Source of the DNA: Pseudoruegeria sp. HB172150
GTDB taxonomy: Bacteria; Pseudomonadota; Alphaproteobacteria; Rhodobacterales; Rhodobacteraceae
Length of the DNA stretch: 64,000 nt
Direction of reading: 5' to 3'
Assembly: GCF_013184805.1 (NCBI RefSeq)
Contig: NZ_JAATNG010000001.1
Location: 1,426,001 to 1,490,000 of the forward strand
Part shown: piece by piece, positions 1 to 64,000 of the stretch
Layout: each line of letters starts with the position of its first letter
How positions within the stretch are numbered: position 1 is the stretch's first letter
The notes under the pieces: generated by a model
What the model was told of the DNA's origin: nothing
What the model saw: only the letters and a program-made list of their open reading frames with translations
Database searches by the model: none
Translations under genes and position numbers: made by a program

Positions 1-41
1 CCGAGCTCATCTTTGAGGCGGGCAGGTCGTTGGCTCAAGCT

Positions 42-1694
42 TTAGCTCTGGCCATAAATGGCCCGAAGCCAGCCTGCCATTGCCCTCAGTTTGGCCTCGC
101 TGTCCTCGCAGTACTCCATCGCACGTAAGTAGCCGTGAATCAGGCCCTCCCCGCTGTCCGTCGTGACATCGACTCCGGCGGACATCAGCGCCTCGGCATA
201 GGCAAGGCCGCTGTCGCGCAGGGGATCGTTCTGGGCGACGGCGATGTAGGCGGGAGGCAGTCCGGCGTGGGTGCTTGCGGCGAGAGGAGCAATGCGGGCG
301 TCGCTGTTGAGCTGCTGGACATCCGCGCAGTAGAGTGCATTGGTCGCGGCCATGCCGGCGACTTTCAGCAGGGGCCCCTCGGCGTTTTCCTCGTAGGAAG
401 GCCGCGAGCGGTCGAAGTCGCAGGCGGGATAGATCAACAGTTGCGCGCAAAGCGGTACGTCCTCGTCTCGGCAGGTCAGTGCGACGCAGGCGGCAAGGTT
501 GCCGCCCGCGCTGTCGCCGCCGATGGCGATGCGCGCAGGATCGATACCCAGCTTGTCTGCCTCGATATGCGCCCACTTCGCGATGGCGAGGATCTGCTGG
601 TAGGCGTCGGGGAAGGGATGTTCCGGTGCCAGCGCGTAATCCACCGAAATCACGGTCTGCCGGTTCCAAGCCGCCAGGCGCGCGGTGATGTCCCAGTGGG
701 TCTCGGGGCTGCCCTGCATCCAGCCACCGCCATGCATGTAGATTAGCGCCGGCTGGCTGCCTCCACTGGAGTGGCGGAAGATTCGCACCCGCACCGGACC
801 TCCGTCGCTGTCGATCCAGTGCTCTTCGTCCGTCTCCACTTCCGGTGGCGTTGGCAAACGCATGTCGCGGGCCACGCCTTCGAAATGCAGGCGCCGGTCG
901 GCGGGAGTCGCGTCGGTACTTAGCGTGGCCCATTTCGCGTCCCACACCTCGAGGAACCGGAAGATATCCGGGTTGATCATGCGTGCCTCCTCCTTGGGTC
1001 TTGGCAGGTCTAGTTCGGCGGAAAGTCCGGGCTTCATCACGAGGCCGAGAATCATGTCGCCCACATGCCGGCGCAGCATCCGCTGGCCGCGTTCGGTGAA
1101 CAGGTCGTCGCCGAAGATGCGCGAGAAGGTCGCGCGGTTCGAGACGTTGAAGATCGATACCGCCGAGATGTGCCAGTGCAGTTCCAGCGCCGAGAGGCCT
1201 TTGCGGAACAGCCCGGCCTCAACACCGCGCTTGTAGATGTCTTCGAGCAGGCGGATGACAGAGCTGTTCTGGCCGGCAATGATTTCCGAGCGCGACATGT
1301 GCTCGCCCTCATGGACGTTCTCGATCATCACGAGGCGGACGAAATCGGGCGCATGACGGTGGTGTTCGAAGGTGAACTCCGCCAGCTGGCGCAGCGCCTC
1401 GACCGGGTGCAAGGTGCCGAGGTCAAGCGCGTCCTCGCCCTTGCGCATACCGGCATAGGCGTCTTCCAATACCGCGCGGTAGAGCTTTTCCTTGTCGCCA
1501 AAGTAGTAATAGATCATCCGCTTCGAGGTGCGGGTGCGCGCCGCAATCTCGTCGATGCGGGCACCGGACAGGCCGTGCTGGGCGAAGACCTCTCGAGCCA
1601 CTTGCAGGATATTGCGGCGGACGGCGTCGGGATCCTGCTTCCACCCGCCGCGTTGCGAATCGCCGGTCCGGCCTTCCGAAGCGGTCTCACCCAT
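42..1694 (-). CDS. TetR-family regulator fused to an HSL-type alpha/beta hydrolase (esterase)
   Basis: One reading frame of 550 codons from the ATG at 1694, which follows a GGGAGGA ribosome site. Residues about 15-60 form a TetR helix-turn-helix (RMIYYYFGDKEKLY ends it), followed by a TetR ligand domain to about residue 238. The next residue is the Met of a complete 312-aa family IV (hormone-sensitive-lipase type) hydrolase with the HGGGW oxyanion motif, GDSAGG nucleophile (Ser157 of that part), Asp252 and His282. The two parts are normally separate proteins. Here no stop lies between them, yet an AAGGAGGAGG ribosome site precedes the internal ATG at 980, so a free esterase may also be made. 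The gene is divergent from the shikimate dehydrogenase operon and probably controls it; the inducer and ester substrate are unknown. Confidence 0.85.
   Translation of the reverse strand: MGETASEGRTGDSQRGGWKQDPDAVRRNILQVAREVFAQHGLSGARIDEIAARTRTSKRMIYYYFGDKEKLYRAVLEDAYAGMRKGEDALDLGTLHPVEALRQLAEFTFEHHRHAPDFVRLVMIENVHEGEHMSRSEIIAGQNSSVIRLLEDIYKRGVEAGLFRKGLSALELHWHISAVSIFNVSNRATFSRIFGDDLFTERGQRMLRRHVGDMILGLVMKPGLSAELDLPRPKEEARMINPDIFRFLEVWDAKWATLSTDATPADRRLHFEGVARDMRLPTPPEVETDEEHWIDSDGGPVRVRIFRHSSGGSQPALIYMHGGGWMQGSPETHWDITARLAAWNRQTVISVDYALAPEHPFPDAYQQILAIAKWAHIEADKLGIDPARIAIGGDSAGGNLAACVALTCRDEDVPLCAQLLIYPACDFDRSRPSYEENAEGPLLKVAGMAATNALYCADVQQLNSDARIAPLAASTHAGLPPAYIAVAQNDPLRDSGLAYAEALMSAGVDVTTDSGEGLIHGYLRAMEYCEDSEAKLRAMAGWLRAIYGQS
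986..995 (-). promoter_or_regulatory. Internal ribosome binding site before the esterase part
   Basis: On the minus strand AAGGAGGAGG sits five bases before the ATG at 980, inside the fused TetR-esterase frame. It is as strong as any ribosome site in the window. This suggests that translation can restart to give a 312-aa esterase besides the fusion. Independent initiation is inferred, not shown. Confidence 0.6.
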
Positions 1695-1809
1695 GTCGAT
1701 CGTCCTCCCACGCCTGGTCATTACGGCGTTGTAACCTATGGAAAGGCCCGGCTGAACCGCCTTGTCCGGGGCATCTCCACGTTCGTTTTTAACCATGGCG
1801 AACATCTCG

Positions 1810-1838
1810 TTGACTAATTTAACCGCCTAGTACATTCT
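1810..1838 (+). promoter_or_regulatory. Putative promoter of the quinate/shikimate operon
   Basis: TTGACT at 1810-1815 and CATTCT at 1833-1838 are separated by 17 bases, in the divergent gap between the TetR-esterase gene and the dehydrogenase. The -35 fits sigma-70 well and the -10 only moderately. The TetR operator should lie in this gap (1695-1882), but I could not pick out a convincing palindrome. Confidence 0.4.
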
Positions 1839-1882
1839 GCCGTCAAGAGGCCAAAGGCCCGAACCTGGGAGGAGAGTCCAGC

Positions 1883-2761
1883 GTGTCACGTCCGTTGCCC
1901 ACGCAAGCCGATATGGCTGGCGCCCGTTCGCTGACGATCGGGCTACTTGGCAGCGGCATTTCCGGCTCGCGTACACCGCGCATGCACATGGAGGCGGCGA
2001 AAGCGCAGGGGCTGGAATACGACTATCGGCTGATAGACTCCCAAGTTCGCGAGTTGCCCGAAAATGCGGGCACGATCCTCGACATGCTGCAGAAGGAAGG
2101 GTTCGACGGACTGAACGTCACCTATCCCTACAAGCGCGCTGTCATCCCGTTCATTGATGAGCTGTCGCCGGCCGCCACGAATGTCGGCGCGGTGAACACC
2201 GTGGTGTTCCGGAACGGCAAGCGGTTCGGGCACAACACGGATCACTGGGGTTTCGCCGAGAGCCTGCGACGGGGACTGCCGGGTGCGAAGAAGGACGCTG
2301 TCCTTCTTCTTGGCGCCGGCGGAGCAGGCGGTGCGGTGGCCCACGCCCTTCTGGACGAGGGCGTGGGCCGTTTGATGATACGCGACGTGAACGCGGCGAC
2401 AGCCGATGAACTGGTCGCTCTGTTGGCGGATCACTATGGGCCCGGGCGTGCCGATGCGGTTTCGGTTGCGGCGGAGGCCGCGGGTGTAGCGGACGGCATC
2501 GTCAACGCCTCGCCCGTAGGGATGGAGAAACTGCCGGGCCTGCCGTTGCCGGCAGAGGCTCTGAAGGCCGGGCACTGGGTCGCCGACATCGTCTATTTCC
2601 CGCTGGAAACGGAACTGCTGGCAACAGCGCGGGCGCTTGGCTGCGCGGTGCTTCCGGGGTCGGGCATGGCGTTGTACCAGGCCGTCCGGGCCTACGAACT
2701 TTTCACCGGCCAGAAGCCGGATATCGAGCGGATGCGGGAGGCATTCGACTCTTTCAACTGA
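1883..2761 (+). CDS. Shikimate dehydrogenase (AroE/quinate-shikimate dehydrogenase family)
   Basis: 292 aa from a GTG start behind GGGAGGAG at 1867-1874. It interconverts shikimate (or quinate) and the 3-dehydro acid with NAD(P). The N-terminal substrate domain holds the catalytic pair Lys84 (in TYPYKRA) and Asp120 (in NTDHWGF); the nucleotide fold begins with LLGAGGAGGA at about residue 140. It is the first gene of an operon with TRAP transporter genes and a QuiC-type dehydratase. That points to a catabolic enzyme rather than the biosynthetic AroE, which should be encoded elsewhere. Cofactor and substrate preference cannot be read from sequence alone. Confidence 0.88.
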   Translation: MSRPLPTQADMAGARSLTIGLLGSGISGSRTPRMHMEAAKAQGLEYDYRLIDSQVRELPENAGTILDMLQKEGFDGLNVTYPYKRAVIPFIDELSPAATNVGAVNTVVFRNGKRFGHNTDHWGFAESLRRGLPGAKKDAVLLLGAGGAGGAVAHALLDEGVGRLMIRDVNAATADELVALLADHYGPGRADAVSVAAEAAGVADGIVNASPVGMEKLPGLPLPAEALKAGHWVADIVYFPLETELLATARALGCAVLPGSGMALYQAVRAYELFTGQKPDIERMREAFDSFN

Positions 2762-2800
2762 CGGCGGTGACCACCGCCGATGCGTAACAGGGAGGAACGC

Positions 2801-3790
2801 ATGACCAGACTGACACTGAAATCCGTACGGACGGCTGCCTTTGCCGTCGCCGCGGGTCTCGCCGCCGGAGCCGCAATCGCACAGGACGCGGTCGAGCTGA
2901 TCTATTCCGACACGGTTCAGGAGACCGACCGCCGGTCCGGCATCCTGAGGGAAAATTTCGCGGGCTGCTTGGGCGAAGGCTTTGAGTTCAAGCCGTATTT
3001 CGGTGCGACGCTCTTCAAGCAGGGCACAGAGCTGACCGCGATGCAGCGCGGCAACCTGGACATGGCGAACCTGGCGATCTTCGACTTCTACAACCAAGTG
3101 CCGGAAACCTCGATCCTCGGCACTGCCTACCTGTGGCGCGATTACGAGCATATGCGCGCGACCTTCGACAGCGACGTCCTGGACGGTCTGATCTCGAAGA
3201 TGGAAGAGGCGACCGGGATCAAGGTTCTGGCGTGGCCCTATATCGGCACCCGCCACGTTAACATCCGTGGCGACAAGGAGATCATGACGCCCGCCGATCT
3301 GGCAGGCATCAAATTGCGGATGCCGGGTGGCGAGGGCTGGCAGTTCGTGGGTGAGGCGCTCGGCGCGAACCCGACGCCGCTGGCCTTTACCGAGGTCTAC
3401 ACCGCGCTGCAGACCGGCGCCGTGGACGGACAGGACAACCCGCTGCCGGCCGACAAGCAGATGAAGTTCTACGAGGTGACGGACCAGATCATCCTGACCG
3501 GTCACCTGATCGCCAACAACGTCTTCTCGATGTCGGCAAGCAAGTGGGACAGCCTTGATGCCGATCAGCAGGCCAAGGTCGAGGAATGTGCGCGCGCATT
3601 CCAGGACGCGATGGATGCCGACACGATCCGGCAGGAATCCGAACTGGTCTCATTCTTCGAGGGCGAGGGGCTGAAGGTCTACGAGCCGAACAAGGACGCG
3701 TTCCGGACGCATGTGCTGGAGGTCTTCAAAAACTCCAAGTTCTCGGCCGACTGGCCCGAGGGTGTGCTGGACGCGATCGACGGGCTTTGA
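2801..3790 (+). CDS. TRAP transporter substrate-binding protein, DctP family (copy 1)
   Basis: 329 aa; the ATG at 2801 is chosen because GGGAGGAA lies seven bases upstream and the signal peptide (KSVRTAAFAVAAGLAAGA, cut near AIAQ) starts there. This periplasmic protein captures a carboxylate for the DctQM permease. The family motif with the carboxylate-binding Arg is seen in IKLRMPGGEGW. It is nearly a duplicate of the next gene, the two sharing long identical stretches. Cys56 and Cys263 have counterparts in copy 2 but not in the third binding protein of the operon, suggesting a disulfide. The substrate is probably quinate, shikimate or a related acid, inferred from its neighbours. Confidence 0.93.
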   Translation: MTRLTLKSVRTAAFAVAAGLAAGAAIAQDAVELIYSDTVQETDRRSGILRENFAGCLGEGFEFKPYFGATLFKQGTELTAMQRGNLDMANLAIFDFYNQVPETSILGTAYLWRDYEHMRATFDSDVLDGLISKMEEATGIKVLAWPYIGTRHVNIRGDKEIMTPADLAGIKLRMPGGEGWQFVGEALGANPTPLAFTEVYTALQTGAVDGQDNPLPADKQMKFYEVTDQIILTGHLIANNVFSMSASKWDSLDADQQAKVEECARAFQDAMDADTIRQESELVSFFEGEGLKVYEPNKDAFRTHVLEVFKNSKFSADWPEGVLDAIDGL

Positions 3791-3854
3791 ACGAACGGCG
3801 CGGCCCCGGAACGAGGCCGCGCCTACTGATAAGGATTCGGGAGGAAAAACGACA

Positions 3855-4835
3855 ATGAACCAGACACTTAGACATCTTGCGGCAGGAACGGTGCTGGCAC
3901 TTTCGCTGGGAACGTCGGCTTCGGCGCAAGAAGCGCCCTCGCTGATCTATTCCGACACCGTCGCCGCCGCTGACCCGCGCAGTGCCGTGCTGGACGAGGG
4001 CTTTGCCGGATGCCTTGGCGAGGCTTTCGCGTTCGAGCCTTATCACGGCGCGACGCTGGTCAAGCAGGGCACCGAACTGACCGCGATGCAGCGCGGCAAC
4101 CTCGACATGGCGAACCTTGCGATTTTCGACTTCTACAACCAGGTGCCCGAGACCTCGATCCTCGGGACCGCGTACCTGTTCCGCGACATCGATCACATGC
4201 GCACGGTCTATGACAGCGAGGTTCTGGATGACCTCGTGGCGCTGATGGAAGAGAAGACCAATATCAAGGTTCTCGGCTTCCCCTATATCGGCACCCGCCA
4301 CGTCAATATTCGCGGCGACAAGGAAATCATGACGCCTGCTGATCTGGACGGGATCAAGCTACGGATGCCGGGTGGCGAAGGCTGGCAGTTCCTGGGCGAA
4401 GCGCTGGGCGCGAACCCGACGCCTCTGGCCTTTACCGAGGTGTATACTGCGTTGCAGACCGGTGCGATCGACGGGCAGGACAACCCACTGCCGACCGACA
4501 AGTCGATGAAGTTCTACGAGGTAACGGACCAGATCATCCTGACCGGGCACCGCATGTCGAACAACGTCTTCGCGGTGTCGATGTCGAAATGGGACAGCCT
4601 GACGCCGGAGCAGCAGGAGACGCTGCAATCCTGCGCCGACCAGTTCGAGAACGACATGGCCGAGTATGTGATCGGGCAGGAGAACGAGCTTGTGTCCTTC
4701 TTCGAGGGCGAAGGGCTGAAGATCTACGAGCCCGACAAGACCGCGTTCCGCGATCACGTGCTGGAAGTCTACAAGGCGTCGAAATTCGCCGAGGACTGGC
4801 CGGAAGGACTGCTCGAGAAGATCGACGAGCTTTGA
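3855..4835 (+). CDS. TRAP transporter substrate-binding protein, DctP family (copy 2)
   Basis: 326 aa with a signal peptide ending at ASAQ; start at 3855 behind GGGAGGA. It is a tandem paralogue of the preceding gene, with the same LRMPGGEGW ligand motif, the same C-terminal FFEGEGLK segment, and Cys53 and Cys260 matching the cysteine pair of copy 1. The two copies differ mostly in surface and terminal positions, so they may bind related ligands or add dosage. It lies directly upstream of dctQ and dctM, so it is probably the main partner of that permease. Confidence 0.93.
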   Translation: MNQTLRHLAAGTVLALSLGTSASAQEAPSLIYSDTVAAADPRSAVLDEGFAGCLGEAFAFEPYHGATLVKQGTELTAMQRGNLDMANLAIFDFYNQVPETSILGTAYLFRDIDHMRTVYDSEVLDDLVALMEEKTNIKVLGFPYIGTRHVNIRGDKEIMTPADLDGIKLRMPGGEGWQFLGEALGANPTPLAFTEVYTALQTGAIDGQDNPLPTDKSMKFYEVTDQIILTGHRMSNNVFAVSMSKWDSLTPEQQETLQSCADQFENDMAEYVIGQENELVSFFEGEGLKIYEPDKTAFRDHVLEVYKASKFAEDWPEGLLEKIDEL

Positions 4836-4896
4836 GGCAGGAAGGGGTCCGGCGCTTCACCCGCCGGGCCCCGCATGAATGCTAACCGGGGGCAGA

Positions 4897-5418
4897 ATGG
4901 ACCGCCTGCGCAATATCTACGAGTGGCTCGGACGACGGGCCGAGAACTTTCTGGCGCTGATACTCGGGGCGCTCTTCGTAAGCTTCCTGATCCAGATCGT
5001 GTTCCGCTACGTGCTGAACCTGCCGCTGGGCTGGACGGTCGAGTTCGTGTCCATCGCGTGGCTCTGGGGGATCCTGTTCGGCTATGCCTTCGTTGTGCGC
5101 GAGGCCGACGTGATCCGGCTGGACATCATCTATGCCCTGCTGCCGCGTTGGGCCCGCCGGGTGCTGGATGTAACGACCGGCGCAATCTGCGCCGGGATCT
5201 TCATCTGGACCCTGCCTTACGTGTGGGACTACATCAGTTTCATGGCGATCGAGAAGACCGCCTATATGAAGATCCGCTTCGACTATGTCTTCGCGATCTA
5301 CATACCCTTCGCCCTGTCCGTGATCGTGCGCTGCTTCATCAGCATCTGGCGCGGCATTTCCGGTTCTGGCCCGGCGTTCGATACGCCCATGACGGCGGGT
5401 ACCCACGACTATGACTGA
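4897..5418 (+). CDS. TRAP transporter small permease, DctQ family
   Basis: 173 aa, four predicted membrane helices, with LGWTVEFVSIAWLWGILFG typical of DctQ. The ATG at 4897 is preferred to one six codons upstream because the family starts near this point; its ribosome site is weak. The end overlaps the start of dctM by eight bases, as is usual for coupled TRAP subunits. It forms the inner-membrane complex with DctM that takes substrate from the DctP proteins, driven by a sodium or proton gradient. Confidence 0.92.
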   Translation: MDRLRNIYEWLGRRAENFLALILGALFVSFLIQIVFRYVLNLPLGWTVEFVSIAWLWGILFGYAFVVREADVIRLDIIYALLPRWARRVLDVTTGAICAGIFIWTLPYVWDYISFMAIEKTAYMKIRFDYVFAIYIPFALSVIVRCFISIWRGISGSGPAFDTPMTAGTHDYD

Positions 5419-6706
5419 TCCGTTTACCGTTGCGATCGTCCTGATCGCGTTCCTCGCCTTCGGCGGGCTCTCGATGGGCCTGGCGATGATCTGCGGCTCT
5501 TCCGTCTATCTGATGATGAAGGGGTTCGATCCCTCCATCGCGTCCGAGACGCTGCTGCAGGGGCTTTTCAACAGCTACACGCTGCTGGCGATCCCGCTGT
5601 TCATCCTGGCCGCCGACATCATGAATATCGGCTCGCTCGCGGATCGGCTGCTGCGGTTCAGCCAGGCGCTGGTGGGGCGGTTCAAGGGCGGGCTGGGTCA
5701 CGTCAACGTCGTGTCGTCACTGATCTTTTCCGGCATGTCCGGGTCTGCCGTGGCCGACGCGGTGGGCATGGGCAAGATCATCATCAACATGATGACGAAG
5801 GACGGGAAATACACCGCGTCCTATGCCGCGGCGATCACCGCCGCCTCGGCCACGATCGGGCCGATCATCCCACCGTCGATCCCGATGGTTCTGTATGCGC
5901 TCGTCTCCGACCAGTCGGTGGGCTACCTGTTCGCCGCGGGCATGGCGCCGGGTCTGCTGATGGGCGTCGTGCTGATGATCATGAACATGATCATTGCGCA
6001 TCGCCGCGGCTTCGAGACGGACGAGGCGATCCCTCTGCGGGAGATGCCGATGGTCACAGTCCGCGCGTTTCCGGCGCTGATGCTGCCGGTGATCCTGCTT
6101 GGTGGGATCTATGGCGGGGTCATGACGCCGACCGAAGCGGCCGCGGTCGCGGCGTTCTATGCGCTGGCGATTTCGGTCATCTTCTATCGCTCGGTCTCGT
6201 TTCGCCAGTTCTACCAGACGCTGCTGGCCTCGGCCCGGTCCACCGCGACGGTGGGTATCCTGATCGCGGGCGCGCTGACGTTCCAGTACGTGGTGACGCG
6301 CGAGAACGTGCCGGATTCGCTGGCGGCGTTCCTGGCGCAATACGAGCTGTCGAAGGTCGGCTTCCTGCTGGCGATCAACGTGCTGTTCCTGGCGCTTGGC
6401 TGCATCCTGGAATCGGGTGCGATCCTGCTGATCATCGTGCCGATCTTCATCCCGACCGCGCAGGCGCTGGGCATCGACCTGGTGCATTTCGGCGTGATCT
6501 GCGTGGTCAACGCCATGCTGGGGCTGGTGACGCCGCCCTACGGGCTTTTGCTGTTCATCGTATCGTCGATCACCAAGCAGCCGCTGGCACGGATCGTCCG
6601 CGACCTGTGGCCGTTTCTTCTGGCGCTCGTCGTGGCGCTTCTGGTGATCACCTTCGTGCCGGACTTCGTGCTCTGGCTGCCGCGCCTGCTGGGCTACAAG
6701 GGGTAA
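5411..6706 (+). CDS. TRAP transporter large permease, DctM family
   Basis: 431 aa, about the family's usual length, with around twelve hydrophobic helices. Typical stretches are SGSAVADAVGMG, a glycine- and proline-rich ATIGPIIPPSIPMVLY, and VNAMLGLVTPPYGLLLF near the C terminus. It is the transport channel subunit of the operon. Only one DctQM pair is seen for three binding proteins, so all three may share it. The stop is four bases before the quiC start. Confidence 0.95.
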   Translation: MTDPFTVAIVLIAFLAFGGLSMGLAMICGSSVYLMMKGFDPSIASETLLQGLFNSYTLLAIPLFILAADIMNIGSLADRLLRFSQALVGRFKGGLGHVNVVSSLIFSGMSGSAVADAVGMGKIIINMMTKDGKYTASYAAAITAASATIGPIIPPSIPMVLYALVSDQSVGYLFAAGMAPGLLMGVVLMIMNMIIAHRRGFETDEAIPLREMPMVTVRAFPALMLPVILLGGIYGGVMTPTEAAAVAAFYALAISVIFYRSVSFRQFYQTLLASARSTATVGILIAGALTFQYVVTRENVPDSLAAFLAQYELSKVGFLLAINVLFLALGCILESGAILLIIVPIFIPTAQALGIDLVHFGVICVVNAMLGLVTPPYGLLLFIVSSITKQPLARIVRDLWPFLLALVVALLVITFVPDFVLWLPRLLGYKG

Positions 6707-6710
6707 TCCG

Positions 6711-8600
6711 ATGAAGACCTCGATTGCCACCGTCTGCATCGCCGGGGACCTTCGCGAGAAGCTTGCCGCAATCGCGGCGGCGGGGTTCGACGGGATCGAG
6801 ATCTTCGAGCAGGACTTCATCACCTTCGACGCCTCGCCACGCGAGGTGGGGGCCATGGTGCGCGATCACGGGCTGGAGATTTCGCTGTTCCAGCCGTTCC
6901 GAGATTTCGAGGGGCTGCCGGAATCGGAACGGGCCCGCGCGTTTGACCGGATGGAGCGCAAATTCGATCTGATGCAGGAACTGGGGACGGACCTGGTGCT
7001 GGTCTGCTCGTCGGTGCATCCGAAGGCTCTGGGCGGGATCGACCGGATGGCGGCGGATTTCGCGGAGCTGGGCGAACGGGCGGCAGCGCGGGACCTGCGC
7101 GTCGGATACGAGGCGCTGTGCTGGGGCAAGCATGTCTGGGACCACCGCGACGCATGGGAGGTGGTGCGCCGGGCCGATCATCCGAATATCGGGCTGATCG
7201 TCGACAGCTTTCACACGCTGGGGCGCAAGCTGGACCCGCAGTCGATCCGATCCATTCCCGGTGACAAGATCTTCTTCGTGCAACTGGCCGACGCACCGAT
7301 GATCGAGATGGACCTGCTCTACTGGTCGCGTCACTTCCGAAACATGCCGGGCGAAGGTGATCTGGATGTGACCGGGTTCATGCGGGCGGTGGCGGCGACG
7401 GGCTATGACGGGCCGATCAGCCTGGAGGTGTTCAACGATCAGTTCCGGGGCGGGTCGCCGCGCGCGATCGCGCTGGACGGCTATCGCTCGCTGGTCTGGC
7501 TGATGGATCAGGTGAAACGGGCAGAGCCGGGGATCGCCATCGACGTGCCGGAGATCCCGCCACGGATCCGGCCCGAAGGCGTCGCCTTCGTGGAATTCGC
7601 CGCGAACGATTCCGAGGCGGAAAACCTGCGCAAACTGTTGTTGTCGCTGGGGTTTCATCGCGCGGGACAGCACATCGCCAAGCAGGTCGAGGTCTGGCAG
7701 CAGGGCGAAATCCGCATCGTTCTGAACACCGATCCCGAGGGCTTCGCCCATACCTCGCATATCGCGCACGGGCTGAACGTCTGCGATGTCGGGCTGACGG
7801 TGGAGAGCGCACCGGCGACGGTCGAACGGGCGCAGGCGCTGGGCGCGACGCCGTTCAGCCAGCCTGTCGGGCCGGGAGAGCTTGATATCCCGGCGATCCG
7901 CGGCGTCGGCAGCGGGCTGTTGCATTTCATCGACCGGTCCAGCGATCTGGCCGACGTCTGGAAGATCGAGTTCGAGCCGGTCGCGGATGGCGGCGGACAG
8001 GGCGCCGGGCTGACCCGGATCGACCACATCGCGCAGACGATGAACTACGAAGAGATGCTGACCTGGTCGCTGTTCTACATCTCTCTGTTCGACACGCGGA
8101 AGCTGGCGACGGTGGACGTGGTGGATCCCGGCGGGCTGGTGCGGTCGCAGGCCATTGAGTCGCCGGATGGTGCGCTGCGGGTGACTCTGAACGGAGCGGA
8201 GACGCACCGGACCTTCGCGGGCCGCTTCATCGCGGACAGCTTCGGATCTTCGGTGCAGCACGTCGCCTTTGCCACCGACGATATCTTCGCAACCGCCGAG
8301 GCTCTGGCCGCCAACGGGTTCGAGGCGCTGCCGATGCCGGATAACTATTACGAAGATCTCGCGGCCCGTCTGGGGCTGGACGAGACATTCGTCGCACGCC
8401 TGAGGGCGCATGACATCCTCTATGACGAGGACGCCAGCGGGGCGTTTTTCCAGATATATTCCAAGAGCTTCGGTGACGGGATCTTTTTCGAGGTGATGCA
8501 GCGGAAGGACGGCTACGCCGGCTATGGCGCGCCGAACGCACCGTTCCGTATCGCAGCGCAGCGGCGATTGATGCCGCAGCCCGGCATCCCGAAACGCTAG
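6711..8600 (+). CDS. quiC: 3-dehydroshikimate dehydratase fused to an HPPD-like domain (QuiC type)
   Basis: 629 aa, two-domain architecture as in Pseudomonas QuiC. Residues 1-270 are a sugar-phosphate isomerase-like TIM barrel that converts 3-dehydroshikimate to protocatechuate; VDSFHTLGR and SLEVFNDQFRG carry likely metal ligands. Residues about 290-610 resemble 4-hydroxyphenylpyruvate dioxygenase and keep the three metal ligands His439, His517 and Glu594. Activity of that domain is not established. With the shikimate dehydrogenase this would funnel quinate or shikimate into the beta-ketoadipate route; the ring-cleavage genes are not in the window. Confidence 0.9.
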   Translation: MKTSIATVCIAGDLREKLAAIAAAGFDGIEIFEQDFITFDASPREVGAMVRDHGLEISLFQPFRDFEGLPESERARAFDRMERKFDLMQELGTDLVLVCSSVHPKALGGIDRMAADFAELGERAAARDLRVGYEALCWGKHVWDHRDAWEVVRRADHPNIGLIVDSFHTLGRKLDPQSIRSIPGDKIFFVQLADAPMIEMDLLYWSRHFRNMPGEGDLDVTGFMRAVAATGYDGPISLEVFNDQFRGGSPRAIALDGYRSLVWLMDQVKRAEPGIAIDVPEIPPRIRPEGVAFVEFAANDSEAENLRKLLLSLGFHRAGQHIAKQVEVWQQGEIRIVLNTDPEGFAHTSHIAHGLNVCDVGLTVESAPATVERAQALGATPFSQPVGPGELDIPAIRGVGSGLLHFIDRSSDLADVWKIEFEPVADGGGQGAGLTRIDHIAQTMNYEEMLTWSLFYISLFDTRKLATVDVVDPGGLVRSQAIESPDGALRVTLNGAETHRTFAGRFIADSFGSSVQHVAFATDDIFATAEALAANGFEALPMPDNYYEDLAARLGLDETFVARLRAHDILYDEDASGAFFQIYSKSFGDGIFFEVMQRKDGYAGYGAPNAPFRIAAQRRLMPQPGIPKR

Positions 8601-8608
8601 GACATGTG

Positions 8609-9493
8609 ATGCTGAAACCCACCGTCGAATGCGTGCAGAAGGTCGCGGCGCAGTTGGGTGAAACCCCGCTGTGGGATGCGCGGCGTGGCGTGCTGACATG
8701 GATCGACATCGAGCAGCCGACCTTCTGGACGCTTGATCCGGGGAGCGGTGAGGCAACGGCGCTCAAGCAACCCGGAACCTACCTTGGCTGTCAGGCGCTG
8801 ACGACGTCGGGCAAGTACCTGATCGCGCGGGATCTCGAGCTAATGCTGCTCGATGCCGCAAACGGGGGCGTGATACCCTTCGCGACCACACCGAGCGAGG
8901 CGATGCCCGCCACGAGGCTGAACGATGGCCGTGTCGATGCCATGGGACGGCTCTGGATCGGCACGATGGATAACGGGCTGAAGGACGGTCTGGGTGCGCT
9001 GTATCGCGTAGATCCGGATGGTACGATGACCCGGATGCTGGACGACATCGTGGTCTCGAACGGGATCGCCTTCGACCCGGACGGCCGGCATATGTATTTC
9101 ACCGATACGCGCCGGTACATCACGTTCCGCCTAACGCTGGACGAGGCGGGCGAAACGGTAACCGACCGCGAGGTCTTTGCCGATTACTTGGCCACCGGTG
9201 ACCGCCCGGACGGTGCCTGCATCGACGTGGACGGCTGCCTCTGGCAGGCGTTTTTCGCGGGCGGCAAGGTCGTCCGCTATTCCCCCGACGGGCGCATCGA
9301 CCGCGAGGTCGCGCTGCCCGTCACCAACCCGACATGCCTGTGCTTTGGCGGGCCGGACTTCAAGACGCTCTACGTCACCACCGCCTTCAAGTTCCTGAGC
9401 CAGGAACAGCTCGACGCCGAGCCGCTTGCCGGCAGCGTCTTTGCCATCGAGGGCGCGGGGCAGGGCGTGCCCGAAAACCATTTCGCAATCTGA
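8609..9493 (+). CDS. SMP-30/gluconolactonase/LRE family lactonase
   Basis: 294 aa six-bladed propeller. It keeps the metal-binding positions of the family: Glu in GETPLWD, Asn in SNGIAFDPDG and Asp in PDGACIDVDG. The start is ATG 8609 or the GTG one codon before. These enzymes open sugar or acid lactones. Its place between quiC and a TRAP binding protein suggests it hydrolyses a lactone form of the imported substrate (for example a quinide). That is inference from context only. Confidence 0.88.
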   Translation: MLKPTVECVQKVAAQLGETPLWDARRGVLTWIDIEQPTFWTLDPGSGEATALKQPGTYLGCQALTTSGKYLIARDLELMLLDAANGGVIPFATTPSEAMPATRLNDGRVDAMGRLWIGTMDNGLKDGLGALYRVDPDGTMTRMLDDIVVSNGIAFDPDGRHMYFTDTRRYITFRLTLDEAGETVTDREVFADYLATGDRPDGACIDVDGCLWQAFFAGGKVVRYSPDGRIDREVALPVTNPTCLCFGGPDFKTLYVTTAFKFLSQEQLDAEPLAGSVFAIEGAGQGVPENHFAI

Positions 9494-9514
9494 GATACCT
9501 AACGGGAGGATGAC

Positions 9515-10495
9515 ATGATCCACACGAAACTCAGAACCCTGACTGCTGCCGCCCTGGCAATCGCCACGCTCGGCACGGCAGGTAACGCACAGTCGGTCGA
9601 ACTGATTTTTTCCGACGTGAACCCGCCGGAAGTACCGCGTTCCAAGGCGATGACCGACATCTTCGCCGCCGAGCTTGGCGACGAGTTCGACTTCCAGCCC
9701 TATTTCAGCGCCACGCTGATGAAGCAGGGCACGGAACTGGTCGGCATGCAGCGCGGCAACATCAACATGGCCGGGTTGCCCCCGTCGGACCTGGCGCAGC
9801 AGGCGCCGGAATTCGACATCCTCGGCGCGGCCTACGTCGTGCGCGACCAGGCGCACCTGAAAGCGATTTTCGAAAGCGAGGTCGGCGAACAGCTCAAGGC
9901 CATCGCGCGGGACAAGCTGGGCGTCGAGATCCTAGGTACTTTCTATTATGGCACCCGGCAGGTGAACCTGAAGGGCGACGCCGAGATCATGACGCCGGAG
10001 GATATGTCGGGCGTTAAGCTGCGGATGCCAGGCGGCGAGAGCTGGCAGTTCCTGGGTAAGGCGCTGGGCGCAAATCCGGTGCCGATCCCCTACACCGAGC
10101 TTTACACCGCGCTGCAGTCGGGCGTCGTCGACGGGCAGGACAACCCGCTTCCGAACGACAAAGCGATGAAGTTCTACGAAGTGACCGATCAGATCGTGCT
10201 GACCAACCACAACGTGGGCTTCGGCATGCTACTGGTTTCTTCGCAGCTGTGGGACAGTCTGACACCGGAACAGCAGCAAAAGATGCAGGCTGCCGCCGAC
10301 AAAGCGACCGCCTGGTCGGATGAACAATACCTCGCTGAAGAGGCCGAACTGGTCGAGTTCTTCGAAGGCGAGGGGCTGAAGGTCTATGAGCCCGACGTCG
10401 CGGCCTTCCAGGCTTACGCGCAGGAGCAATATCTGAGTTCGCCGCTGTCGGCGTCCTGGCCCGAGGGCATGCTGGACGCGATCAACGGGCTCTGA
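9515..10495 (+). CDS. TRAP transporter substrate-binding protein, DctP family (copy 3)
   Basis: 326 aa with a signal peptide cut near GNAQ; start behind GGGAGGA. It has the same fold and VKLRMPGGESW ligand motif as copies 1 and 2 but is clearly more distant, and it has Ala or Glu where they have the cysteine pair. It ends the operon, separated from the permease genes by quiC and the lactonase. It may give the transporter a second specificity, or serve a permease encoded elsewhere. Confidence 0.93.
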   Translation: MIHTKLRTLTAAALAIATLGTAGNAQSVELIFSDVNPPEVPRSKAMTDIFAAELGDEFDFQPYFSATLMKQGTELVGMQRGNINMAGLPPSDLAQQAPEFDILGAAYVVRDQAHLKAIFESEVGEQLKAIARDKLGVEILGTFYYGTRQVNLKGDAEIMTPEDMSGVKLRMPGGESWQFLGKALGANPVPIPYTELYTALQSGVVDGQDNPLPNDKAMKFYEVTDQIVLTNHNVGFGMLLVSSQLWDSLTPEQQQKMQAAADKATAWSDEQYLAEEAELVEFFEGEGLKVYEPDVAAFQAYAQEQYLSSPLSASWPEGMLDAINGL

Positions 10496-10522
10496 CCGCG
10501 GGCCATACAGGCTGAACAATGG

Positions 10523-10560
10523 ACGGCGCCGGGTCTGGCAAGACCCGGCGCCGTTCCCGT
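10523..10560 (+). terminator. Strong hairpin terminator at the end of the quinate/shikimate operon
   Basis: A perfect 14-bp stem (10523-10536 with 10541-10554) around the loop GGCA, then TCCCGTTT. It lies between the convergent DctP-3 and repeat-protein genes and may serve both. Confidence 0.75.
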
Positions 10561-10569
10561 TTCAGGGAG

Positions 10570-11400
10570 TTACCGATACCAGATCGCGGCGTAGCGGGCC
10601 TGGCCGCCGGCGGTGTAGCCGGAGATGTCCTGCAGGCGGTAGCCCTGGCTGGTCCACTTGTCGAACTCCGCCTGGTACTGGGCGCCGGTCAGGCCGTGGC
10701 GGGCAACGTAGCCGCCGGGGGACATGGTCCAGATCGCGGCATAGTAGGGGGTACCGTTCACATCGTAGCCGTTCACGCGGAGGGGCTTAAAGCCCATGGC
10801 GCTCATCTGATTGAAGGTCGCCTGGTACTGGGCCGAGGTCATCCCGTGGCGGGCCTGCCATGCACTGCCGCCCTGCTTGCGCCAGATGGCGGCGTAGCGG
10901 ACCTGGCCTGCGGCCTCGTATCCGGTGACATCGGTCAGGCGGTAGCCCTTGGCGACCCAGCTGTCGAACTCGGCCTGGTACTGGGCGGAGGTCAGGCCGT
11001 GGCGGGCGACGAAGGCACCGCCGGATTTGGCCCAGATGGCGGCGAACTTGCCGCCGTAGCCCGAGACGGTCTCGGGGGCGAAGCCCTTGGCGGTGAGGTC
11101 GTTGAAGTTCGACTGGTAGGAGCCGCCGGACATGCCGTGGCGCGCGGCCCAGGCGGGGCCGCCCTTTTTCGACCAGATGGCGGCATAGAAATCGGTGCCG
11201 TTGACCCGGTAGCCGGAGACGTCGGTGAGGCGGTAGCCCTGGCCGGTGAACTGGTTGAAGGCGGATTGATACTGGGCCGAGGTCATGCCGTGGCGGGCGA
11301 TCCAGGCCTGGGCCTGGGCCGAGGCGGAGGCGAGGGGGAAGAGGGCCAGCGCCGCGAGGGCGGCGAGGGCGGCGGGGCGGGGGAAACGGAGCTTGGACAT
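10570..11400 (-). CDS. Exported protein of five tandem BTRD1-type repeats
   Basis: 276 aa: an N-terminal signal peptide (to about residue 31), then five repeats of roughly 47-51 residues and nothing else. Each repeat has the pattern (A/V)-R-H-G-(M/L)-T...QYQ..F...GY(R/K)L..V.GY...YAAIW. This matches my memory of the bacterial tandem repeat domain 1 family (PF17660), found in bacterial exported proteins and in fungal polyglycine hydrolases. No separate catalytic domain is seen, so a binding or scaffold role is as likely as enzymatic activity. It stands alone between two terminator-like or repeat elements. Confidence 0.85.
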   Translation of the reverse strand: MSKLRFPRPAALAALAALALFPLASASAQAQAWIARHGMTSAQYQSAFNQFTGQGYRLTDVSGYRVNGTDFYAAIWSKKGGPAWAARHGMSGGSYQSNFNDLTAKGFAPETVSGYGGKFAAIWAKSGGAFVARHGLTSAQYQAEFDSWVAKGYRLTDVTGYEAAGQVRYAAIWRKQGGSAWQARHGMTSAQYQATFNQMSAMGFKPLRVNGYDVNGTPYYAAIWTMSPGGYVARHGLTGAQYQAEFDKWTSQGYRLQDISGYTAGGQARYAAIWYR

Positions 11401-11482
11401 GAGGAAGGACCTTTGGTTGCAATGGCTGTAACGATGGGTCGGGAGAGCGACGGGACGGGTTCAAAATCGCCGCTAAAACTGA

Positions 11483-11553
11483 GCGTCCCCATGGGGACGG
11501 GGGGTCAAGTCATTGATTTCAGGCATGTTAGCGCAAACGTCGTGTGGGGACGC
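11483..11553. repeat. Dispersed intergenic repeat, copy A
   Basis: About 71 bp that match 25058-25129 at 52 of the first 56 positions. It begins with the perfect 16-bp palindrome CGTCCCCATGGGGACG (11484-11499) and is bounded by the inverted ends GCGTCCCC and GGGGACGC. It lies in the gap between two minus-strand genes and carries no gene of its own. Confidence 0.8.
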
Positions 11554-11594
11554 ACAGTTCGTGCCATCCGGCTGAACCACGGTTCGGGCGTCGC

Positions 11595-12362
11595 TCAGAA
11601 CCGCCAGGAGAGGCCGAACATCGGGCCGCTGAGCGTGTTGCTCAGGATCGCGCCGTCGTGCTCGAGCCGCAGATAGACATGGCGGTACCCGAGTGACAGC
11701 GACAGATCGTCCGTCAATGCATGGTTCGCGGTGACGACAGCCTGCGAGGTGAAATCCGACACCACATCGAAGCCGCCGACATCGAAGTAGCCGGTCACCG
11801 ACCATGCGGGCGAAAGCCGAGCCTCGGCCCGGATGCCAATGATTGGATCGCCCAGTGGCTGTTCACCCGAAGTGCTGATGCCGAGGCTCGGGACGTCTAC
11901 CTTTGCGCCCACTTCCCACACCCGCGCGCCCGCCAGAAGATCGACCGTACCGGTCGGTTCCCGCACCACCCGCCGGCCAATCGCGACGGTGGCGGAGCGT
12001 AATGACAGCTCGCCGGAAGCCTCAATGCCGCGGGCGATCTCGCCCGAGCGCGTGCCCGTTGAATTGCTGTAGTCGGCGTAGAAGACGAGGCGATTGCGAT
12101 GCGCGAGAAACGACAGGAAGAAAGCCGCGTCACCGCCATCCAGGAAGTCGAGGAAAGCGGGATCGAAAGCGAAGGTGGGGCCGCCTTCGAACGGTATGAT
12201 CTCGCCTCCGGCGCCGGCATCCCAGCCATAGAGGCTGATCTGGCCGGACCACGGCGCCTGAACATCCTGCGCGTGCACTTGGTGTATCATACCGCCAAGC
12301 CAGGCCAGCAGGATCGGCAGGGCAACTGGCCAGCGCCCGCGGTTTCGGCGTTTCTTCGACAT
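11595..12362 (-). CDS. Outer-membrane beta-barrel-like exported protein
   Basis: 255 aa. A positively charged start (KKRRNRGR), a hydrophobic stretch and a cut near VHAQ form a signal peptide. The rest alternates polar and aromatic residues in short strands and ends in LSWRF, the terminal Phe typical of outer-membrane barrels. A GTG lies one codon upstream of the chosen ATG; neither has a clear ribosome site. No specific family was recognised. A porin-like or lipid-binding barrel of 8-10 strands is the best guess. Confidence 0.7.
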   Translation of the reverse strand: MSKKRRNRGRWPVALPILLAWLGGMIHQVHAQDVQAPWSGQISLYGWDAGAGGEIIPFEGGPTFAFDPAFLDFLDGGDAAFFLSFLAHRNRLVFYADYSNSTGTRSGEIARGIEASGELSLRSATVAIGRRVVREPTGTVDLLAGARVWEVGAKVDVPSLGISTSGEQPLGDPIIGIRAEARLSPAWSVTGYFDVGGFDVVSDFTSQAVVTANHALTDDLSLSLGYRHVYLRLEHDGAILSNTLSGPMFGLSWRF

Positions 12363-12638
12363 CACTCGGTGCCCGTGACGATGTTTCCCGCTACTTCAAC
12401 CCATGAGAAGCCGTCGCTGGGTGATACGCCTGAGGCTGCGTCACATCCCGGCTGGCGTCAATGACGGGTGACAAGGCCCGGTGGTTCCGGCCCGGCGGCG
12501 TCTGGCTGCGATGCGGCATGCGGAGGCGTGCCGAATCCGGCCCTTTCCCCTTGCGAAGCCCCCCCTCGCAGCCTATTAGGGCGTCTGATTTTGCGGGGGC
12601 CGCACATGTTCGCCGGCCCATGGATGAATGAGGACAAT

Positions 12639-13973
12639 ATGCAGGTCACCGAGACCCTGAACGAAGGTCTGAAGCGCGGATATTCTATTACGCTGACCGC
12701 CGCCGAGCTGGACGAGAAGGTCAATGCGAAACTGGCCGAGGCCCAGCCCGAGGTCCAGATGAAGGGCTTCCGGAAGGGCAAGGTGCCGATGGCGCTGCTG
12801 AAAAAGCAGTTCGGTCAGCGGGTGCTGGGCGAGGCGATGCAGGAAGCCATCGATGGCGCCATGCAGTCGCATTTCGAGGATTCCGGCGATCGCCCGGCTC
12901 TGCAGCCTTCGGTCGAGATGACCAACGAGGACTGGAAGGAAGGCGATGATGTCGAGGTCGCCATGTCCTATGAGAAACTGCCGGAGATTCCGGAAGTCGA
13001 CACCAAGGCGCTGAAGCTGGAGAAGCTGGTCGTCAAGGCCGAGGATGGGGCCGTGGACGAGGCGCTGAAATCGCTGGCCGAGAACGCGCAGAGCTTCGAG
13101 GACCGCAAGAAGGGCTCCAAGGCGAAAGACGGCGATCAGGTCGTTATCGACTTCAAGGGTTCGGTCGACGGTGAGGAATTCGAAGGCGGTGCCGCGGAAG
13201 ACTATCCGCTGGTGCTGGGTTCCAACAGCTTCATTCCCGGTTTCGAAGAGCAGCTCGTCGGCGTGAAGGCGGGCGACGAGGTCGAAGTGAAGGTGACCTT
13301 CCCCGAGGAATACGGCGCGGAGAACCTGGCCGGCAAGGATGCGGTCTTTGCCTGCACGGTGAAGGAAGTGAAAGCGCCGAAGCCGGCCGAACTGGACGAC
13401 GAACTGGCCAAACGCTATGGCGCGGAAGATCTGGAAGCCCTGAAGGGCCAGATCCGCGAGCGACTTGAGACCGAATACGGCCAGGCCTCTCGTCAGGTGA
13501 TGAAGCGGTCGCTGCTGGACCAGCTTGACGGCCTGGTGAAATTCGATCTTCCGCCGAGCCTTGTGGAAGCGGAAGCGAAACAGATCGCGCACCAGCTGTA
13601 TCACGAGGAGCATCCGGACGATCACGGCCACGACCATGGCGAGATCGAGCCGACCGACGAGCACCAGAATCTGGCCGAGCGCCGCGTGCGCCTTGGGCTG
13701 CTGCTGGCCGAGCTGGGCCAGAAGAACGAGATCCAGGTCTCGGACGCCGAGATGACCCAGGCGGTCATGCAGCAGGCGCGGCAGTACCCCGGACAGGAGC
13801 GGCAGTTCTTCGAGTTCGTGCAGCAGAATCCGCAGATGCGTCAGCAGATCCAGGCGCCGATCTTCGAAGACAAAGTTGTGGACTATATCTTCGAACTGGC
13901 CGAGATTTCGGAAAAGCCCGTCAACAAGGATGAGCTGGAAAAAGCGATCGAGGCTCTCGAAGCCGACGACTGA
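12639..13973 (+). CDS. tig: Trigger factor, ribosome-associated chaperone and prolyl isomerase
   Basis: 444 aa, normal for the family. The N-terminal ribosome-binding domain carries the signature region FRKGKVP (about residues 45-52). The FKBP-type isomerase domain follows at about 165-250 ([25 protein letters not shown]-like), and then the C-terminal arms. The insertion [14 protein letters not shown] in the C-terminal domain is His-rich and could bind metal. The start is set at 12639 because the family begins [10 protein letters not shown] and GAGGA precedes it. Confidence 0.96.
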
Positions 13974-13996
13974 CGGACCCTTTTGGGGAGGAGGAG

Positions 13997-14026
13997 AAGG
14001 CCGCCCTGCAGGGCGGCCTTTTTTCG
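13997..14026 (+). terminator. Rho-independent terminator of tig
   Basis: The 20-base perfect palindrome GGCCGCCCTGCAGGGCGGCC is followed directly by TTTTTT, 24 bases after the tig stop codon. This is one of the clearest terminators in the window. Confidence 0.9.
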
Positions 14027-14101
14027 TTTTTGCGTTGGATCAAGGGGCTGTCACGGTGACGCGTGTACAATGCGATCAGGCAGACGATGGGGAGACGCGC
14101 C

Positions 14102-14521
14102 ATGCCTGTGACACATGAACAGATCGCGTTGATCCGGTGGAGCTTTGACAAGCTGCGGCCACGACTTGAGCCGGCATCGACGTTTTTCTACGAAGAGCTG
14201 TTCCGGCTGCGGCCGGACCTGCGGGAGATGTTCCGCGAGGACCTTGCGGGGCAGGGCATGAAGTTCATGTCGACGCTGGAGACTGTGATCGACTCGCTGG
14301 AGGCACCAGCGACGATTGCGGAGCGTATCGAGGAGCTTGGTCAGCAGCACCGACGCCTGGGCGTGACCGGTGAGATGTTCGAGCCGATGGGCGAGGCGCT
14401 GATTACCACGCTGCGCGAGGTTCTGGATGATCTGGGGCCCGACGTTGAGGCCGCCTGGCGGGCGGCCTATGCCGACCTGTCGGATGCGATGGTCGAAAAG
14501 GGCGACATCCCCGCCTCTTAA
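14102..14521 (+). CDS. Single-domain bacterial globin
   Basis: 139 aa all-helical globin. The conserved Phe at CD1 (F44, in REMFRED) and the proximal His (H83, in LGQQHRRLG) are present, so heme binding is expected. It resembles the heme domain of flavohemoglobins and Vitreoscilla-type hemoglobin but lacks a reductase domain. Likely roles are NO or oxygen handling in the cytoplasm. Start at 14102 behind GGGGAG. The gene is convergent with the next one, and the two stop codons share the bases TTAA at 14518-14521. Confidence 0.88.
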   Translation: MPVTHEQIALIRWSFDKLRPRLEPASTFFYEELFRLRPDLREMFREDLAGQGMKFMSTLETVIDSLEAPATIAERIEELGQQHRRLGVTGEMFEPMGEALITTLREVLDDLGPDVEAAWRAAYADLSDAMVEKGDIPAS

Positions 14522-15699
14522 CTGCGCGTGAGGCGGATCAGTCGGCCGTTGTCCTCGTCGGTGATGATCAGGATCGCGCCGTCGCCGTCGATCTCTATGT
14601 CGCGAACGCGGGCGAAACCGTGGAGCAGGCGTTCCTCGGCCATCACCTTGCCGTCTTCGATCTGGAGCCTGACCACACCGCCGGGCTTCAGCGAAGAAAT
14701 CAGCAGATCGCCCTGCCATTCCGGGAACATCTCGCCTTCGTAGGGGTGCATGCCGGCGGGGGCGATGACAGGGTCCCAGAAGTAGACCGGTTCCTCCAAG
14801 CCGTCGGCGGAGGCGACGCCGTCGCCCACCGGCGAACCGTTGTAGTTCTCGCCGTAGCTGACGACCGGCCAGCCATAGTTGAGGCCGGGCAGCGGGGTGT
14901 TGAGTTCGTCACCGCCCTTGGGGCCGTGTTCGATCGTCCAGAGCTGACCCTCCCAGAAGTATGCGCCCTGGATGTTGCGGTGGCCGTAAGACCAGATGCC
15001 GCCAAGCGCGTCGTAGTTGCCGGTGAAGGGATTGTCCGTGGGGACGGTTCCGTCGAGGTTCAGGCGCATGACCTTGCCGAAGCTTTTCAGCAGGTCCTGC
15101 GCGTAGACCGCGAATTGCGGGAAGCTGTGCTCTCCGGTTGTGATGTAGAGGTGGCCGTCGCCGTCGAAGGCGATGCGGGAGCCGAAGTGGAGCGGGGAGG
15201 GGACGGGCGGATCCTGGACGAAGATGTCCTCGACATTCGTCAGTTCAGTGAAATCGTCGGACAGGGTGCCGCGTGCGGCGGCTGTGGCCGTCGTGCCGTC
15301 GTCGAAGGGCTTGGAATAGGTCAGGTAGACGATGCGCGAGCTGTCGAAGTCGGGAGCCAGGGCAACGTCGAGCAGACCGCCCTGGCGCATGCTGAGCACC
15401 TCCGGAACACCGGCGATCGGGTCGGAGACGGTGCCGTCCGCGGCGATGCGGCGAAGCTGACCGGAGCGTTCGGTGACCAGGAACCCGCCGTCGGGCAGGA
15501 TCTCTATCCCCCAGGGGTGATCGAGGCCCTCGGCGACGGTTTCCCGCTCCAGCGTCAGGTCTGAGGTGACGAGCTCGGCCCGGAACTGGTTGTCGAGGGC
15601 GGGTGCGAGGGTCGTGTTGCGCTGGCCCCAGGAAAAGTCCTGGGCGACGGCCGGCGCGGCGAGGGTGGCGGCGAGGGCGAAGGCGAGACGTGGGAACAT
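14518..15699 (-). CDS. PQQ-dependent sugar dehydrogenase family protein (soluble glucose/sorbosone dehydrogenase fold)
   Basis: 393 aa with a signal peptide cut near AVAQ, so periplasmic. It has the propeller motifs of the YliI/soluble glucose dehydrogenase family: GLDHPWGIEILPDG near the start, LDVALAPDF, the catalytic-region GEHSFPQ, SYGHRNIQG and EHGPKGGDELN. It would oxidise aldose sugars with PQQ; no PQQ biosynthesis genes are nearby. The start at 15699 is chosen because the signal peptide begins there, although the frame stays open for much longer upstream. Confidence 0.9.
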   Translation of the reverse strand: MFPRLAFALAATLAAPAVAQDFSWGQRNTTLAPALDNQFRAELVTSDLTLERETVAEGLDHPWGIEILPDGGFLVTERSGQLRRIAADGTVSDPIAGVPEVLSMRQGGLLDVALAPDFDSSRIVYLTYSKPFDDGTTATAAARGTLSDDFTELTNVEDIFVQDPPVPSPLHFGSRIAFDGDGHLYITTGEHSFPQFAVYAQDLLKSFGKVMRLNLDGTVPTDNPFTGNYDALGGIWSYGHRNIQGAYFWEGQLWTIEHGPKGGDELNTPLPGLNYGWPVVSYGENYNGSPVGDGVASADGLEEPVYFWDPVIAPAGMHPYEGEMFPEWQGDLLISSLKPGGVVRLQIEDGKVMAEERLLHGFARVRDIEIDGDGAILIITDEDNGRLIRLTRS

Positions 15700-15840
15700 G
15701 GATCTCTCGTGTCGGTGCGGGTCATTTTTTGAACTTAGCCGGAGCGGGGAGAGTTCAAGCGGCGCGGCAAGGCGGGAAATCCTTTTCGGCTCGCAATGCT
15801 TCACGATATCCTGAGCGGGCATTTGAATTCGGAGGGGTGG

Positions 15841-16248
15841 ATGAGATTCGTTTGGGTTTTCCTGATTTTCGCCGGCCTTGCAGCGCCGCTGGCCGCACAA
15901 CAGCAGCTTGGCGCCTACTATGCCGAGATCGGGTATGAGGACATGCGGAATTCCCGGGGCGTCCGGTTGGGCGATTTCGGGTCGGTGCTGCAGCAGGACC
16001 GGGCCAACGTGCACCGGTTCGGGATCTGGCACGATGGCGACCAGGCGGATCCGTATTTCGCCAATCGCAACCTGAGGGCGTCGATCCCGGCATTGTACCG
16101 GAATGGACCGCGTGAGGCGCTGATCGAGCAGATCGTCATGCAGGGCAATCCGCTGCGGATCGTGGTGATCATGTGCGGCTATGGCGGATCGCTGAACTAC
16201 CTGGTGGTCGGCTTCGCGGATGGCGACTGGCATCCGGGCTGCAGCTGA
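15841..16248 (+). CDS. Small exported protein of unknown function
   Basis: 135 aa. The ATG at 15841 has GGAGGGG upstream and opens a signal peptide (VWVFLIFAGLAAPLAAQ). The mature part is about 115 aa, with two cysteines near the C terminus (IMCGYGG and HPGCS) that could form a disulfide. I recognise no domain. It is divergent from the sugar dehydrogenase gene, so the two may share a regulatory gap, but no functional link is visible. Confidence 0.7.
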   Translation: MRFVWVFLIFAGLAAPLAAQQQLGAYYAEIGYEDMRNSRGVRLGDFGSVLQQDRANVHRFGIWHDGDQADPYFANRNLRASIPALYRNGPREALIEQIVMQGNPLRIVVIMCGYGGSLNYLVVGFADGDWHPGCS

Positions 16249-16449
16249 AGCGGGGGCCAAGCAGACCTCCGCATTTAATGTCCAACCGAAGCTGCAGTAT
16301 CCGAAAGAAAGAGGCCGCCTGCGCCGGTCGCAGCAGATTGCTGGATTGAGCCCTTAGCGGCGTATTCTCGCCAAAGTCCTCTGTCGCAAAAGGTGATAAA
16401 CTCGCGTGGATGTGGCGATTCTGCTCCATTCGAACCAAGGGATAGTGCG

Positions 16450-16950
16450 TTGGAGAGATTGAATGTGTTTCGCGCCTCAAGCGAAGAAGACTTCGCCGAC
16501 GCTCGGGCGCTTTCACGGGCTTGGGTAGAGTGGCTGTTCAAGGCTCATCCAGAGCATCGGGAGAAGACCCTTCGGAAATTTCCACCGGATCGCTACGAAA
16601 AAACCCTAGCAGAACTTCCACTCATCCATTCGGCCCCACATGGCGCAATTCTTCTCTGCAAAATTGCCGAAAAAACAGTTGGCTGCGTCATGTATGATCA
16701 GATGGAACCAAACGTTGCCGAAGTTCACCGGTTGTTTGTCACAGAGCAAGGCCGGGGCAGTGGGGTAGGTCGCGCATTACTCGAAGAGATGTTCATCCAG
16801 ATGCGCCTGGACGGCTACACCGCCGTGCGCTTTTCGTCGGCGCGTTTTCTGACGCATGCCCGTCAACTCTACGAAAGCCTAAATTTCGTCGAGATTCCTG
16901 CTCCACAAGGCGCGCCAAGCTACGTGTATTTCATGGAGCGCAATTTGTAA
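16450..16950 (+). CDS. GNAT-family N-acetyltransferase
   Basis: 166 aa from a TTG at 16450 with AAGGGA seven bases upstream; a GTG at 16393 would add 19 residues but has its purine run right against it. The acetyl-CoA loop is seen as EQGRGSGVGRALLEEM, followed by the C-terminal LYESLNFVEI segment usual in the family. It acetylates a small molecule or protein amine, substrate unknown. The DNA here and just upstream is visibly richer in A and T than its surroundings, suggesting recent arrival. Confidence 0.8.
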   Translation: MERLNVFRASSEEDFADARALSRAWVEWLFKAHPEHREKTLRKFPPDRYEKTLAELPLIHSAPHGAILLCKIAEKTVGCVMYDQMEPNVAEVHRLFVTEQGRGSGVGRALLEEMFIQMRLDGYTAVRFSSARFLTHARQLYESLNFVEIPAPQGAPSYVYFMERNL

Positions 16951-17170
16951 GCTTCACGGCTCTCAAGTGCAGTGCGGCTACGGCAGCTTTGTCCGCGATG
17001 CTGACCGTTTGCCCGCTGCGCGACATACCCGGGTCAGATAAGCCTGATGCCTCGAGCAACCGTCCGTGGCGGCACCGCATGGACGGGATCATGTACCCGA
17101 CCTGTCGGGTCTGAGCTGCGCGGGATCTGAAAAATCCGGGCCAATGCCGCCGCATTCGCGCATCGGGCAA

Positions 17171-17201
17171 ACGAGAAAGGGCCGCCCGATGGGGCGGCCC
17201 T
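17171..17201 (-). terminator. Terminator of the rpsF-rpsR-rplI operon
   Basis: On the minus strand AGGGCCGCCC, loop CATC, GGGCGGCCCT, then TTCTCGTTT. It starts 24 bases after the rplI stop. The rest of the gap back to 16951 shows nothing recognisable. Confidence 0.8.
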
Positions 17202-17224
17202 CAAACCGATCAGTATGAGCGCGA

Positions 17225-17866
17225 TCAGTTCTGTTGTTCTTCGGTATCCGGCTGGTCTTCGCCGCTGTCCTCGGTCTCCGGGGTGGCGACCAGGTCCTCG
17301 TCGTCCGAGGTGGCGGCGCCGATGTCTTCGAAGAGCTCGGAGATCTCGAATTCGGCGGCGGCCTCTTCTTCGGCGGCCAGTTCCTGGATCGATTTGCCGG
17401 CTTCCTGAAGTTCGGCCTCTTCCTGCGAGCGGGCCACGTTCAGGGTGATCACGGCCTCGACTTCCGGGTGCAGGTGCACGGTCACGGCGTGCAGGCCCAG
17501 TTCCTTGATCGGCTGGGCGATGATCACCTGCTTGCGGTCGACCGAGAAGCCGGCCTCTGTCGCCACGTCGGCGGCATCACGCGTGGTGACGGAGCCATAG
17601 AGCGACCCGGCGTCGGAAGCGGAGCGAATCACGACGAACTTCTGGCCGTCGAGTTTCGCGGCCAGATCCTCGGCCTCTTTCCGGGTTTCCAGGTTGCGGG
17701 CTTCGAGCTGCGCCTTCTGGGCTTCGAAGGCCGAAATGTTGTCCTGGCTGGCGCGCAGGGCTTTTTTCTGCGGCAGAAGGTAGTTGCGCGCGTAGCCTTC
17801 TTTGACCGAGACCACGTCGCCCATCTGGCCCAGCTTGGCCACGCGTTCGAGAAGAATGACGTCCAT
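17225..17866 (-). CDS. rplI: 50S ribosomal protein L9
   Basis: 213 aa. The first 150 residues are standard L9: the N-terminal rRNA-binding domain ([26 protein letters not shown]) and the C-terminal domain ending near ITLNVARS. A further 60 residues form a very acidic Glu/Asp/Ala-rich tail absent in Escherichia coli L9 but common in Rhodobacteraceae. It is the last gene of the rpsF operon. Confidence 0.97.
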
Positions 17867-17877
17867 GGGTCGTCTCC

Positions 17878-18105
17878 TTATTTCACAGCGTAGGGCAGCA
17901 GGGCGAGGAAGCGGGCGCGCTTGATCGCGCGGGCCAGCTCACGCTGCTTCTTGGCGGACACGGCGGTGATGCGCGACGGCACGATCTTGCCGCGCTCGGA
18001 GATGTAGCGCTGCAGGAGCCGGGTGTCCTTGTAGTCGATCTTGGGTGCATTGTCGCCGGAGAAGGGGCAAACCTTGCGGCGGCGGAAAAACGGTTTAGCT
18101 GCCAT
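17878..18105 (-). CDS. rpsR: 30S ribosomal protein S18
   Basis: 75 aa, full length, with the S18 core [14 protein letters not shown] and [20 protein letters not shown]. The gene sits between rpsF and rplI with gaps of 11-12 bases. The single Cys in KVCPF belongs to the usual S18 N-terminal motif. S18 pairs with S6 on the 30S platform. Confidence 0.98.
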
Positions 18106-18117
18106 GGGTTATACTCC

Positions 18118-18489
18118 TTAGTTGCGGCGTTCGCGACGGTCGCCGCGGTCACCACGGTCGCGGTCGTCACGTTTCTGCATCTGGACCGAGGGGCCCTCGT
18201 CGTGGCCGTCGACCTTTATGGTCAGGACGCGCATCACGTCGTCATGCAGGCGCATCAGGCGTTCCATTTCCTGAACGGCCGGCGCGGGTGCATCGGTTTT
18301 CAGGAAGGCGTAGTGGCCCTTGCGGTTCTTGTTGATCTTGTAGGCCATCGTCTTGACGCCCCAGTACTCCGATTCAACGACCTTGCCGCCGTTGTCCGAG
18401 AGGACGGTGCCAAAATGTTCGATGAGGCCTTCGGCCTGCGTGTTGGACAAGTCCTGACGCGAGATGAATACATGCTCGTAAAGCGGCAT
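18118..18489 (-). CDS. rpsF: 30S ribosomal protein S6
   Basis: 123 aa from the ATG at 18489 (GGAG upstream). S6 features are MPLYEHVFISRQDLS at the start and VVESEYWGVKTMAYKINKNRKGHY in the middle, written here only to locate the motif between residues 35 and 60. The last 20 residues are an Arg/Asp-rich low-complexity tail (DRDRGDRGDRRER). It is the first gene of the rpsF-rpsR-rplI operon. Confidence 0.97.
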   Translation of the reverse strand: MPLYEHVFISRQDLSNTQAEGLIEHFGTVLSDNGGKVVESEYWGVKTMAYKINKNRKGHYAFLKTDAPAPAVQEMERLMRLHDDVMRVLTIKVDGHDEGPSVQMQKRDDRDRGDRGDRRERRN

Positions 18490-18737
18490 GCGTGCTCCAT
18501 TTCTATCATAGCGCATTTCAAAGGTCCGGCCGGTGACACCTTCCGCTGGCCGGGCCACGAGAGTCTGCGCTGCTACGGGTCGTTCGCGGAAGGAAGCCGC
18601 CTTATACAGCGGATCGTGCGCGATGCAAGGCTTTCCGGGCTGTTTGCTTTTCCCTGAAAATGCACGGGCGCGGTCCCAATCCGGACAGATTCCGTGCCTA
18701 GGCTCAGGGCAAGCGAGTAGAGGATGGCGACAAGACC

Positions 18738-19355
18738 ATGCTGGCTGCCAAGGCCCGATACCTGAGACATCTCTTCACACCCGAACCGCTGAGCCTGCGC
18801 GAGACGGATTGGGGTTACGTGATCCGGTCGGCACATCCCGACAGCGCGCTGCCCAAGCGATGGGTCTACGGCGCGCTGGCGGGCGGAGCGCTGTTCTGGA
18901 TCGTCCTGTGGCTGGCGCCGGGTATCGGTGCGGTGTGGAAAGCGGCGTATTGCCTGCTGGTCCTGGCGGCGCTGCATTTCGGGCTGAAGCGCATGGGGCA
19001 GGCAAAGGCGCATGAGTTGCAGGTGGATATGCGCCGCCGCGAATTGCGGCTTGGCGTGGTGACGGCCGCCGGCGACACGTGGATCAAGGGCAGCCTCCGG
19101 TTCGACGAGATCGACGGCAGCACGATGAAGCGGGCCGGTGGAAAATGTGTGCTGTGGTTGCAGATCAAGGGCAGCCAGGCGCTGGCGCCGGCCGGCGTCG
19201 GGTCGGAGGCGGAACTGCTGCAGATCAACGAGCGGCTGGCGCGGGACCTGAAGCCGGTGGCAAGCCAGGTGAGTTCCTACAAGCTGGCATCGAACGGTGC
19301 GAAGCGGGCCGGCGGAAGCCGTTTCCCGCCACTGAGCCCGCCGGAATACGCCTGA
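18738..19355 (+). CDS. Membrane protein of unknown function
   Basis: 205 aa. Two adjacent hydrophobic helices (about residues 40-75) separate a short N-terminal part from a cytoplasmic-looking C-terminal domain of about 110 residues rich in short beta strands (LQVDMRRRELRLGVV, CVLWLQIKGSQA). No family was recognised. It is divergent from rpsF and 81 bases upstream of fabD on the same strand, so it may be transcribed with the fatty acid genes, though the gap has room for a separate promoter. Confidence 0.75.
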   Translation: MLAAKARYLRHLFTPEPLSLRETDWGYVIRSAHPDSALPKRWVYGALAGGALFWIVLWLAPGIGAVWKAAYCLLVLAALHFGLKRMGQAKAHELQVDMRRRELRLGVVTAAGDTWIKGSLRFDEIDGSTMKRAGGKCVLWLQIKGSQALAPAGVGSEAELLQINERLARDLKPVASQVSSYKLASNGAKRAGGSRFPPLSPPEYA

Positions 19356-19436
19356 ACCGGCGGTTCATCGACAATTGCAAGCCCACGCGCGGCGCGGTAT
19401 GGCCCCCCGACACCGGAGTGATCAGGGAGGCGGTTC

Positions 19437-20387
19437 ATGGCGCGTGCATTCATCTTTCCCGGGCAGGGAGCGCAGGCTATCGGCATGGGCAAGGCACTGG
19501 CCGAGGCCTATCCGGGTGCGAAGGCGGTGTTCGACGAGGTCGATGAGGCGCTGGGAGAGCGCCTGAGCACGCTGATCTGGGACGGTGAGGCGGAAACCCT
19601 GACGCTGACCGAAAACGCGCAGCCGGCGCTGATGGCAACCTCGCTTGCCGCGATGCGGGCGCTGGAGGCGGAGGGCGCGAGTATAGAGCTGGCGGCTTTC
19701 GTCGCGGGGCATTCCCTTGGAGAATATTCGGGGCTGGCCGCCGCTGGCGCGCTGAGCGTGGCCGACACGGCGCGGCTGTTGCGGACCCGCGGGCGCGCGA
19801 TGCAGCAGGCGGTGCCTGTCGGGCAGGGCGCGATGGCCGCGTTACTCGGGCTGGATTTCGAGACGGCGGCGCAGGTTGCGGCGGATGCGGCGCAGGGTCA
19901 GGTCTGTGTTGCGGCGAATGACAACGATCCTTCGCAGGTCGTGATCTCGGGCCATGCAGAGGCGGTGGCGCGGGCCGCGGATCTGGCCAAGGAGGCAGGC
20001 GCCAAACGGGCCCTGATGCTGCCGGTGAGCGCACCGTTCCATTGCGACCTGATGGCGCCGGCCGCGGAAGCGATGGCCGAGGCGCTGGCGGGGGTGGAGA
20101 TCGCGACGCCGAAAGTGCCCGTCGTGGCAAATGTGACCGCGGAGGCAGTGAGCGACCCGGTAAAGATCCGCGAGTTACTGGTCGAGCAGGTGACGCATTC
20201 GGTGCGCTGGCGGGAGTCGGTGGCCTGGATGGCTGCGCAGGGCGTGGACGAGACCTGGGAGATCGGCGCCGGCAAAGCGTTGTCGGGCATGGTGCGGCGG
20301 ATCGAGAAAACCATTGCCGTGCGGGCAGTGGGCACGCCGGAGGATGTGAGCGCCGCAGTCGAGAGCCTTGCCGCGGCCGAAACGTGA
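19437..20387 (+). CDS. fabD: Malonyl-CoA:ACP transacylase
   Basis: 316 aa, usual length. FPGQGAQAIGMG opens the acyltransferase fold. The nucleophile is Ser93 in GHSLGEYSGL, and the catalytic His is in VSAPFHCDLM near residue 200. It loads malonyl groups onto the acyl carrier protein encoded two genes downstream, starting fatty acid elongation. A GGGAGG ribosome site precedes the ATG. Confidence 0.97.
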   Translation: MARAFIFPGQGAQAIGMGKALAEAYPGAKAVFDEVDEALGERLSTLIWDGEAETLTLTENAQPALMATSLAAMRALEAEGASIELAAFVAGHSLGEYSGLAAAGALSVADTARLLRTRGRAMQQAVPVGQGAMAALLGLDFETAAQVAADAAQGQVCVAANDNDPSQVVISGHAEAVARAADLAKEAGAKRALMLPVSAPFHCDLMAPAAEAMAEALAGVEIATPKVPVVANVTAEAVSDPVKIRELLVEQVTHSVRWRESVAWMAAQGVDETWEIGAGKALSGMVRRIEKTIAVRAVGTPEDVSAAVESLAAAET

Positions 20388-20420
20388 GAATTCCAGCAAG
20401 AACCCATACGGAGATAAGGG

Positions 20421-21158
20421 ATGTTTGATCTGACAGGAAAAGCGGCGCTGATCACCGGTGCCTCGGGCGGCATCGGCGGCGCAATTGCCAAGGCGCTGCA
20501 CGGCGCGGGCGCCACCGTGGGCCTTTCAGGCACACGGGTCGAGCCGCTGGAGACCTTGGCGGGTGAACTGGGCGAGCGGGCGCATGTGCTGCCGTGCAAC
20601 CTGAGCGACCGTGACGCGGTGGCCGCCCTGCCGAAAGAGGCGGCCGAGGCGATGGGCGCGGTCGATGTCCTGGTTAACAATGCCGGTATCACCCGCGACA
20701 ACCTGTTCATGCGGATGAGCGATGAAGAATGGGACAGCGTGCTGGAGGTCAACCTGACGTCTTCCATGCGGCTGTCGAAAGCATGCCTGCGCGGCATGAT
20801 GAAGGCCCGGTGGGGACGCATCATCAGCATCGGTTCGGTCGTGGGTTCTGCCGGAAATCCGGGGCAGGGCAACTATGCCGCGGCCAAGGCCGGTCTGGTC
20901 GGCATGTCGAAGTCGCTGGCCTATGAAGTCGCCAGCCGCGGCATCACCGTGAACGTGGTGGCACCCGGCTTCATCACCACTGCGATGACGGACAAGTTGA
21001 CCGACGATCAGAAGTCGGCAATCCTCGGCCAGGTGCCCGCGGGACGCATGGGGGACCCCGAGGAAATCGGTGCCGCCGTGCTGTATCTGGCAAGCCCGGA
21101 AGCGGGTTACGTGACCGGTGCGACGTTGCATGTTAACGGTGGAATGGCCATGTTCTGA
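20421..21158 (+). CDS. fabG: 3-oxoacyl-ACP reductase
   Basis: 245 aa short-chain dehydrogenase. It has the TGASGGIGGAIA cofactor loop, NNAG, the catalytic Ser in ISIGSVVGSAG, and Tyr and Lys in GNYAAAKAGLVG. It reduces 3-oxoacyl-ACP with NADPH in fatty acid elongation. It follows fabD by 33 bases in the same operon. Confidence 0.97.
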   Translation: MFDLTGKAALITGASGGIGGAIAKALHGAGATVGLSGTRVEPLETLAGELGERAHVLPCNLSDRDAVAALPKEAAEAMGAVDVLVNNAGITRDNLFMRMSDEEWDSVLEVNLTSSMRLSKACLRGMMKARWGRIISIGSVVGSAGNPGQGNYAAAKAGLVGMSKSLAYEVASRGITVNVVAPGFITTAMTDKLTDDQKSAILGQVPAGRMGDPEEIGAAVLYLASPEAGYVTGATLHVNGGMAMF

Positions 21159-21186
21159 GGGCCGGATGCGGCTGCCGAGAAAGCGT

Positions 21187-21214
21187 TTGCCTTACCGGGG
21201 TGATATGCTATAGG
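21187..21214 (+). promoter_or_regulatory. Possible promoter of acpP
   Basis: TTGCCT at 21187-21192 and TATAGG at 21209-21214 are spaced by 16 bases in the 185-bp gap between fabG and acpP. Both boxes match the consensus at four of six positions. A separate promoter would fit the high demand for acyl carrier protein. Confidence 0.35.
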
Positions 21215-21343
21215 CGGCCCACATTTGGCCAGTGACCAGCCGCTAGACGGCGGTTCAATTGGCGTTTCAGCGGGCAGCGTTCGCCCGAACGGGCAAACAG
21301 AGACAAGCGGGCGAACGGTCCGCACTGGAAATGAGGAACGACT

Positions 21344-21580
21344 ATGAGCGACGTCGAAAAGCGCGTTAGGAAGATCGTGGTGGAGCACCTCGGAGTCGAG
21401 GAAGAAAAGGTGACCGAATCCGCTTCGTTCATCGACGACCTGGGCGCCGACTCTCTTGATACGGTTGAGCTGGTTATGGCCTTCGAAGAAGAGTTCGGCA
21501 TCGAGATCCCGGACGACGCCGCCGAAACCATCCAGACCTTCGGCGACGCGGTTTCGTTCATCTCGCAGAACACCGACTGA
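21344..21580 (+). CDS. acpP: Acyl carrier protein
   Basis: 78 aa acidic four-helix protein. The phosphopantetheine attachment site is Ser37 in [12 protein letters not shown]. Start at 21344 behind GAGGAAC. It carries growing acyl chains for FabD, FabG and the other fatty acid enzymes. fabF, which often follows acpP, is not here; a terminator comes next. Confidence 0.98.
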
Positions 21581-21607
21581 GCCAACTCTCAGCCGTCGAA
21601 TTTGCGT

Positions 21608-21635
21608 AAGGCGCCCTGGTCAGGGCGCCTTTTCG
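21608..21635 (+). terminator. Terminator after acpP
   Basis: AAGGCGCCCT, loop GGTC, AGGGCGCCTT, then TTCGCGTTT, 27 bases after the acpP stop codon. Confidence 0.85.
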
Positions 21636-21765
21636 CGTTTGCGGATCGAGGATTTCCGCATGCGTGTGGTTCGCGGGCGTTGCCGCGACGGGATGCGCCA
21701 TGCCGCCCCGTGGGCTGGAACCGCGCCACGGTCCTTTGCGTTCTTCCAGCAAAGGAGGACCCCCA

Positions 21766-21963
21766 ATGCCAGAGCGCAAGAGATCGCAGGACGGATGCCG
21801 CGAGACCGATGACATCACCGGCGCCGACGGTTCCGTATCGCAGGCGGGACGCGCCGGCGGACGGCTGGCCGGACGAATCGGATCCAGGGACGAAAAGAAG
21901 CGCTCGCTGGAGCGGCCTGCGGGTGCGACGCGGGTGACGAAATCCGTTGAAGAGGAGGATTGA
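21766..21963 (+). CDS. Small hydrophilic protein preceding a host-attachment family gene
   Basis: 65 aa. An ideal AAAGGAGGA ribosome site sits seven bases before the ATG at 21766. The protein is charged and Gly/Arg-rich (GRAGGRLAGRIGSRDEKKRS), has no signal or membrane segment, and looks disordered. Its stop is three bases before the next gene, so the two form one transcription unit. I recognise no family. Confidence 0.65.
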   Translation: MPERKRSQDGCRETDDITGADGSVSQAGRAGGRLAGRIGSRDEKKRSLERPAGATRVTKSVEEED

Positions 21964-21966
21964 GCG

Positions 21967-22425
21967 ATGCCGACGAAATCTCCTGTGAGGACCGGCACGT
22001 GGGTGCTGATCGCCGATGGCGAGAAGGCGCTTTTTCTGCGCAACGATGGAGACGAGGATTACCTGAACCTCAATGTCGTGCGCCATGAAGAGCAAGAAGA
22101 CCCGCCGAGCCGGGAGCAGGGCACGGACCGTCCCGGGCGGATGCCGGATACCGGCGTCGGGCAGCGGTCCAGCCTGGACGAGACCGACTGGCACAGGCTG
22201 GCGAAGGATCGCTTTGCCGACGAACTGGCGGATATTCTGTACCGGCAGGCGCATCGCGGCGATTTCGAGCGGATCGTGCTGGTGGCCGCTCCGCAGGTGC
22301 TGGGTGAGCTGCGTGACAAGATGCACAAGGAGGTCGTGGCGCGTGTTGTCGACGAGATCCCGAAAACCCTGACCAACCACCCGCTGGACAAGGTCGAGGC
22401 GCTGATCCACGCGGAGTTTGCCTGA
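21967..22425 (+). CDS. Host attachment family protein (baeRF/AtsE-like)
   Basis: 152 aa. The pattern WVLIADGEKALFLRN at the start, the variable middle with Arg/Asp repeats, and FERIVLVAAPQVLGELRDKM followed by IPKTLTNHPLDKVEAL are typical of the family named 'protein required for attachment to host cells' (PF10116). The fold resembles release factor eRF1 domains, and the molecular role in most bacteria is unclear. It is co-transcribed with the 65-aa gene upstream. Confidence 0.85.
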   Translation: MPTKSPVRTGTWVLIADGEKALFLRNDGDEDYLNLNVVRHEEQEDPPSREQGTDRPGRMPDTGVGQRSSLDETDWHRLAKDRFADELADILYRQAHRGDFERIVLVAAPQVLGELRDKMHKEVVARVVDEIPKTLTNHPLDKVEALIHAEFA

Positions 22426-22435
22426 CGCCCTGAGC

Positions 22436-22486
22436 GACCGGCACCGTTCGGGCCGTATCCTTGGATGCGGCCCCGTCGGTGCGGTC
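22436..22486. terminator. Long nested hairpin between convergent genes
   Basis: An inner hairpin GGGCCGTATCC-TT-GGATGCGGCCC (22450-22473) is enclosed by GACCG.CACCG and CGGTG.CGGTC. It lies between the host-attachment gene and the minus-strand LOG gene and could end transcription from both sides. It lacks a long T run. Confidence 0.55.
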
Positions 22487-22491
22487 TTCTG

Positions 22492-23049
22492 TCAGCCCAG
22501 GTCGGCGCGCAGGGCGGTCATCAGCTCGGGCACAGTATTTACGGTATTGAAGTAGTCGCGCATCGACTCTTCAGCGAAGCCCTGAGCGATCACGTGGTCG
22601 ATCATGTCGATGAGAGGTTGCCAGTAACCGCTTGTGTTAAGAAGGTAAATCGGTTTGGCGTGGAGTGTAAGCTGGCGCCATGTGAGAACCTCGAAGAACT
22701 CGTCGAGCGAGCCGGCGCCGCCGGGCAGCACCGCGATCGCGTCGGAGTTCATGAACATGACCTTTTTCCGTTCATGCATGTTCTCGGTCACGATGAAGCG
22801 GCCGAGATCGCGCTTGGCCATTTCGCGTGCCAGAAGGTGAACCGGAATGACGCCGAAGGTATCGCCGCCGGCCTTTTGCGCCGCGCGCGAGACGGCGCCC
22901 ATCAGCCCCACATCGCCGGCGCCGTAGACCAGCCGCCAGCCTTCGCCGGCCAGAGCTGCGCCCAATTCCTGTGCAGCTTCGATGTATGTGGGGTCGGATC
23001 CGTCTCGTGCGCCGCAAAAGACACAGACGGAGGTAGGAGTGGATACCAT
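22492..23049 (-). CDS. LOG-family protein (TIGR00730), nucleotide 5'-monophosphate phosphoribohydrolase
   Basis: 185 aa Rossmann-fold protein. It has VCVFCGARDG at the start, YGAGDVGLMGAVS in place of the usual GGGxxGLMG, and the catalytic motif PGGAGSLDE, where Ser replaces the more common Thr. Family members cleave the base from nucleoside monophosphates, including cytokinin precursors; in marine bacteria the substrate is usually untested. It is convergent with the host-attachment gene and divergent from the LysM gene. Confidence 0.9.
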   Translation of the reverse strand: MVSTPTSVCVFCGARDGSDPTYIEAAQELGAALAGEGWRLVYGAGDVGLMGAVSRAAQKAGGDTFGVIPVHLLAREMAKRDLGRFIVTENMHERKKVMFMNSDAIAVLPGGAGSLDEFFEVLTWRQLTLHAKPIYLLNTSGYWQPLIDMIDHVIAQGFAEESMRDYFNTVNTVPELMTALRADLG

Positions 23050-23145
23050 ATCTAGTCCTCACAGCAATGGGTTTTGACCACTGATAGCCGGGTTGATAAG
23101 GTCCCTCAACCGTTGCCGTGCCTGGGTGACGGAAGGGGATGTCAG

Positions 23146-25050
23146 ATGCTGAGCAAGATCGGCGCGTGGTTCGGTGGAGGGCCCGTCAGCGGCGCGATTG
23201 CGGTGGTCTTTGTGGCTGCCGGTCTGGGCTATGGTGGCTGGCAACTTCTGCATGTTCCGGATGACGAAACCGACGCGGACGAGGTGGCTGTTGCACCGGC
23301 GAGCGTCTCTGATGGCGTGGCCGAGCCGGAGCCGGAACCTGATGCCGGGCCGGTTGCCGACGCCTCCGGCACGACGGAAGCCGCAGAGGTCGTGGGCGAT
23401 GTCACCGGCGCGCTGGCCGGAACCGGCGAGTCATCGGAGCTGCCGAGTTTCGACGTGGTACGGGTGGATGCCGACGGAAACGCACTGATCGCGGGGAAGG
23501 CTGCGCCGGAATCCGAGGTGCGGGTCCTGCTGGATGGCGCTGAGATCTCCACGTCGCCGGCGGATCGCAGCGGCAGCTTCGTATCGATCTTTACGGTGCC
23601 GCCCGCGGATGTGCCGCGCGTTGTCAGCCTGGAAATGCAGGTGAACGGCGAGGATCCGGTTAGCTCTCCGGCGACGGTGATCCTGCAACCCTCGCTGCGG
23701 GACATGGCGCCCGATGTCGTTGCGTCGGCCGAGGGCACGACGGCGCCGGCCAGCGATGAGGGCCCGGTGGAAGCCCCGGCGGACAGTGCCGCGCCGGACG
23801 CTTCGGCTGAGACCGCGGAACTGGATCAAGCTGGGGTTCCGGAGACGCGTGTGGTCCCGCCTGTCGACACGGAGACACCGCCCGTGCCCGAGGCGGGGGT
23901 TGCCGAGCCGGATGTTCCGGCCGGTGAGGAGGAAGATACGTCGGTCGTTTCCGCCTCGGCGGAGGACCCCCCGGCGGAAACGGCGGAGTCGCCGGAACTG
24001 GCCGAGGCGGCGCCTGCCGGAGAGCCTCAGGCGGATACGGGCACGACCACCGAGGTCGCCCGTGTCGGTGAAGACGTGCCGGAAGAAGACACAGGAGGGT
24101 CCGGCCTTGTTGCGACTGTGACGACCGGATTGGCCGGCACGGCAGCATCGCTGATTCCGGATGGGTCGAATGACGGTCCGGGTTCCGGTGCGCCGCAGGG
24201 TGCTGTGGATGATGTGACAAAGAATGCGGCCGCGGAAGCCGGGCTGCCCGCTGGAGGTGAGGCCGGCGAAGTCGCGGACGGGGCTGAATCGGCGGGGGTC
24301 GCGAGTGCCGAGATGGCTGGAGCGCCGGAAGCCCTGGCGGACAATGACAGCGGCGCCGGTGAAGAGAACGCGCCGGAACTGACCGCCTCGCTTGATGCCG
24401 AAGAGCTTTCGGCGCCGGAGGGTACGGCCGTGACGGAGGCGCCCGCGGACGGGGACGCTCCGGCGGGTGTATCGGAGCCGGAAGCGCCGACGGTGCTGCT
24501 GGCGGATGACACCGGCATCAAGGTGCTTCAGGCTGGAGAGACGCCGGCGCCGGTTCAGTCGGTGATCCTCGACACGATCAGCTATGACCCGGAGGGCGAG
24601 GTGTCGCTTGGCGGGCGCGGGACGGAGGGCGGCTTTGTCCGGGTCTATCTGGACAACCAGCCGGTCAAGACGACCGAGATTGGCGTTGACGGGCAGTGGC
24701 GGATGCCGCTGCCGGATGTGGACACCGGGGTCTATACCCTCAGGATCGACGAGCTGGGGCCGGACGGGACGGTGGTGTCGCGGGTCGAGACGCCGTTCCA
24801 GAGGGAGGATGCGGAGCTGTTCGCCTCGGCGGCGCCGCAGGGGGATGCCGGGACAGAGGCCGGGGCCGCGCCGCGGGCGCCGGTGGAGCTGCTGACGGTT
24901 CAGCCGGGCAATACGCTCTGGGGGATCGCGGATGAGAAGTATGGCGATGGCCTGCTTTATGTCCGGGTCTTCGAGGCGAACCGGGACCGGATCCGGGACC
25001 CGCACTGGATCTATCCGGGGCAGGTGTTTTCGCTTCCCGAGGACGGCTGA
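23146..25050 (+). CDS. LysM-domain envelope protein with a long acidic linker
   Basis: 634 aa; ATG at 23146 with GGAAGGGGA upstream. One N-terminal membrane helix (about residues 12-32) anchors it. An Ig-like segment follows (about 100-185), then roughly 280 residues of Ala/Glu/Pro/Gly/Asp low complexity. A second Ig-like segment (about 470-550, [19 protein letters not shown]) comes next, and a C-terminal LysM ([17 protein letters not shown]...[10 protein letters not shown]) binds peptidoglycan. The layout suggests a periplasmic protein spanning membrane and cell wall. Proteins of this type are common in Rhodobacteraceae, but I know of no assigned role. Confidence 0.85.
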
Positions 25051-25057
25051 AAACGGG

Positions 25058-25129
25058 GCGTCCCCATGGGGACGGGGGGTCAAGTCGTTGATTTCAGGCG
25101 TGGTAGCGCTAACCTTCCGTTGCGGACGC
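25058..25129. repeat. Dispersed intergenic repeat, copy B
   Basis: Same element and same orientation as 11483-11553. The palindrome CGTCCCCATGGGGACG is at 25059-25074, the conserved core runs to 25113, and the right end GCGGACGC (25122-25129) mirrors the left end GCGTCCCC with one mismatch. It begins seven bases after the LysM gene stop. Confidence 0.8.
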
Positions 25130-25437
25130 GCTGGTGCTGCTGTGGCGCGTGAGGCCGTTTGAGAGACACCGGGCGGCGCTGCGACATGGCGTTTCGCGAT
25201 GACTGCCACAACATCCGCTCCGGCATTCCAAGCCGCCTTCGCAGGTCCCCTCGGATCGCAATCCAGCCGCGCCAGATCCAAAACGTGAGCAGGTGGACCG
25301 AAAAAGGGCGGGCCATGTGATCTTCTTCGTTGGTCCCGTTCCTTGCTGGTCCGGTATTCCCGCCTTGTCGCTTCGGTCAGGCCGGAGTTAATCTCAACCT
25401 CAGGGATGTGGATGACGGTCTTTCATTGGAGAGAACC
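25130..25437. other. Non-coding gap between the repeat and the large exported protein gene
   Basis: About 300 bases with no gene I can support. Short open frames on the minus strand here have no good ribosome site or recognisable product. A promoter for the following gene is expected but none stands out. Confidence 0.5.
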
Positions 25438-27300
25438 ATGTCATTTCGACCAAACACTTTTCGCAGCTTATCTTCATCTACTCTCGCGGCCGTGCTCGCT
25501 CTCGCCGCGCCGGCGGACGCGCAGGACAATGCGCTTCCCCCCTTCACCGTGAAGCCAATTCGCATCGAAGTGCTCGATAAGAATGACTTCGGCACCAACA
25601 TAGAGAACGACGAAATCGTCGTCTTCGCTGTGGCCGCACTCGCTTCGGAAATCGTTGTGGACGCCGGCGACTTCATTCCCGGCGCCGGGGAGGTCCCTAC
25701 AGGGCTCACGGCACCAGGTGTCCGGGTCAAAGCCTATGGCAATGGAACAGGAGAGGAGAACGACTTTCTTAAATTGTCCGACCTGGAGCATCTGAGCCTT
25801 ACGACGGGTGAAAGCGCCTCGATCGCTGGATTGCCGGTTTGGGGCTTCGGTGGCGAGCCGCAGGGCGTCGCCAACCCGGCCGAACTGGGGTTCCTGTTCT
25901 TTGTCGTGGAGCGGGATGACGGATTCCCCTTCTCGTCAATATCCGGTGCCGTCACTGGCGTGGTTACCGGCGAACTCGTGCAGTCCGGGATCCCTCTGGA
26001 AGAACGTTTCAACCGTGCACGGCAGCGGGTCGGCGAAGCGCTCGACAGCCTCGTCTCGGGCTTTCCTTCGGACGATGACGTGATCGGGCCGGTTCAAGCC
26101 ATGGTGGTCAGCGGAGCCGATTTCTCGGCTGATGGCCCGCTTGTGCGTGAGCTGGATTTCATCAGCGACGAGAAAAGTGCGCATTACGTTGTACGCGTGA
26201 GGATCGTCCGCGAAGCCACTTTGAGAATGGGCGATGGCGGCGCGCCGCAATCCGGAAGCTTTGAATTCGACGTCCACGATCCCGACAGCCGCAGCCGGTG
26301 CGCCGGGAACAGTCAGGTCTGCGTGGTCGAGGTCTGGGCCGACGGCGTGATCGCCGGTTCGATTCCTGTTCAGAATGGCCACGGGGAAGGTCAATTGCCC
26401 GTCGGGCCTTTCGGAGCGCAGAGTATCGTTGCCACCTTGCGCGACGGGAACAAGATCATCGCCCAGACCCGGGCAAGCTTTCCCATTCAGCAAGGTCCGA
26501 TCACCGGCGGGATATCGGAGCCGGAAGGCGACACCCACGTTCTGGCCGGCGTCGGCACTGATTTTTCGGCGCTGTTCACGCGCAATCTCGCCCCGCTGCC
26601 CTGCGAAACCATGACATGGCGCCGGGAACAGGTGGAAGGAAGCGGCTTTGTATTGCTCGATCCGAACCTGGGCCGCGCGACCCGACCCCTGCAGATCGAT
26701 ACGAACCCCAGGGTTCGGGTTACCACTGGTGACGGTCAGGCCGGTTCCGGGATCGGCCGGGTCGGTATTGGCACTGCGGGTTCGACTTCGGCGACCGCTA
26801 CGCTTGGACTCGGACAGCAGACCTTGCAACAGATCAACCCGCAGGGTTGCCAGGCGACCTTCCGGTTTGACGCTCCCGGGTTCTACCGCGTCGTCGTTTC
26901 GGTCACGAGCGATGGCGAAACCGTGGAGGCCGGCACGCTCGTCAGCGTCGCGGCCGCCGCAGACGGAGCGGCCTTACCGGATCTGACAGCGCCCCGATCA
27001 GGGACGGCGGCGAACCTGGGTTCGAGTATCCCGGTCTCGGGCATGATCTTTGCGTCCGATATTCCCGCCGTGGTCCGACTGGAAATGCGTCTTCAGAACC
27101 GACCTGGCGCGGGCTGGACAGAGGTTCCCGTCACCGTGTCGCCTGCAGGCTCAGGGCGCTTCGCGGTCACAGGGGCTATCAACACGATTGCCCTTAACCT
27201 GGCCTCGGGAAGCTATGACTTGCGTCTGGTCACCGGTACATCCGATGGCGTATCCGCGCGCGAGACGACGCGGCTCATCCTGGTCGAACCGCCCAAGTAG
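25438..27300 (+). CDS. Large exported protein of unknown function
   Basis: 620 aa; the ATG at 25438 follows GGAGAGA and opens a signal peptide cut near ADAQ. The mature protein is beta-rich. A first half of about 300 residues matches nothing I know. It is followed by a region with a Cys pair (RCAGNSQVCVVEVW) and several Ig-like or filamin-like segments (SIVATLRDGNKIIAQTRASF, FYRVVVSVTSDGETV, IPVSGMIFASDIPAVVRLEM). The Ig-like second half suggests a surface or periplasmic binding or structural protein. There is no anchor at the C terminus. It stands alone between a repeat-bearing gap and the ABC exporter gene. Confidence 0.75.
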   Translation: MSFRPNTFRSLSSSTLAAVLALAAPADAQDNALPPFTVKPIRIEVLDKNDFGTNIENDEIVVFAVAALASEIVVDAGDFIPGAGEVPTGLTAPGVRVKAYGNGTGEENDFLKLSDLEHLSLTTGESASIAGLPVWGFGGEPQGVANPAELGFLFFVVERDDGFPFSSISGAVTGVVTGELVQSGIPLEERFNRARQRVGEALDSLVSGFPSDDDVIGPVQAMVVSGADFSADGPLVRELDFISDEKSAHYVVRVRIVREATLRMGDGGAPQSGSFEFDVHDPDSRSRCAGNSQVCVVEVWADGVIAGSIPVQNGHGEGQLPVGPFGAQSIVATLRDGNKIIAQTRASFPIQQGPITGGISEPEGDTHVLAGVGTDFSALFTRNLAPLPCETMTWRREQVEGSGFVLLDPNLGRATRPLQIDTNPRVRVTTGDGQAGSGIGRVGIGTAGSTSATATLGLGQQTLQQINPQGCQATFRFDAPGFYRVVVSVTSDGETVEAGTLVSVAAAADGAALPDLTAPRSGTAANLGSSIPVSGMIFASDIPAVVRLEMRLQNRPGAGWTEVPVTVSPAGSGRFAVTGAINTIALNLASGSYDLRLVTGTSDGVSARETTRLILVEPPK

Positions 27301-27375
27301 AGCCTTTTGTGTTTGACGGCTCTGGTTTTCGGAAGCCGGCCTGACTACTTAGTGGCATCCCGAGAAGGACAGTGG

Positions 27376-29310
27376 ATGCCGGACCCCAGCGAGACTGATG
27401 ATCAGGTGAAGACCGAGCGCAACCGCGGCATGCGGGTGGTGCGCAAGGTCGCGCCGTATCTCTGGCCGGAGGATAAGCCATGGGTGAAGCAGCGCGTGGT
27501 TCTGGCGATGGTCGTGCTGTTCCTGGCCAAGCTGGTCGCGGTGGGTACGCCGTTCTTCTACAAGGCCGCCGTGGATGCGCTGGCGGGCGAGGCGGACCGG
27601 GCGGACATGCTGCTGGCCATTGGCGCAGTCGGGCTGACCGTGGCCTATGGCATGGCGCGGCTGATGAACGTGGGCTTCCAGCAGCTGCGCGACGTGATCT
27701 TCGCCAAGGTCGGGCAGCGGGCGCTGCGGGCGCTGGCGCTGGAGACGTTCCAGCATATCCACGCGCTGTCGCTGCGCTATCACATCACCCGCAAGACCGG
27801 CGGGCTGAGCCGGATCATCGAGCGCGGCGTGAAGGGCGTGGAGTTCCTGCTGCGGTTCCTGCTGTTTTCCATCGGGCCGCTGCTGCTGGAGCTGCTGATG
27901 ATCGGCGTCGTGCTCGCCGTGGTTTTCGACATCTGGTACCTCGTGGTCGTGGCGGTCACCATCGCGGTCTATATCGTCTTTACGTTCAAGGTCACCGAAT
28001 GGCGGGTGAAGATCCGCAAGGTGATGAACGATCAGGACACGGACGCGAACCAGAAGGCGATCGACAGCCTGCTGAACTTTGAGACCGTGAAGTATTTCGG
28101 TGCCGAGACGCGCGAGGCGGACCGGTATGACGGCGCGATGGCGGGGTACGAGACCGCGGCGATCAAGACGGCGAATTCGCTGGCGCTGCTGAACTTCGGT
28201 CAGTCGTTCCTGATCACGGCGGGGCTGGTCGTGGTCATGGTGATGGCCGCGATGGGTGTGCAGAACGGCGCGCTGACGGTGGGCGACTTCGTCATGGTCA
28301 ACGCCTACATGATCCAGATCACCATGCCGCTGAATTTCCTTGGCACCGTCTATCGGGAGATCCGGCAGGCGCTGGTCGACATGGGCGAGATGTTCGACCT
28401 GCTGGAACAGCCGGCAGAGGTTCAGGACAAGGAAAATGCGCCTGATCTCAAGGTCAACGGCGGTGAAGTGGAACTGGAGGGCGTGGTTTTCGGCTACGAG
28501 GAGACGCGGCCGGTGCTGAAGGGCGTGTCGATCCATGTCGGCGCCGGAGAAACGGTGGCGATTGTCGGGCCGTCGGGGTCGGGCAAGTCGACCATCGGGC
28601 GTCTGCTGTTCCGGTTCTACGACGTGCAGGGCGGCGCGCTGCGGATCGACGGGAAGGATGTGCGCGACGTGACGCAGAAAAGCCTGCACCGGTCGATCGG
28701 CGTGGTGCCGCAGGACACGGTGCTGTTCAACGACTCGATCTTCTACAACATCGCCTATGGGCGGCCGGATGCGACGCGCGTGGAGATCGAGGCGGCGGCG
28801 AAGGCGGCGAAGATCCACGATTTCATCGCTGCCCTGCCGGAGGGGTACGGGACGCAGGTGGGCGAGCGCGGGCTGAAGCTGTCGGGCGGCGAGAAGCAGC
28901 GGGTGGGGATCGCGCGGACGCTGCTGAAGAACCCGCCGATCCTGCTGCTGGACGAGGCGACCTCGGCGCTGGATACGGAGACCGAGCGGGACATCCAGGA
29001 CGAGCTGAAGGCGATGGGCGAGGGGCGCACGGTGATCACCATCGCGCACCGGCTGTCGACGATTGCCGATGCGGACCGGATCGTGGTGCTGGAGAACGGC
29101 GAGGTGGTCGAGGAAGGCTCGCACACGGTGCTGCTGTCGCGGGACGGGCGCTATGCGGCGCTGTGGCGGCGGCAGCTGTCGGAGGGTGATGAACTGGAGC
29201 CGGGCAAGCCGCGGGTGCGGCCGGGGCCGCGGCCGGTCGGTGGTGACGACGAGGCCGGCGGCAACGTTCCGGCGGACGGTCAGTGGCGCTGGACGGCGGT
29301 GGATTCCTGA
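27376..29310 (+). CDS. Atm1/HMT1-type ABC exporter (fused permease and ATPase)
   Basis: 644 aa half-transporter that works as a dimer. Six membrane helices lie in residues about 45-320. The ATPase domain has Walker A GPSGSGKST (398-406), the signature LSGGEKQRVGIART, Walker B ILLLDEATSALD and the H-loop TIAHRLSTIADADR. The Atm1 family exports glutathione-linked sulfur or metal compounds and supports Fe-S cluster biogenesis or metal tolerance; motifs NFETVKYFGAE and NQKAIDSLLNFE are typical. Start at 27376 behind AAGGA. Confidence 0.93.
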   Translation: MPDPSETDDQVKTERNRGMRVVRKVAPYLWPEDKPWVKQRVVLAMVVLFLAKLVAVGTPFFYKAAVDALAGEADRADMLLAIGAVGLTVAYGMARLMNVGFQQLRDVIFAKVGQRALRALALETFQHIHALSLRYHITRKTGGLSRIIERGVKGVEFLLRFLLFSIGPLLLELLMIGVVLAVVFDIWYLVVVAVTIAVYIVFTFKVTEWRVKIRKVMNDQDTDANQKAIDSLLNFETVKYFGAETREADRYDGAMAGYETAAIKTANSLALLNFGQSFLITAGLVVVMVMAAMGVQNGALTVGDFVMVNAYMIQITMPLNFLGTVYREIRQALVDMGEMFDLLEQPAEVQDKENAPDLKVNGGEVELEGVVFGYEETRPVLKGVSIHVGAGETVAIVGPSGSGKSTIGRLLFRFYDVQGGALRIDGKDVRDVTQKSLHRSIGVVPQDTVLFNDSIFYNIAYGRPDATRVEIEAAAKAAKIHDFIAALPEGYGTQVGERGLKLSGGEKQRVGIARTLLKNPPILLLDEATSALDTETERDIQDELKAMGEGRTVITIAHRLSTIADADRIVVLENGEVVEEGSHTVLLSRDGRYAALWRRQLSEGDELEPGKPRVRPGPRPVGGDDEAGGNVPADGQWRWTAVDS

Positions 29311-29440
29311 CATCTCCCGACAGGGCGGTTATGCGCTGGATGCATGGCTGGCTCCCGCTCGAACCCGCCGCGCAGAAAACGGATTGTCACAAATTGCCGT
29401 TAGGGCTAACGCTCGGAATTCCGCTTGAAGGATTTTTCAG

Positions 29441-30625
29441 ATGTTGCGTTTCGCCCTGACGCTGGGGCTGCTGGCTGCGGTCGGCCCCTTTGCCATCGAC
29501 ATGTATTTGCCCGCGATGCCGCTGATCGCGGAGGACCTTGGCACGACCGCTGCCGGAGTGCAGGCGACGCTGTCGGCCTATTTCTTTGCGTTCGGGATTG
29601 CGCAGCTGGTTTACGGGCCGTGGGCTGACCAGGCCGGACGCAAGCTGCCGCTTTACGTCGGGCTGGGGATCTTTCTTGTCGCGACGCTGGCATGTGCGCT
29701 GGCGCCGTCGCTGCCGGTTCTGGTGGCGGCGCGGGCCCTGCAGGGGCTGGGTGTCGCGACGGTGATGGTGATCCCGCGCGCGATCGTGCGCGACCGCTAT
29801 ACCGGGACCGAGGCGACGAAGCTGATGGCGATGGTGATGCTGGTGATCTCGATCTCGCCGATGCTGGCGCCGCTGGCCGGATCGCTCGTGATGGAGATCG
29901 GCGGCTGGCGGATCATCTTCGGATTCCTGGCGGCGGCGGCCGTCGTGGCGCTGGTGCTGGTCGGGACGGCGCTGCCCGAGACGCTGGCGCCCGAGAAACG
30001 CGTGAAGGTCAACCTGCGAAACCTGATGCGGGGCAGCAAGGTGCTGCTGACCGACCCGGTGTTCATGGGGCTGACCTTTATCGGCGGGTTCGGGATGGCG
30101 AGCTTCTTCGTGTTCATCGCGAGCGCGTCGTTCGTCTATGTCGAGCAGTTCGGGCTGACGCCGACCGGGTTCTCGCTGGCGTTCGCGGCGAATGCTGTCG
30201 GGTTCTTTTCCTTCTCGCAACTGGCCGGGCCGCTGGCGATGCGGCTGGGGCTGGCGCGGGTGATCCGGATCGGCGTGACCGGGTTCGTCCTGTTCACGAC
30301 GCTGACGCTGCTGCTGGTCTGGGCCGGGTTCGGCAGCCTTTGGGTGATCATCCTGGGGCTGGTGCTGGGCAATGCCGGGCTGGGCATGGTGATCCCGACG
30401 ACGATGGTGATGGCGCTGGACGATCACGGCGATATCGCCGGGCTGGCCTCGTCGCTGGGCGGGACGATGCAGATGCTGGCAGGTGGCCTGATGATCGTGG
30501 TGTCGGGGCTGTTCTTTGACGGCACCGCGCTGCCGATGATGGCGCTGATCACGGCCTGTGCGTGGATGTCGGGCATCCTGATGCTGGTGACGATGCCGCG
30601 GCTGGGGGCACGCGCGGCAGTGTGA
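29441..30625 (+). CDS. Bcr/CflA-family multidrug efflux MFS transporter
   Basis: 394 aa with twelve predicted membrane helices. The start AVGPFAIDMYLPAMPLIAEDL and the loop ALQGLGVATVMVIPRAIVRD are typical of the Bcr/CflA group, which exports bicyclomycin, chloramphenicol or similar compounds by proton exchange. The actual substrate is unknown. GAAGGA precedes the ATG. It sits where ccmAB might be expected upstream of ccmC. Confidence 0.92.
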   Translation: MLRFALTLGLLAAVGPFAIDMYLPAMPLIAEDLGTTAAGVQATLSAYFFAFGIAQLVYGPWADQAGRKLPLYVGLGIFLVATLACALAPSLPVLVAARALQGLGVATVMVIPRAIVRDRYTGTEATKLMAMVMLVISISPMLAPLAGSLVMEIGGWRIIFGFLAAAAVVALVLVGTALPETLAPEKRVKVNLRNLMRGSKVLLTDPVFMGLTFIGGFGMASFFVFIASASFVYVEQFGLTPTGFSLAFAANAVGFFSFSQLAGPLAMRLGLARVIRIGVTGFVLFTTLTLLLVWAGFGSLWVIILGLVLGNAGLGMVIPTTMVMALDDHGDIAGLASSLGGTMQMLAGGLMIVVSGLFFDGTALPMMALITACAWMSGILMLVTMPRLGARAAV

Positions 30626-30667
30626 GGCCCGCGCAGATGTGACCGCAGGACGCGGGCCGATGGACGG

Positions 30668-30696
30668 GGCGGGGCTTGTTGCAGCCCCGCCTTGTC
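30668..30696 (+). terminator. Hairpin between the Bcr/CflA gene and ccmC
   Basis: GGCGGGGCT at 30668-30676 pairs with AGCCCCGCC at 30683-30691, followed by a short TTGTCATT. It lies 43 bases after the MFS stop and only 16 bases before the ccmC ATG. It may end MFS transcription or act as a leader structure of ccmC. Confidence 0.5.
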
Positions 30697-30711
30697 ATTA
30701 ATCCTTCGGCC

Positions 30712-31443
30712 ATGTCGATCTGGGAATACGCCAACCCTGTGAAGTTTATCGCGACGTCGGACCGTGTCCTGCCATGGATCACGGCGCTGGCGGCGGTGGC
30801 GCTGTGCGGCGGGCTGATCTGGGGCTTCTTCTTTACCCCCGACGATTACCGGCAGGGATCGACGGTGAAGATCTTTTACCTGCATGTGCCGGCGGCGATG
30901 ATGGCGATCAATGCCTGGGCGATGATGCTGGTGGCGTCGCTGGTCTGGATCGTGCGGCGGCATCACGTTTCGGCGCTGGCGGCCAAAGCCGCGGCGCCGG
31001 TGGGCGTGACCTTCACGCTGATCGCGCTGGTGACGGGGGCGATCTGGGGTCAGCCGATGTGGGGGACGTGGTGGGAATGGGACCCGCGGCTGACCTCGTT
31101 CCTGATCCTGTTCCTGTTCTACCTTGGCTACATGGCGCTGTGGGCGGCGATCGAGGATCCCGACACGGCTGCGGACCTGACATCGGTGCTGTGCCTGGTC
31201 GGATCGGTCTTTGCGATCCTGAGCCGGTACGCGGTGAACTTCTGGAACCAGGGGCTGCATCAGGGCGCGTCGCTGTCGATGGATGCGGAGGAGAACGTGG
31301 CGGACGTGTTCTGGTATCCGGCGCTGGTGACAATCGCGGGCTTCGTGCTGCTGTTCGTGGCGCTGGTGCTGGTGCGGACGCAGACCGAGATCCGCAAGCG
31401 GCGGCTGCATGCGATCGAGATGCGCGAGAGGATGGGGCGATGA
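30712..31443 (+). CDS. ccmC: Heme transport protein CcmC (HelC)
   Basis: 243 aa, six membrane helices, with the tryptophan-rich periplasmic loop WGTWWEWDPRLTS that presents heme to CcmE. The flanking histidines are in FYLHVPAAM and NQGLHQGASL. It works in system I cytochrome c maturation. The ATG at 30712 lacks an obvious ribosome site. ccmD starts within its last four bases. ccmA and ccmB, usually just upstream, are not in the window. Confidence 0.96.
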   Translation: MSIWEYANPVKFIATSDRVLPWITALAAVALCGGLIWGFFFTPDDYRQGSTVKIFYLHVPAAMMAINAWAMMLVASLVWIVRRHHVSALAAKAAAPVGVTFTLIALVTGAIWGQPMWGTWWEWDPRLTSFLILFLFYLGYMALWAAIEDPDTAADLTSVLCLVGSVFAILSRYAVNFWNQGLHQGASLSMDAEENVADVFWYPALVTIAGFVLLFVALVLVRTQTEIRKRRLHAIEMRERMGR

Positions 31444-31595
31444 TCCCGGAGCTGGGGAAACACGCGGGGACGGTACTGTCGGCCTATGCCATCAGCCTGA
31501 TCCTGCTGGCCGGGATCATCGTTCTGAGCCTTGTACAGGCGAAGCGCGCCAAGCGGCGGCTGGCGGCGGCGGAGGCACGGCGGACCCATGGTTAA
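31440..31595 (+). CDS. ccmD: Heme exporter protein CcmD
   Basis: 51 aa with one membrane helix (about residues 14-33, SAYAISLILLAGIIVLSLV) and a basic C-terminal tail (QAKRAKRRLAAAEARR), as in all CcmD proteins. It overlaps ccmC by four bases (ATGA) and ccmG by eight. It stabilises the CcmC-CcmE heme complex. Confidence 0.93.
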   Translation: MIPELGKHAGTVLSAYAISLILLAGIIVLSLVQAKRAKRRLAAAEARRTHG

Positions 31596-32118
31596 GCCGC
31601 TGGTGATCGTCCCGCCGGTGCTGTTCGCCGGGCTTGCCGCGATGTTCCTGCTGGGGATGAACCGGGACGATCCGGATGCGCTGCCATCGGCGTTTGCCGG
31701 GCAGGAGGCGCCGCCCGTGGTGCTGACAGCCCTGGGCGATGGCGCCCCGTTCACCGACGAGACGCTGCGGGACGGCGAGGTGAAGCTGGTGAACTACTGG
31801 GCGAGCTGGTGTGCGCCCTGCCGCGTGGAGCATCCGAATCTGAGCCTGCTGCAGGAAGAAGGGGTGCCGATCTACGGCATCAACTACAAGGACGATCCGG
31901 AGAAGGCGCTGGCCTTTCTTGAGGAGCTTGGCAATCCCTACGAGGCGCTGGGGGCCGATGCGAGCGGCCGCACGGCGCTGGACTGGGGCCTTTACGGTGT
32001 GCCCGAGACCTACGTGATCGACGGCGACGGCATGGTCGTTCTGCGCTTTGCCGGTCCGCTGACGCAGCGGGTGATCGAAGAGAAGATCCGCCCGGCCATG
32101 GCGAAGGCGGCGGAGTAG
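31588..32118 (+). CDS. ccmG: Thiol:disulfide oxidoreductase CcmG/DsbE (HelX)
   Basis: 176 aa; an N-terminal membrane anchor (about residues 4-21) and a periplasmic thioredoxin fold with active site WCAPC and the cis-Pro region GVPETYVID. It reduces the cysteines of apocytochrome c before heme attachment. The ATG at 31588 overlaps the ccmD end. It is the last gene of this ccm group. Confidence 0.95.
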   Translation: MVKPLVIVPPVLFAGLAAMFLLGMNRDDPDALPSAFAGQEAPPVVLTALGDGAPFTDETLRDGEVKLVNYWASWCAPCRVEHPNLSLLQEEGVPIYGINYKDDPEKALAFLEELGNPYEALGADASGRTALDWGLYGVPETYVIDGDGMVVLRFAGPLTQRVIEEKIRPAMAKAAE

Positions 32119-32210
32119 CGCCGCAGAGATTTCCGTTGTTCTGAAAAGCGAAACCGCGCGCAGCTTTTGCTGTCACGCGGCTCGAAGACTTCTGCCTGTA
32201 ATCCGTGGCC

Positions 32211-32318
32211 TCAGACGGCCAGAGAAGTCACCACGACAAGCGCGATGAAGAATCCGATCTCGAGGATCGGGCCGTTCAGTCCGTATCGATTCATGGTCTG
32301 TCTCAGTCGTTCACTCAT
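32211..32318 (-). CDS. Candidate 35-aa single-helix membrane microprotein
   Basis: A minus-strand frame starting MSERLRQTMNRYGLNG and ending in a hydrophobic helix (ILEIGFFIALVVVTSLAV) just before the stop. A second Met lies eight codons in. The ribosome site is poor (GGGGG only). The charged-head, helical-tail layout is that of small membrane proteins, but length alone makes this uncertain. Confidence 0.4.
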   Translation of the reverse strand: MSERLRQTMNRYGLNGPILEIGFFIALVVVTSLAV

Positions 32319-32373
32319 ATCTCATTGCCCCCACAATGTTTGGCCGCAAACTAGCCATAAAGGAGGTCGCTGT

Positions 32374-32472
32374 ATGAGAAACGGATCGTTTCCGTTTTTT
32401 GCAAAAGCAGCGAAAACAACTGGTTATCGTGCAGCGACCTGTCCTTATGGGAAGGTTCTGGAAGGCAAATAA
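32374..32472 (+). CDS. Candidate 32-aa microprotein with a perfect ribosome site
   Basis: AAAGGAGGT at 32359-32367, a full match to the anti-Shine-Dalgarno sequence, stands six bases before the ATG. The frame starts MRNGSFPFFAKAAKTTGY and ends CPYGKVLEGK at a TAA. It is basic, has one Cys and no membrane helix. The DNA is AT-richer than its surroundings. It is divergent from the 35-aa candidate. No homologue is known to me. Confidence 0.5.
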   Translation: MRNGSFPFFAKAAKTTGYRAATCPYGKVLEGK

Positions 32473-32880
32473 GGCGAAAATGCGGCGTATTCCGCAAGGG
32501 CAGGCGTTAACCAGACGTTTCCCCTGAGGCGATGATTTCGCTCCTTTCCGGGATTGTCGCGGCGGCGGAATCCGCAAGGTTGAGCGCGACGATTCTCGGG
32601 GCCTACAACCCCCGGTTAAAGTCCCTTCGATCCTAAGGGTTTTGTTGCCAAAACTGATCCAATTTCCCGGCCCGATGCGGGGGGTGTACGGTCGGGTACT
32701 CTCCTTATTGGTTTAAGGGGTGCGGCCAGATTTTTTTCAGAGAAATCCCTCCGCGGGCCGGGATTTATCGTCGGACAGGCTTCGGGTTCTGATGGAGTCG
32801 GCCCGGTCGCTTCGGCGGTGTCGGTTTCGATTCGAGCGGTGGAGCCGCGACTGCCGGCAGGTGGGGCCGCCGGAAAAGAG
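32473..32880. other. Non-coding gap before the acnA terminator
   Basis: About 400 bases between the microprotein and the aconitase gene end. A 33-codon open frame from ATG 32531 has only a weak GAGG site. Runs such as CCCCCGG and AAGGGTTTTGTTGCC might fold but show no clear hairpin. I see no supported gene. Confidence 0.45.
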
Positions 32881-32911
32881 ATGCGCCGGTCCTGAGGCAG
32901 GACCGGCGCAT
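32875..32911 (-). terminator. Terminator of acnA
   Basis: A perfect 14-bp stem (32881-32894 with 32898-32911) with a 3-base loop. On the minus strand it is followed by CTCTTTTCC. It lies 48 bases beyond the acnA stop codon. Confidence 0.8.
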
Positions 32912-32958
32912 GCAAGCCTGTCGCCGCGCCCGGTTGCGGGCGCGCGGGGACGTGTCGG

Positions 32959-35739
<2,781 letters not shown>

Positions 35740-35889
35740 GGGGGTCCCTCCATTGGCTTGGGGCAGGGTTCAAAACTCTGACCCGGTCGCTTTGCCCCTC
35801 ATATAGGGCAGGACTCAGGTTTGGCGTCTCAGTATACCATTGTGCACCGTTCCGCAATCTCGGTTTCGTGACAGCTGTTACGGCATGCT

Positions 35890-35908
35890 CGCTAATGCTT
35901 GATTAGCG
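35890..35908. promoter_or_regulatory. Inverted repeat in the acnA-DUF1223 divergent gap
   Basis: CGCTAAT, five bases GCTTG, ATTAGCG: a perfect 7-bp dyad 52 bases before the DUF1223 ATG. Its size and place suit an operator, but no regulator is known for it. Confidence 0.35.
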
Positions 35909-35960
35909 AAGTCGAGGCTGCTTGTTTAGTTAGGACGGGGAGAGACTGAAGGGGAATTCC

Positions 35961-36659
35961 ATGCGCGGCTTTCTGGCAGCCATTGCGGTGGCGGCGTCGA
36001 TGGGTTTTTGCGCAGCTTCGGTGCAGGCTGGCCCGGTAGTTGTCGAATTGTATACAAGCCAGGGCTGTTCTTCCTGCCCGCCGGCCGACGAATTGCTGGC
36101 GGAGCTTGCCACGCGTGATGACGTGATTCCGCTGGCGCTGCATGTGGACTACTGGGACTACATCGGCTGGAAGGATCTGTACGGAAACCCCGCTTTCACC
36201 AAGCGTCAGAAAGGTTATGCCAAGGCCGCCGGACACCGGACCATCTATACTCCGCAGATGATCGTCGGTGGCCTGGATCACGTCGTGGGCTACAAGCCGA
36301 TGAAGCTAGCCGAGCTGATCGACATGCATGAGGAACTGCCGGAACCGATCGCACTTTCGGTCGAGAAGGCGGGCGGCGGACTAAAGGTGATGGCGGAGGC
36401 GCTGCAGGATCTGAATGGTCCGGTCGTTGTGCAACTCGTGCGATATACACCTGAGGCCACGGTGGAGATCCGCAAGGGCGAGAATGCCGGGCGGACGATC
36501 ACCTACACGAATATCGTGACATCCTGGGACATGATCGGCGGCTGGAACGGTGCGGAGCCGTTGGAACTGGAGATCGCGCTTGAGGGCGACGCCCCCGCAG
36601 TGGTGATCCTGCAGGAGCTGGGGCATGGCGGGATCCTGGCGGCGGCGCGGGTCGAATAG
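35961..36659 (+). CDS. DUF1223 family exported thioredoxin-like protein
   Basis: 232 aa with a signal peptide cut near VQAG. The mature protein starts with a thioredoxin-like strand and the cysteine motif QGCSSCPPAD at about residues 32-41, followed by LHVDYWDYIGWKD and the cis-Pro segment YTPQMIVGG typical of DUF1223. A periplasmic redox role is likely but untested. AAGGGGAA precedes the ATG. Confidence 0.88.
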   Translation: MRGFLAAIAVAASMGFCAASVQAGPVVVELYTSQGCSSCPPADELLAELATRDDVIPLALHVDYWDYIGWKDLYGNPAFTKRQKGYAKAAGHRTIYTPQMIVGGLDHVVGYKPMKLAELIDMHEELPEPIALSVEKAGGGLKVMAEALQDLNGPVVVQLVRYTPEATVEIRKGENAGRTITYTNIVTSWDMIGGWNGAEPLELEIALEGDAPAVVILQELGHGGILAAARVE

Positions 36660-36712
36660 GCCCTTACGCCGGTTTTGGCGATACTCACATCAGGCTGACC
36701 GAACCGGTGCGG

Positions 36713-36745
36713 GGCCGCTATGGCGCCGCAGCCGGGCGGCCTTTT
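36713..36745 (+). terminator. Terminator after the DUF1223 gene
   Basis: GGCCGC at 36713-36718 pairs with GCGGCC at 36736-36741, with GGC/GCC pairing inside, then TTTTG. It ends one base before the stop of the convergent acyltransferase gene. Confidence 0.5.
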
Positions 36746-36746
36746 G

Positions 36747-37631
36747 TCAGCCGCGATTTCGCGGTTCCTTCCAGCGGCGATGGATCCAGAACCACTGGTC
36801 CACGTGATCCTCTATCAGGCGGGCGAGGCTGTCGTTCATCGCCTGAGTCATCGTCTGTGGATCGCCATGGGGGATGGGCGGTTCGACGACGATCCGGAAG
36901 TTCAGGCCGTCGGGTTCGCGGATGCCGTAGATCGGGATCGCGAGCGCGTCGTATTTCACCGCCATTTCGGCGGCGGACAGGGCCGTCCACGCGGGCTGAC
37001 CCAGGAATTCGAGCGGGACGCCGTGTTTCATGTAATGGTCGACGACCATGCCGACCATGCCGCCGCCGCGCAGGAACTTGACCATCTGCGCAAGGCCGCG
37101 ACGGGAGCGTTCGAACATCGGCTCGCCCAGCGTTTCCATCGCCCGGACATAGTGGGCGTTGAAAAGCGGGTTCGACATCGGGTTGTAGAGGCCGCCGACC
37201 GGGTATCCGCGCGCCACCAGCGCGGTGCGGGGCACGTCGTAATTGCCGAAATGGCCGGTGATGAGGATGACGGGGCGGTTCTTTGCCTTTGCCTCTTCCA
37301 GCGCGGCGACGCCGTCGCCGGTGAAGGGGATGTCTTTGATGCGGTCGCGGAAGGCGGCGCCGGAGTAGATCTCGATCAGGGATCTGCCGAAGTTGTCCGG
37401 CACTTTCCGGGTCATCTGCCGGACTTCCGCAGGATCCATGTCGGGGAAGATCAGGGCGAGGTTGTCGCGAACGCGCTTGTCCCAGCCGGCGATGGGCGCG
37501 GCGATGCGGGAGACGACCCAGCCGAACGCAGGCACGCGCCAGCGATAGGGCAGCAGCAGCGCGAGACCGATGAAGCCGCGGATCGCGGCGTTCGAGACAC
37601 GGTCTGAGAAGGTCGGTGTGTCGCGCTTCAT
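36747..37631 (-). CDS. Lysophospholipid/lipid A acyltransferase (LpxL/HtrB family)
   Basis: 294 aa. One N-terminal membrane helix (GFIGLALLLPYRWRVPAFG), then the acyltransferase motif ITGHFGNYDVPR with the catalytic His and Asp (HxxxxD), and GMVVDHYMKHGVPLEFLG. Family members add secondary acyl chains to lipid A on the inner membrane. It is the last gene of a five-gene chain that begins with the split nitrile hydratase; its start overlaps the EamA gene by four bases. Confidence 0.9.
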   Translation of the reverse strand: MKRDTPTFSDRVSNAAIRGFIGLALLLPYRWRVPAFGWVVSRIAAPIAGWDKRVRDNLALIFPDMDPAEVRQMTRKVPDNFGRSLIEIYSGAAFRDRIKDIPFTGDGVAALEEAKAKNRPVILITGHFGNYDVPRTALVARGYPVGGLYNPMSNPLFNAHYVRAMETLGEPMFERSRRGLAQMVKFLRGGGMVGMVVDHYMKHGVPLEFLGQPAWTALSAAEMAVKYDALAIPIYGIREPDGLNFRIVVEPPIPHGDPQTMTQAMNDSLARLIEDHVDQWFWIHRRWKEPRNRG

Positions 37632-38506
37632 TCGGGGCTTCGGGCACGGGTTTCGCGGTGCCAGACATAGAGCCCGGCCCCCGCGATCACAAGCGCACCC
37701 AGGTAGAACCAGGGATCGGGGTATTCCCCGAAGATCACGACGCCCCAGATCGTCGACAGTACGAGCTGTGCATAGGCGAATGGCGCGATGGCCGATGCCT
37801 CGGCGCTGGCGAAGGCCCGGATCAGGAAGAAATGGCCGATGGAGGCGAGGATGCCGAGGCCGGCCATGAGGCAGGCGGTCAGGGTGTCCGGGGTGACCCA
37901 GAAGCGGGGCAGCAGGATGCTGATGACGACGGCGCCGAACATCGCGGCGTAGAGCAGCGAGGTCCAGGGATCCTCGCCATGACCGACATAGCGGGTGGCG
38001 AGCGAGTAGGCGGCGACGAAGACGGCGGCGCAGAGGGGCAGGAGGGACGAGAGCGAAAACACGTCCGCCCCCGGGCGGATGATGATGAGGGCCCCGATCA
38101 GGGCTGCCCCGACGCCGAAGGCGCGGCGCGGGCCGAAGCGTTCGCCGAGAAACAGGGCGGCGCCAAGCGCGATGAGGACCGGGTTGGTGTTCATCACCGC
38201 CGTCGCGTCGGCGAGCGGCATCAGCGTGAGCGAGAAGAAGAAGCAGGTGGTGGCGAGGAGCAGGAAGAGCGAGCGCAGGAACTGCATGCCGGGATAGCGG
38301 GTCCTGAACACGCGCGGCACGCGCGGAATGACGACGATGAAGACGATGACGGTCTGGCCGAGATAGCGCGCCCAGAGCGCCATGCCGGGATTTGTCCGTT
38401 CCGAGATCAGCTTGGCCGTCGCGTCCATGAAGGACAGGATCAGGACCGATGTCAGGAGGAAAAGTATGCCCTGAGCCGTGGGGCTCAGCCGGGCAATGCG
38501 CCTCAT
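37628..38506 (-). CDS. EamA/DMT-family transporter
   Basis: 292 aa, ten predicted membrane helices in two EamA halves (FLLTSVLILSFMDATAKL at the start; IAPFAYAQLVLSTIWGVVIFGE in the second half). The substrate is unknown; relatives export amino acids or other metabolites. The start overlaps the nitrile hydratase alpha gene by four bases, so a link to the nitrile or amide handled by that enzyme is possible. Confidence 0.9.
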   Translation of the reverse strand: MRRIARLSPTAQGILFLLTSVLILSFMDATAKLISERTNPGMALWARYLGQTVIVFIVVIPRVPRVFRTRYPGMQFLRSLFLLLATTCFFFSLTLMPLADATAVMNTNPVLIALGAALFLGERFGPRRAFGVGAALIGALIIIRPGADVFSLSSLLPLCAAVFVAAYSLATRYVGHGEDPWTSLLYAAMFGAVVISILLPRFWVTPDTLTACLMAGLGILASIGHFFLIRAFASAEASAIAPFAYAQLVLSTIWGVVIFGEYPDPWFYLGALVIAGAGLYVWHRETRARSPE

Positions 38507-39165
38507 TCAGGCGTTCGCGGCAGGCCGGTGCCGATCATGCTGTCGCGGGTGACAAGCCGGGCAAGCTGTTCTTCGGTCAGGTCATCGGTGCCGGCGGGGC
38601 GGGCCGGCAGCACGATGTAGCGCATGTCGGCGGTGGAATCGTGGACCCGGATCGTCGTGCTGTCGGGAAGGTTCAGGCCGAATTCGCCGAGAACGGCGCG
38701 CGGCGTCTTCACCAGGCGGGACCGGTAGGCGCGGGATTTGTACCAGTCGGGCGGCAGGCCGAGCAGGTTGCGCGGGTAGCAGGAGCAGAGCGTGCATACG
38801 ATGACGTTGTGGGTGTCAGCAGTGTTCTCGACCGCGATAAGCTGTAGCGGTCCGATGTCGAAGCCCATCTCTCGGGAGGCGTCAGAGGCGTTTTCCAGCA
38901 AGCGCTGTCTGAAATCGGGATCGGTCCAGGCGCGGGCGATGACGGCGGCGCCGTTGGCGGGGCTGCGGCTGTCCATGACGTCGATCTGGGCCTGAACCTC
39001 GGCGGAGGTGGTCACGCCCTTTTCGATCAGCAGCTCGCGCATGGCGATTTCCATCACCTGCCAGTAGGTCAGCGCTGTGTCGTTGTCGGCGCGGTAGGGA
39101 TGGCCGGAAGGGCTCATCCCTTCATGGCTGTGCGGCGTGCCGTGGTCGTGGTGATCGTGCGGCAT
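38503..39165 (-). CDS. Nitrile hydratase alpha subunit, cobalt type (or thiocyanate hydrolase gamma)
   Basis: 220 aa. The metal-binding claw VCTLCSCYP (Cys124, Cys127, Ser128, Cys129) has the Thr that marks cobalt enzymes. AVIARAWTDPDFRQRLL and LGEFGLNLPDSTTIRVHDS are alpha-subunit motifs. The first 16 residues are very His-rich (HDHHDHGTPHSHEG), unusual for the family, and could bind metal. It would hydrate nitriles to amides, or hydrolyse thiocyanate, with the two beta-half proteins encoded just upstream. Start at 39165 (AAGG upstream). Confidence 0.9.
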   Translation of the reverse strand: MPHDHHDHGTPHSHEGMSPSGHPYRADNDTALTYWQVMEIAMRELLIEKGVTTSAEVQAQIDVMDSRSPANGAAVIARAWTDPDFRQRLLENASDASREMGFDIGPLQLIAVENTADTHNVIVCTLCSCYPRNLLGLPPDWYKSRAYRSRLVKTPRAVLGEFGLNLPDSTTIRVHDSTADMRYIVLPARPAGTDDLTEEQLARLVTRDSMIGTGLPRTPE

Positions 39166-39166
39166 G

Positions 39167-39430
39167 TCAGAGCCTTTCGAGCCAGTGGCCGTAGATTTCG
39201 GCATCTACCGTGTCTTCGGGGCGTTCCGCGGCATCGCCCCAGATTTCACCCATGGTGAAGCGGACGCGGTAGAGCGGCTGTTTGCCGGCGGGTTGCCGAT
39301 AGGCGAGCTGTTCCGGGTTGGGAAAGGGGCCGAGTTCGCGTTCGATCACGCCGGTCTTGCCGCGCAGGTAGGACGGGGTGCGCAGATGGCCGGGGGGCAT
39401 CATGGCGCGGACGCGGACGCGGTCAGGCAT
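39167..39430 (-). CDS. Nitrile hydratase beta subunit, C-terminal half (SH3-like)
   Basis: 87 aa. It corresponds only to the C-terminal SH3-like domain of a standard beta subunit: HLRTPSYLRGKTGVIERE, LYRVRF and LWGDAAE-like positions (here IWGDAAE) line up with TRFPRYARDKYGVID and LYRVRFEAEELWG in known beta chains. The start overlaps the upstream N-terminal-half gene by eight bases, and the alpha start follows its stop by one base. Three-gene layouts of this kind are known in thiocyanate hydrolase and toyocamycin nitrile hydratase. Confidence 0.85.
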   Translation of the reverse strand: MPDRVRVRAMMPPGHLRTPSYLRGKTGVIERELGPFPNPEQLAYRQPAGKQPLYRVRFTMGEIWGDAAERPEDTVDAEIYGHWLERL

Positions 39431-39773
39431 CTGCCGTGCCTTCGGCTGCTTCGCCGTAGGTGGCGCCACGGCGGGCGACCTGTTCCATGCGGCGGCCGAG
39501 TTCCTCGATGGAATAAACGCCGGCCTCAAGCAGATTCTGGTTCACCGAGGCGACCCAGCGCTCGTAGTAGGTCATTGTTTCAAAGGCATCCTCGCCCATG
39601 TCCTCAAGCACGCGGCGCAGGCCGTCGACGGTGAAATGACCCTTGGACGAGCATATGACCATCAGTGCGTCGACGCGCTTTTCCCAGAGGGCGAAGTCGT
39701 GCTGGGAAAGGTCGACTGGGCCGGCGTCGCGCCCGCCCATGTCATGCCAGCGATGTCCCGGAGTGTCTGCCAT
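39423..39773 (-). CDS. Nitrile hydratase beta subunit, N-terminal half
   Basis: 116 aa. HDMGGRDAGPV, HDFALWEKRVDALM and YYERWVASVNQNLLEAGVYSIEEL match the N-terminal helical half of nitrile hydratase beta. It also resembles the family annotated 'nitrile hydratase accessory protein', so a separate activator role cannot be excluded. It opens the overlapping chain betaN-betaC-alpha-EamA-acyltransferase, 61 bases after fliG. Confidence 0.82.
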   Translation of the reverse strand: MADTPGHRWHDMGGRDAGPVDLSQHDFALWEKRVDALMVICSSKGHFTVDGLRRVLEDMGEDAFETMTYYERWVASVNQNLLEAGVYSIEELGRRMEQVARRGATYGEAAEGTADA

Positions 39774-39834
39774 GGCGGGAGGTTACGCCGGGCCGCGGGG
39801 CGTGTCCACATGGTGCGGGCAGGGTCGACGGCTG

Positions 39835-40884
39835 TCAGTCGTCCCCGGCGACGAGGATGATCTGTCCCTGTGCCTCCATTTCGCGGATCGCGGCGACCAC
39901 GGCGCTCATCGCGTCCTCGCCGTCCTTCGGCTTGACGGTGCCGACCGCCTCCATCTCGTCCTTGAGCTGCTGGGCGAGACGCTGTGACATGTTGCCGAGG
40001 ATGAACTCGGCGGACACCTTTTCGCGCTCGAGCGCCATCGCGGCGGCGAGGCCGGCGGTGAGTTGGGCCTGGTCGACCTCGCGCACGATCTTGGGGACGT
40101 CGCGGGGGTCGATCCGCTGGGGGATGTTGGCGAAGGTGAAGATCGCCTTGCGCACCTCGTCGGCGAATTCCTTGTCCTCGCTGTCCAGACCCTCGAGTAC
40201 CTCGTCGCGCGTGGCGGCGGGGGAATAGTTGAGGATGGCGCCGACGCGTTCGACCGGCCCGCCATCGAATGCCCTTGGCGGTTCTGCATCCAGCTGGCTG
40301 ACAAGCGCCTCGCCGATGCGGGAGACGGTTTTCGGTGCCACTTCGGATGTCTGGCCCATGGCATAGGCAAGGCGGCGTGCCGATACCCCCGGCATCAGGC
40401 CGAGAACTTCGGCCGCCTTGGAGACCTTCAGCTTCGACAGGGCGACGGCGCCGACCTCGATGCTTTCGCTCTCGATCATCGGCAGCAGGCGAGATGCGTC
40501 GAGCTCTCCCAGACGTTCCCAGGGTTCGGTGGCCTGACCGAGCCCTTCCTGACTGCGCACCCGGTCGGCTGCCTTGGCGCTGATCGTGCCTTCAAGCAGT
40601 GCCAGCGCCTTGCCGACGCCATCGGGGAAGGCGAGGCCGATCGAATCGAGTTCGCTTACGAATTCCTCGACCACCGCTTTCAGCGTGTCGCGGCTGACCG
40701 GGCGAAGATGGCCGATTTCCTGCGTCAGGCGGACCTGCATTTCTTCCGGCAGGTCCATCAGTGACAGGTCGATGCTTTCGCTGCGCAGAAGGCGCACGAC
40801 GATGGCGGCCTTTTGCCGTTTGCTCAGGTCCGCGACCTGTGTGCCCGGCATACCCATGCCGGCCAGCGCCATTTCCATCGGCAA
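39835..40884 (-). CDS. fliG: Flagellar motor switch protein FliG homologue
   Basis: 349 aa. The three FliG domains are recognisable: an N-terminal ARM-like part (KRQKAAIVVRLL), the middle part with LDASRLLPMIESESIEVGAVALSKL, and the C-terminal torque part (DDEFADEVRKAIFTFANI-like, DVPKIVREV, GNMSQRLAQQLKDE). FliG couples stator and rotor. No other flagellar gene lies in the window, so this is an orphan copy or a separate locus of the motor. Rhodobacteraceae often keep flagellar genes elsewhere in large clusters. Confidence 0.88.
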   Translation of the reverse strand: MPMEMALAGMGMPGTQVADLSKRQKAAIVVRLLRSESIDLSLMDLPEEMQVRLTQEIGHLRPVSRDTLKAVVEEFVSELDSIGLAFPDGVGKALALLEGTISAKAADRVRSQEGLGQATEPWERLGELDASRLLPMIESESIEVGAVALSKLKVSKAAEVLGLMPGVSARRLAYAMGQTSEVAPKTVSRIGEALVSQLDAEPPRAFDGGPVERVGAILNYSPAATRDEVLEGLDSEDKEFADEVRKAIFTFANIPQRIDPRDVPKIVREVDQAQLTAGLAAAMALEREKVSAEFILGNMSQRLAQQLKDEMEAVGTVKPKDGEDAMSAVVAAIREMEAQGQIILVAGDD

Positions 40885-40953
40885 CGCATTACTCCGTCCC
40901 TGGTTGCGGGACGGAGCATGAACAGAAATAGGTTAAGGTTCAGTTCGGCGACG

Positions 40954-41487
40954 TCAGTAGCTGGTCGTCGTGCCGGTCAGGATGGCGTCGCGCAGCGCGG
41001 TTTCCGGCCATCCGCCGGCACCGCCGCGCGTGCGGATTTCGACGAGCTGCGCATAGGCCTCCTGCAGACGGCCTTCGGCGACGTAGCCCTGGCCCATGTA
41101 GGAGCGGGCGAGGAGGTTGTCGGGATTCCGCGCGATGGCCTGACGGTAGTAGCTTTCGCCGAGCGCGAGGTCGCCGAGGCTGCGATGGACGAAGCCCTTG
41201 TAGGTCAGGACGCGGTCGTCGAGCGGATCGGACATCGCGGCAAGGACCTTGAGCGTATCGTCGAAGCGGCCAGCGTAAGCCAGTTCGCGGGCGGCCTTGT
41301 AGAGCTCGTCATCGGTGAGTGAGCCTTCCTGCGGGGCGACGCATTTCTGCGTGTTGGCATCCCAGACCGTGCCTTCGGCGCAGGTCGTGGTGGTCTGGGT
41401 CTGGGTCGGCTTGTTGTCGTCGTCGGAGCCGACGGCAAAGGCCGCTCCGGGGAGAAGAAGGGCTATGGCAATCAATAGGGAACGCAT
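40954..41487 (-). CDS. Exported TPR protein with an N-terminal cysteine motif
   Basis: 177 aa. Signal peptide cut near AFAV, a Thr/Gln-rich linker, then the motif CAEGTVWDANTQKCV, and from about residue 57 three TPR-like helical pairs (YKAARELAYAGRFDDTL, LGESYYRQAIARNPDNLLARSYMG). The cysteine motif is the same as in the two small secreted proteins encoded just upstream, so this looks like that module joined to a TPR scaffold. Periplasmic; partner unknown. Confidence 0.82.
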   Translation of the reverse strand: MRSLLIAIALLLPGAAFAVGSDDDNKPTQTQTTTTCAEGTVWDANTQKCVAPQEGSLTDDELYKAARELAYAGRFDDTLKVLAAMSDPLDDRVLTYKGFVHRSLGDLALGESYYRQAIARNPDNLLARSYMGQGYVAEGRLQEAYAQLVEIRTRGGAGGWPETALRDAILTGTTTSY

Positions 41488-41621
41488 GGGGGCAACTCCT
41501 GCATTTGGAATCGGTTCAATCTGCGGTGGAATGGTACCATGCCCGGCGCGCTGGCCGGGGCATCACGATTACGTCAGGGAGGGTATCCTAGGCTGACCGG
41601 CGGGGGATTGCCGGTGCCGGT

Positions 41622-41774
41622 CTAGCTGGTGACCTCGACGCAGATCTTATTTTCCTCGTCGTATACCTTGCCCGTTGCACAGGTCGGGGTCGACTGGGAC
41701 TCGCAGTCCTGCTGGGCGAGGGCGAGGGCCGGCGACACGGCCAGAGCAGCGGCCAGGATTAGGCGCTTGGTCAT
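41622..41774 (-). CDS. Small secreted cysteine protein (50 aa)
   Basis: 50 aa from the ATG at 41774 with GGAG eight bases upstream. Twenty residues form a signal peptide (LILAAALAVSPALALAQ). The 29-aa mature part has three cysteines and ends TCATGKVYDEENKICVEVTS. The C-x2-G-x-V-Y-D-x6-CV pattern recurs in the next gene and in the TPR protein. It is far too short for any enzyme. Role unknown. Confidence 0.75.
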   Translation of the reverse strand: MTKRLILAAALAVSPALALAQQDCESQSTPTCATGKVYDEENKICVEVTS

Positions 41775-41845
41775 CTCGGACTCCATTGGCTGGCCGGAAA
41801 CTTCGCCGGCTCTGGCTGGGAGGAAATTTCAGGAAGGGTCGGGGT

Positions 41846-42001
41846 TTACCCGGTGACCTTCACACAGCTCCTGGACTGTGCGTCATAGACCGTGCCGTCT
41901 ACGCAGGTCATGACGATCTCTTCCTTGTGGAAGCTGCATTCGGCCGCGGCGACCATGGGGGTAAGGGCAAGAACGGCGGCGACGATGAGCGTACGGGTCA
42001 T
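41846..42001 (-). CDS. Small secreted cysteine protein (51 aa), paralogue
   Basis: 51 aa from the ATG at 42001, behind the excellent ribosome site AGGAGGT. Signal peptide LIVAAVLALTPMVAAA; mature part with three cysteines, ending TCVDGTVYDAQSRSCVKVTG. It is a tandem paralogue of the 50-aa protein 72 bases downstream. It lies directly downstream of purB on the same strand but has no relation to that enzyme. Confidence 0.8.
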   Translation of the reverse strand: MTRTLIVAAVLALTPMVAAAECSFHKEEIVMTCVDGTVYDAQSRSCVKVTG

Positions 42002-42052
42002 GGGAACCTCCTGTTGGGACAGGGGGACCATATCACGGAATCGGCATCATTT

Positions 42053-42078
42053 CACGGCGTCGTTCACACAACGCCGTG
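42053..42078 (-). terminator. Possible terminator of purB
   Basis: CACGGCGT at 42053-42060 pairs with ACGCCGTG at 42071-42078 around a 10-base loop, six bases after the purB stop. There is no clear T run. Confidence 0.4.
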
Positions 42079-42083
42079 AGGGG

Positions 42084-43391
42084 TCAGCCCTTGCCGAACA
42101 CCCGCTCGAAAATCCGGTCGACGTTCTTGGTGTGGTAGCCGAGGTCGAATTTTTCCTCGATCTCGGCGTCGGACAGGGCGGCGGTGACTTCGGGGTCGGA
42201 TTTCAGCTCTGTCATGAAGTCGGCGCCCTGTTCCCAGACCTTCATCGCGTTGCGCTGGACGAGGCGGTAGGCGTCCTCGCGGGAGACGCCTTTCTGGGTC
42301 AGGGCGAGGAGCACGCGCTGCGAGTGGACCAGACCTTTGAACTTGTTGAGGTTGGCCATCATGTTGTCGGGGTAGACCACCAGCTTGTCGACGACCGAGG
42401 TCAGGCGGGCGAGGGCGAAGTCGAGCGTGATCGTGGTGTCGGGGCCGATATTGCGCTCGACGGAGGAGTGGGAGATGTCGCGCTCGTGCCAGAGGGCCAC
42501 GTTTTCCATCGCCGGGACCACTGCCATGCGGACGAGGCGGGCGAGGCCGGTGAGGTTTTCGGTCAGGACCGGGTTGCGCTTGTGCGGCATGGCCGACGAG
42601 CCCTTCTGGCCCTTGGAAAAGAATTCCTCGGCCTCCAGAACCTCGGTCCGCTGCATGTGGCGGATCTCTATGGCGATGTTCTCGATGGAGGAGGCGACGA
42701 CGCCGAGAGCCGCGAAGAAGGCGGCGTGGCGGTCGCGCGGGATGACCTGCGTGGAGATCGGTTCGGGTTCGAGGCCCATCTGCTTGCAGACATGTTCCTC
42801 GACCGCGGGGTCGATATTGGCGAAGGTGCCGACCGCGCCGGAGATGGCGCCGGTGGCGATTTCGTAGCGGGCCTTTTCGAGGCGGTTCCGGTTACGCTCC
42901 ATCTCCGCATAGAAGCGGGCGAAGGTGAGGCCCATGGTGGTGGGTTCCGCATGGATGCCGTGCGAGCGGCCGATGCGGATGGTGTCCTTATGCTCGTAAG
43001 CGCGGCGTTTCAGGGCGGCGAGCAGGCCGTCCATATCGGCCAGAAGGATGTCGGCGGCGCGGGTGAGCTGGACGTTGAAGCAGGTGTCGAGCACGTCAGA
43101 CGAGGTCATGCCCTGGTGGACGAAGCGCGCCTCGTCGCTGCCCACGATCTCGGCGAGGTGGGTGAGGAAGGCGATGACGTCGTGCTTGGTGACGGCCTCG
43201 ATCTCGTCGATGCGGGCGACGTCAAATTCGACGTCCCTGGCTTTCCAGACAGCCTGGGCATTTTCCTTGGGAAATACCCCAAGGTCAGCCATGGCATCGC
43301 AGGCATGCGCCTCTATCTCGAACCAGATGCGAAATTTGGTCTCGGGCGACCAGACGGATACCATCTCGGGACGGGAATAGCGGGGGATCAT
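42084..43391 (-). CDS. purB: Adenylosuccinate lyase
   Basis: 435 aa, normal length. The fumarase-superfamily signature GSSAMPHKRNPVLTENL is present at about residues 260-276, with GMTSSDVLDTC and SHGIHAEPTTMG as further active-site regions. It makes AMP and AICAR by releasing fumarate in purine synthesis. The start at 43391 gives the family N terminus MIPRYSRPEMVSVWS. Confidence 0.97.
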   Translation of the reverse strand: MIPRYSRPEMVSVWSPETKFRIWFEIEAHACDAMADLGVFPKENAQAVWKARDVEFDVARIDEIEAVTKHDVIAFLTHLAEIVGSDEARFVHQGMTSSDVLDTCFNVQLTRAADILLADMDGLLAALKRRAYEHKDTIRIGRSHGIHAEPTTMGLTFARFYAEMERNRNRLEKARYEIATGAISGAVGTFANIDPAVEEHVCKQMGLEPEPISTQVIPRDRHAAFFAALGVVASSIENIAIEIRHMQRTEVLEAEEFFSKGQKGSSAMPHKRNPVLTENLTGLARLVRMAVVPAMENVALWHERDISHSSVERNIGPDTTITLDFALARLTSVVDKLVVYPDNMMANLNKFKGLVHSQRVLLALTQKGVSREDAYRLVQRNAMKVWEQGADFMTELKSDPEVTAALSDAEIEEKFDLGYHTKNVDRIFERVFGKG

Positions 43392-43469
43392 GACGGGCCT
43401 TTGCCTAAGGACGACTTTCGGACGCGGGTTTAGACCGGGCACGGCGCGGCGGCAAGCGCGGGTGTCGGA

Positions 43470-44498
43470 ATGATGCAGGGCCTGCCCGATTGGGGTGTGT
43501 TCGGTCTGTTCGGGGTGGCCGCGCTGGCGATCCTTGTGCTGGGCACGCGGATCACCGGGCTGGCCGACCGGATCGCGGATCGGTCGGGCCTGGGGGAGGC
43601 CGTGGTTGGCGGCATTGTGCTGGGCGCTGCGACGTCCCTGTCGGGGACGGTGGTGTCGGTGACGGCGGCGCTGCAGGGCGCGCCGGAACTGGCCTTTGCC
43701 AACGGCATCGGCGGGATCGCGGCACAGACCGCGTTTCTGGCGCTGGCAGATCTGATGTACCGCAAAGCCAATCTGGAGCATTCGGCGGCGGAAGCGACGA
43801 ACCTGTTCCAGGGTGCGTTGCTGCTGACGCTGCTGAGTTTGCCGCTGGTGGCCTGGCTGTCGCCCGAAGTGACGGTCTGGGCGGTGCACCCGGTCTCGGT
43901 GCTGCTGGTGGCACTTTACTGCGTCGGGGCGGTGACGACGAAACGGGTCCGCGACGAGCCGATGTGGGTGCCGGTCGAGACCGAGGATACGCGGAAGGAC
44001 ACACCCGAAGAGGAGCCCAGTCGGAAGGATGCGGCGGTGCTGTTCGGGACGTTCGCGCTTCTGGTGGCGGCGCTGGGAGTCGCGGGCTGGGTGATCGCCG
44101 AGACCGGCACGGCGCTGTCCGAGCGGTTCGGGCTGTCGCAGACGGTGGTGGGGGCGCTGATGACGGCGGTGGTAACGTCGCTTCCGGAACTGGTGACGAC
44201 GATCGCTGCGGTGCGTCGGGGTGCGATGCAGCTGGCGGTGGGCGGTATCATCGGTGGTAATACGTTCGACACCCTGTTCCTGAGCCTCAGCGATGTCGCT
44301 TATCGTGACGGTTCGCTCTACCACGCGGTCGGTGCGGGATCCTATTTCTGGCTCGCCGTGGGGATGCTTATGACCGCGGTTCTGCTGATCGGGCTGATCC
44401 TTCGGGAGCGGAAAGGGCCGCTGACCATCGGTACGGAGAGCCTGGCTTTGCTGGTGATTTATGCGGGTGCGGTAACGCTTCAGGTCGCGAGTGGATGA
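43470..44498 (+). CDS. Sodium/calcium exchanger family membrane protein
   Basis: 342 aa with about ten helices in two inverted halves. Each half keeps an alpha-repeat-like segment (GLGEAVVGGIVLGAATSLSG in the first, VVTSLPELVTTIAAVRRG and GGNTFDTLF in the second). The second repeat keeps the Glu of the SLPEL motif, while the first has Ser-Gly instead of Pro-Glu, so ion specificity may differ from classical CaCA exchangers. An acidic and basic hydrophilic loop lies between the halves (about residues 155-190). Confidence 0.85.
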   Translation: MMQGLPDWGVFGLFGVAALAILVLGTRITGLADRIADRSGLGEAVVGGIVLGAATSLSGTVVSVTAALQGAPELAFANGIGGIAAQTAFLALADLMYRKANLEHSAAEATNLFQGALLLTLLSLPLVAWLSPEVTVWAVHPVSVLLVALYCVGAVTTKRVRDEPMWVPVETEDTRKDTPEEEPSRKDAAVLFGTFALLVAALGVAGWVIAETGTALSERFGLSQTVVGALMTAVVTSLPELVTTIAAVRRGAMQLAVGGIIGGNTFDTLFLSLSDVAYRDGSLYHAVGAGSYFWLAVGMLMTAVLLIGLILRERKGPLTIGTESLALLVIYAGAVTLQVASG

Positions 44499-44750
44499 GT
44501 TCGGCGGAAATTGATCGCCATTTCGATGAGCGAAATCCCGTGATTGGTCAGTATTGATTATTTAGGGTTGTATTGCTGAGCAGATATTCATCCAGTGAAT
44601 GCGACGGAAAGGTCTTTGCCGACCGTATTAAGTGAGTCGGCTTATCTGGAAGACGCGGCGGCGCGTGTATTTTGTGCCCGCGCGAGGAACTTCGGCTTGG
44701 AAAAAATAGTTAACTGTGTAACGGCGCCCTGGCGCCAAAGGGGTAATTGG

Positions 44751-45188
44751 ATGCTCAATGGACCGCGGCTTGCGGATTTCATAGGGAAGTGGATCATTTC
44801 GCGTGAAATCGAGGACCGAATGGCCTCGGAAGCGCTGATTTTTTCCGGCCGGGTCTCCTATGAGCCGGACGATGCCGGACTGACCTATCGCGAGGAAGGG
44901 CTGCTAAGACCACCGGGCCGGCCCGCCATGCAGGCGGAAAGGCGGTACCTTTGGCGTGCCTCGGGGGACGATATCGAGGTCAGGTTCGAGGATGAACGCT
45001 TTTTCCACACCATCCCGAAGGGGGTGTATGCCACGGCGACCCACGATTGTGTCCCGGACCGTTACAACGTCATCTACGATTTCCGGAGCTGGCCGCAGTG
45101 GCATTCGGTCTGGGAGGTGTCGGGGCCCCGCAAGGATTACCGCATGCTGAGCATGTACCGGCCGGAGCGGCAGTCGCGCTGGCTCTAG
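44751..45188 (+). CDS. DUF6314 family protein
   Basis: 145 aa; the ATG at 44751 has AAAGGGG six bases upstream and gives the usual N terminus (LADFIGKWIISREIED). A lipocalin-like small beta barrel is suggested by FSGRVSYEP, LTYREEG, RYLWRAS, FFHTIP, HDCVPDRYNV and the C-terminal VSGPRKDYRML. Function unknown; a ligand-binding role is plausible. The 250 bases upstream (44499-44750) are AT-rich and probably hold its promoter. Confidence 0.8.
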   Translation: MLNGPRLADFIGKWIISREIEDRMASEALIFSGRVSYEPDDAGLTYREEGLLRPPGRPAMQAERRYLWRASGDDIEVRFEDERFFHTIPKGVYATATHDCVPDRYNVIYDFRSWPQWHSVWEVSGPRKDYRMLSMYRPERQSRWL

Positions 45189-45412
45189 TCGCCCGCCTTG
45201 CGGCGGTAATGATCCAGAACGAAGACGCGAATGGCGGAGGCCAGGCCGATTTCAAGGCCGCGCGCCTCGTCAATTTCGGCTGCGAGCGCGTTGAGGGGCT
45301 GGCCGCGGTCCGCGGCGATTGCACGGAACGCGTCCCAGAATTCCTTTTCAAGGGAGACGCTGGTGCGGTGACCCCGTAGCGAAAGCGAGTGCTTTTCCGG
45401 CCGGCCGGTCAT
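45185..45412 (-). CDS. Ribbon-helix-helix domain protein
   Basis: 75 aa. SLRGHRTSVSLEKEFWDAF and a following helix pair match the RHH_4 type ribbon-helix-helix family (PF13467). Such proteins bind DNA as dimers, but the target is unknown. It is the last gene of the fumC operon, overlapping DUF4169 by four bases and the convergent DUF6314 gene by four bases. Confidence 0.88.
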   Translation of the reverse strand: MTGRPEKHSLSLRGHRTSVSLEKEFWDAFRAIAADRGQPLNALAAEIDEARGLEIGLASAIRVFVLDHYRRKAGD

Positions 45413-45591
45413 TCCGACTCGAACTGGTGACCGTCGAGCTTGGTGCGGGCCTTGGTGTTCTGCGTGGCCTCCAGGACCTTCTGGGCCTTGCTACGCCCGA
45501 ATTTCACCGCGTTCTCGTCGGCCTGCGTCCGTTTCGCGGTGCGGTCGCGCTGTTTGCGTGCGCGGTTCAGGTTGATGACATCTTTGGTCAT
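45409..45591 (-). CDS. DUF4169 family protein
   Basis: 60 aa, basic, with the family signature NLNRARKQRDR and FGRSKAQK. It is a small helical cytoplasmic protein of unknown function that is usually found beside the ribbon-helix-helix gene in Rhodobacteraceae. It starts three bases after the upstream gene ends. Confidence 0.9.
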   Translation of the reverse strand: MTKDVINLNRARKQRDRTAKRTQADENAVKFGRSKAQKVLEATQNTKARTKLDGHQFESE

Positions 45592-45594
45592 GTC

Positions 45595-45984
45595 TCAGAA
45601 ATGGTCCTTCAGCAGGTCGGCGGCCGCCTCGGATATTCCGCCGATCTTGTTGGTCGCCTGACGGTAGAAGCGGCGGGCGATCTCGGTTTCCGGCGAAGCG
45701 TCGGTGCGTTCGCGGTAGTCTTTCAGTTCGACCCGGCCGAACGGGCGTTTGGCCATCGCGGTCAGACGCACCATGATGGTCAGCCGGATGCCCGGACCAG
45801 GCGCGACGCCCAGGACGGTGCCGCGCGACGACAGGCCCCGCCCGCCCTCGTGATCCGAGGCGAAGACGAAAACCTCGTCGCCGGGCGCGATCTTCTTGCC
45901 GCCGTACATGGTCTTTTCGACAAAGGTCACGACCTCGCCGGGGCCGGCGTCAACGGGCGTGGCCTTGACGATGTAGGCGGTCAT
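45595..45984 (-). CDS. Conserved hypothetical protein in the fumC operon
   Basis: 129 aa cytoplasmic protein, start overlapping the fumC stop by four bases. The N-terminal half is beta-rich ([24 protein letters not shown]), possibly a PUA/EVE- or OB-like small barrel; the C-terminal third is helical ([18 protein letters not shown]). I do not recognise a named family with confidence. Confidence 0.78.
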
Positions 45985-47378
45985 GCGTCCTTCGGGCCGA
46001 TCATCTTCTCTGGCCGGACGACGCGGTCGAAGGTCGCCTCGTCGACGAAGCCGAGGGCGATCGCCTCTTCCTTGAGGGTGGTGCCGTTTTTGTGGGCCGT
46101 CTTGGCGACGGTGGTGGCGTTGTCATAGCCGATCTCGGGGGCCAGCGCCGTCACCAGCATCAGCGACTCGCGCATGATCTTGGCGATGCGGTCCTCGTTC
46201 GCCTGAATGCCCGAGACGCAGTTGTCTGTGAAGGCGACGCAGGCGTCTCCGATCAGCTGCATCGACTGCAGGACGTTGTAGGCCATCATCGGCTTGTAGA
46301 CGTTCAGCTCGAAATGGCCCTGGCTGCCCGCGAAGCCGACGGCGGCGTCGTTGCCCATCACATGGGCGCAGACCTGAGTCATCGCCTCGCACTGGGTCGG
46401 GTTGACCTTGCCGGGCATGATCGAGGAGCCGGGCTCGTTCTCCGGCAGCATAAGCTCGCCGAGGCCGCAGCGGGGGCCGGAGCCGAGCAGACGGATGTCG
46501 TTGGCGATCTTGAAGAGCGAGGCGGCCGCGGTCTTGAGCGCGCCGGACATTTCCACCAGCGCGTCATGGGCGGCCAGCGCCTCGTACTTGTTGGGCGCGG
46601 TGACGAAGGGCAGGTTGGTGATCTCCGCCATGTTGGCGGCGACGGTTTCGCCCCAGCCGTCGGGCGTGTTCAGCCCGGTGCCGACGGCGGTGCCGCCCTG
46701 CGCCAGTTCGTAGATGTGGGGCAGGGCGCCCTTCACCCGCTCGATGGCCATCGCGACCTGGTGGGTGTAGCCGGAGAATTCCTGCGCCAGCGTCAGCGGC
46801 GTTGCATCCATGGTGTGGGTGCGGCCGATCTTGATGATGCCGCGGAACTGCACGACCTTCTGTTCCAGAGCGGCGTGCAGCTTGGCGAGGCCGGGGAGCG
46901 TGACGTCATGCGCCGTGGTCGCAACGGCGATGTGCATGGCCGTCGGGAAGGTGTCGTTCGACGACTGGCCCATGTTGCAGTGATCGTTGGGGTGGACCGG
47001 GTCCTTCGATCCGATGGTGCCGCCGAGGATCTCGATCGCACGGTTGGCGATGACCTCGTTGGCGTTCATGTTCGACTGGGTGCCGGAACCGGTCTGCCAG
47101 ACCACCAGCGGGAAGTTGTCGTCGAACTTGCCGGCCACGACCTCGGACGCCGCCTGGATGATCGCGTCGGCGAGTTCGGGTTTCAGCTTTCCATTGGCCT
47201 TGTTTGCCACGGCACAGGCCTGCTTGATGACGCCGAGCGCGCGGACGATGGCGACGGGCTGTTTTTCCCAGCCGATGGGGAAGTTCATGATCGAGCGCTG
47301 GGTCTGAGCGCCCCAGTACTTGTCGGCGGGAACCTCTAGGGGGCCGAAGCTGTCGGTCTCGGTGCGGGTCGCGGTCAT
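45981..47378 (-). CDS. fumC: Class II fumarate hydratase
   Basis: 465 aa. The signature [16 protein letters not shown] (about residues 318-333) and [11 protein letters not shown], with the active-site [10 protein letters not shown], are all present. It is an iron-free, oxygen-stable fumarase of the TCA cycle. Start at 47378 behind GGAGGAG. It heads a four-gene operon with the 129-aa protein, DUF4169 and the ribbon-helix-helix gene. Confidence 0.97.
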
Positions 47379-47465
47379 CGGGTGCTCCTCCGGTATGCCG
47401 TGGTCGACCGATGATCTACCGGGGTGCGCAGGCGGGATCAATGCGGCACGGAGGGTGCGGGGAGA

Positions 47466-47924
47466 TTACTTCCGGAAAGAATCCAGGCTGACGACGTCGG
47501 CTTCGTGCGGCTTCTCGTCTTCGGGCTCGACGTCTTCGTCCATCGGCGCCTCTTCGACCTCGTCGTCGTCTTCCTGCGACTTGAAGGTCAGGCCGAATTC
47601 CACCGATGGGTCGACGAAGGTGCGGATCGCGTCGAAGGGGATGTAGAGCGGCTCGGGGTTGTCGCCGAAATTCAGCGTGACGGCAAAGCCGTCGTCTGTC
47701 ACCTCGAGGTTGTCGTACCAGTGTTGCATCACGATGGTCATTTCGTCCGGGTACCGGTCCGAAAGCCAGTCGGCGATTTCCACGTCGGGGTGCATCGTAT
47801 CGAAAGTAATGAAGAAATGGTGCTGGCCGGGAAGACCACGTGCCTGGACGTCCAGCAGGACGTCCCGGATCAGCCCGCGCATGGCGCGGTGCATCAGATT
47901 ACCGTAGTCAATCGTGCGCGACAT
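47466..47924 (-). CDS. sspB: SspB-family ClpXP adaptor
   Basis: 152 aa; ATG 47924 has GAGGGA upstream. The peptide-binding domain covers residues 1-110 (HHFFITFDTMHPDVEIADWLSD, MTIVMQHWYDNLEV). An acidic flexible linker (EDDDEVEEAPMDEDVEPEDE) follows, with a short C-terminal ClpX-docking tail. It delivers ssrA-tagged proteins to ClpXP. The tmRNA gene itself lies only about 1.4 kb away, with chrA between. Confidence 0.92.
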   Translation of the reverse strand: MSRTIDYGNLMHRAMRGLIRDVLLDVQARGLPGQHHFFITFDTMHPDVEIADWLSDRYPDEMTIVMQHWYDNLEVTDDGFAVTLNFGDNPEPLYIPFDAIRTFVDPSVEFGLTFKSQEDDDEVEEAPMDEDVEPEDEKPHEADVVSLDSFRK

Positions 47925-47999
47925 TGGGGTCCCTCTTAAAGACAGTCTCACCATACGAGATTCGGTGCGGAAGAAAAGGCCGCCTAGACCCTGCGCCGG

Positions 48000-49256
48000 T
48001 CAGGTTAACATCGTGAGTGCGGCACCAGCACTGGCACAGGCTAAGAGCACCGCGGCGAAGGGCCATTTCATGAGCCACAGGAGCAGCGCCGCAAGGGTCG
48101 CAAGAGCAACCGCGCGCAGGTCAACCGAAGCCGGATCGGGCATGGGAATCGTCGCCGGACCGAGGGAGGATTCGCGGACGGTTCCGAAGAATACGTGAGT
48201 GGCGAACCAGACCGACAGGTTTAGGATCACGCCGACGACAGCGGCCGTGATGGCCGAGAGCGCGGCGGCAAGCCGGGGCCGGGTGGAAATCCAGTCGATG
48301 AAGGGAGCGCCGGCGAAGATCCAGAGGAAACAGGGAGCGAAGGTGACCCAGAGGGTCATCCCAGCGGCGGCGGCGGCGAGCAGGTAGCTGCCTTCCGCAT
48401 GTCCGGTCAGGAAGCCGACGAATTCGGTGACGAGGATCAGCGGGCCGGGGGTCGTTTCGGCGAGGCCGAGGCCGTCCATCATCTGGTCGGTGGTAAGCCA
48501 GCCACGTTCCTGCACGACCTCCTGGGTCATGTAGGCCAGCACGGCATAGGCGCCGCCGAAGGTGACGACTGCGAGCTTGGAAAAGAAGACACCGATCTGA
48601 ACCAGCAGAGTCTGGCCGAGGATCCAGGCGAGCGCGACGGGCGTCCACCAGATCGCGGCCCAGGTGGCGATGGTCTGGAGCGTCCGGGGCCGCTGGACGA
48701 CAGGCGCCGGATCAGCGGTGCCAGCGCCTCTGAGTGCGCCGTATGCAGCGGCCACCGCAATGATCAGCGGAAAAGGAAGCGAGAAGGCGTAGATGGCAAG
48801 GAAGGACAGCGCGGCGATGATCCAGCGGTCCAGACCTTGCAGCGCCTTGCGCGAGACCTTGAGCAAGGCTTCGAGCACGATGACGACGACCGTGGCCTGG
48901 ATTCCGAGGAACAACGATTGCACCAGCGGTACATCGCCAAGCCAGACGTAAAGCGCTGCGAGCAGGCCCACGACCAGTGCGCCGGGAAGCACGAAGAGCA
49001 GGCCGGCGGTCAGGCCGCCGGGCACGCCGCGCAGGCGCCAACCGCAATAGGTGGCGAGTTGCATGGCCTCGGGGCCGGGTAGGAGCATGCAGAAGCTGAG
49101 CGCGTTGAGGAACTGCTTCTCGGTCAGCCATGGCCGGTTCTCGACCAGTTCGCGGTGCATCAGCGCGATCTGAGCTGCGGGGCCGCCGAAGCTGAAGATG
49201 CCGATCCGGCCGAAGACTTTGATGAGGGCGGCCTGCGCAGGGGGCGGTTCGGTCAT
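48000..49256 (-). CDS. chrA: Chromate transporter ChrA, two-domain form
   Basis: 418 aa with two homologous CHR halves. The first has FGRIGIFSFGGPAAQIALMH and LLPGPEAMQLATYCG; the second has FSKLAVVTFGGAYAVLAYMTQ and LAETTPGPLILVTEFVG. About eleven membrane helices. It expels chromate (possibly sulfate-related anions). No chrB regulator is adjacent. Confidence 0.93.
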   Translation of the reverse strand: MTEPPPAQAALIKVFGRIGIFSFGGPAAQIALMHRELVENRPWLTEKQFLNALSFCMLLPGPEAMQLATYCGWRLRGVPGGLTAGLLFVLPGALVVGLLAALYVWLGDVPLVQSLFLGIQATVVVIVLEALLKVSRKALQGLDRWIIAALSFLAIYAFSLPFPLIIAVAAAYGALRGAGTADPAPVVQRPRTLQTIATWAAIWWTPVALAWILGQTLLVQIGVFFSKLAVVTFGGAYAVLAYMTQEVVQERGWLTTDQMMDGLGLAETTPGPLILVTEFVGFLTGHAEGSYLLAAAAAGMTLWVTFAPCFLWIFAGAPFIDWISTRPRLAAALSAITAAVVGVILNLSVWFATHVFFGTVRESSLGPATIPMPDPASVDLRAVALATLAALLLWLMKWPFAAVLLACASAGAALTMLT

Positions 49257-49328
49257 TCGGTATCCGGTGGCTGCAGGATATGGACTTCCGGGGTTTCACA
49301 TCCGGGCAACAGATTTGCGACTATGCAA

Positions 49329-49356
49329 CAAAAAAGGCGTGCCGAAGCACACCCTT
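49329..49356 (-). terminator. Terminator of ssrA
   Basis: On the minus strand AAGGGTGTGC, tetraloop TTCG, GCACGCCTTT, then TTT. The stable TTCG loop and T run make it a clear rho-independent terminator. Confidence 0.88.
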
Positions 49357-49669
49357 GTAAGTGCAGGCTTCTGTTGCCAGGCGCCTGCGAACCCCGCCTT
49401 ACGCGGCTAGGCGCAAGGGCTTAATTTTCGGTCTTGTTACTGCTTAAGCAGCAACGGCGACCGGAGCACGGTTGTTGTTGGCAACTGTACAATTCGGACC
49501 GATAACGGTGGTACCTCACCGGGACAAAGCAAACCCCTTTAGACGTTCGTCGATCCTGTTTCGGCCCCATGACCCGCCAACCCGGGTGATTTGGTGGAGC
49601 CGCCGGGTACCGCCCCCGGGTCCGATCCGCTTATTACGAGCGCGTTTATGTCCATAGTCGGCGAACCGA
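49332..49669 (-). ncRNA. ssrA: Two-piece (permuted) tmRNA of alphaproteobacterial type
   Basis: The order is permuted: the acceptor 3' half ends GGCTCCACCA at 49592, an intervening segment of 23 bases follows, and the 5' half begins GGGGCCGAAACAGGATCGAC at 49568. GGGGCCG and CGGCTCC form a 7-bp acceptor stem with one G-U pair. The tag frame 49482-49447 encodes ANNNRAPVAVAA and stops with TAA at 49446-49444. The T stem CCGGG/CCCGG closes a 7-base loop GGCGGTA instead of the usual TTCGAAT. It rescues stalled ribosomes. The 5' end is estimated from the promoter and the 3' end from the terminator. Confidence 0.95.
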
Positions 49670-49676
49670 CGGATTA

Positions 49677-49705
49677 CATGTAGCGATCCGGCCGGGCTGC
49701 GGCAA
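49677..49705 (-). promoter_or_regulatory. Promoter of ssrA
   Basis: On the minus strand TTGCCG (49705-49700) and TACATG (49682-49677) are separated by exactly 17 bases. Transcription would start near 49669, just before the acceptor piece. Confidence 0.55.
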
Positions 49706-50060
49706 GGGGCGTGCGCGTTGGAGAGGTCGCAGTTGCGGCACGGTTCAACCGTGGCGGGCCGAGCGTATTTCGGATGAAGGTTAACAGATAAATTATTGAT
49801 TTGGAAAATTTTTGGCCCGCATTGGTCGCGCAAGGGGACATGTGATCGTCTGAGATAGCGGCGATCCGGTTCTCAGCCCGCCATTATCCCTTGAGACGCA
49901 TTGACCTCGCGCACCGTGCCGATAAAGCTCTTTGGGCCGGTGACTGCCCCGCGGGCCCGGTGCGGGGTAGAAGTTGTGACATGTACGTGGCAGGCAAGTC
50001 GTGGTTGCGCCCAGGCGCAGCCGGCGCGGTCCGGGAGAGGTAACCGAGGGTTTCTGGAAG
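49706..50060. other. Non-coding gap between ssrA and the DinB-like gene
   Basis: About 355 bases. The part near 49780-49815 is AT-rich (TAAATTATTGATTTGGAAAATTTT). TTGACC near 49900 could be part of a promoter for the DinB-like gene, but the -10 is weak. No gene or RNA is supported. Confidence 0.45.
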
Positions 50061-50567
50061 ATGATCACCAAAGAGTTCTGCCGCACTATGGCGCGTTACA
50101 ACAACTGGCAAAACACCAACCTGATCGGTGCCGCCGACAAGCTGGATGACATGGCGAGAGTGCGTGATCGCGGCGCGTTCTTCGGCTCGATCCAGGGTAC
50201 GCTGAACCACATCCTGTGGGGTGACACGATCTGGATGTCGCGGCTGGCGGGCTGGGACAAGCCGGACGTCGGAATTGTCGAAAGCCCACGCTTCATGCCG
50301 GACTGGGAGACCTACAAGGAGGTCCGTTCGAAGGCCGATGCACGCATCCTGGCCTGGGCGCTGGCACTGCAGGACAAGTCGCTGACGGGAAACCTGTCGT
50401 GGTTCTCGGGGGCCCTGAACTCTGATGTGGAGCGGCCCACATGGATCTGCGTGCAGCATTTCTTCAACCACCAGACACACCACCGGGGGCAGGTTCATGC
50501 GCTGCTGACCGCGTCGGGCGTGAAGCCGGGTGAGACCGATCTGTTCGTGATGCCCGTTACGGTGTGA
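50061..50567 (+). CDS. DinB-family four-helix protein
   Basis: 168 aa. The three metal-binding histidines of the DinB/YfiT fold are seen in LNHILWGD and FNHQTHHRGQVHALL. These proteins bind a divalent metal and resemble thiol-dependent enzymes; the actual reaction is unknown. Start at 50061, with GGAAG close to the ATG, gives the family N terminus (FCRTMARYNNW). It lies 22 bases upstream of acuI. Confidence 0.87.
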   Translation: MITKEFCRTMARYNNWQNTNLIGAADKLDDMARVRDRGAFFGSIQGTLNHILWGDTIWMSRLAGWDKPDVGIVESPRFMPDWETYKEVRSKADARILAWALALQDKSLTGNLSWFSGALNSDVERPTWICVQHFFNHQTHHRGQVHALLTASGVKPGETDLFVMPVTV

Positions 50568-50589
50568 GCACGAAAACAGGGAGGACCGG

Positions 50590-51582
50590 ATGACATTCAG
50601 GGCATTGCTCGTCGAGAAGGACGAGGAAGGGAAGACCAGCGCCTCGGTTCAGGCGCTGGACGAGGCGCGGTTGCCGGACGGGGGTGTGACGGTGGCCGTG
50701 GAGTATTCCACGGTGAACTACAAGGACGGGCTGTGCATCGGGCCGGGCGGCGGGCTGGTGAAGACCTATCCGCATGTCCCGGGGATCGACTTTGCCGGAA
50801 CCGTAGAAGCGTCGGAGGACGCGCGCTATTCGCCCGGCGACAAGGTCGTGCTGACCGGCTGGCGCGTGGGCGAGATCCACTGGGGTGGCTATGCGCAGAA
50901 GGCGCGGGTCAAGGCGGACTGGCTGGTGCCCTTGCCGGACGGGCTGACGACGCGGGCGGCGATGGCGGTTGGAACCGCCGGGTTCACCGCGATGCTGGCG
51001 GTGATGGCGCTGGAGGATCACGGGCTGACGCCTGAGAAGGGCGAGGTTCTGGTGACGGGGGCTGCCGGTGGTGTCGGGTCGGTGGCGACGGCGATCCTTG
51101 GTAACCTCGGATACGAAGTGGCGGCGGTGACGGGGCGGCCCGAGACCGAGAGCTACCTGAAGGGGCTGGGCGCGTCGCGGATCGTGCCGCGCGAGGAGAT
51201 CAATGAGGTCATCAAACGGCCGCTGGAGAGCGAGACCTGGACGGGCTGTGTCGATGCCGTCGGCGGGCATATGCTGGCGCGGGTGCTGGGGCAGATGAAA
51301 TATGGCGCCTCGGTCGCGGCTGTCGGGCTGGCCGGTGGACGGGAGATCCCGACGAGCACGGTTCCGTTCCTGTTGCGGGCGTTGAACCTGCTGGGGATCG
51401 ACAGCGTGATGCAGCCTTACGAAAACCGGCTTCGGGCCTGGAAACGGGTCGCGACGGACTTGCCGATGGACAAGCTGGAGGCGATGGTGCAGCCGGCGAC
51501 TCTGGAAGATCTGCAGCGGCTGGGCGCGGAGATCCTGGAGGGCAAGGTCAAGGGCCGGGTCGTGGTCGACGTGAATGCCTGA
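50590..51582 (+). CDS. acuI: Acrylyl-CoA reductase AcuI (YhdH-type quinone oxidoreductase family)
   Basis: 330 aa zinc-free MDR enzyme. VNYKDGLCIGPGGGLV, PGIDFAGTVE and the NADPH loop VTGAAGGVGSVA match AcuI/YhdH. AcuI reduces acryloyl-CoA to propionyl-CoA, which detoxifies the product of DMSP cleavage in marine bacteria. No DMSP lyase or AcuR regulator is beside it. Start behind AGGGAGGA. Confidence 0.88.
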   Translation: MTFRALLVEKDEEGKTSASVQALDEARLPDGGVTVAVEYSTVNYKDGLCIGPGGGLVKTYPHVPGIDFAGTVEASEDARYSPGDKVVLTGWRVGEIHWGGYAQKARVKADWLVPLPDGLTTRAAMAVGTAGFTAMLAVMALEDHGLTPEKGEVLVTGAAGGVGSVATAILGNLGYEVAAVTGRPETESYLKGLGASRIVPREEINEVIKRPLESETWTGCVDAVGGHMLARVLGQMKYGASVAAVGLAGGREIPTSTVPFLLRALNLLGIDSVMQPYENRLRAWKRVATDLPMDKLEAMVQPATLEDLQRLGAEILEGKVKGRVVVDVNA

Positions 51583-51668
51583 CAGGCGATGGCTCGGTTG
51601 CCTTGCGCCGGAAATCGGACCTAATTTCAGTCGGGAATGCCGTTTCCGGTTGAAATTGGTTCGCTTGT

Positions 51669-51697
51669 TTGACCTGCGCCTAAACTTTGTGCATTAA
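51669..51697 (+). promoter_or_regulatory. Putative promoter of the universal stress protein gene
   Basis: TTGACC at 51669-51674 and CATTAA at 51692-51697 with a 17-base spacer, 122 bases before the ATG. It would also drive the BCCT gene. Confidence 0.45.
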
Positions 51698-51819
51698 CCT
51701 TTGGTTCGATGTTGGGCCGCAAATGGTGTAGCCTTGGCATCGCGATAACAGAGACTTGCACGGCCCGCAGCGTGTCCAGCGTCGGGTCAGCTGCGGGTCC
51801 GAACCGGACAGGAGGGAAC

Positions 51820-52239
51820 ATGTTCCAAAAGATCATGGTGCCCGTCGATCTGGCCCATCTGCAGAAGCTCGCGAAAGCGTTGGACTGTGCGGCGGAGCTG
51901 GCGAAGCACTACGGTGCCGAGCTTTGCTATGTGGGTGTGACCGGCGAGACGCCGGGGCCGCTGGGCCATAATCCGACGGAGTACGAGGCCAAGCTGAAGG
52001 CGTTCACCGAAGAGCATTCGGACACATCGGGATTGACGGTGAGCCACCTGACGATCCCGAGCCATGACCCCACGGTCGACGTGGATGACGCGCTGCTGAA
52101 GGCAGTGAAGGATACGGGGGCCGACCTCGTGGTGATGGGTACGCATGAACCGGGCATCATCGATTACATCTGGCCGGGCAATGGGGCAAAGATCGCTGCC
52201 CATTCGGCCGCGTCCGTTTTCCTGGTGCGCGACAGCTGA
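51820..52239 (+). CDS. Universal stress protein (UspA family)
   Basis: 139 aa with the Usp alpha/beta fold: KIMVPVDLAHL at the start and the ATP-binding-type C terminus GADLVVMGTHEPGIIDY...GNGAKIAAHSAASVFLVRD. The glycine pattern is compatible with nucleotide binding. CAGGAGGG precedes the ATG. It lies 55 bases upstream of the BCCT transporter and may modulate it, as TeaD does for the ectoine TRAP transporter; that is inference. Confidence 0.92.
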   Translation: MFQKIMVPVDLAHLQKLAKALDCAAELAKHYGAELCYVGVTGETPGPLGHNPTEYEAKLKAFTEEHSDTSGLTVSHLTIPSHDPTVDVDDALLKAVKDTGADLVVMGTHEPGIIDYIWPGNGAKIAAHSAASVFLVRDS

Positions 52240-52294
52240 CGGGATCCGTCGCGCATCACATCCGTAACAATTGAAATGACAGGGGAGGCCGCAT

Positions 52295-53941
52295 ATGGCC
52301 GATGAATCCGCCAATCAGGGCATTCCGGATCCGGAAGGTGCTGCTGATATTATTGAAACCGATTACGATATCGGACAGGACAACATCGAGGGGAACGTAG
52401 GCCCCTTCGGGTTTGATATTCACAATCCGGTCTTCCTGGTTTCCGGGCTGACCATCATTGCCTTCGTCTTCTATACGCTGGCGCTGCCGGAGCAGGCAGG
52501 TGCGGCCTTTTCCTGGCTCTTCAACAGCGTCACCAAGGGGTTCGACTGGTTCTTCCTGAGCGCCGCGAACATCTTTGTGATCTTCTGCCTGTTGCTGATC
52601 GTGACGCCGGTCGGGTCCGTCAGGCTGGGCGGGGCTGATGCGACGCCCGACTACACCTATGCCGGATGGTTCGCGATGCTGTTCGCGGCAGGCATGGGTA
52701 TCGGGCTGATGTTCTACGGCGTATCGGAGCCGATGAGCCATTTCTCGTCATCTCTCGGCGGGACAGTGGTCGGCGAAGATGGCGTACGCACCGACTGGGC
52801 GCCGCTTGGCGCCGCAGAGGGCGATCAGGAGGCAGCGATCCGGCTGGGCATGGCGGCGACGATCTTCCACTGGGGCCTGCACCCCTGGGCGATCTACGCG
52901 GTGGTGGCTCTGGCGCTGGCGCTGTTTTCCTACAATAAGGGGCTCCCGCTTTCCGTGCGCTCGGCCTTCTACCCGATCCTGGGCGAACGTGTCTGGGGCT
53001 GGTGGGGCCATATCATCGATATTCTTGCGGTGTTCGCGACCCTTTTCGGTCTGGCAACCTCGCTGGGCCTTGGTGCGACGCAGGCGAATGCGGGCCTGAA
53101 CGAGCTGTTCGGGATCCCGATCAACAGTACCGTGGAAGTGATCCTGATTTCGGGTATCACCGCGATCGCCCTGATCTCGGTTCTGCGTGGTCTCGACGGT
53201 GGCGTGAAGGTGCTGTCGGAAATCAACATGGGTCTGGCACTGGCGCTGCTTCTGTTTGTGCTTTTTGCCGGGCCGACGCTGCTGATCATGACCGGCTTCG
53301 TCGATTACCTGTGGGCCTACATCCAGAAATTGCCGGCGCTGTCGAACCCGGTCGGGCGTGAGGACACCAACTTCATGCAGGGCTGGACCTCGTTCTACTG
53401 GGCGTGGTGGATTTCCTGGTCGCCGTTCGTGGGCATGTTCATCGCCCGCGTCTCGCGCGGCCGCACGGTTCGCGAGTTCGTGGTCTGCGTGCTGCTGATC
53501 CCGAGCCTCGTCTGCGTGTTCTGGATGTCCGTCTTCGGCGGCGTCGCGATCCAGCAGGTGGTCCAGGACGGATATACCGCCGCGCAGGACGCGGATCTGC
53601 CGCTGCAGCTGTTCAAGATGCTGGATGTGCTGCCGCTGGCGGGCATCACCTCGCTGATCGGGATCATCCTGGTGATCGTGTTCTTCGTGACCTCGTCGGA
53701 CTCTGGCTCTCTGGTGATCGACACGATCACGGCCGGCGGCAAAGTCGACGCGCCGGTGCCCCAGCGGGTGTTCTGGTGCATCTTCGAAGGCGCCGTGGCG
53801 ATCGTGTTGCTTCTGTCCGCGGGCGGGCTGCAGTCTCTGCAGTCGATGGTCATCTCGACCGGGTTGCCGTTCACCGTGGTGCTGCTGCTGATGTGCTGGG
53901 CGATCTGGCGGGGCCTGATGGCGGAGCGACAGGCGGCCTGA
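52295..53941 (+). CDS. BCCT-family transporter (betaine/choline/carnitine type)
   Basis: 548 aa, twelve membrane helices. The family's tryptophan-rich signature is complete: WTSFYWAWWISWSPFVGMF followed by IARVSRGRTVREF. The N-terminal 45 residues are acidic and cytoplasmic. It takes up glycine betaine or a similar quaternary ammonium osmolyte with sodium. AGGGGAGG precedes the ATG. Confidence 0.95.
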   Translation: MADESANQGIPDPEGAADIIETDYDIGQDNIEGNVGPFGFDIHNPVFLVSGLTIIAFVFYTLALPEQAGAAFSWLFNSVTKGFDWFFLSAANIFVIFCLLLIVTPVGSVRLGGADATPDYTYAGWFAMLFAAGMGIGLMFYGVSEPMSHFSSSLGGTVVGEDGVRTDWAPLGAAEGDQEAAIRLGMAATIFHWGLHPWAIYAVVALALALFSYNKGLPLSVRSAFYPILGERVWGWWGHIIDILAVFATLFGLATSLGLGATQANAGLNELFGIPINSTVEVILISGITAIALISVLRGLDGGVKVLSEINMGLALALLLFVLFAGPTLLIMTGFVDYLWAYIQKLPALSNPVGREDTNFMQGWTSFYWAWWISWSPFVGMFIARVSRGRTVREFVVCVLLIPSLVCVFWMSVFGGVAIQQVVQDGYTAAQDADLPLQLFKMLDVLPLAGITSLIGIILVIVFFVTSSDSGSLVIDTITAGGKVDAPVPQRVFWCIFEGAVAIVLLLSAGGLQSLQSMVISTGLPFTVVLLLMCWAIWRGLMAERQAA

Positions 53942-53962
53942 TCCTTCAGCGAGACAGCTCTG

Positions 53963-53994
53963 GCGCTCCCGGGTTCAAATCCGGGGGCGCTTTT
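53963..53994 (+). terminator. Terminator after the BCCT gene
   Basis: GCGCTCCCGG, loop GTTCAAAT, CCGGGGGCGC (one G-U pair), then TTTT. The loop resembles a tRNA T arm but no tRNA body precedes it. Confidence 0.8.
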
Positions 53995-54074
53995 CATTGC
54001 GGAGGTCACACGGTTGCATCCGGCGATACGGGGGCGCAAATGGTGTGGACGCGAATTCAGACCGGAGCCGCCCC

Positions 54075-55298
54075 ATGCAACTCGACCTCGCCTTCGTCCG
54101 TTCCCAGTTTCCCGCCTTCGGTGTCGAGGATCTTGGGAATCAGGGGTTCTTCGAGAATGCGGGCGGGTCCTATATGTGCAGGCCAGTGATGGAGCGGCTG
54201 GAGCGGTTCTTTCGCGAGCGAAAGGTTCAGCCCTATGCACCTTACGAGGCGAGCGAGCTGGGCGGCGAGGAGATGGACGAGTCGCGGAGCCGGCTGGCCG
54301 CGATGCTGGGGGTTGGGACGGACGAGCTGTCTTTCGGGCCCTCGACGTCGCAGAACACCTATGTGCTGGCGCAGGCGTTCAGGCGTTGGATGAAGCCGGG
54401 GGACGCCATCGTCGTCACCAACCAGGACCACGAGGCGAATTCGGGGCCGTGGCGGCGGCTGGCGGAGGACGGGTTCGAGATCCGGGAATGGAAAATCGAC
54501 CCGGATACCGGGCATCTGGATGTCGCGGATCTGAAGGCGTTGCTGGACGACAAGGTACGGCTGGTCTGCTTTCCGCATTGTTCGAACGTCGTGGGCGAGA
54601 TCAACGACGTGGCAGCGGTCGTTGGCGTTGCTCATGGAGCGGGCGCCTTTGTCTGTGTCGACGGAGTCAGCTATGCGCCGCACGGGCTGCCGGATGTGGG
54701 GGCGCTGGGGGCGGATATCTATCTGTTCTCCGCCTACAAGACCTATGGCCCGCATCAGGGGATCATGGTGATCCGGCGCGGGCTGGGCGAGCAGCTGCCG
54801 AACCAGGCGCATTACTTCAATGGCGGGACGCTTTACAAACGGTTCACGCCGGCCGGGCCGGATCATGCGCAGGTGGCGGGGTGTGCGGGGATCGCGGATT
54901 ACATCGACCTGTTGCACGCCCGGCATTTCGAGACCGAAACGGATCCGAAAGTGCGGGCGGCGCGCGTGCATGACCTGCAGCGCGAGGCGGAGACAGAATT
55001 GCTGCAGCCCCTGCTGGATTACATCGCGGGGCGGAACGATGTTCGGCTTATCGGGCCGCGCAACGCCGCCGGGCGGGCGCCGACGGTCGCGGTTGCCTGC
55101 GACAAGCGGGGCGAAGGACTTGCTGCTGACCTGTCGCATCACGGGGTGATGGCGGGCGGCGGGGATTTCTATGCCGTGCGGCCGCTGGAAGCGCTGGGTG
55201 TCGATATGGAAAAAGGCGTGCTGCGGCTGAGCTTCGTCCACTACACCTCGACCGAGGATGTTGACCGGCTGATCCGGGCGCTAGATCACGTCCTGTGA
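54075..55298 (+). CDS. Class V aminotransferase/cysteine desulfurase-like PLP enzyme
   Basis: 407 aa. The PLP lysine is in LFSAYKTYGPHQG, with the cofactor Asp in VCVDGVSYAPHG and His in NQDHEANSGPW. The fold is that of NifS/Csd-like enzymes, but the usual active-site Cys loop is not evident near the C terminus, so it may be a different lyase or aminotransferase. The start at 54075 follows CGGAG. Confidence 0.87.
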   Translation: MQLDLAFVRSQFPAFGVEDLGNQGFFENAGGSYMCRPVMERLERFFRERKVQPYAPYEASELGGEEMDESRSRLAAMLGVGTDELSFGPSTSQNTYVLAQAFRRWMKPGDAIVVTNQDHEANSGPWRRLAEDGFEIREWKIDPDTGHLDVADLKALLDDKVRLVCFPHCSNVVGEINDVAAVVGVAHGAGAFVCVDGVSYAPHGLPDVGALGADIYLFSAYKTYGPHQGIMVIRRGLGEQLPNQAHYFNGGTLYKRFTPAGPDHAQVAGCAGIADYIDLLHARHFETETDPKVRAARVHDLQREAETELLQPLLDYIAGRNDVRLIGPRNAAGRAPTVAVACDKRGEGLAADLSHHGVMAGGGDFYAVRPLEALGVDMEKGVLRLSFVHYTSTEDVDRLIRALDHVL

Positions 55299-55318
55299 TT
55301 TTGCTCCCGGGGTAACGA

Positions 55319-56743
55319 TTGCCTGAAGACTCTCCGATCATCGTCTGGATTCGCCGCGATCTGCGGCTCAGTGACCATGCTGCTCTGAGTGAAGCGGCAG
55401 GGACGGGGCGGCCGGTTGTGCCGGTCTTTATACTGGACGAAGTTGTTGAGAAGACTGGGGCGGCTGCGAAGTTCCGCTTCGGCCTTGGGATCGGGGCGTT
55501 TCAGGAGCGGATGGAGGGGATCGGTTCGCGGCTGATCCTGCGGCGCGGTAAGGCGCTGGAGGTGCTGCGCGCTTTGGTCGAGGAGACGGGCGCGGGCGCT
55601 GTCTGGTGGCAGCGTGCCTACGATCCGGAGGCGCAGGGCCGGGACCGGGAGGTCAAGGCGGCGCTGAAGGAGGATGGGGTCGATGCACGGTCCTTTGCCG
55701 GGCATGTGCTGTTCGAGCCGTGGACGGTGGAGACGGGAGCGGGCGGGTTCTACAAGGTCTTCACGCCGTTCTGGAAGGCGGTGCGCGGGCGGGCTGTGAC
55801 GGAACCTCTGCCGACGGTGACGGAGTTGAAGGCGCCTGACGCCTGGCCTGAGAGCGACAAGTTGGACGACTGGAAGATGGGCGCGGCGATGCGGCGGGGT
55901 GCTTCGGTCGTCGCGGGACATGCGCTGGTAGGAGAGGAGGCCGCGCGCGGGCGGCTGGGCGCGTTCATGTCTCACGGGATCGCCGAGTATGGCGACAGGC
56001 GGAACCTGGCGGGAGAGGACGGAACCTCTGGCATGTCGGAGCCGCTGACCTATGGCGAGATCTCTCCGGCGACGTGCTGGCATGCGGGAATGCGGGCGCG
56101 GGACGACGGCAAGCGCGGTGCGGAGACATGGTTGAAGGAGCTGGCATGGCGTGAGTTTGCTTATCACCTGCTGCACCATACGCCGCGGCTGGCAACCGGG
56201 AACTGGCGCGAGGACTGGGACGGGTTTCCCTGGAGGGAAGACGCGGGCAGCGAGGCTGTGACGGCGTGGAAGCAGGGGCGGACCGGTGTGCCGTTTGTCG
56301 ATGCCGCCATGCGCGAGATGTACGTGACCGGGCGGATGCACAACCGGGCGCGGATGATCGTGGCGAGTTACCTGACGAAGCACCTGCTGACGCATTGGAA
56401 GATCGGGATGGACTGGTTCGCGGACTGCCTGACCGACTGGGACCCGGCGTCGAATGCGCTGGGCTGGCAGTGGACGGCCGGGTCCGGGCCGGATGCGGCG
56501 CCGTATTTCCGGATCTTCAACCCGGAGACGCAGGCGGAGAAGTTCGACCTCGATGCGGTGTATCGCCGCCGCTGGATCGCCGAGGCTTATGCGAACCCGA
56601 CGAAGACGGCGCTATCCTATTTCGATGCGGTGCCTCAGTCGTGGGGGTTGGAGCCGGACGCGGACTACCCCGATGCACCCATCGTGGCATTGGATGAAGG
56701 GCGGAAACTGGCGCTTGCCGCCTACGAGAACAGGGACTTCTGA
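55319..56743 (+). CDS. phr: Deoxyribodipyrimidine photolyase (cryptochrome/photolyase family)
   Basis: 474 aa from a TTG start (PEDSPIIVWIRRDLRLSDH). The N-terminal antenna domain covers residues 1-130. The C-terminal FAD domain has LKELAWREFAYHLLHH, VPFVDAAMREMYVTGRMHNR and the Trp-rich TDWDPASNALGWQWTAGSG. It repairs UV dimers with blue light. It lies just upstream of trgA, as reported for Rhodobacter sphaeroides. Confidence 0.94.
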   Translation: MPEDSPIIVWIRRDLRLSDHAALSEAAGTGRPVVPVFILDEVVEKTGAAAKFRFGLGIGAFQERMEGIGSRLILRRGKALEVLRALVEETGAGAVWWQRAYDPEAQGRDREVKAALKEDGVDARSFAGHVLFEPWTVETGAGGFYKVFTPFWKAVRGRAVTEPLPTVTELKAPDAWPESDKLDDWKMGAAMRRGASVVAGHALVGEEAARGRLGAFMSHGIAEYGDRRNLAGEDGTSGMSEPLTYGEISPATCWHAGMRARDDGKRGAETWLKELAWREFAYHLLHHTPRLATGNWREDWDGFPWREDAGSEAVTAWKQGRTGVPFVDAAMREMYVTGRMHNRARMIVASYLTKHLLTHWKIGMDWFADCLTDWDPASNALGWQWTAGSGPDAAPYFRIFNPETQAEKFDLDAVYRRRWIAEAYANPTKTALSYFDAVPQSWGLEPDADYPDAPIVALDEGRKLALAAYENRDF

Positions 56744-56860
56744 GGTTCGGCCGATGTGTCGCCGCTGGAACAGGCGCGGCGGAAAATCCAGCGGCCTTCT
56801 TGCGGCGTGGCCGGGCAGTGCGGAAACTGGCGCAACAAAGCGTTCCTCGGAGATCCCCGA

Positions 56861-57301
56861 ATGCCGACAGCCGCGAAACTTGTAGCCGCCATCCTGTTAG
56901 GCGTGATGGGGTGGTTCGTGGCCGACATGATCGTTCCGTACTTCCCGGAAGAGATGAAGCCTGGACGGTTTCGTGAAATCGTTGCAGCGATGGGTGTAAT
57001 GGTTGGCTGGACCTTCCTCGGCCGACGTGCCGGCGGAGGGCTGTCCTATTCGTTCGGGCTCGGGCTGGCGGCATCCGGTCTGATGGTGTTCTGGTCGCTG
57101 TTCTTTCTGGCCGGTTACGAAATGGTCATTCGCTCGCTCAGGAAGAGCTATGCCGGGCCGATGGAGGGGCTGAAGGGGATGATGGAGATCGCGATCGAGT
57201 ACCTGGTCTTCCTGAAGCCGCTGGAAGTTGCCGGAACATTGATCATCGGCGGCATGATCCTGGGCTTCGTCGTCGAACTGGTGGCGAAAAGATATCCCTG
57301 A
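56861..57301 (+). CDS. trgA: TrgA family membrane protein (tellurite resistance-associated)
   Basis: 146 aa, about four membrane helices (AAILLGVMGWFVADMIVPYF, MGVMVGWTFLG, SGLMVFWSLFFLAGY, GTLIIGGMILGFVVEL). The start at 56861 follows CGGAG. Together with the next two genes it reproduces the trgA-trgB-cysK order linked to tellurite resistance in Rhodobacter sphaeroides. The stop is three bases before trgB. Confidence 0.88.
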   Translation: MPTAAKLVAAILLGVMGWFVADMIVPYFPEEMKPGRFREIVAAMGVMVGWTFLGRRAGGGLSYSFGLGLAASGLMVFWSLFFLAGYEMVIRSLRKSYAGPMEGLKGMMEIAIEYLVFLKPLEVAGTLIIGGMILGFVVELVAKRYP

Positions 57302-57304
57302 CCG

Positions 57305-58429
57305 ATGTCTGTTTTTCTATATGGAACATTGCGGTATGAGCCGCTGTTAAGGCTCGTCCTGGGTGTGGATGGCGACCTTCCCGTGCGTTCTGCCATGCTG
57401 GCCGGTCACGCCGTCCGTTGGGCGAAGGGAGAGAGCTTTCCCTTGCTGATCGAGGCGCCCGGAGAGCGGGTCGAAGGTCTGCTGCTGGACGGAGTTACGC
57501 CGGAGGCGCTTGCGCGGGCGGATTACTATGAGGCCGCATTCGGATACGTGCGGGAGACCGTGACCGTCGAATGTGGCGGTGCGCCTGTCGATGCGGAGGT
57601 CTATGTGCCGCCGGAGGATCTGTGGCAGGTCGGTAAGCTGTGGGACCTTGTGGACTGGGCCGAGCGGTGGGGGAAACTGACGCTCAGGGCTGCCGACGAG
57701 GTTATGGGTCGGTTCGGGGTGGATGCGCCGGAGGATGTCGGCCGGAATTTCATGCAGACGCGCATGCGGGCGGCCTCCTGGGTGCGGGCGCGTGGTGACA
57801 GCGCTGCGAACCATGTGCGGGCAGGCATGACCGAGGCGGATGTCGCCTCGGCCGCACGGCGGCGGCCGTACCGGCATTTCTTCATGGTCGAAGAGCAGGA
57901 CGTCAGTTTTCGCCAGTTCGGCGGCGGGCAGAGCGAGACGGTCACGCGCGCGGCTTTCGTCATGGGCGATGCCGTGACTGTGGTTCCTTACGATCCGGTG
58001 CGCGACCGTGTCTTGCTGATCGAACAGTTCCGGTTTGGCCCTTTTGCGCGTGGCGACTTAAACCCCTGGAGCATTGAACCGATTGCGGGACGGATCGACC
58101 CCGGCGAGGACCCGGTGACCGCCGCCATGCGCGAAACGCAGGAGGAAGCCGGGCTGACGCTGGACCGGCTGGAACAGGTGGCGCGGTACTATCCCTCGCC
58201 GGGCGCGATTACCGAGTATCTTTATTCCTATGTCGGGCTTGCCGACCTGCCGGACGACATCACCGGCATCGGCGGGGTCGAGGAAGAAGCCGAGGACATC
58301 CGGAGCTTTCTTCTCGATTTCGACGAGATGATGGAATTTCTGACCAGCGGCGAAGCCGAGAATGGACCGCTGATCCTGACGCTTCACTGGCTTGCGGCCA
58401 ACCGGTCCAGATTGCGGGGCGGCGCTTGA
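57305..58429 (+). CDS. trgB: TrgB: gamma-glutamylcyclotransferase-like domain fused to a Nudix hydrolase
   Basis: 374 aa. Residues 1-110 have the cyclotransferase-like fold with LYGTLRYEPLL and ADYYEAAFGY. Residues about 190-370 are an ADP-ribose pyrophosphatase-type Nudix domain with the Nudix box AMRETQEEAGL preceded by GRIDPGED. It likely hydrolyses ADP-ribose or a related nucleotide sugar. Its place between trgA and cysK links it to thiol and tellurite stress; the exact role is unknown. Confidence 0.9.
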   Translation: MSVFLYGTLRYEPLLRLVLGVDGDLPVRSAMLAGHAVRWAKGESFPLLIEAPGERVEGLLLDGVTPEALARADYYEAAFGYVRETVTVECGGAPVDAEVYVPPEDLWQVGKLWDLVDWAERWGKLTLRAADEVMGRFGVDAPEDVGRNFMQTRMRAASWVRARGDSAANHVRAGMTEADVASAARRRPYRHFFMVEEQDVSFRQFGGGQSETVTRAAFVMGDAVTVVPYDPVRDRVLLIEQFRFGPFARGDLNPWSIEPIAGRIDPGEDPVTAAMRETQEEAGLTLDRLEQVARYYPSPGAITEYLYSYVGLADLPDDITGIGGVEEEAEDIRSFLLDFDEMMEFLTSGEAENGPLILTLHWLAANRSRLRGGA

Positions 58430-58490
58430 GTTCCGAGGAATCGCAGCCTACACAAGACCCCTGTTCAGGCGATTTCCGGAGGGGCGCGAG

Positions 58491-59525
58491 ATGCGGATTT
58501 ACAAGGATTTGCCCGAAGCCGTGGGCCACACGCCGTTAATCCGGCTGAACGCGATTTCCGAGGCAACCGGCTGCGACATCTACGGCAAGGCGGAGTTCAT
58601 GAATCCGGGCCAGTCGGTCAAGGACCGGGCGGCGCTGTACATCATCAAGGATGCGGTCGCGAAGGGCCATCTGGCACCCGGTGGAACCATCGTGGAGGGC
58701 ACGGCCGGTAATACCGGGATCGGGCTGGCGCTGGTAGGCGCGGCGATGGGTTACAAGACGGTCATCGTGATCCCCGAGACGCAGAGCCAGGAAAAGAAGG
58801 ACATGATCCGGCTGGCGGGTGCGGAGCTAGTCCAGGTGCCTGCCGTTCCGTACAAGAACCCGAACAATTACGTGAAGTATTCCGGCCGGTTGGCGGAGAA
58901 ACTTAATGAGATCGAGCCGGGCGGCGCCATCTGGGCGCAGCAGTTCGACAACGTTGCGAACCGGCAGGCGCATGTGGAAACCACCGGCCCCGAAATCTGG
59001 GAGCAGACCGGCGGGAAGGTGGACGGGTTCGTGTCGGCGGTCGGGTCGGGCGGAACGCTTGCGGGTGTCGCGGAGGCGCTGCAGCACAAGGGTGTTAAGA
59101 TGGCGCTGGCCGACCCTTTGGGCGCCGCGCTTTACAGCTTTTACACGGACGGCGTGTTCAAGGCCGAAGGCAGCTCGATCACGGAAGGGATCGGGCAGGG
59201 GCGGATCACCGCGAACCTCGAAGGGTTCACGCCGGACTTCGCCTATCAGATCCCGGACGAGGAGGCTCTGCCGTATGTCTTCGACCTTTTGAAGAACGAA
59301 GGTCTTTGCATGGGCGGTTCCACCGCGATCAACATGGCCGGTGCCGTACGGATGGCGAAGGACATGGGACCGGGCCACACGATTGTCACCGTGCTGTGCG
59401 ACTTTGGCTCGCGCTATCAGTCGAAGCTGTTCAACCCCACTTTCCTGAAGGAAAAGGGTTTGCCGGTTCCGGACTGGCTGGATGAAGATCCGCGTATCTT
59501 GCCCGAGGTGTTCGAAGACGCATGA
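58491..59525 (+). CDS. cysK: Cysteine synthase A (O-acetylserine sulfhydrylase)
   Basis: 344 aa. The PLP lysine is Lys44 in NPGQSVKDRA; the substrate loop EGTAGNTGIGLA and the phosphate-binding VGSGGTLAG follow. It makes cysteine from O-acetylserine and sulfide. It is slightly longer than E. coli CysK, with the C-terminal DFGSRYQSKLFNPTFL segment. GGAGGGG precedes the ATG at 58491. The next gene overlaps it by four bases. Confidence 0.95.
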   Translation: MRIYKDLPEAVGHTPLIRLNAISEATGCDIYGKAEFMNPGQSVKDRAALYIIKDAVAKGHLAPGGTIVEGTAGNTGIGLALVGAAMGYKTVIVIPETQSQEKKDMIRLAGAELVQVPAVPYKNPNNYVKYSGRLAEKLNEIEPGGAIWAQQFDNVANRQAHVETTGPEIWEQTGGKVDGFVSAVGSGGTLAGVAEALQHKGVKMALADPLGAALYSFYTDGVFKAEGSSITEGIGQGRITANLEGFTPDFAYQIPDEEALPYVFDLLKNEGLCMGGSTAINMAGAVRMAKDMGPGHTIVTVLCDFGSRYQSKLFNPTFLKEKGLPVPDWLDEDPRILPEVFEDA

Positions 59526-61999
59526 GGCGCTTTGCCGCGATCCTGATCCTGCTGCTCTGCCTGCTGGCAGGAGGGTTTGGCGCACCTGCGGCGTGGGCGC
59601 AGGACGCGGCAACGGAAATTCCTCCGGATGACTCGGACGAGTGGGATCCGGACTACACGTACGACGCCTGGGACAATGTTGCGACGCGCGCCGAGGCTAC
59701 CCTCAACGACGGCACCGCGAGCAACGAGGAACTGGAAGAACTGCGCGCGGAAATGGTTCTGTGGCGGCAGTATTTCCTTGCTGCACAGGATACGAACGCG
59801 GCGCAGATCTCGTCTCTGCAGGACCAGCTCGATGCGCTCGGACCGGCGCCGGATGACGGAGAGACGGAAGCAACGGAGATCACGCAGAGGCGTGAAAGGC
59901 TGACAGTCGATCTGAACGACCTGATGGTGCCCGTCCGCACTGCCGAGGCTGCATACCGCAGGGCCGAAGCGATCATCCGTCAAATCGATACCCTGATCCG
60001 GCAGCGCCAGACCGGAGAATTGTTGACCCGCGGGCCGACGCCGGCAAATCCGACGATCTGGCCTGAGGCGCTTGCGGAGGTATCCTCTGCGTTCGAGGCG
60101 GTCTGGTCCGAGTTCCGCGATGCCTGGGCGCTTCCGGAGACGCGTCAGCAAGTGCGCAAGCAATTGCCGGAAACGTTGTTCTTTCTTGCAGTCGCTGCCT
60201 TGCTGGTGCTTCGCGGGCGCAGCGCGATGGTCTGGCTTACGCAGGCCGTGCTGAACCGCAGCAAGGGCAGGGCGCGACGACTGGCTGCGGTCATGACGTC
60301 GCTGTTGCAGGTAATCCTGCCGGTCCTGGGCCTGGCCCTGTTGGCCGCAGCGATCATGGCGACCGGCCTGGTCGGCGAGCGTGGAATTGCTGTGGCTGTG
60401 GCCCTGCCTCTCTTCGGCCTTTTCCTGTTCGGCGCCCGCTGGCTGGGCCTTCGGCTTTATCCGCTGGATCCGGATGCGCCGCAGCCGCTTCCCGGTACGT
60501 CGCACCGCGGACGTGAAATGCGGTTCTACATAACGCTCGCCGGTCTGATGACCGGGTTGCTGGCTCTTCTGGAAAGGCTGCGAGAGTTCGAGGAATTCTC
60601 GCCCGAAACCCTGGCGGTCGTGTTTTTCCCGCTCTTTACGGTGGCCGGACTTGTCTATGTCCGGATCGGGCGAATCCTGTCGGCCAGCGTAGAGGAAGCG
60701 CGGAAGGATGACGATATCGACGTCTCTTTCGCGCAGCGGAGTCAAAGGCTGATCGGTCAGCTCGTCGTCATTCTGGGCATTGCCGGTCCGGTCGTGGCGC
60801 TGGCGGGGTATCGTAACCTTGCCTATCAGATGATTGTGCCGACTGCGACCACCCTGGCGCTGCTCGGACTCCTGAGAATTCTGCACGATGTCGTCGTGGA
60901 ACTGTACGCAATCGTCACGCGGCGGAGCCATGAAGAAGCGCAACAGGCCCTGATGCCGAGCCTGCTGAGTTTTCTGCTGGCGATGGCGTCTTTGCCGCTT
61001 TTCGCCCTCGTGTGGGGCGCGCGCGTCGCCGATATCACCGAGATCTGGAACAAGGCCCAGGAAGGCATAACGATTGGCGATGCGCGGATATCGCTGTCGA
61101 CCTTCCTGACCTTCCTTGTCGTCTTTGGCGTCCTCTACACCGCAACCCGGCTGTTCCAGGCGGCGCTGAAGGCATCGATCCTGCCGAAGACCAGTATCGA
61201 TCCGGGCGGGCAGAACGCCATCGTATCGGGGATAGGGTACCTTGGCATCGGCCTGGGCGTGATGATCGCGGTCACAACGGCCGGGATTGACCTGTCGGCT
61301 TTGGCATTCGTTTTCGGTGCGCTGTCGGTCGGTATCGGCTTCGGTCTGCAGAACATCGTGTCGAACTTCATTTCCGGCATTATCCTTCTGGTGGAGCGGC
61401 CCGTCGCAGAAGGCGACTGGATCGAAGTCGGCGGGCATATGGGGATCGTGAAATCGATCTCGGTCCGGTCGACCAAGATCCAGACCTTTGACCGCAACGA
61501 TGTCATCGTGCCGAATGCCGATTTCATCTCGGGTGCGGTGAAGAACTGGACGAGGGGAGACTCGACGGGCCGGATCATCGTGACGGTCGGGGTAGCCTAT
61601 GGCACGGACACGCGGAAGGTGGAGCGTATCCTGAAGGAGATCGTGTCGAACCATCCGCTGGTGTCGCTGGACCCGGAGCCGATGGTCGACTTTCTGGAGT
61701 TCGGCGCGTCGAGCCTGGATTTTCAGGTCCGCGCGGTGCTGCCGGATATCGCGTTCGGCCTGCCGGTTCGCACCGAGATCCGGCACCAGATAGCGGAGCG
61801 TTTCGCCGAGGAAGGCATCGAGATACCCTTTGCCCAGCAGGATATCTGGATCCGCAATGCCGAGGCTCTGCGGCCGGGCAAGGCGGTTGTGCCGGAGGAT
61901 CCCGATCCGTTGCCGGAGCCGCCGGCCGATGACCACATGGTGCCCGGCGATCCGGTGGGCGAGGCCGACAGCGGAGAAGCGGACGGAGACAGTACATGA
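59522..61999 (+). CDS. Large mechanosensitive channel (MscS family) with DUF3772 domain
   Basis: 825 aa. A signal peptide is cut near AWAQ, a periplasmic coiled region with the DUF3772-type segment follows (about residues 60-200), then about eleven membrane helices, and the MscS pore and beta domain at about 560-780 (GIGFGLQNIVSNFISGIILLVERP-type pore helix, EVGGHMGIVKSISVRST, DVIVPNADFISGAVKNW). It releases solutes on hypo-osmotic shock. It overlaps cysK and the AlaX gene by four bases each. Confidence 0.92.
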   Translation: MRRFAAILILLLCLLAGGFGAPAAWAQDAATEIPPDDSDEWDPDYTYDAWDNVATRAEATLNDGTASNEELEELRAEMVLWRQYFLAAQDTNAAQISSLQDQLDALGPAPDDGETEATEITQRRERLTVDLNDLMVPVRTAEAAYRRAEAIIRQIDTLIRQRQTGELLTRGPTPANPTIWPEALAEVSSAFEAVWSEFRDAWALPETRQQVRKQLPETLFFLAVAALLVLRGRSAMVWLTQAVLNRSKGRARRLAAVMTSLLQVILPVLGLALLAAAIMATGLVGERGIAVAVALPLFGLFLFGARWLGLRLYPLDPDAPQPLPGTSHRGREMRFYITLAGLMTGLLALLERLREFEEFSPETLAVVFFPLFTVAGLVYVRIGRILSASVEEARKDDDIDVSFAQRSQRLIGQLVVILGIAGPVVALAGYRNLAYQMIVPTATTLALLGLLRILHDVVVELYAIVTRRSHEEAQQALMPSLLSFLLAMASLPLFALVWGARVADITEIWNKAQEGITIGDARISLSTFLTFLVVFGVLYTATRLFQAALKASILPKTSIDPGGQNAIVSGIGYLGIGLGVMIAVTTAGIDLSALAFVFGALSVGIGFGLQNIVSNFISGIILLVERPVAEGDWIEVGGHMGIVKSISVRSTKIQTFDRNDVIVPNADFISGAVKNWTRGDSTGRIIVTVGVAYGTDTRKVERILKEIVSNHPLVSLDPEPMVDFLEFGASSLDFQVRAVLPDIAFGLPVRTEIRHQIAERFAEEGIEIPFAQQDIWIRNAEALRPGKAVVPEDPDPLPEPPADDHMVPGDPVGEADSGEADGDST

Positions 62000-62715
62000 C
62001 CGACAAGGCGTTTCTGAGCACACCGTACGCCCGCGAGGCGGAAGCAACGGTGCAGGACGTGACCGAGGACGGGCGGATCGTGCTCGACAGCACCATCTTC
62101 TATGCGACCGGCGGCGGGCAGCCGGGCGACAGCGGCTGGTTGAGTTGGGAGGATCAGGAGATCGCCATCACCGATACGGTGAAAGGCGAAAACGGTGATG
62201 TGGTGCTTGTCCCGGAATCCGGGGAGGTTCTGCCGGTGCACGGGCAGAAGGTTCACCAGCGGCTCGACTGGGAGCGGCGCTATTCGCATATGCGGGTCCA
62301 CACGGCGCTGCATCTGCTGTCGGTAGTCATTCCGCTGCCGGTGACGGGCGGGTCCATTGCAGTCGGCAAGGGGCGGCTGGACTTCGCGATGCCGGAGCCT
62401 CCGGAAGACAGGCAGGGGCTGGAGGATCATCTGAACGAACTGATCGCGCGGGACCTGGCGGTGACGCAGGACTGGATCAGCGAGGACGATCTCGACGCCA
62501 ATCCCGGGCTCGTGAAGACGATGTCCGTCCAGCCGCCGCGCGGTGCGGGGCGCGTGCGACTGATCCGGATCGGGGCCGGGGAGACGCAGATCGACCTGCA
62601 GCCCTGCGGCGGCACGCATGTGGCGCGAACCGGCGAGATCGGTACGGTGCGGCTGGGCAAGATCGAGAACAAGGGCAAGCAGAACCGGCGTGTGAACCTG
62701 CTGCTTGACGGATAG
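61996..62715 (+). CDS. Alanyl-tRNA editing protein AlaX
   Basis: 239 aa, homologous to the editing domain of AlaRS. The zinc motifs are HTALHLL (HxxxH) and CGGTHVARTGEIG (CxxxH). It clears Ser (or Gly) mischarged on tRNA-Ala. It is translationally coupled to the channel gene upstream by a four-base overlap. Confidence 0.92.
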   Translation: MTDKAFLSTPYAREAEATVQDVTEDGRIVLDSTIFYATGGGQPGDSGWLSWEDQEIAITDTVKGENGDVVLVPESGEVLPVHGQKVHQRLDWERRYSHMRVHTALHLLSVVIPLPVTGGSIAVGKGRLDFAMPEPPEDRQGLEDHLNELIARDLAVTQDWISEDDLDANPGLVKTMSVQPPRGAGRVRLIRIGAGETQIDLQPCGGTHVARTGEIGTVRLGKIENKGKQNRRVNLLLDG

Positions 62716-62745
62716 GGCAAGGCCGATAGGGTCGGCCGCCTACCA

Positions 62746-63600
62746 ATGGAGCGCGAATTGACCGACCGAACCACACCGCCGGACTGGCTGGACGCGAACC
62801 GCGCGACCTGGGACGAGCGGGTCGGTCTGCACCTGAAATCCGATGCCTACGATCTGGCACCGCTGCGCGAGGGCAGGGCGGTTCTGCACCCGATCGAGGA
62901 GGCCGAGATCGGCGATGTGGCCGGGCTGCGGATCGCGCACCTTCAATGCCATTTCGGCCGCGATACCCTGACATTGGCACAGAAGGGCGCTGCGCGCGTC
63001 GTCGGTCTGGATCTGTCTGGCGAAGCCATCCGTGTGGCGCGGGAACTGGCGGGCGAGTTGGGACTGGCGGACCGGGCCACATTCGTCGAGGCCGATCTCT
63101 ATTCCGCGCCCGAGGCGCTGGCGGAGGATGGGCCGTTCGACATGGTCTTCGTGACCTGGGGTGCGATCGGCTGGTTGCCGGATCTCGATCGCTGGGCGCG
63201 GATCGTGGCGGAACTGCTGAGGCCGGGCGGGCGGCTTTATCTGGCCGAGGGACATCCAGCGGCGATGGTCTTTGACACGGATGCCGGTGAAGCGGCAGAT
63301 GAAAAACCGGCCTGGCGCTATCCATACATGGACTTCGGCCTGCAGAAAGAAGAAGCGCCAAAGGACTACACCGGTGATTTTCCCGATCTGGAAGCCGGCC
63401 ACGAGTACTGGTGGGATCATCCGTTGAGCGAGATCCTGTCGGCGGTCGCATCGGCGGGGTTGCGTCTCGACTGGTTCCACGAGCACGACCAGGTACCGTG
63501 GCCGATGTTCAGTTTCCTGGCTCCGGCGCCCGGGGCGATGTACCGCTGGCCGGATCGCCGCTGGCTGCCGCTGGCATTCTCGCTGCAGGCCAGCAAATAG
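62746..63600 (+). CDS. Class I SAM-dependent methyltransferase
   Basis: 284 aa. The SAM loop is seen as LRIAHLQCHFGRDTLTLAQ, followed by VVGLDLSGEAI and FDMVFVTWGAIGWLPD. The substrate is unknown. It starts 30 bases after alaX and is the last protein gene before tRNA-Ser. Confidence 0.9.
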   Translation: MERELTDRTTPPDWLDANRATWDERVGLHLKSDAYDLAPLREGRAVLHPIEEAEIGDVAGLRIAHLQCHFGRDTLTLAQKGAARVVGLDLSGEAIRVARELAGELGLADRATFVEADLYSAPEALAEDGPFDMVFVTWGAIGWLPDLDRWARIVAELLRPGGRLYLAEGHPAAMVFDTDAGEAADEKPAWRYPYMDFGLQKEEAPKDYTGDFPDLEAGHEYWWDHPLSEILSAVASAGLRLDWFHEHDQVPWPMFSFLAPAPGAMYRWPDRRWLPLAFSLQASK

Positions 63601-63652
63601 GGCGTATTTCCCCTTGCAACGGGGCAAGGTGGGCGGATACATAGCCCGGACC

Positions 63653-63742
63653 GGAGAGGTGGCCGAGTGGTCGAAGGCGCACGCCTGGAACGCGTGTAGG
63701 CGGGAAACCGTCTCCAGGGTTCGAATCCCTGTCTCTCCGCCA
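63653..63742 (+). tRNA. tRNA-Ser (anticodon GGA)
   Basis: 90 bases including an encoded CCA. Acceptor GGAGAGG pairs with CTCTCC before the discriminator G and CCA. The anticodon GGA is at 63687-63689 in the loop CTGGAAC, a long variable arm follows (GGCGGGAAACCGTC region), and the T arm has GGTTCGAATCC. It reads UCC and UCU. Confidence 0.98.
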
Positions 63743-64000
63743 CAAAACTTCGTAACAGTTCGTAATTAAACGTTTGTTTCTGTGATGGGCTGGATTGTAT
63801 CCATCCAGCCCTCCAAAAAATCCGAGCTATCAATGCAGACAAGTATATCAGTGATCTACCGGCTCAGTATGCTGATTCATGAGCTCCAAGCATCGACGAA
63901 GCAACTCGTCGATCCCGCAGAAGCAATGCGCGGACCTAAATCTCCAATGTTCAATCTCTAAGCGGATTTCTTTTGTTCGCAATTGAGTTGCAGAAAGTTT
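63743..64000. other. AT-richer sequence after tRNA-Ser
   Basis: The base composition drops in G and C directly after the tRNA. A hairpin GGGCTGGAT/ATCCAGCCC at 63787-63811 is present but has A, not T, after it. No gene is complete before the window ends. It may be the edge of an integrated element. Confidence 0.5.

Follow-up and report, generated by a model that had tools for sequence, protein, structure and literature searches.

A TetR regulator and an esterase in one frame

Why should a complete TetR regulator and a complete HSL-type esterase be read as one polypeptide beside genes for quinate/shikimate use, with a ribosome site and a start codon preserved between them? The open reading frame occupies positions 42..1694 of the minus strand in the window, by which we mean the whole stretch of 64,000 nucleotides analyzed, and runs from ATG to stop without interruption (550 amino acids plus stop). 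The mechanical ORF extends to an ATG at 1805; the start at 1694 was preferred because close homologues align there from residue 1 and because GGGAGG (1704..1709, minus strand), likely the ribosome site of the full-length product, lies 9 bases upstream.

The earlier note had read this frame as a full TetR protein followed by a full alpha/beta hydrolase, with a ribosome site and an ATG at the junction, and both observations were borne out. All Pfam domains exceeded their cut-offs. The TetR part (residues 1-225; 1020..1694, minus strand) carries the helix-turn-helix and C-terminal ligand-binding domains of the family, TetR_N (PF00440, residues 29-75, E 3.5e-14, 52.8 bits against a cut-off of 24) and TetR_C_29 (PF17938, residues 97-215, E 6.9e-43, 146 bits against 26.2), and its ten-residue HTH stretch TSKRMIYYYF is identical in 35 of 36 aligned TetR rows. 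A linker ending in PKEEAR (residues 226-238; 981..1019, minus strand) leads to the HSL-type esterase part (residues 239-550; 42..980, minus strand), which matches Abhydrolase_3 (residues 317-523, E 1.4e-62, above the curated cut-off) and shows the HGGG motif (HGGGW, 321-325), GDSAG with Ser395, Asp490, and His520. The protein fell below the curated cut-offs of LipP1 (NF058653, 264 bits against 350) and of chloramphenicol hydrolase (NF033149, 204 bits against 500). At the junction, a Shine-Dalgarno-like AAGGAGGAGG (986..995, minus strand) precedes the ATG of residue 239 (978..980, minus strand), AAGGAGGAGG-CACGC-ATG spanning 995..978, and this ATG stands where unfused relatives begin their esterase gene.

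AlphaFold modeled the 550-residue protein with pLDDT 88.5 and pTM 0.59, that is, with high confidence in both domains, a weak linker (pLDDT below 50 at residues 227-236), and a relative domain placement that is not confident. In a PDB fold search, HSL-type esterases ranked first (Est8, 4ypv, target TM 0.92).

The fused frame recurs in related bacteria

The earlier note had turned to relatives for a decision, asking whether the two genes are always separate elsewhere and joined in this assembly only. We found TetR and esterase in one frame in 29 of 116 loci examined, at least 28 of them distinct with the window counted, and one presumed copy (L002, of L031) left out; the 116 loci were drawn in part from a search keeping the best 80 of 342 relatives, so that the fused and unfused counts are not frequencies. 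Outside the 28 stand a further fused locus with ATG, Shine-Dalgarno site, and triad (L162), two loci of a second fusion (L164 and L180), and presumed copies of L046, L109, L040, and L038 (L160, L161, L163, and L184, respectively). Fused loci occur in Sagittula, Salipiger, Alloyangia, Marivita, Pseudooceanicola, Martelella, and Nisaea, among others, with 58-86% identity to the window in the esterase half and 66-85% in the TetR half. A candidate in Sphingobium (L116) was discarded, its TetR and hydrolase lying on separate ORFs.

A full-length fused frame was present in 6 genomes of an order sample of 390, the window's genome among them, and in 2 of a class sample of 385, one being the window's genome. 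A junction-peptide survey of 394 genomes gave 4 matches including the window's, and it was not used as an estimate of spread because the query was too short.

The fusion lies opposite a quinate/shikimate operon and shares operator-like sites with it

The operon that the earlier note had placed opposite the fused gene is indeed there, all of it on the plus strand. It begins with a shikimate/quinate dehydrogenase-like gene (SDH; 1883..2761; NCBIfam NF009201, 386 bits, cut-off 235), followed by a TRAP solute-binding protein gene (DctP; 2780..3790, mechanical ORF, Pfam/NCBIfam), a second DctP gene (3711..4835, mechanical ORF, likely ATG near 3855), a TRAP small permease-like gene (DctQ; 4879..5418), which has no NCBIfam match and was assigned by position and homology to annotated small permeases, and the TRAP large permease gene (DctM; 5411..6706; TIGR00786, 419 bits). 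Then come a QuiC-like 3-dehydroshikimate dehydratase gene with an HPPD-like C-terminal half (6711..8600; best match NF042435, 689 bits, below the cut-off of 1200) and an SMP-30/gluconolactonase-like gene (8606..9493; PF08450, E 5.3e-78). A tandem pair of DctP genes (2780-4835) thus precedes a single TRAP permease pair. In 19 of the 28 loci the fused gene and the SDH and TRAP genes point away from each other, and 9 have no adjoining SDH gene.

An operator motif, TTTGTACnAnnCGGTTAATT, was trained on the SDH-TetR gaps of 50 unfused loci, the 19 fused gaps being held out. It found at least one site in 19/19 fused gaps and two sites in 15/19, against a shuffled mean of 0.2 of 19, although this result is not blind because all gaps, fused ones included, had been inspected when the seed was chosen. 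The spacing between sites was 30 bp in 13 of the 15 two-site gaps. Putative operator 1 of the window, TGTACTAGGCGGTTAAA (1818..1834, minus strand), has the strict form; putative operator 2, TGTTCGCCATGGTTAAA (1788..1804, minus strand), lies 30 bp from it, scores lower, and misses the strict pattern. The strict form, which fits operator 1 alone, occurs once in the 5.06 Mb genome and the reversed pattern 0 times. The remaining nine fused loci have a site within 600 bases upstream, with best scores of 20.9-25.3 that were read without a shuffled control. A promoter scan of 900-1950 found none at the divergent promoters.

Since a motif derived from unfused loci is present in every one of the 19 fused gaps, there is good support for its control of the divergent operon, and the fusion very probably controls these quinate/shikimate genes. 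Self-control together with operon control is the natural reading of the arrangement, and by analogy with the TetR family this control would be repression.

The two halves have different ancestries

In unfused loci the two genes are neighbors or operon members. They are adjacent in 18 other loci (in L071 the TetR is frameshifted), and in 9 of the 18 they share an ATGA overlap (L052, L055, L057, L058, L062, L064, L066, L067, and L081). L061 and L065 (Aquibium) have the TetR gene next to the esterase gene without overlap, perhaps an earlier state of the gene pair.

Results of the tree analyses showed that the fused TetRs join the solo TetRs of one quinate/shikimate operon type (type A; support 99-100) and not those of the adjacent pairs (type B); a clade of fused and adjacent-pair TetRs, a group named after viewing the tree, was rejected (AU p 0.00016). 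SDH of the fused loci also groups with type A (support 98), as does QuiC (99) except in Nisaea, and DctM groups with type B (100) except in L041-L043. Set against other HSLs, the esterases from fused loci fall together with those from adjacent loci (100), and inside that group the main fused set, joined by L051 and L071, is a single clade (98-100 in the esterase trees); type-A operons have no esterase for comparison. Because the halves have different nearest kin, the junction is that of a chimera, and on these trees the fusion gene is a chimera of a type-A TetR and a type-B-associated esterase. Rows L003-L030 were excluded from the second esterase and TetR trees and from the SDH, DctM, and QuiC trees; the TetR tree of the AU test kept some of them and excluded L116, L012, L013, L017, and L059, and the second TetR tree excluded L116 and L059. 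L051 and L071 have no TetR row because their pieces are too short.

On the TetR side the trees do not firmly unite the main fused set (node support 0 in one tree, and solo type-A TetRs nested inside the fused rows, at 83, in the second), and therefore the TetR side does not settle the number or direction of joins: one gain, several gains, or later loss of the esterase in solo types would each be compatible with these trees. The solo TetR of L080 (Roseivivax halodurans) is placed beside or within the fused/type-A group, and its downstream DNA resembles by eye another kind of hydrolase (GHSLGG).

The junction itself offers a possible route. At its end the linker reads PREEAR/PKEEAR, similar to the last residues of the unfused L057 TetR (KPREEETR, then stop), and the junctions of L035 and L057 are alike, differing by one C before the ATG; judging from these sequences, that extra C would suffice to bring both frames into register.

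A second, independent fusion

Genome G256 has two fused TetR-esterase copies with another TetR type, lying outside the main fused groups (themselves supported at 99) in both trees, and this different TetR type and tree placement reject a single fusion event for all members. On the same sequences, the copies may represent one duplicated fusion or two fusions. Copy 1 adjoins SDH and TRAP genes and has two operator-like sites and an ATG plus AAAGGAG. In copy 2 CTG replaces the internal ATG, one operator-like site is present (score 13.7), and no SDH or TRAP genes lie in the stretch read. Of this pair (L189/L190), the CTG copy, without adjoining quinate genes, has its esterase half on a long branch.

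A repressor that may carry the source of its own inducer

Taking as fixed points the fusion itself, its presence in many genomes, the differing ancestries of its halves, the conserved operator-like sites, and the intact triad of the window's protein, all read from sequence, we infer a bifunctional polypeptide whose TetR half represses the operon and its own gene and whose esterase half makes inducer or substrate nearby; we hold this whole explanation with moderate confidence. The TetR half would bind two operators 30 bp apart, repressing its own gene and the divergent operon for quinate/shikimate uptake and catabolism, and repression would be relieved by a compound of the pathway (quinate, shikimate, dehydroshikimate, or protocatechuate). 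The esterase half, with its full triad, would hydrolyze an acylated relative of these compounds, releasing inducer or growth substrate near the regulator, and in the window's lineage the retained ribosome site would additionally yield some free esterase. As to origin, recombination would have placed the TetR of a type-A operon ahead of a TetR-esterase junction of type B, and a single base added before the ATGA overlap would have brought the two frames into register. The esterase gene follows a TRAP permease in five other loci, and a chlorogenate-like ester, which is a guess, would fit the operon context as substrate.

The internal start is probably usable in the window's lineage and is dispensable in some other fused loci

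The window contains 4 copies of AAGGAGG-N4-9-ATG, where shuffles gave a mean of 0.62 and a maximum of 3, and from its alignment with unfused relatives the internal ribosome site marks the former start of the esterase gene. Is it still in use? The earlier note had proposed a free esterase from the same mRNA, and one may go further and suppose that two proteins are always made, the fusion serving mainly as a repressor and the internal start supplying the working esterase. In keeping with this, the 13 triad-intact fused loci that retain the ATG have GGAGG/AGGAG upstream of it in 11 cases and GAGG in 2. Moreover, synonymous-site conservation at the junction ranks 3rd of 517 windows along the gene in the close clade (11 sequences), 5th of 520 without Sagittula, and 16th of 517 in a thinned set of 6, and it is missing, at the same offset, in the Alloyangia/Salipiger clade without ATG (301st of 529); these ranks are the best of several offsets, and they are support rather than proof because other windows of the gene rank as high.

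Against two products as a rule, the internal ATG is present in 14 of the 28 distinct fused loci and absent in 14, 6 of the latter with the triad intact (Sagittula P11 and MA-2, three Nisaea rows, and L041); the free esterase is therefore dispensable in those loci, and we rejected the internal start as an obligate feature. L180, of the second fusion, has likewise lost the ATG and kept the triad. We regard the supposition that two proteins are always made as quite possible, somewhat short of an even chance. What stands of the earlier claim is local: the synonymous-site signal, together with two loci (L051 and L071) in which the TetR half is broken and the esterase frame, Shine-Dalgarno site, and ATG are intact, suggests that the window's lineage can probably still make use of the internal start, and the claim does not extend to fused genes in general.

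In L051 (7900-9185) of Puniceibacterium sediminis, a genome to which L165 presumably also belongs, the TetR half is degraded and a solo TetR lies elsewhere (L075). In L071 (6880-8486, Sagittula marina) the TetR matches fall in three pieces in different frames, and a sequencing error is possible.

One branch has lost its catalytic residues

The catalytic Ser is replaced by Gly in 9 of the 28 fused loci, and in 7 of these 9 the His is replaced by Arg. The nine are Martelella (L042 and L043) and Alloyangia/Salipiger (L044, L045, L047, L048, and L111-L113); no loss of Ser or His was found among the 18 adjacent and 6 separate esterases examined. The esterase trees place all nine in a single clade (98-99), so that one event is the simplest account of the Ser loss. 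AGGAG/GGAGG precedes the junction in 0/9 (GAGG in L048, L112, and L113), and the junction start codon is ATG in one and GTG in one. The fusion that the earlier note had described is real; the feedback it had suggested is plausible where the window is concerned and is not general among fused loci.

What has the dead domain become? Its dN/dS in ten pairs was 0.08-0.29 (median near 0.21), roughly double the value in ten active pairs (0.06-0.25, median near 0.11) and higher than in the TetR half (0.05-0.12). By these sequence measures it is still under purifying selection, and less tightly constrained than the active forms. The 43 active rows share 96 conserved positions; all nine dead rows keep 61 of these unchanged, and all nine depart from 6. 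These 6 cluster near the catalytic motifs (within 2, 4, and 6 residues, Fisher p 0.013, 0.013, and 0.002), and the hydrolase fold is predicted with high confidence (pLDDT 89.0).

An enzyme turning into a sensor or a structural part fits these data, and we tentatively suggest that in the Martelella and Alloyangia/Salipiger branch the esterase may have become a non-catalytic, ligand-sensing domain of a TetR repressor. The competing view, to which we give a similar, below-even standing, is that the dead domain is a passive relic or a mere stabilizing or dimerizing module and senses nothing. The raised dN/dS, above that of the TetR half, and the descent of all nine from what is most simply one event are in its favor; dN/dS nevertheless stays far below 1 over about 300 residues, the changed positions gather around the old catalytic motifs, and the predicted fold is kept.

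A sensor of this kind would have a parallel in GID1, the plant gibberellin receptor, an HSL fold that has lost its catalytic His and whose Ser and Asp contact the hormone, as described in the excerpt of PMC3531792. The nine dead rows are alike in having the HSL fold minus a catalytic residue. Unlike GID1, as that excerpt presents it, they have lost Ser in 9/9 and His in 7/9, and they are fused to a repressor, ligand binding being only proposed; the window's own protein keeps its triad and hence lacks the loss of a triad residue seen in GID1.

The surroundings of the dead fusions differ. In Martelella the fusion lies beside quinate genes with two sites. The four Alloyangia/Salipiger genomes searched have a separate QuiC gene besides the stand-alone fusion, and near that QuiC there is a further TetR (56-58% identity) with two or three operator-like sites.

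Relation to known systems

Regulators with an enzyme-like domain are usually met only as finished products. The related bacteria studied here still have the separate, the overlapping, the actively fused, and the dead form, all with the same conserved operator motif, and these coexisting forms, with the second fusion, make the route from enzyme to sensor directly testable. We consider this series, which starts at separate genes and ends at a dead fused domain, a more valuable result than the two-product or feedback reading. If the sensor proposal is true, bacteria would offer a counterpart to GID1 in which all stages survive: separate genes, overlapping genes, an active fusion with an internal start, a fusion without one, and a dead sensor, ending with the Alloyangia/Salipiger form, which is detached from the operon and has an operator-like site upstream of it. 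The work also supplies an operator and a candidate regulator for quinate/shikimate use in Alphaproteobacteria.

The fusion resembles TetR one-component repressors (PF00440 plus PF17938) in its complete TetR domains, its divergent operon, and the operator-like sites in the shared promoter region, and differs from them in carrying, on the same chain, an entire catalytic domain behind the TetR ligand domain. It shares fold, HGGG, GDSAG, and triad with the HSL family IV esterases Est8 (4ypv) and Est2 (1evq), at 37-38% identity in fold alignments; unlike these, it tethers the esterase to a DNA-binding repressor, and one branch has lost the triad. MocR/GabR regulators, in which according to the excerpt of PMC5320631 a GntR DNA-binding domain is joined to an aminotransferase-like sensory domain, likewise carry a metabolic-enzyme fold on a DNA-binding domain as the sensory part. 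Compared with what that excerpt describes, the present case involves another DNA-binding family and another enzyme fold, and has active and dead versions alongside unfused relatives. Among the matches listed in the open-licence PMC literature, none concerned a TetR-HSL fusion or a TetR regulator of quinate genes, and none of the chlorogenate esterase papers listed there dealt with this system, judged by title and the beginning of the abstract.

Are the two halves functionally linked?

The fusion could also be a neutral accident, two overlapping genes merged by a frame change, each half still doing its own work with no functional connection to the other. The two genes are in any case neighbors or operon members when unfused, the low-confidence linker is probably flexible according to the model, and the halves change singly, TetR being broken in L051 and L071 and the triad lost in the nine rows. 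The fused frame, on the other hand, persists in 21 other fused rows at 61-86% identity to the window's protein, the same pair was fused a second time, and the stand-alone fusions retain their upstream operator-like site. On balance we think an accident unlikely, and we keep to the bifunctional polypeptide as the preferred reading.

That two separate genes were joined by a sequencing or assembly error, for which the overlap of precursor-like genes in relatives is the sole point, is practically impossible and was ruled out by the comparative data, the same frame recurring across many separate assemblies and six plasmid records (5 of the 6 in RefSeq) annotating the fusion as one CDS.

On two Sagittula plasmids (L109 and L114) no SDH match adjoins the fusion, and the neighboring DctP-like region, which carries the annotation of two short hypothetical proteins, may be a remnant.
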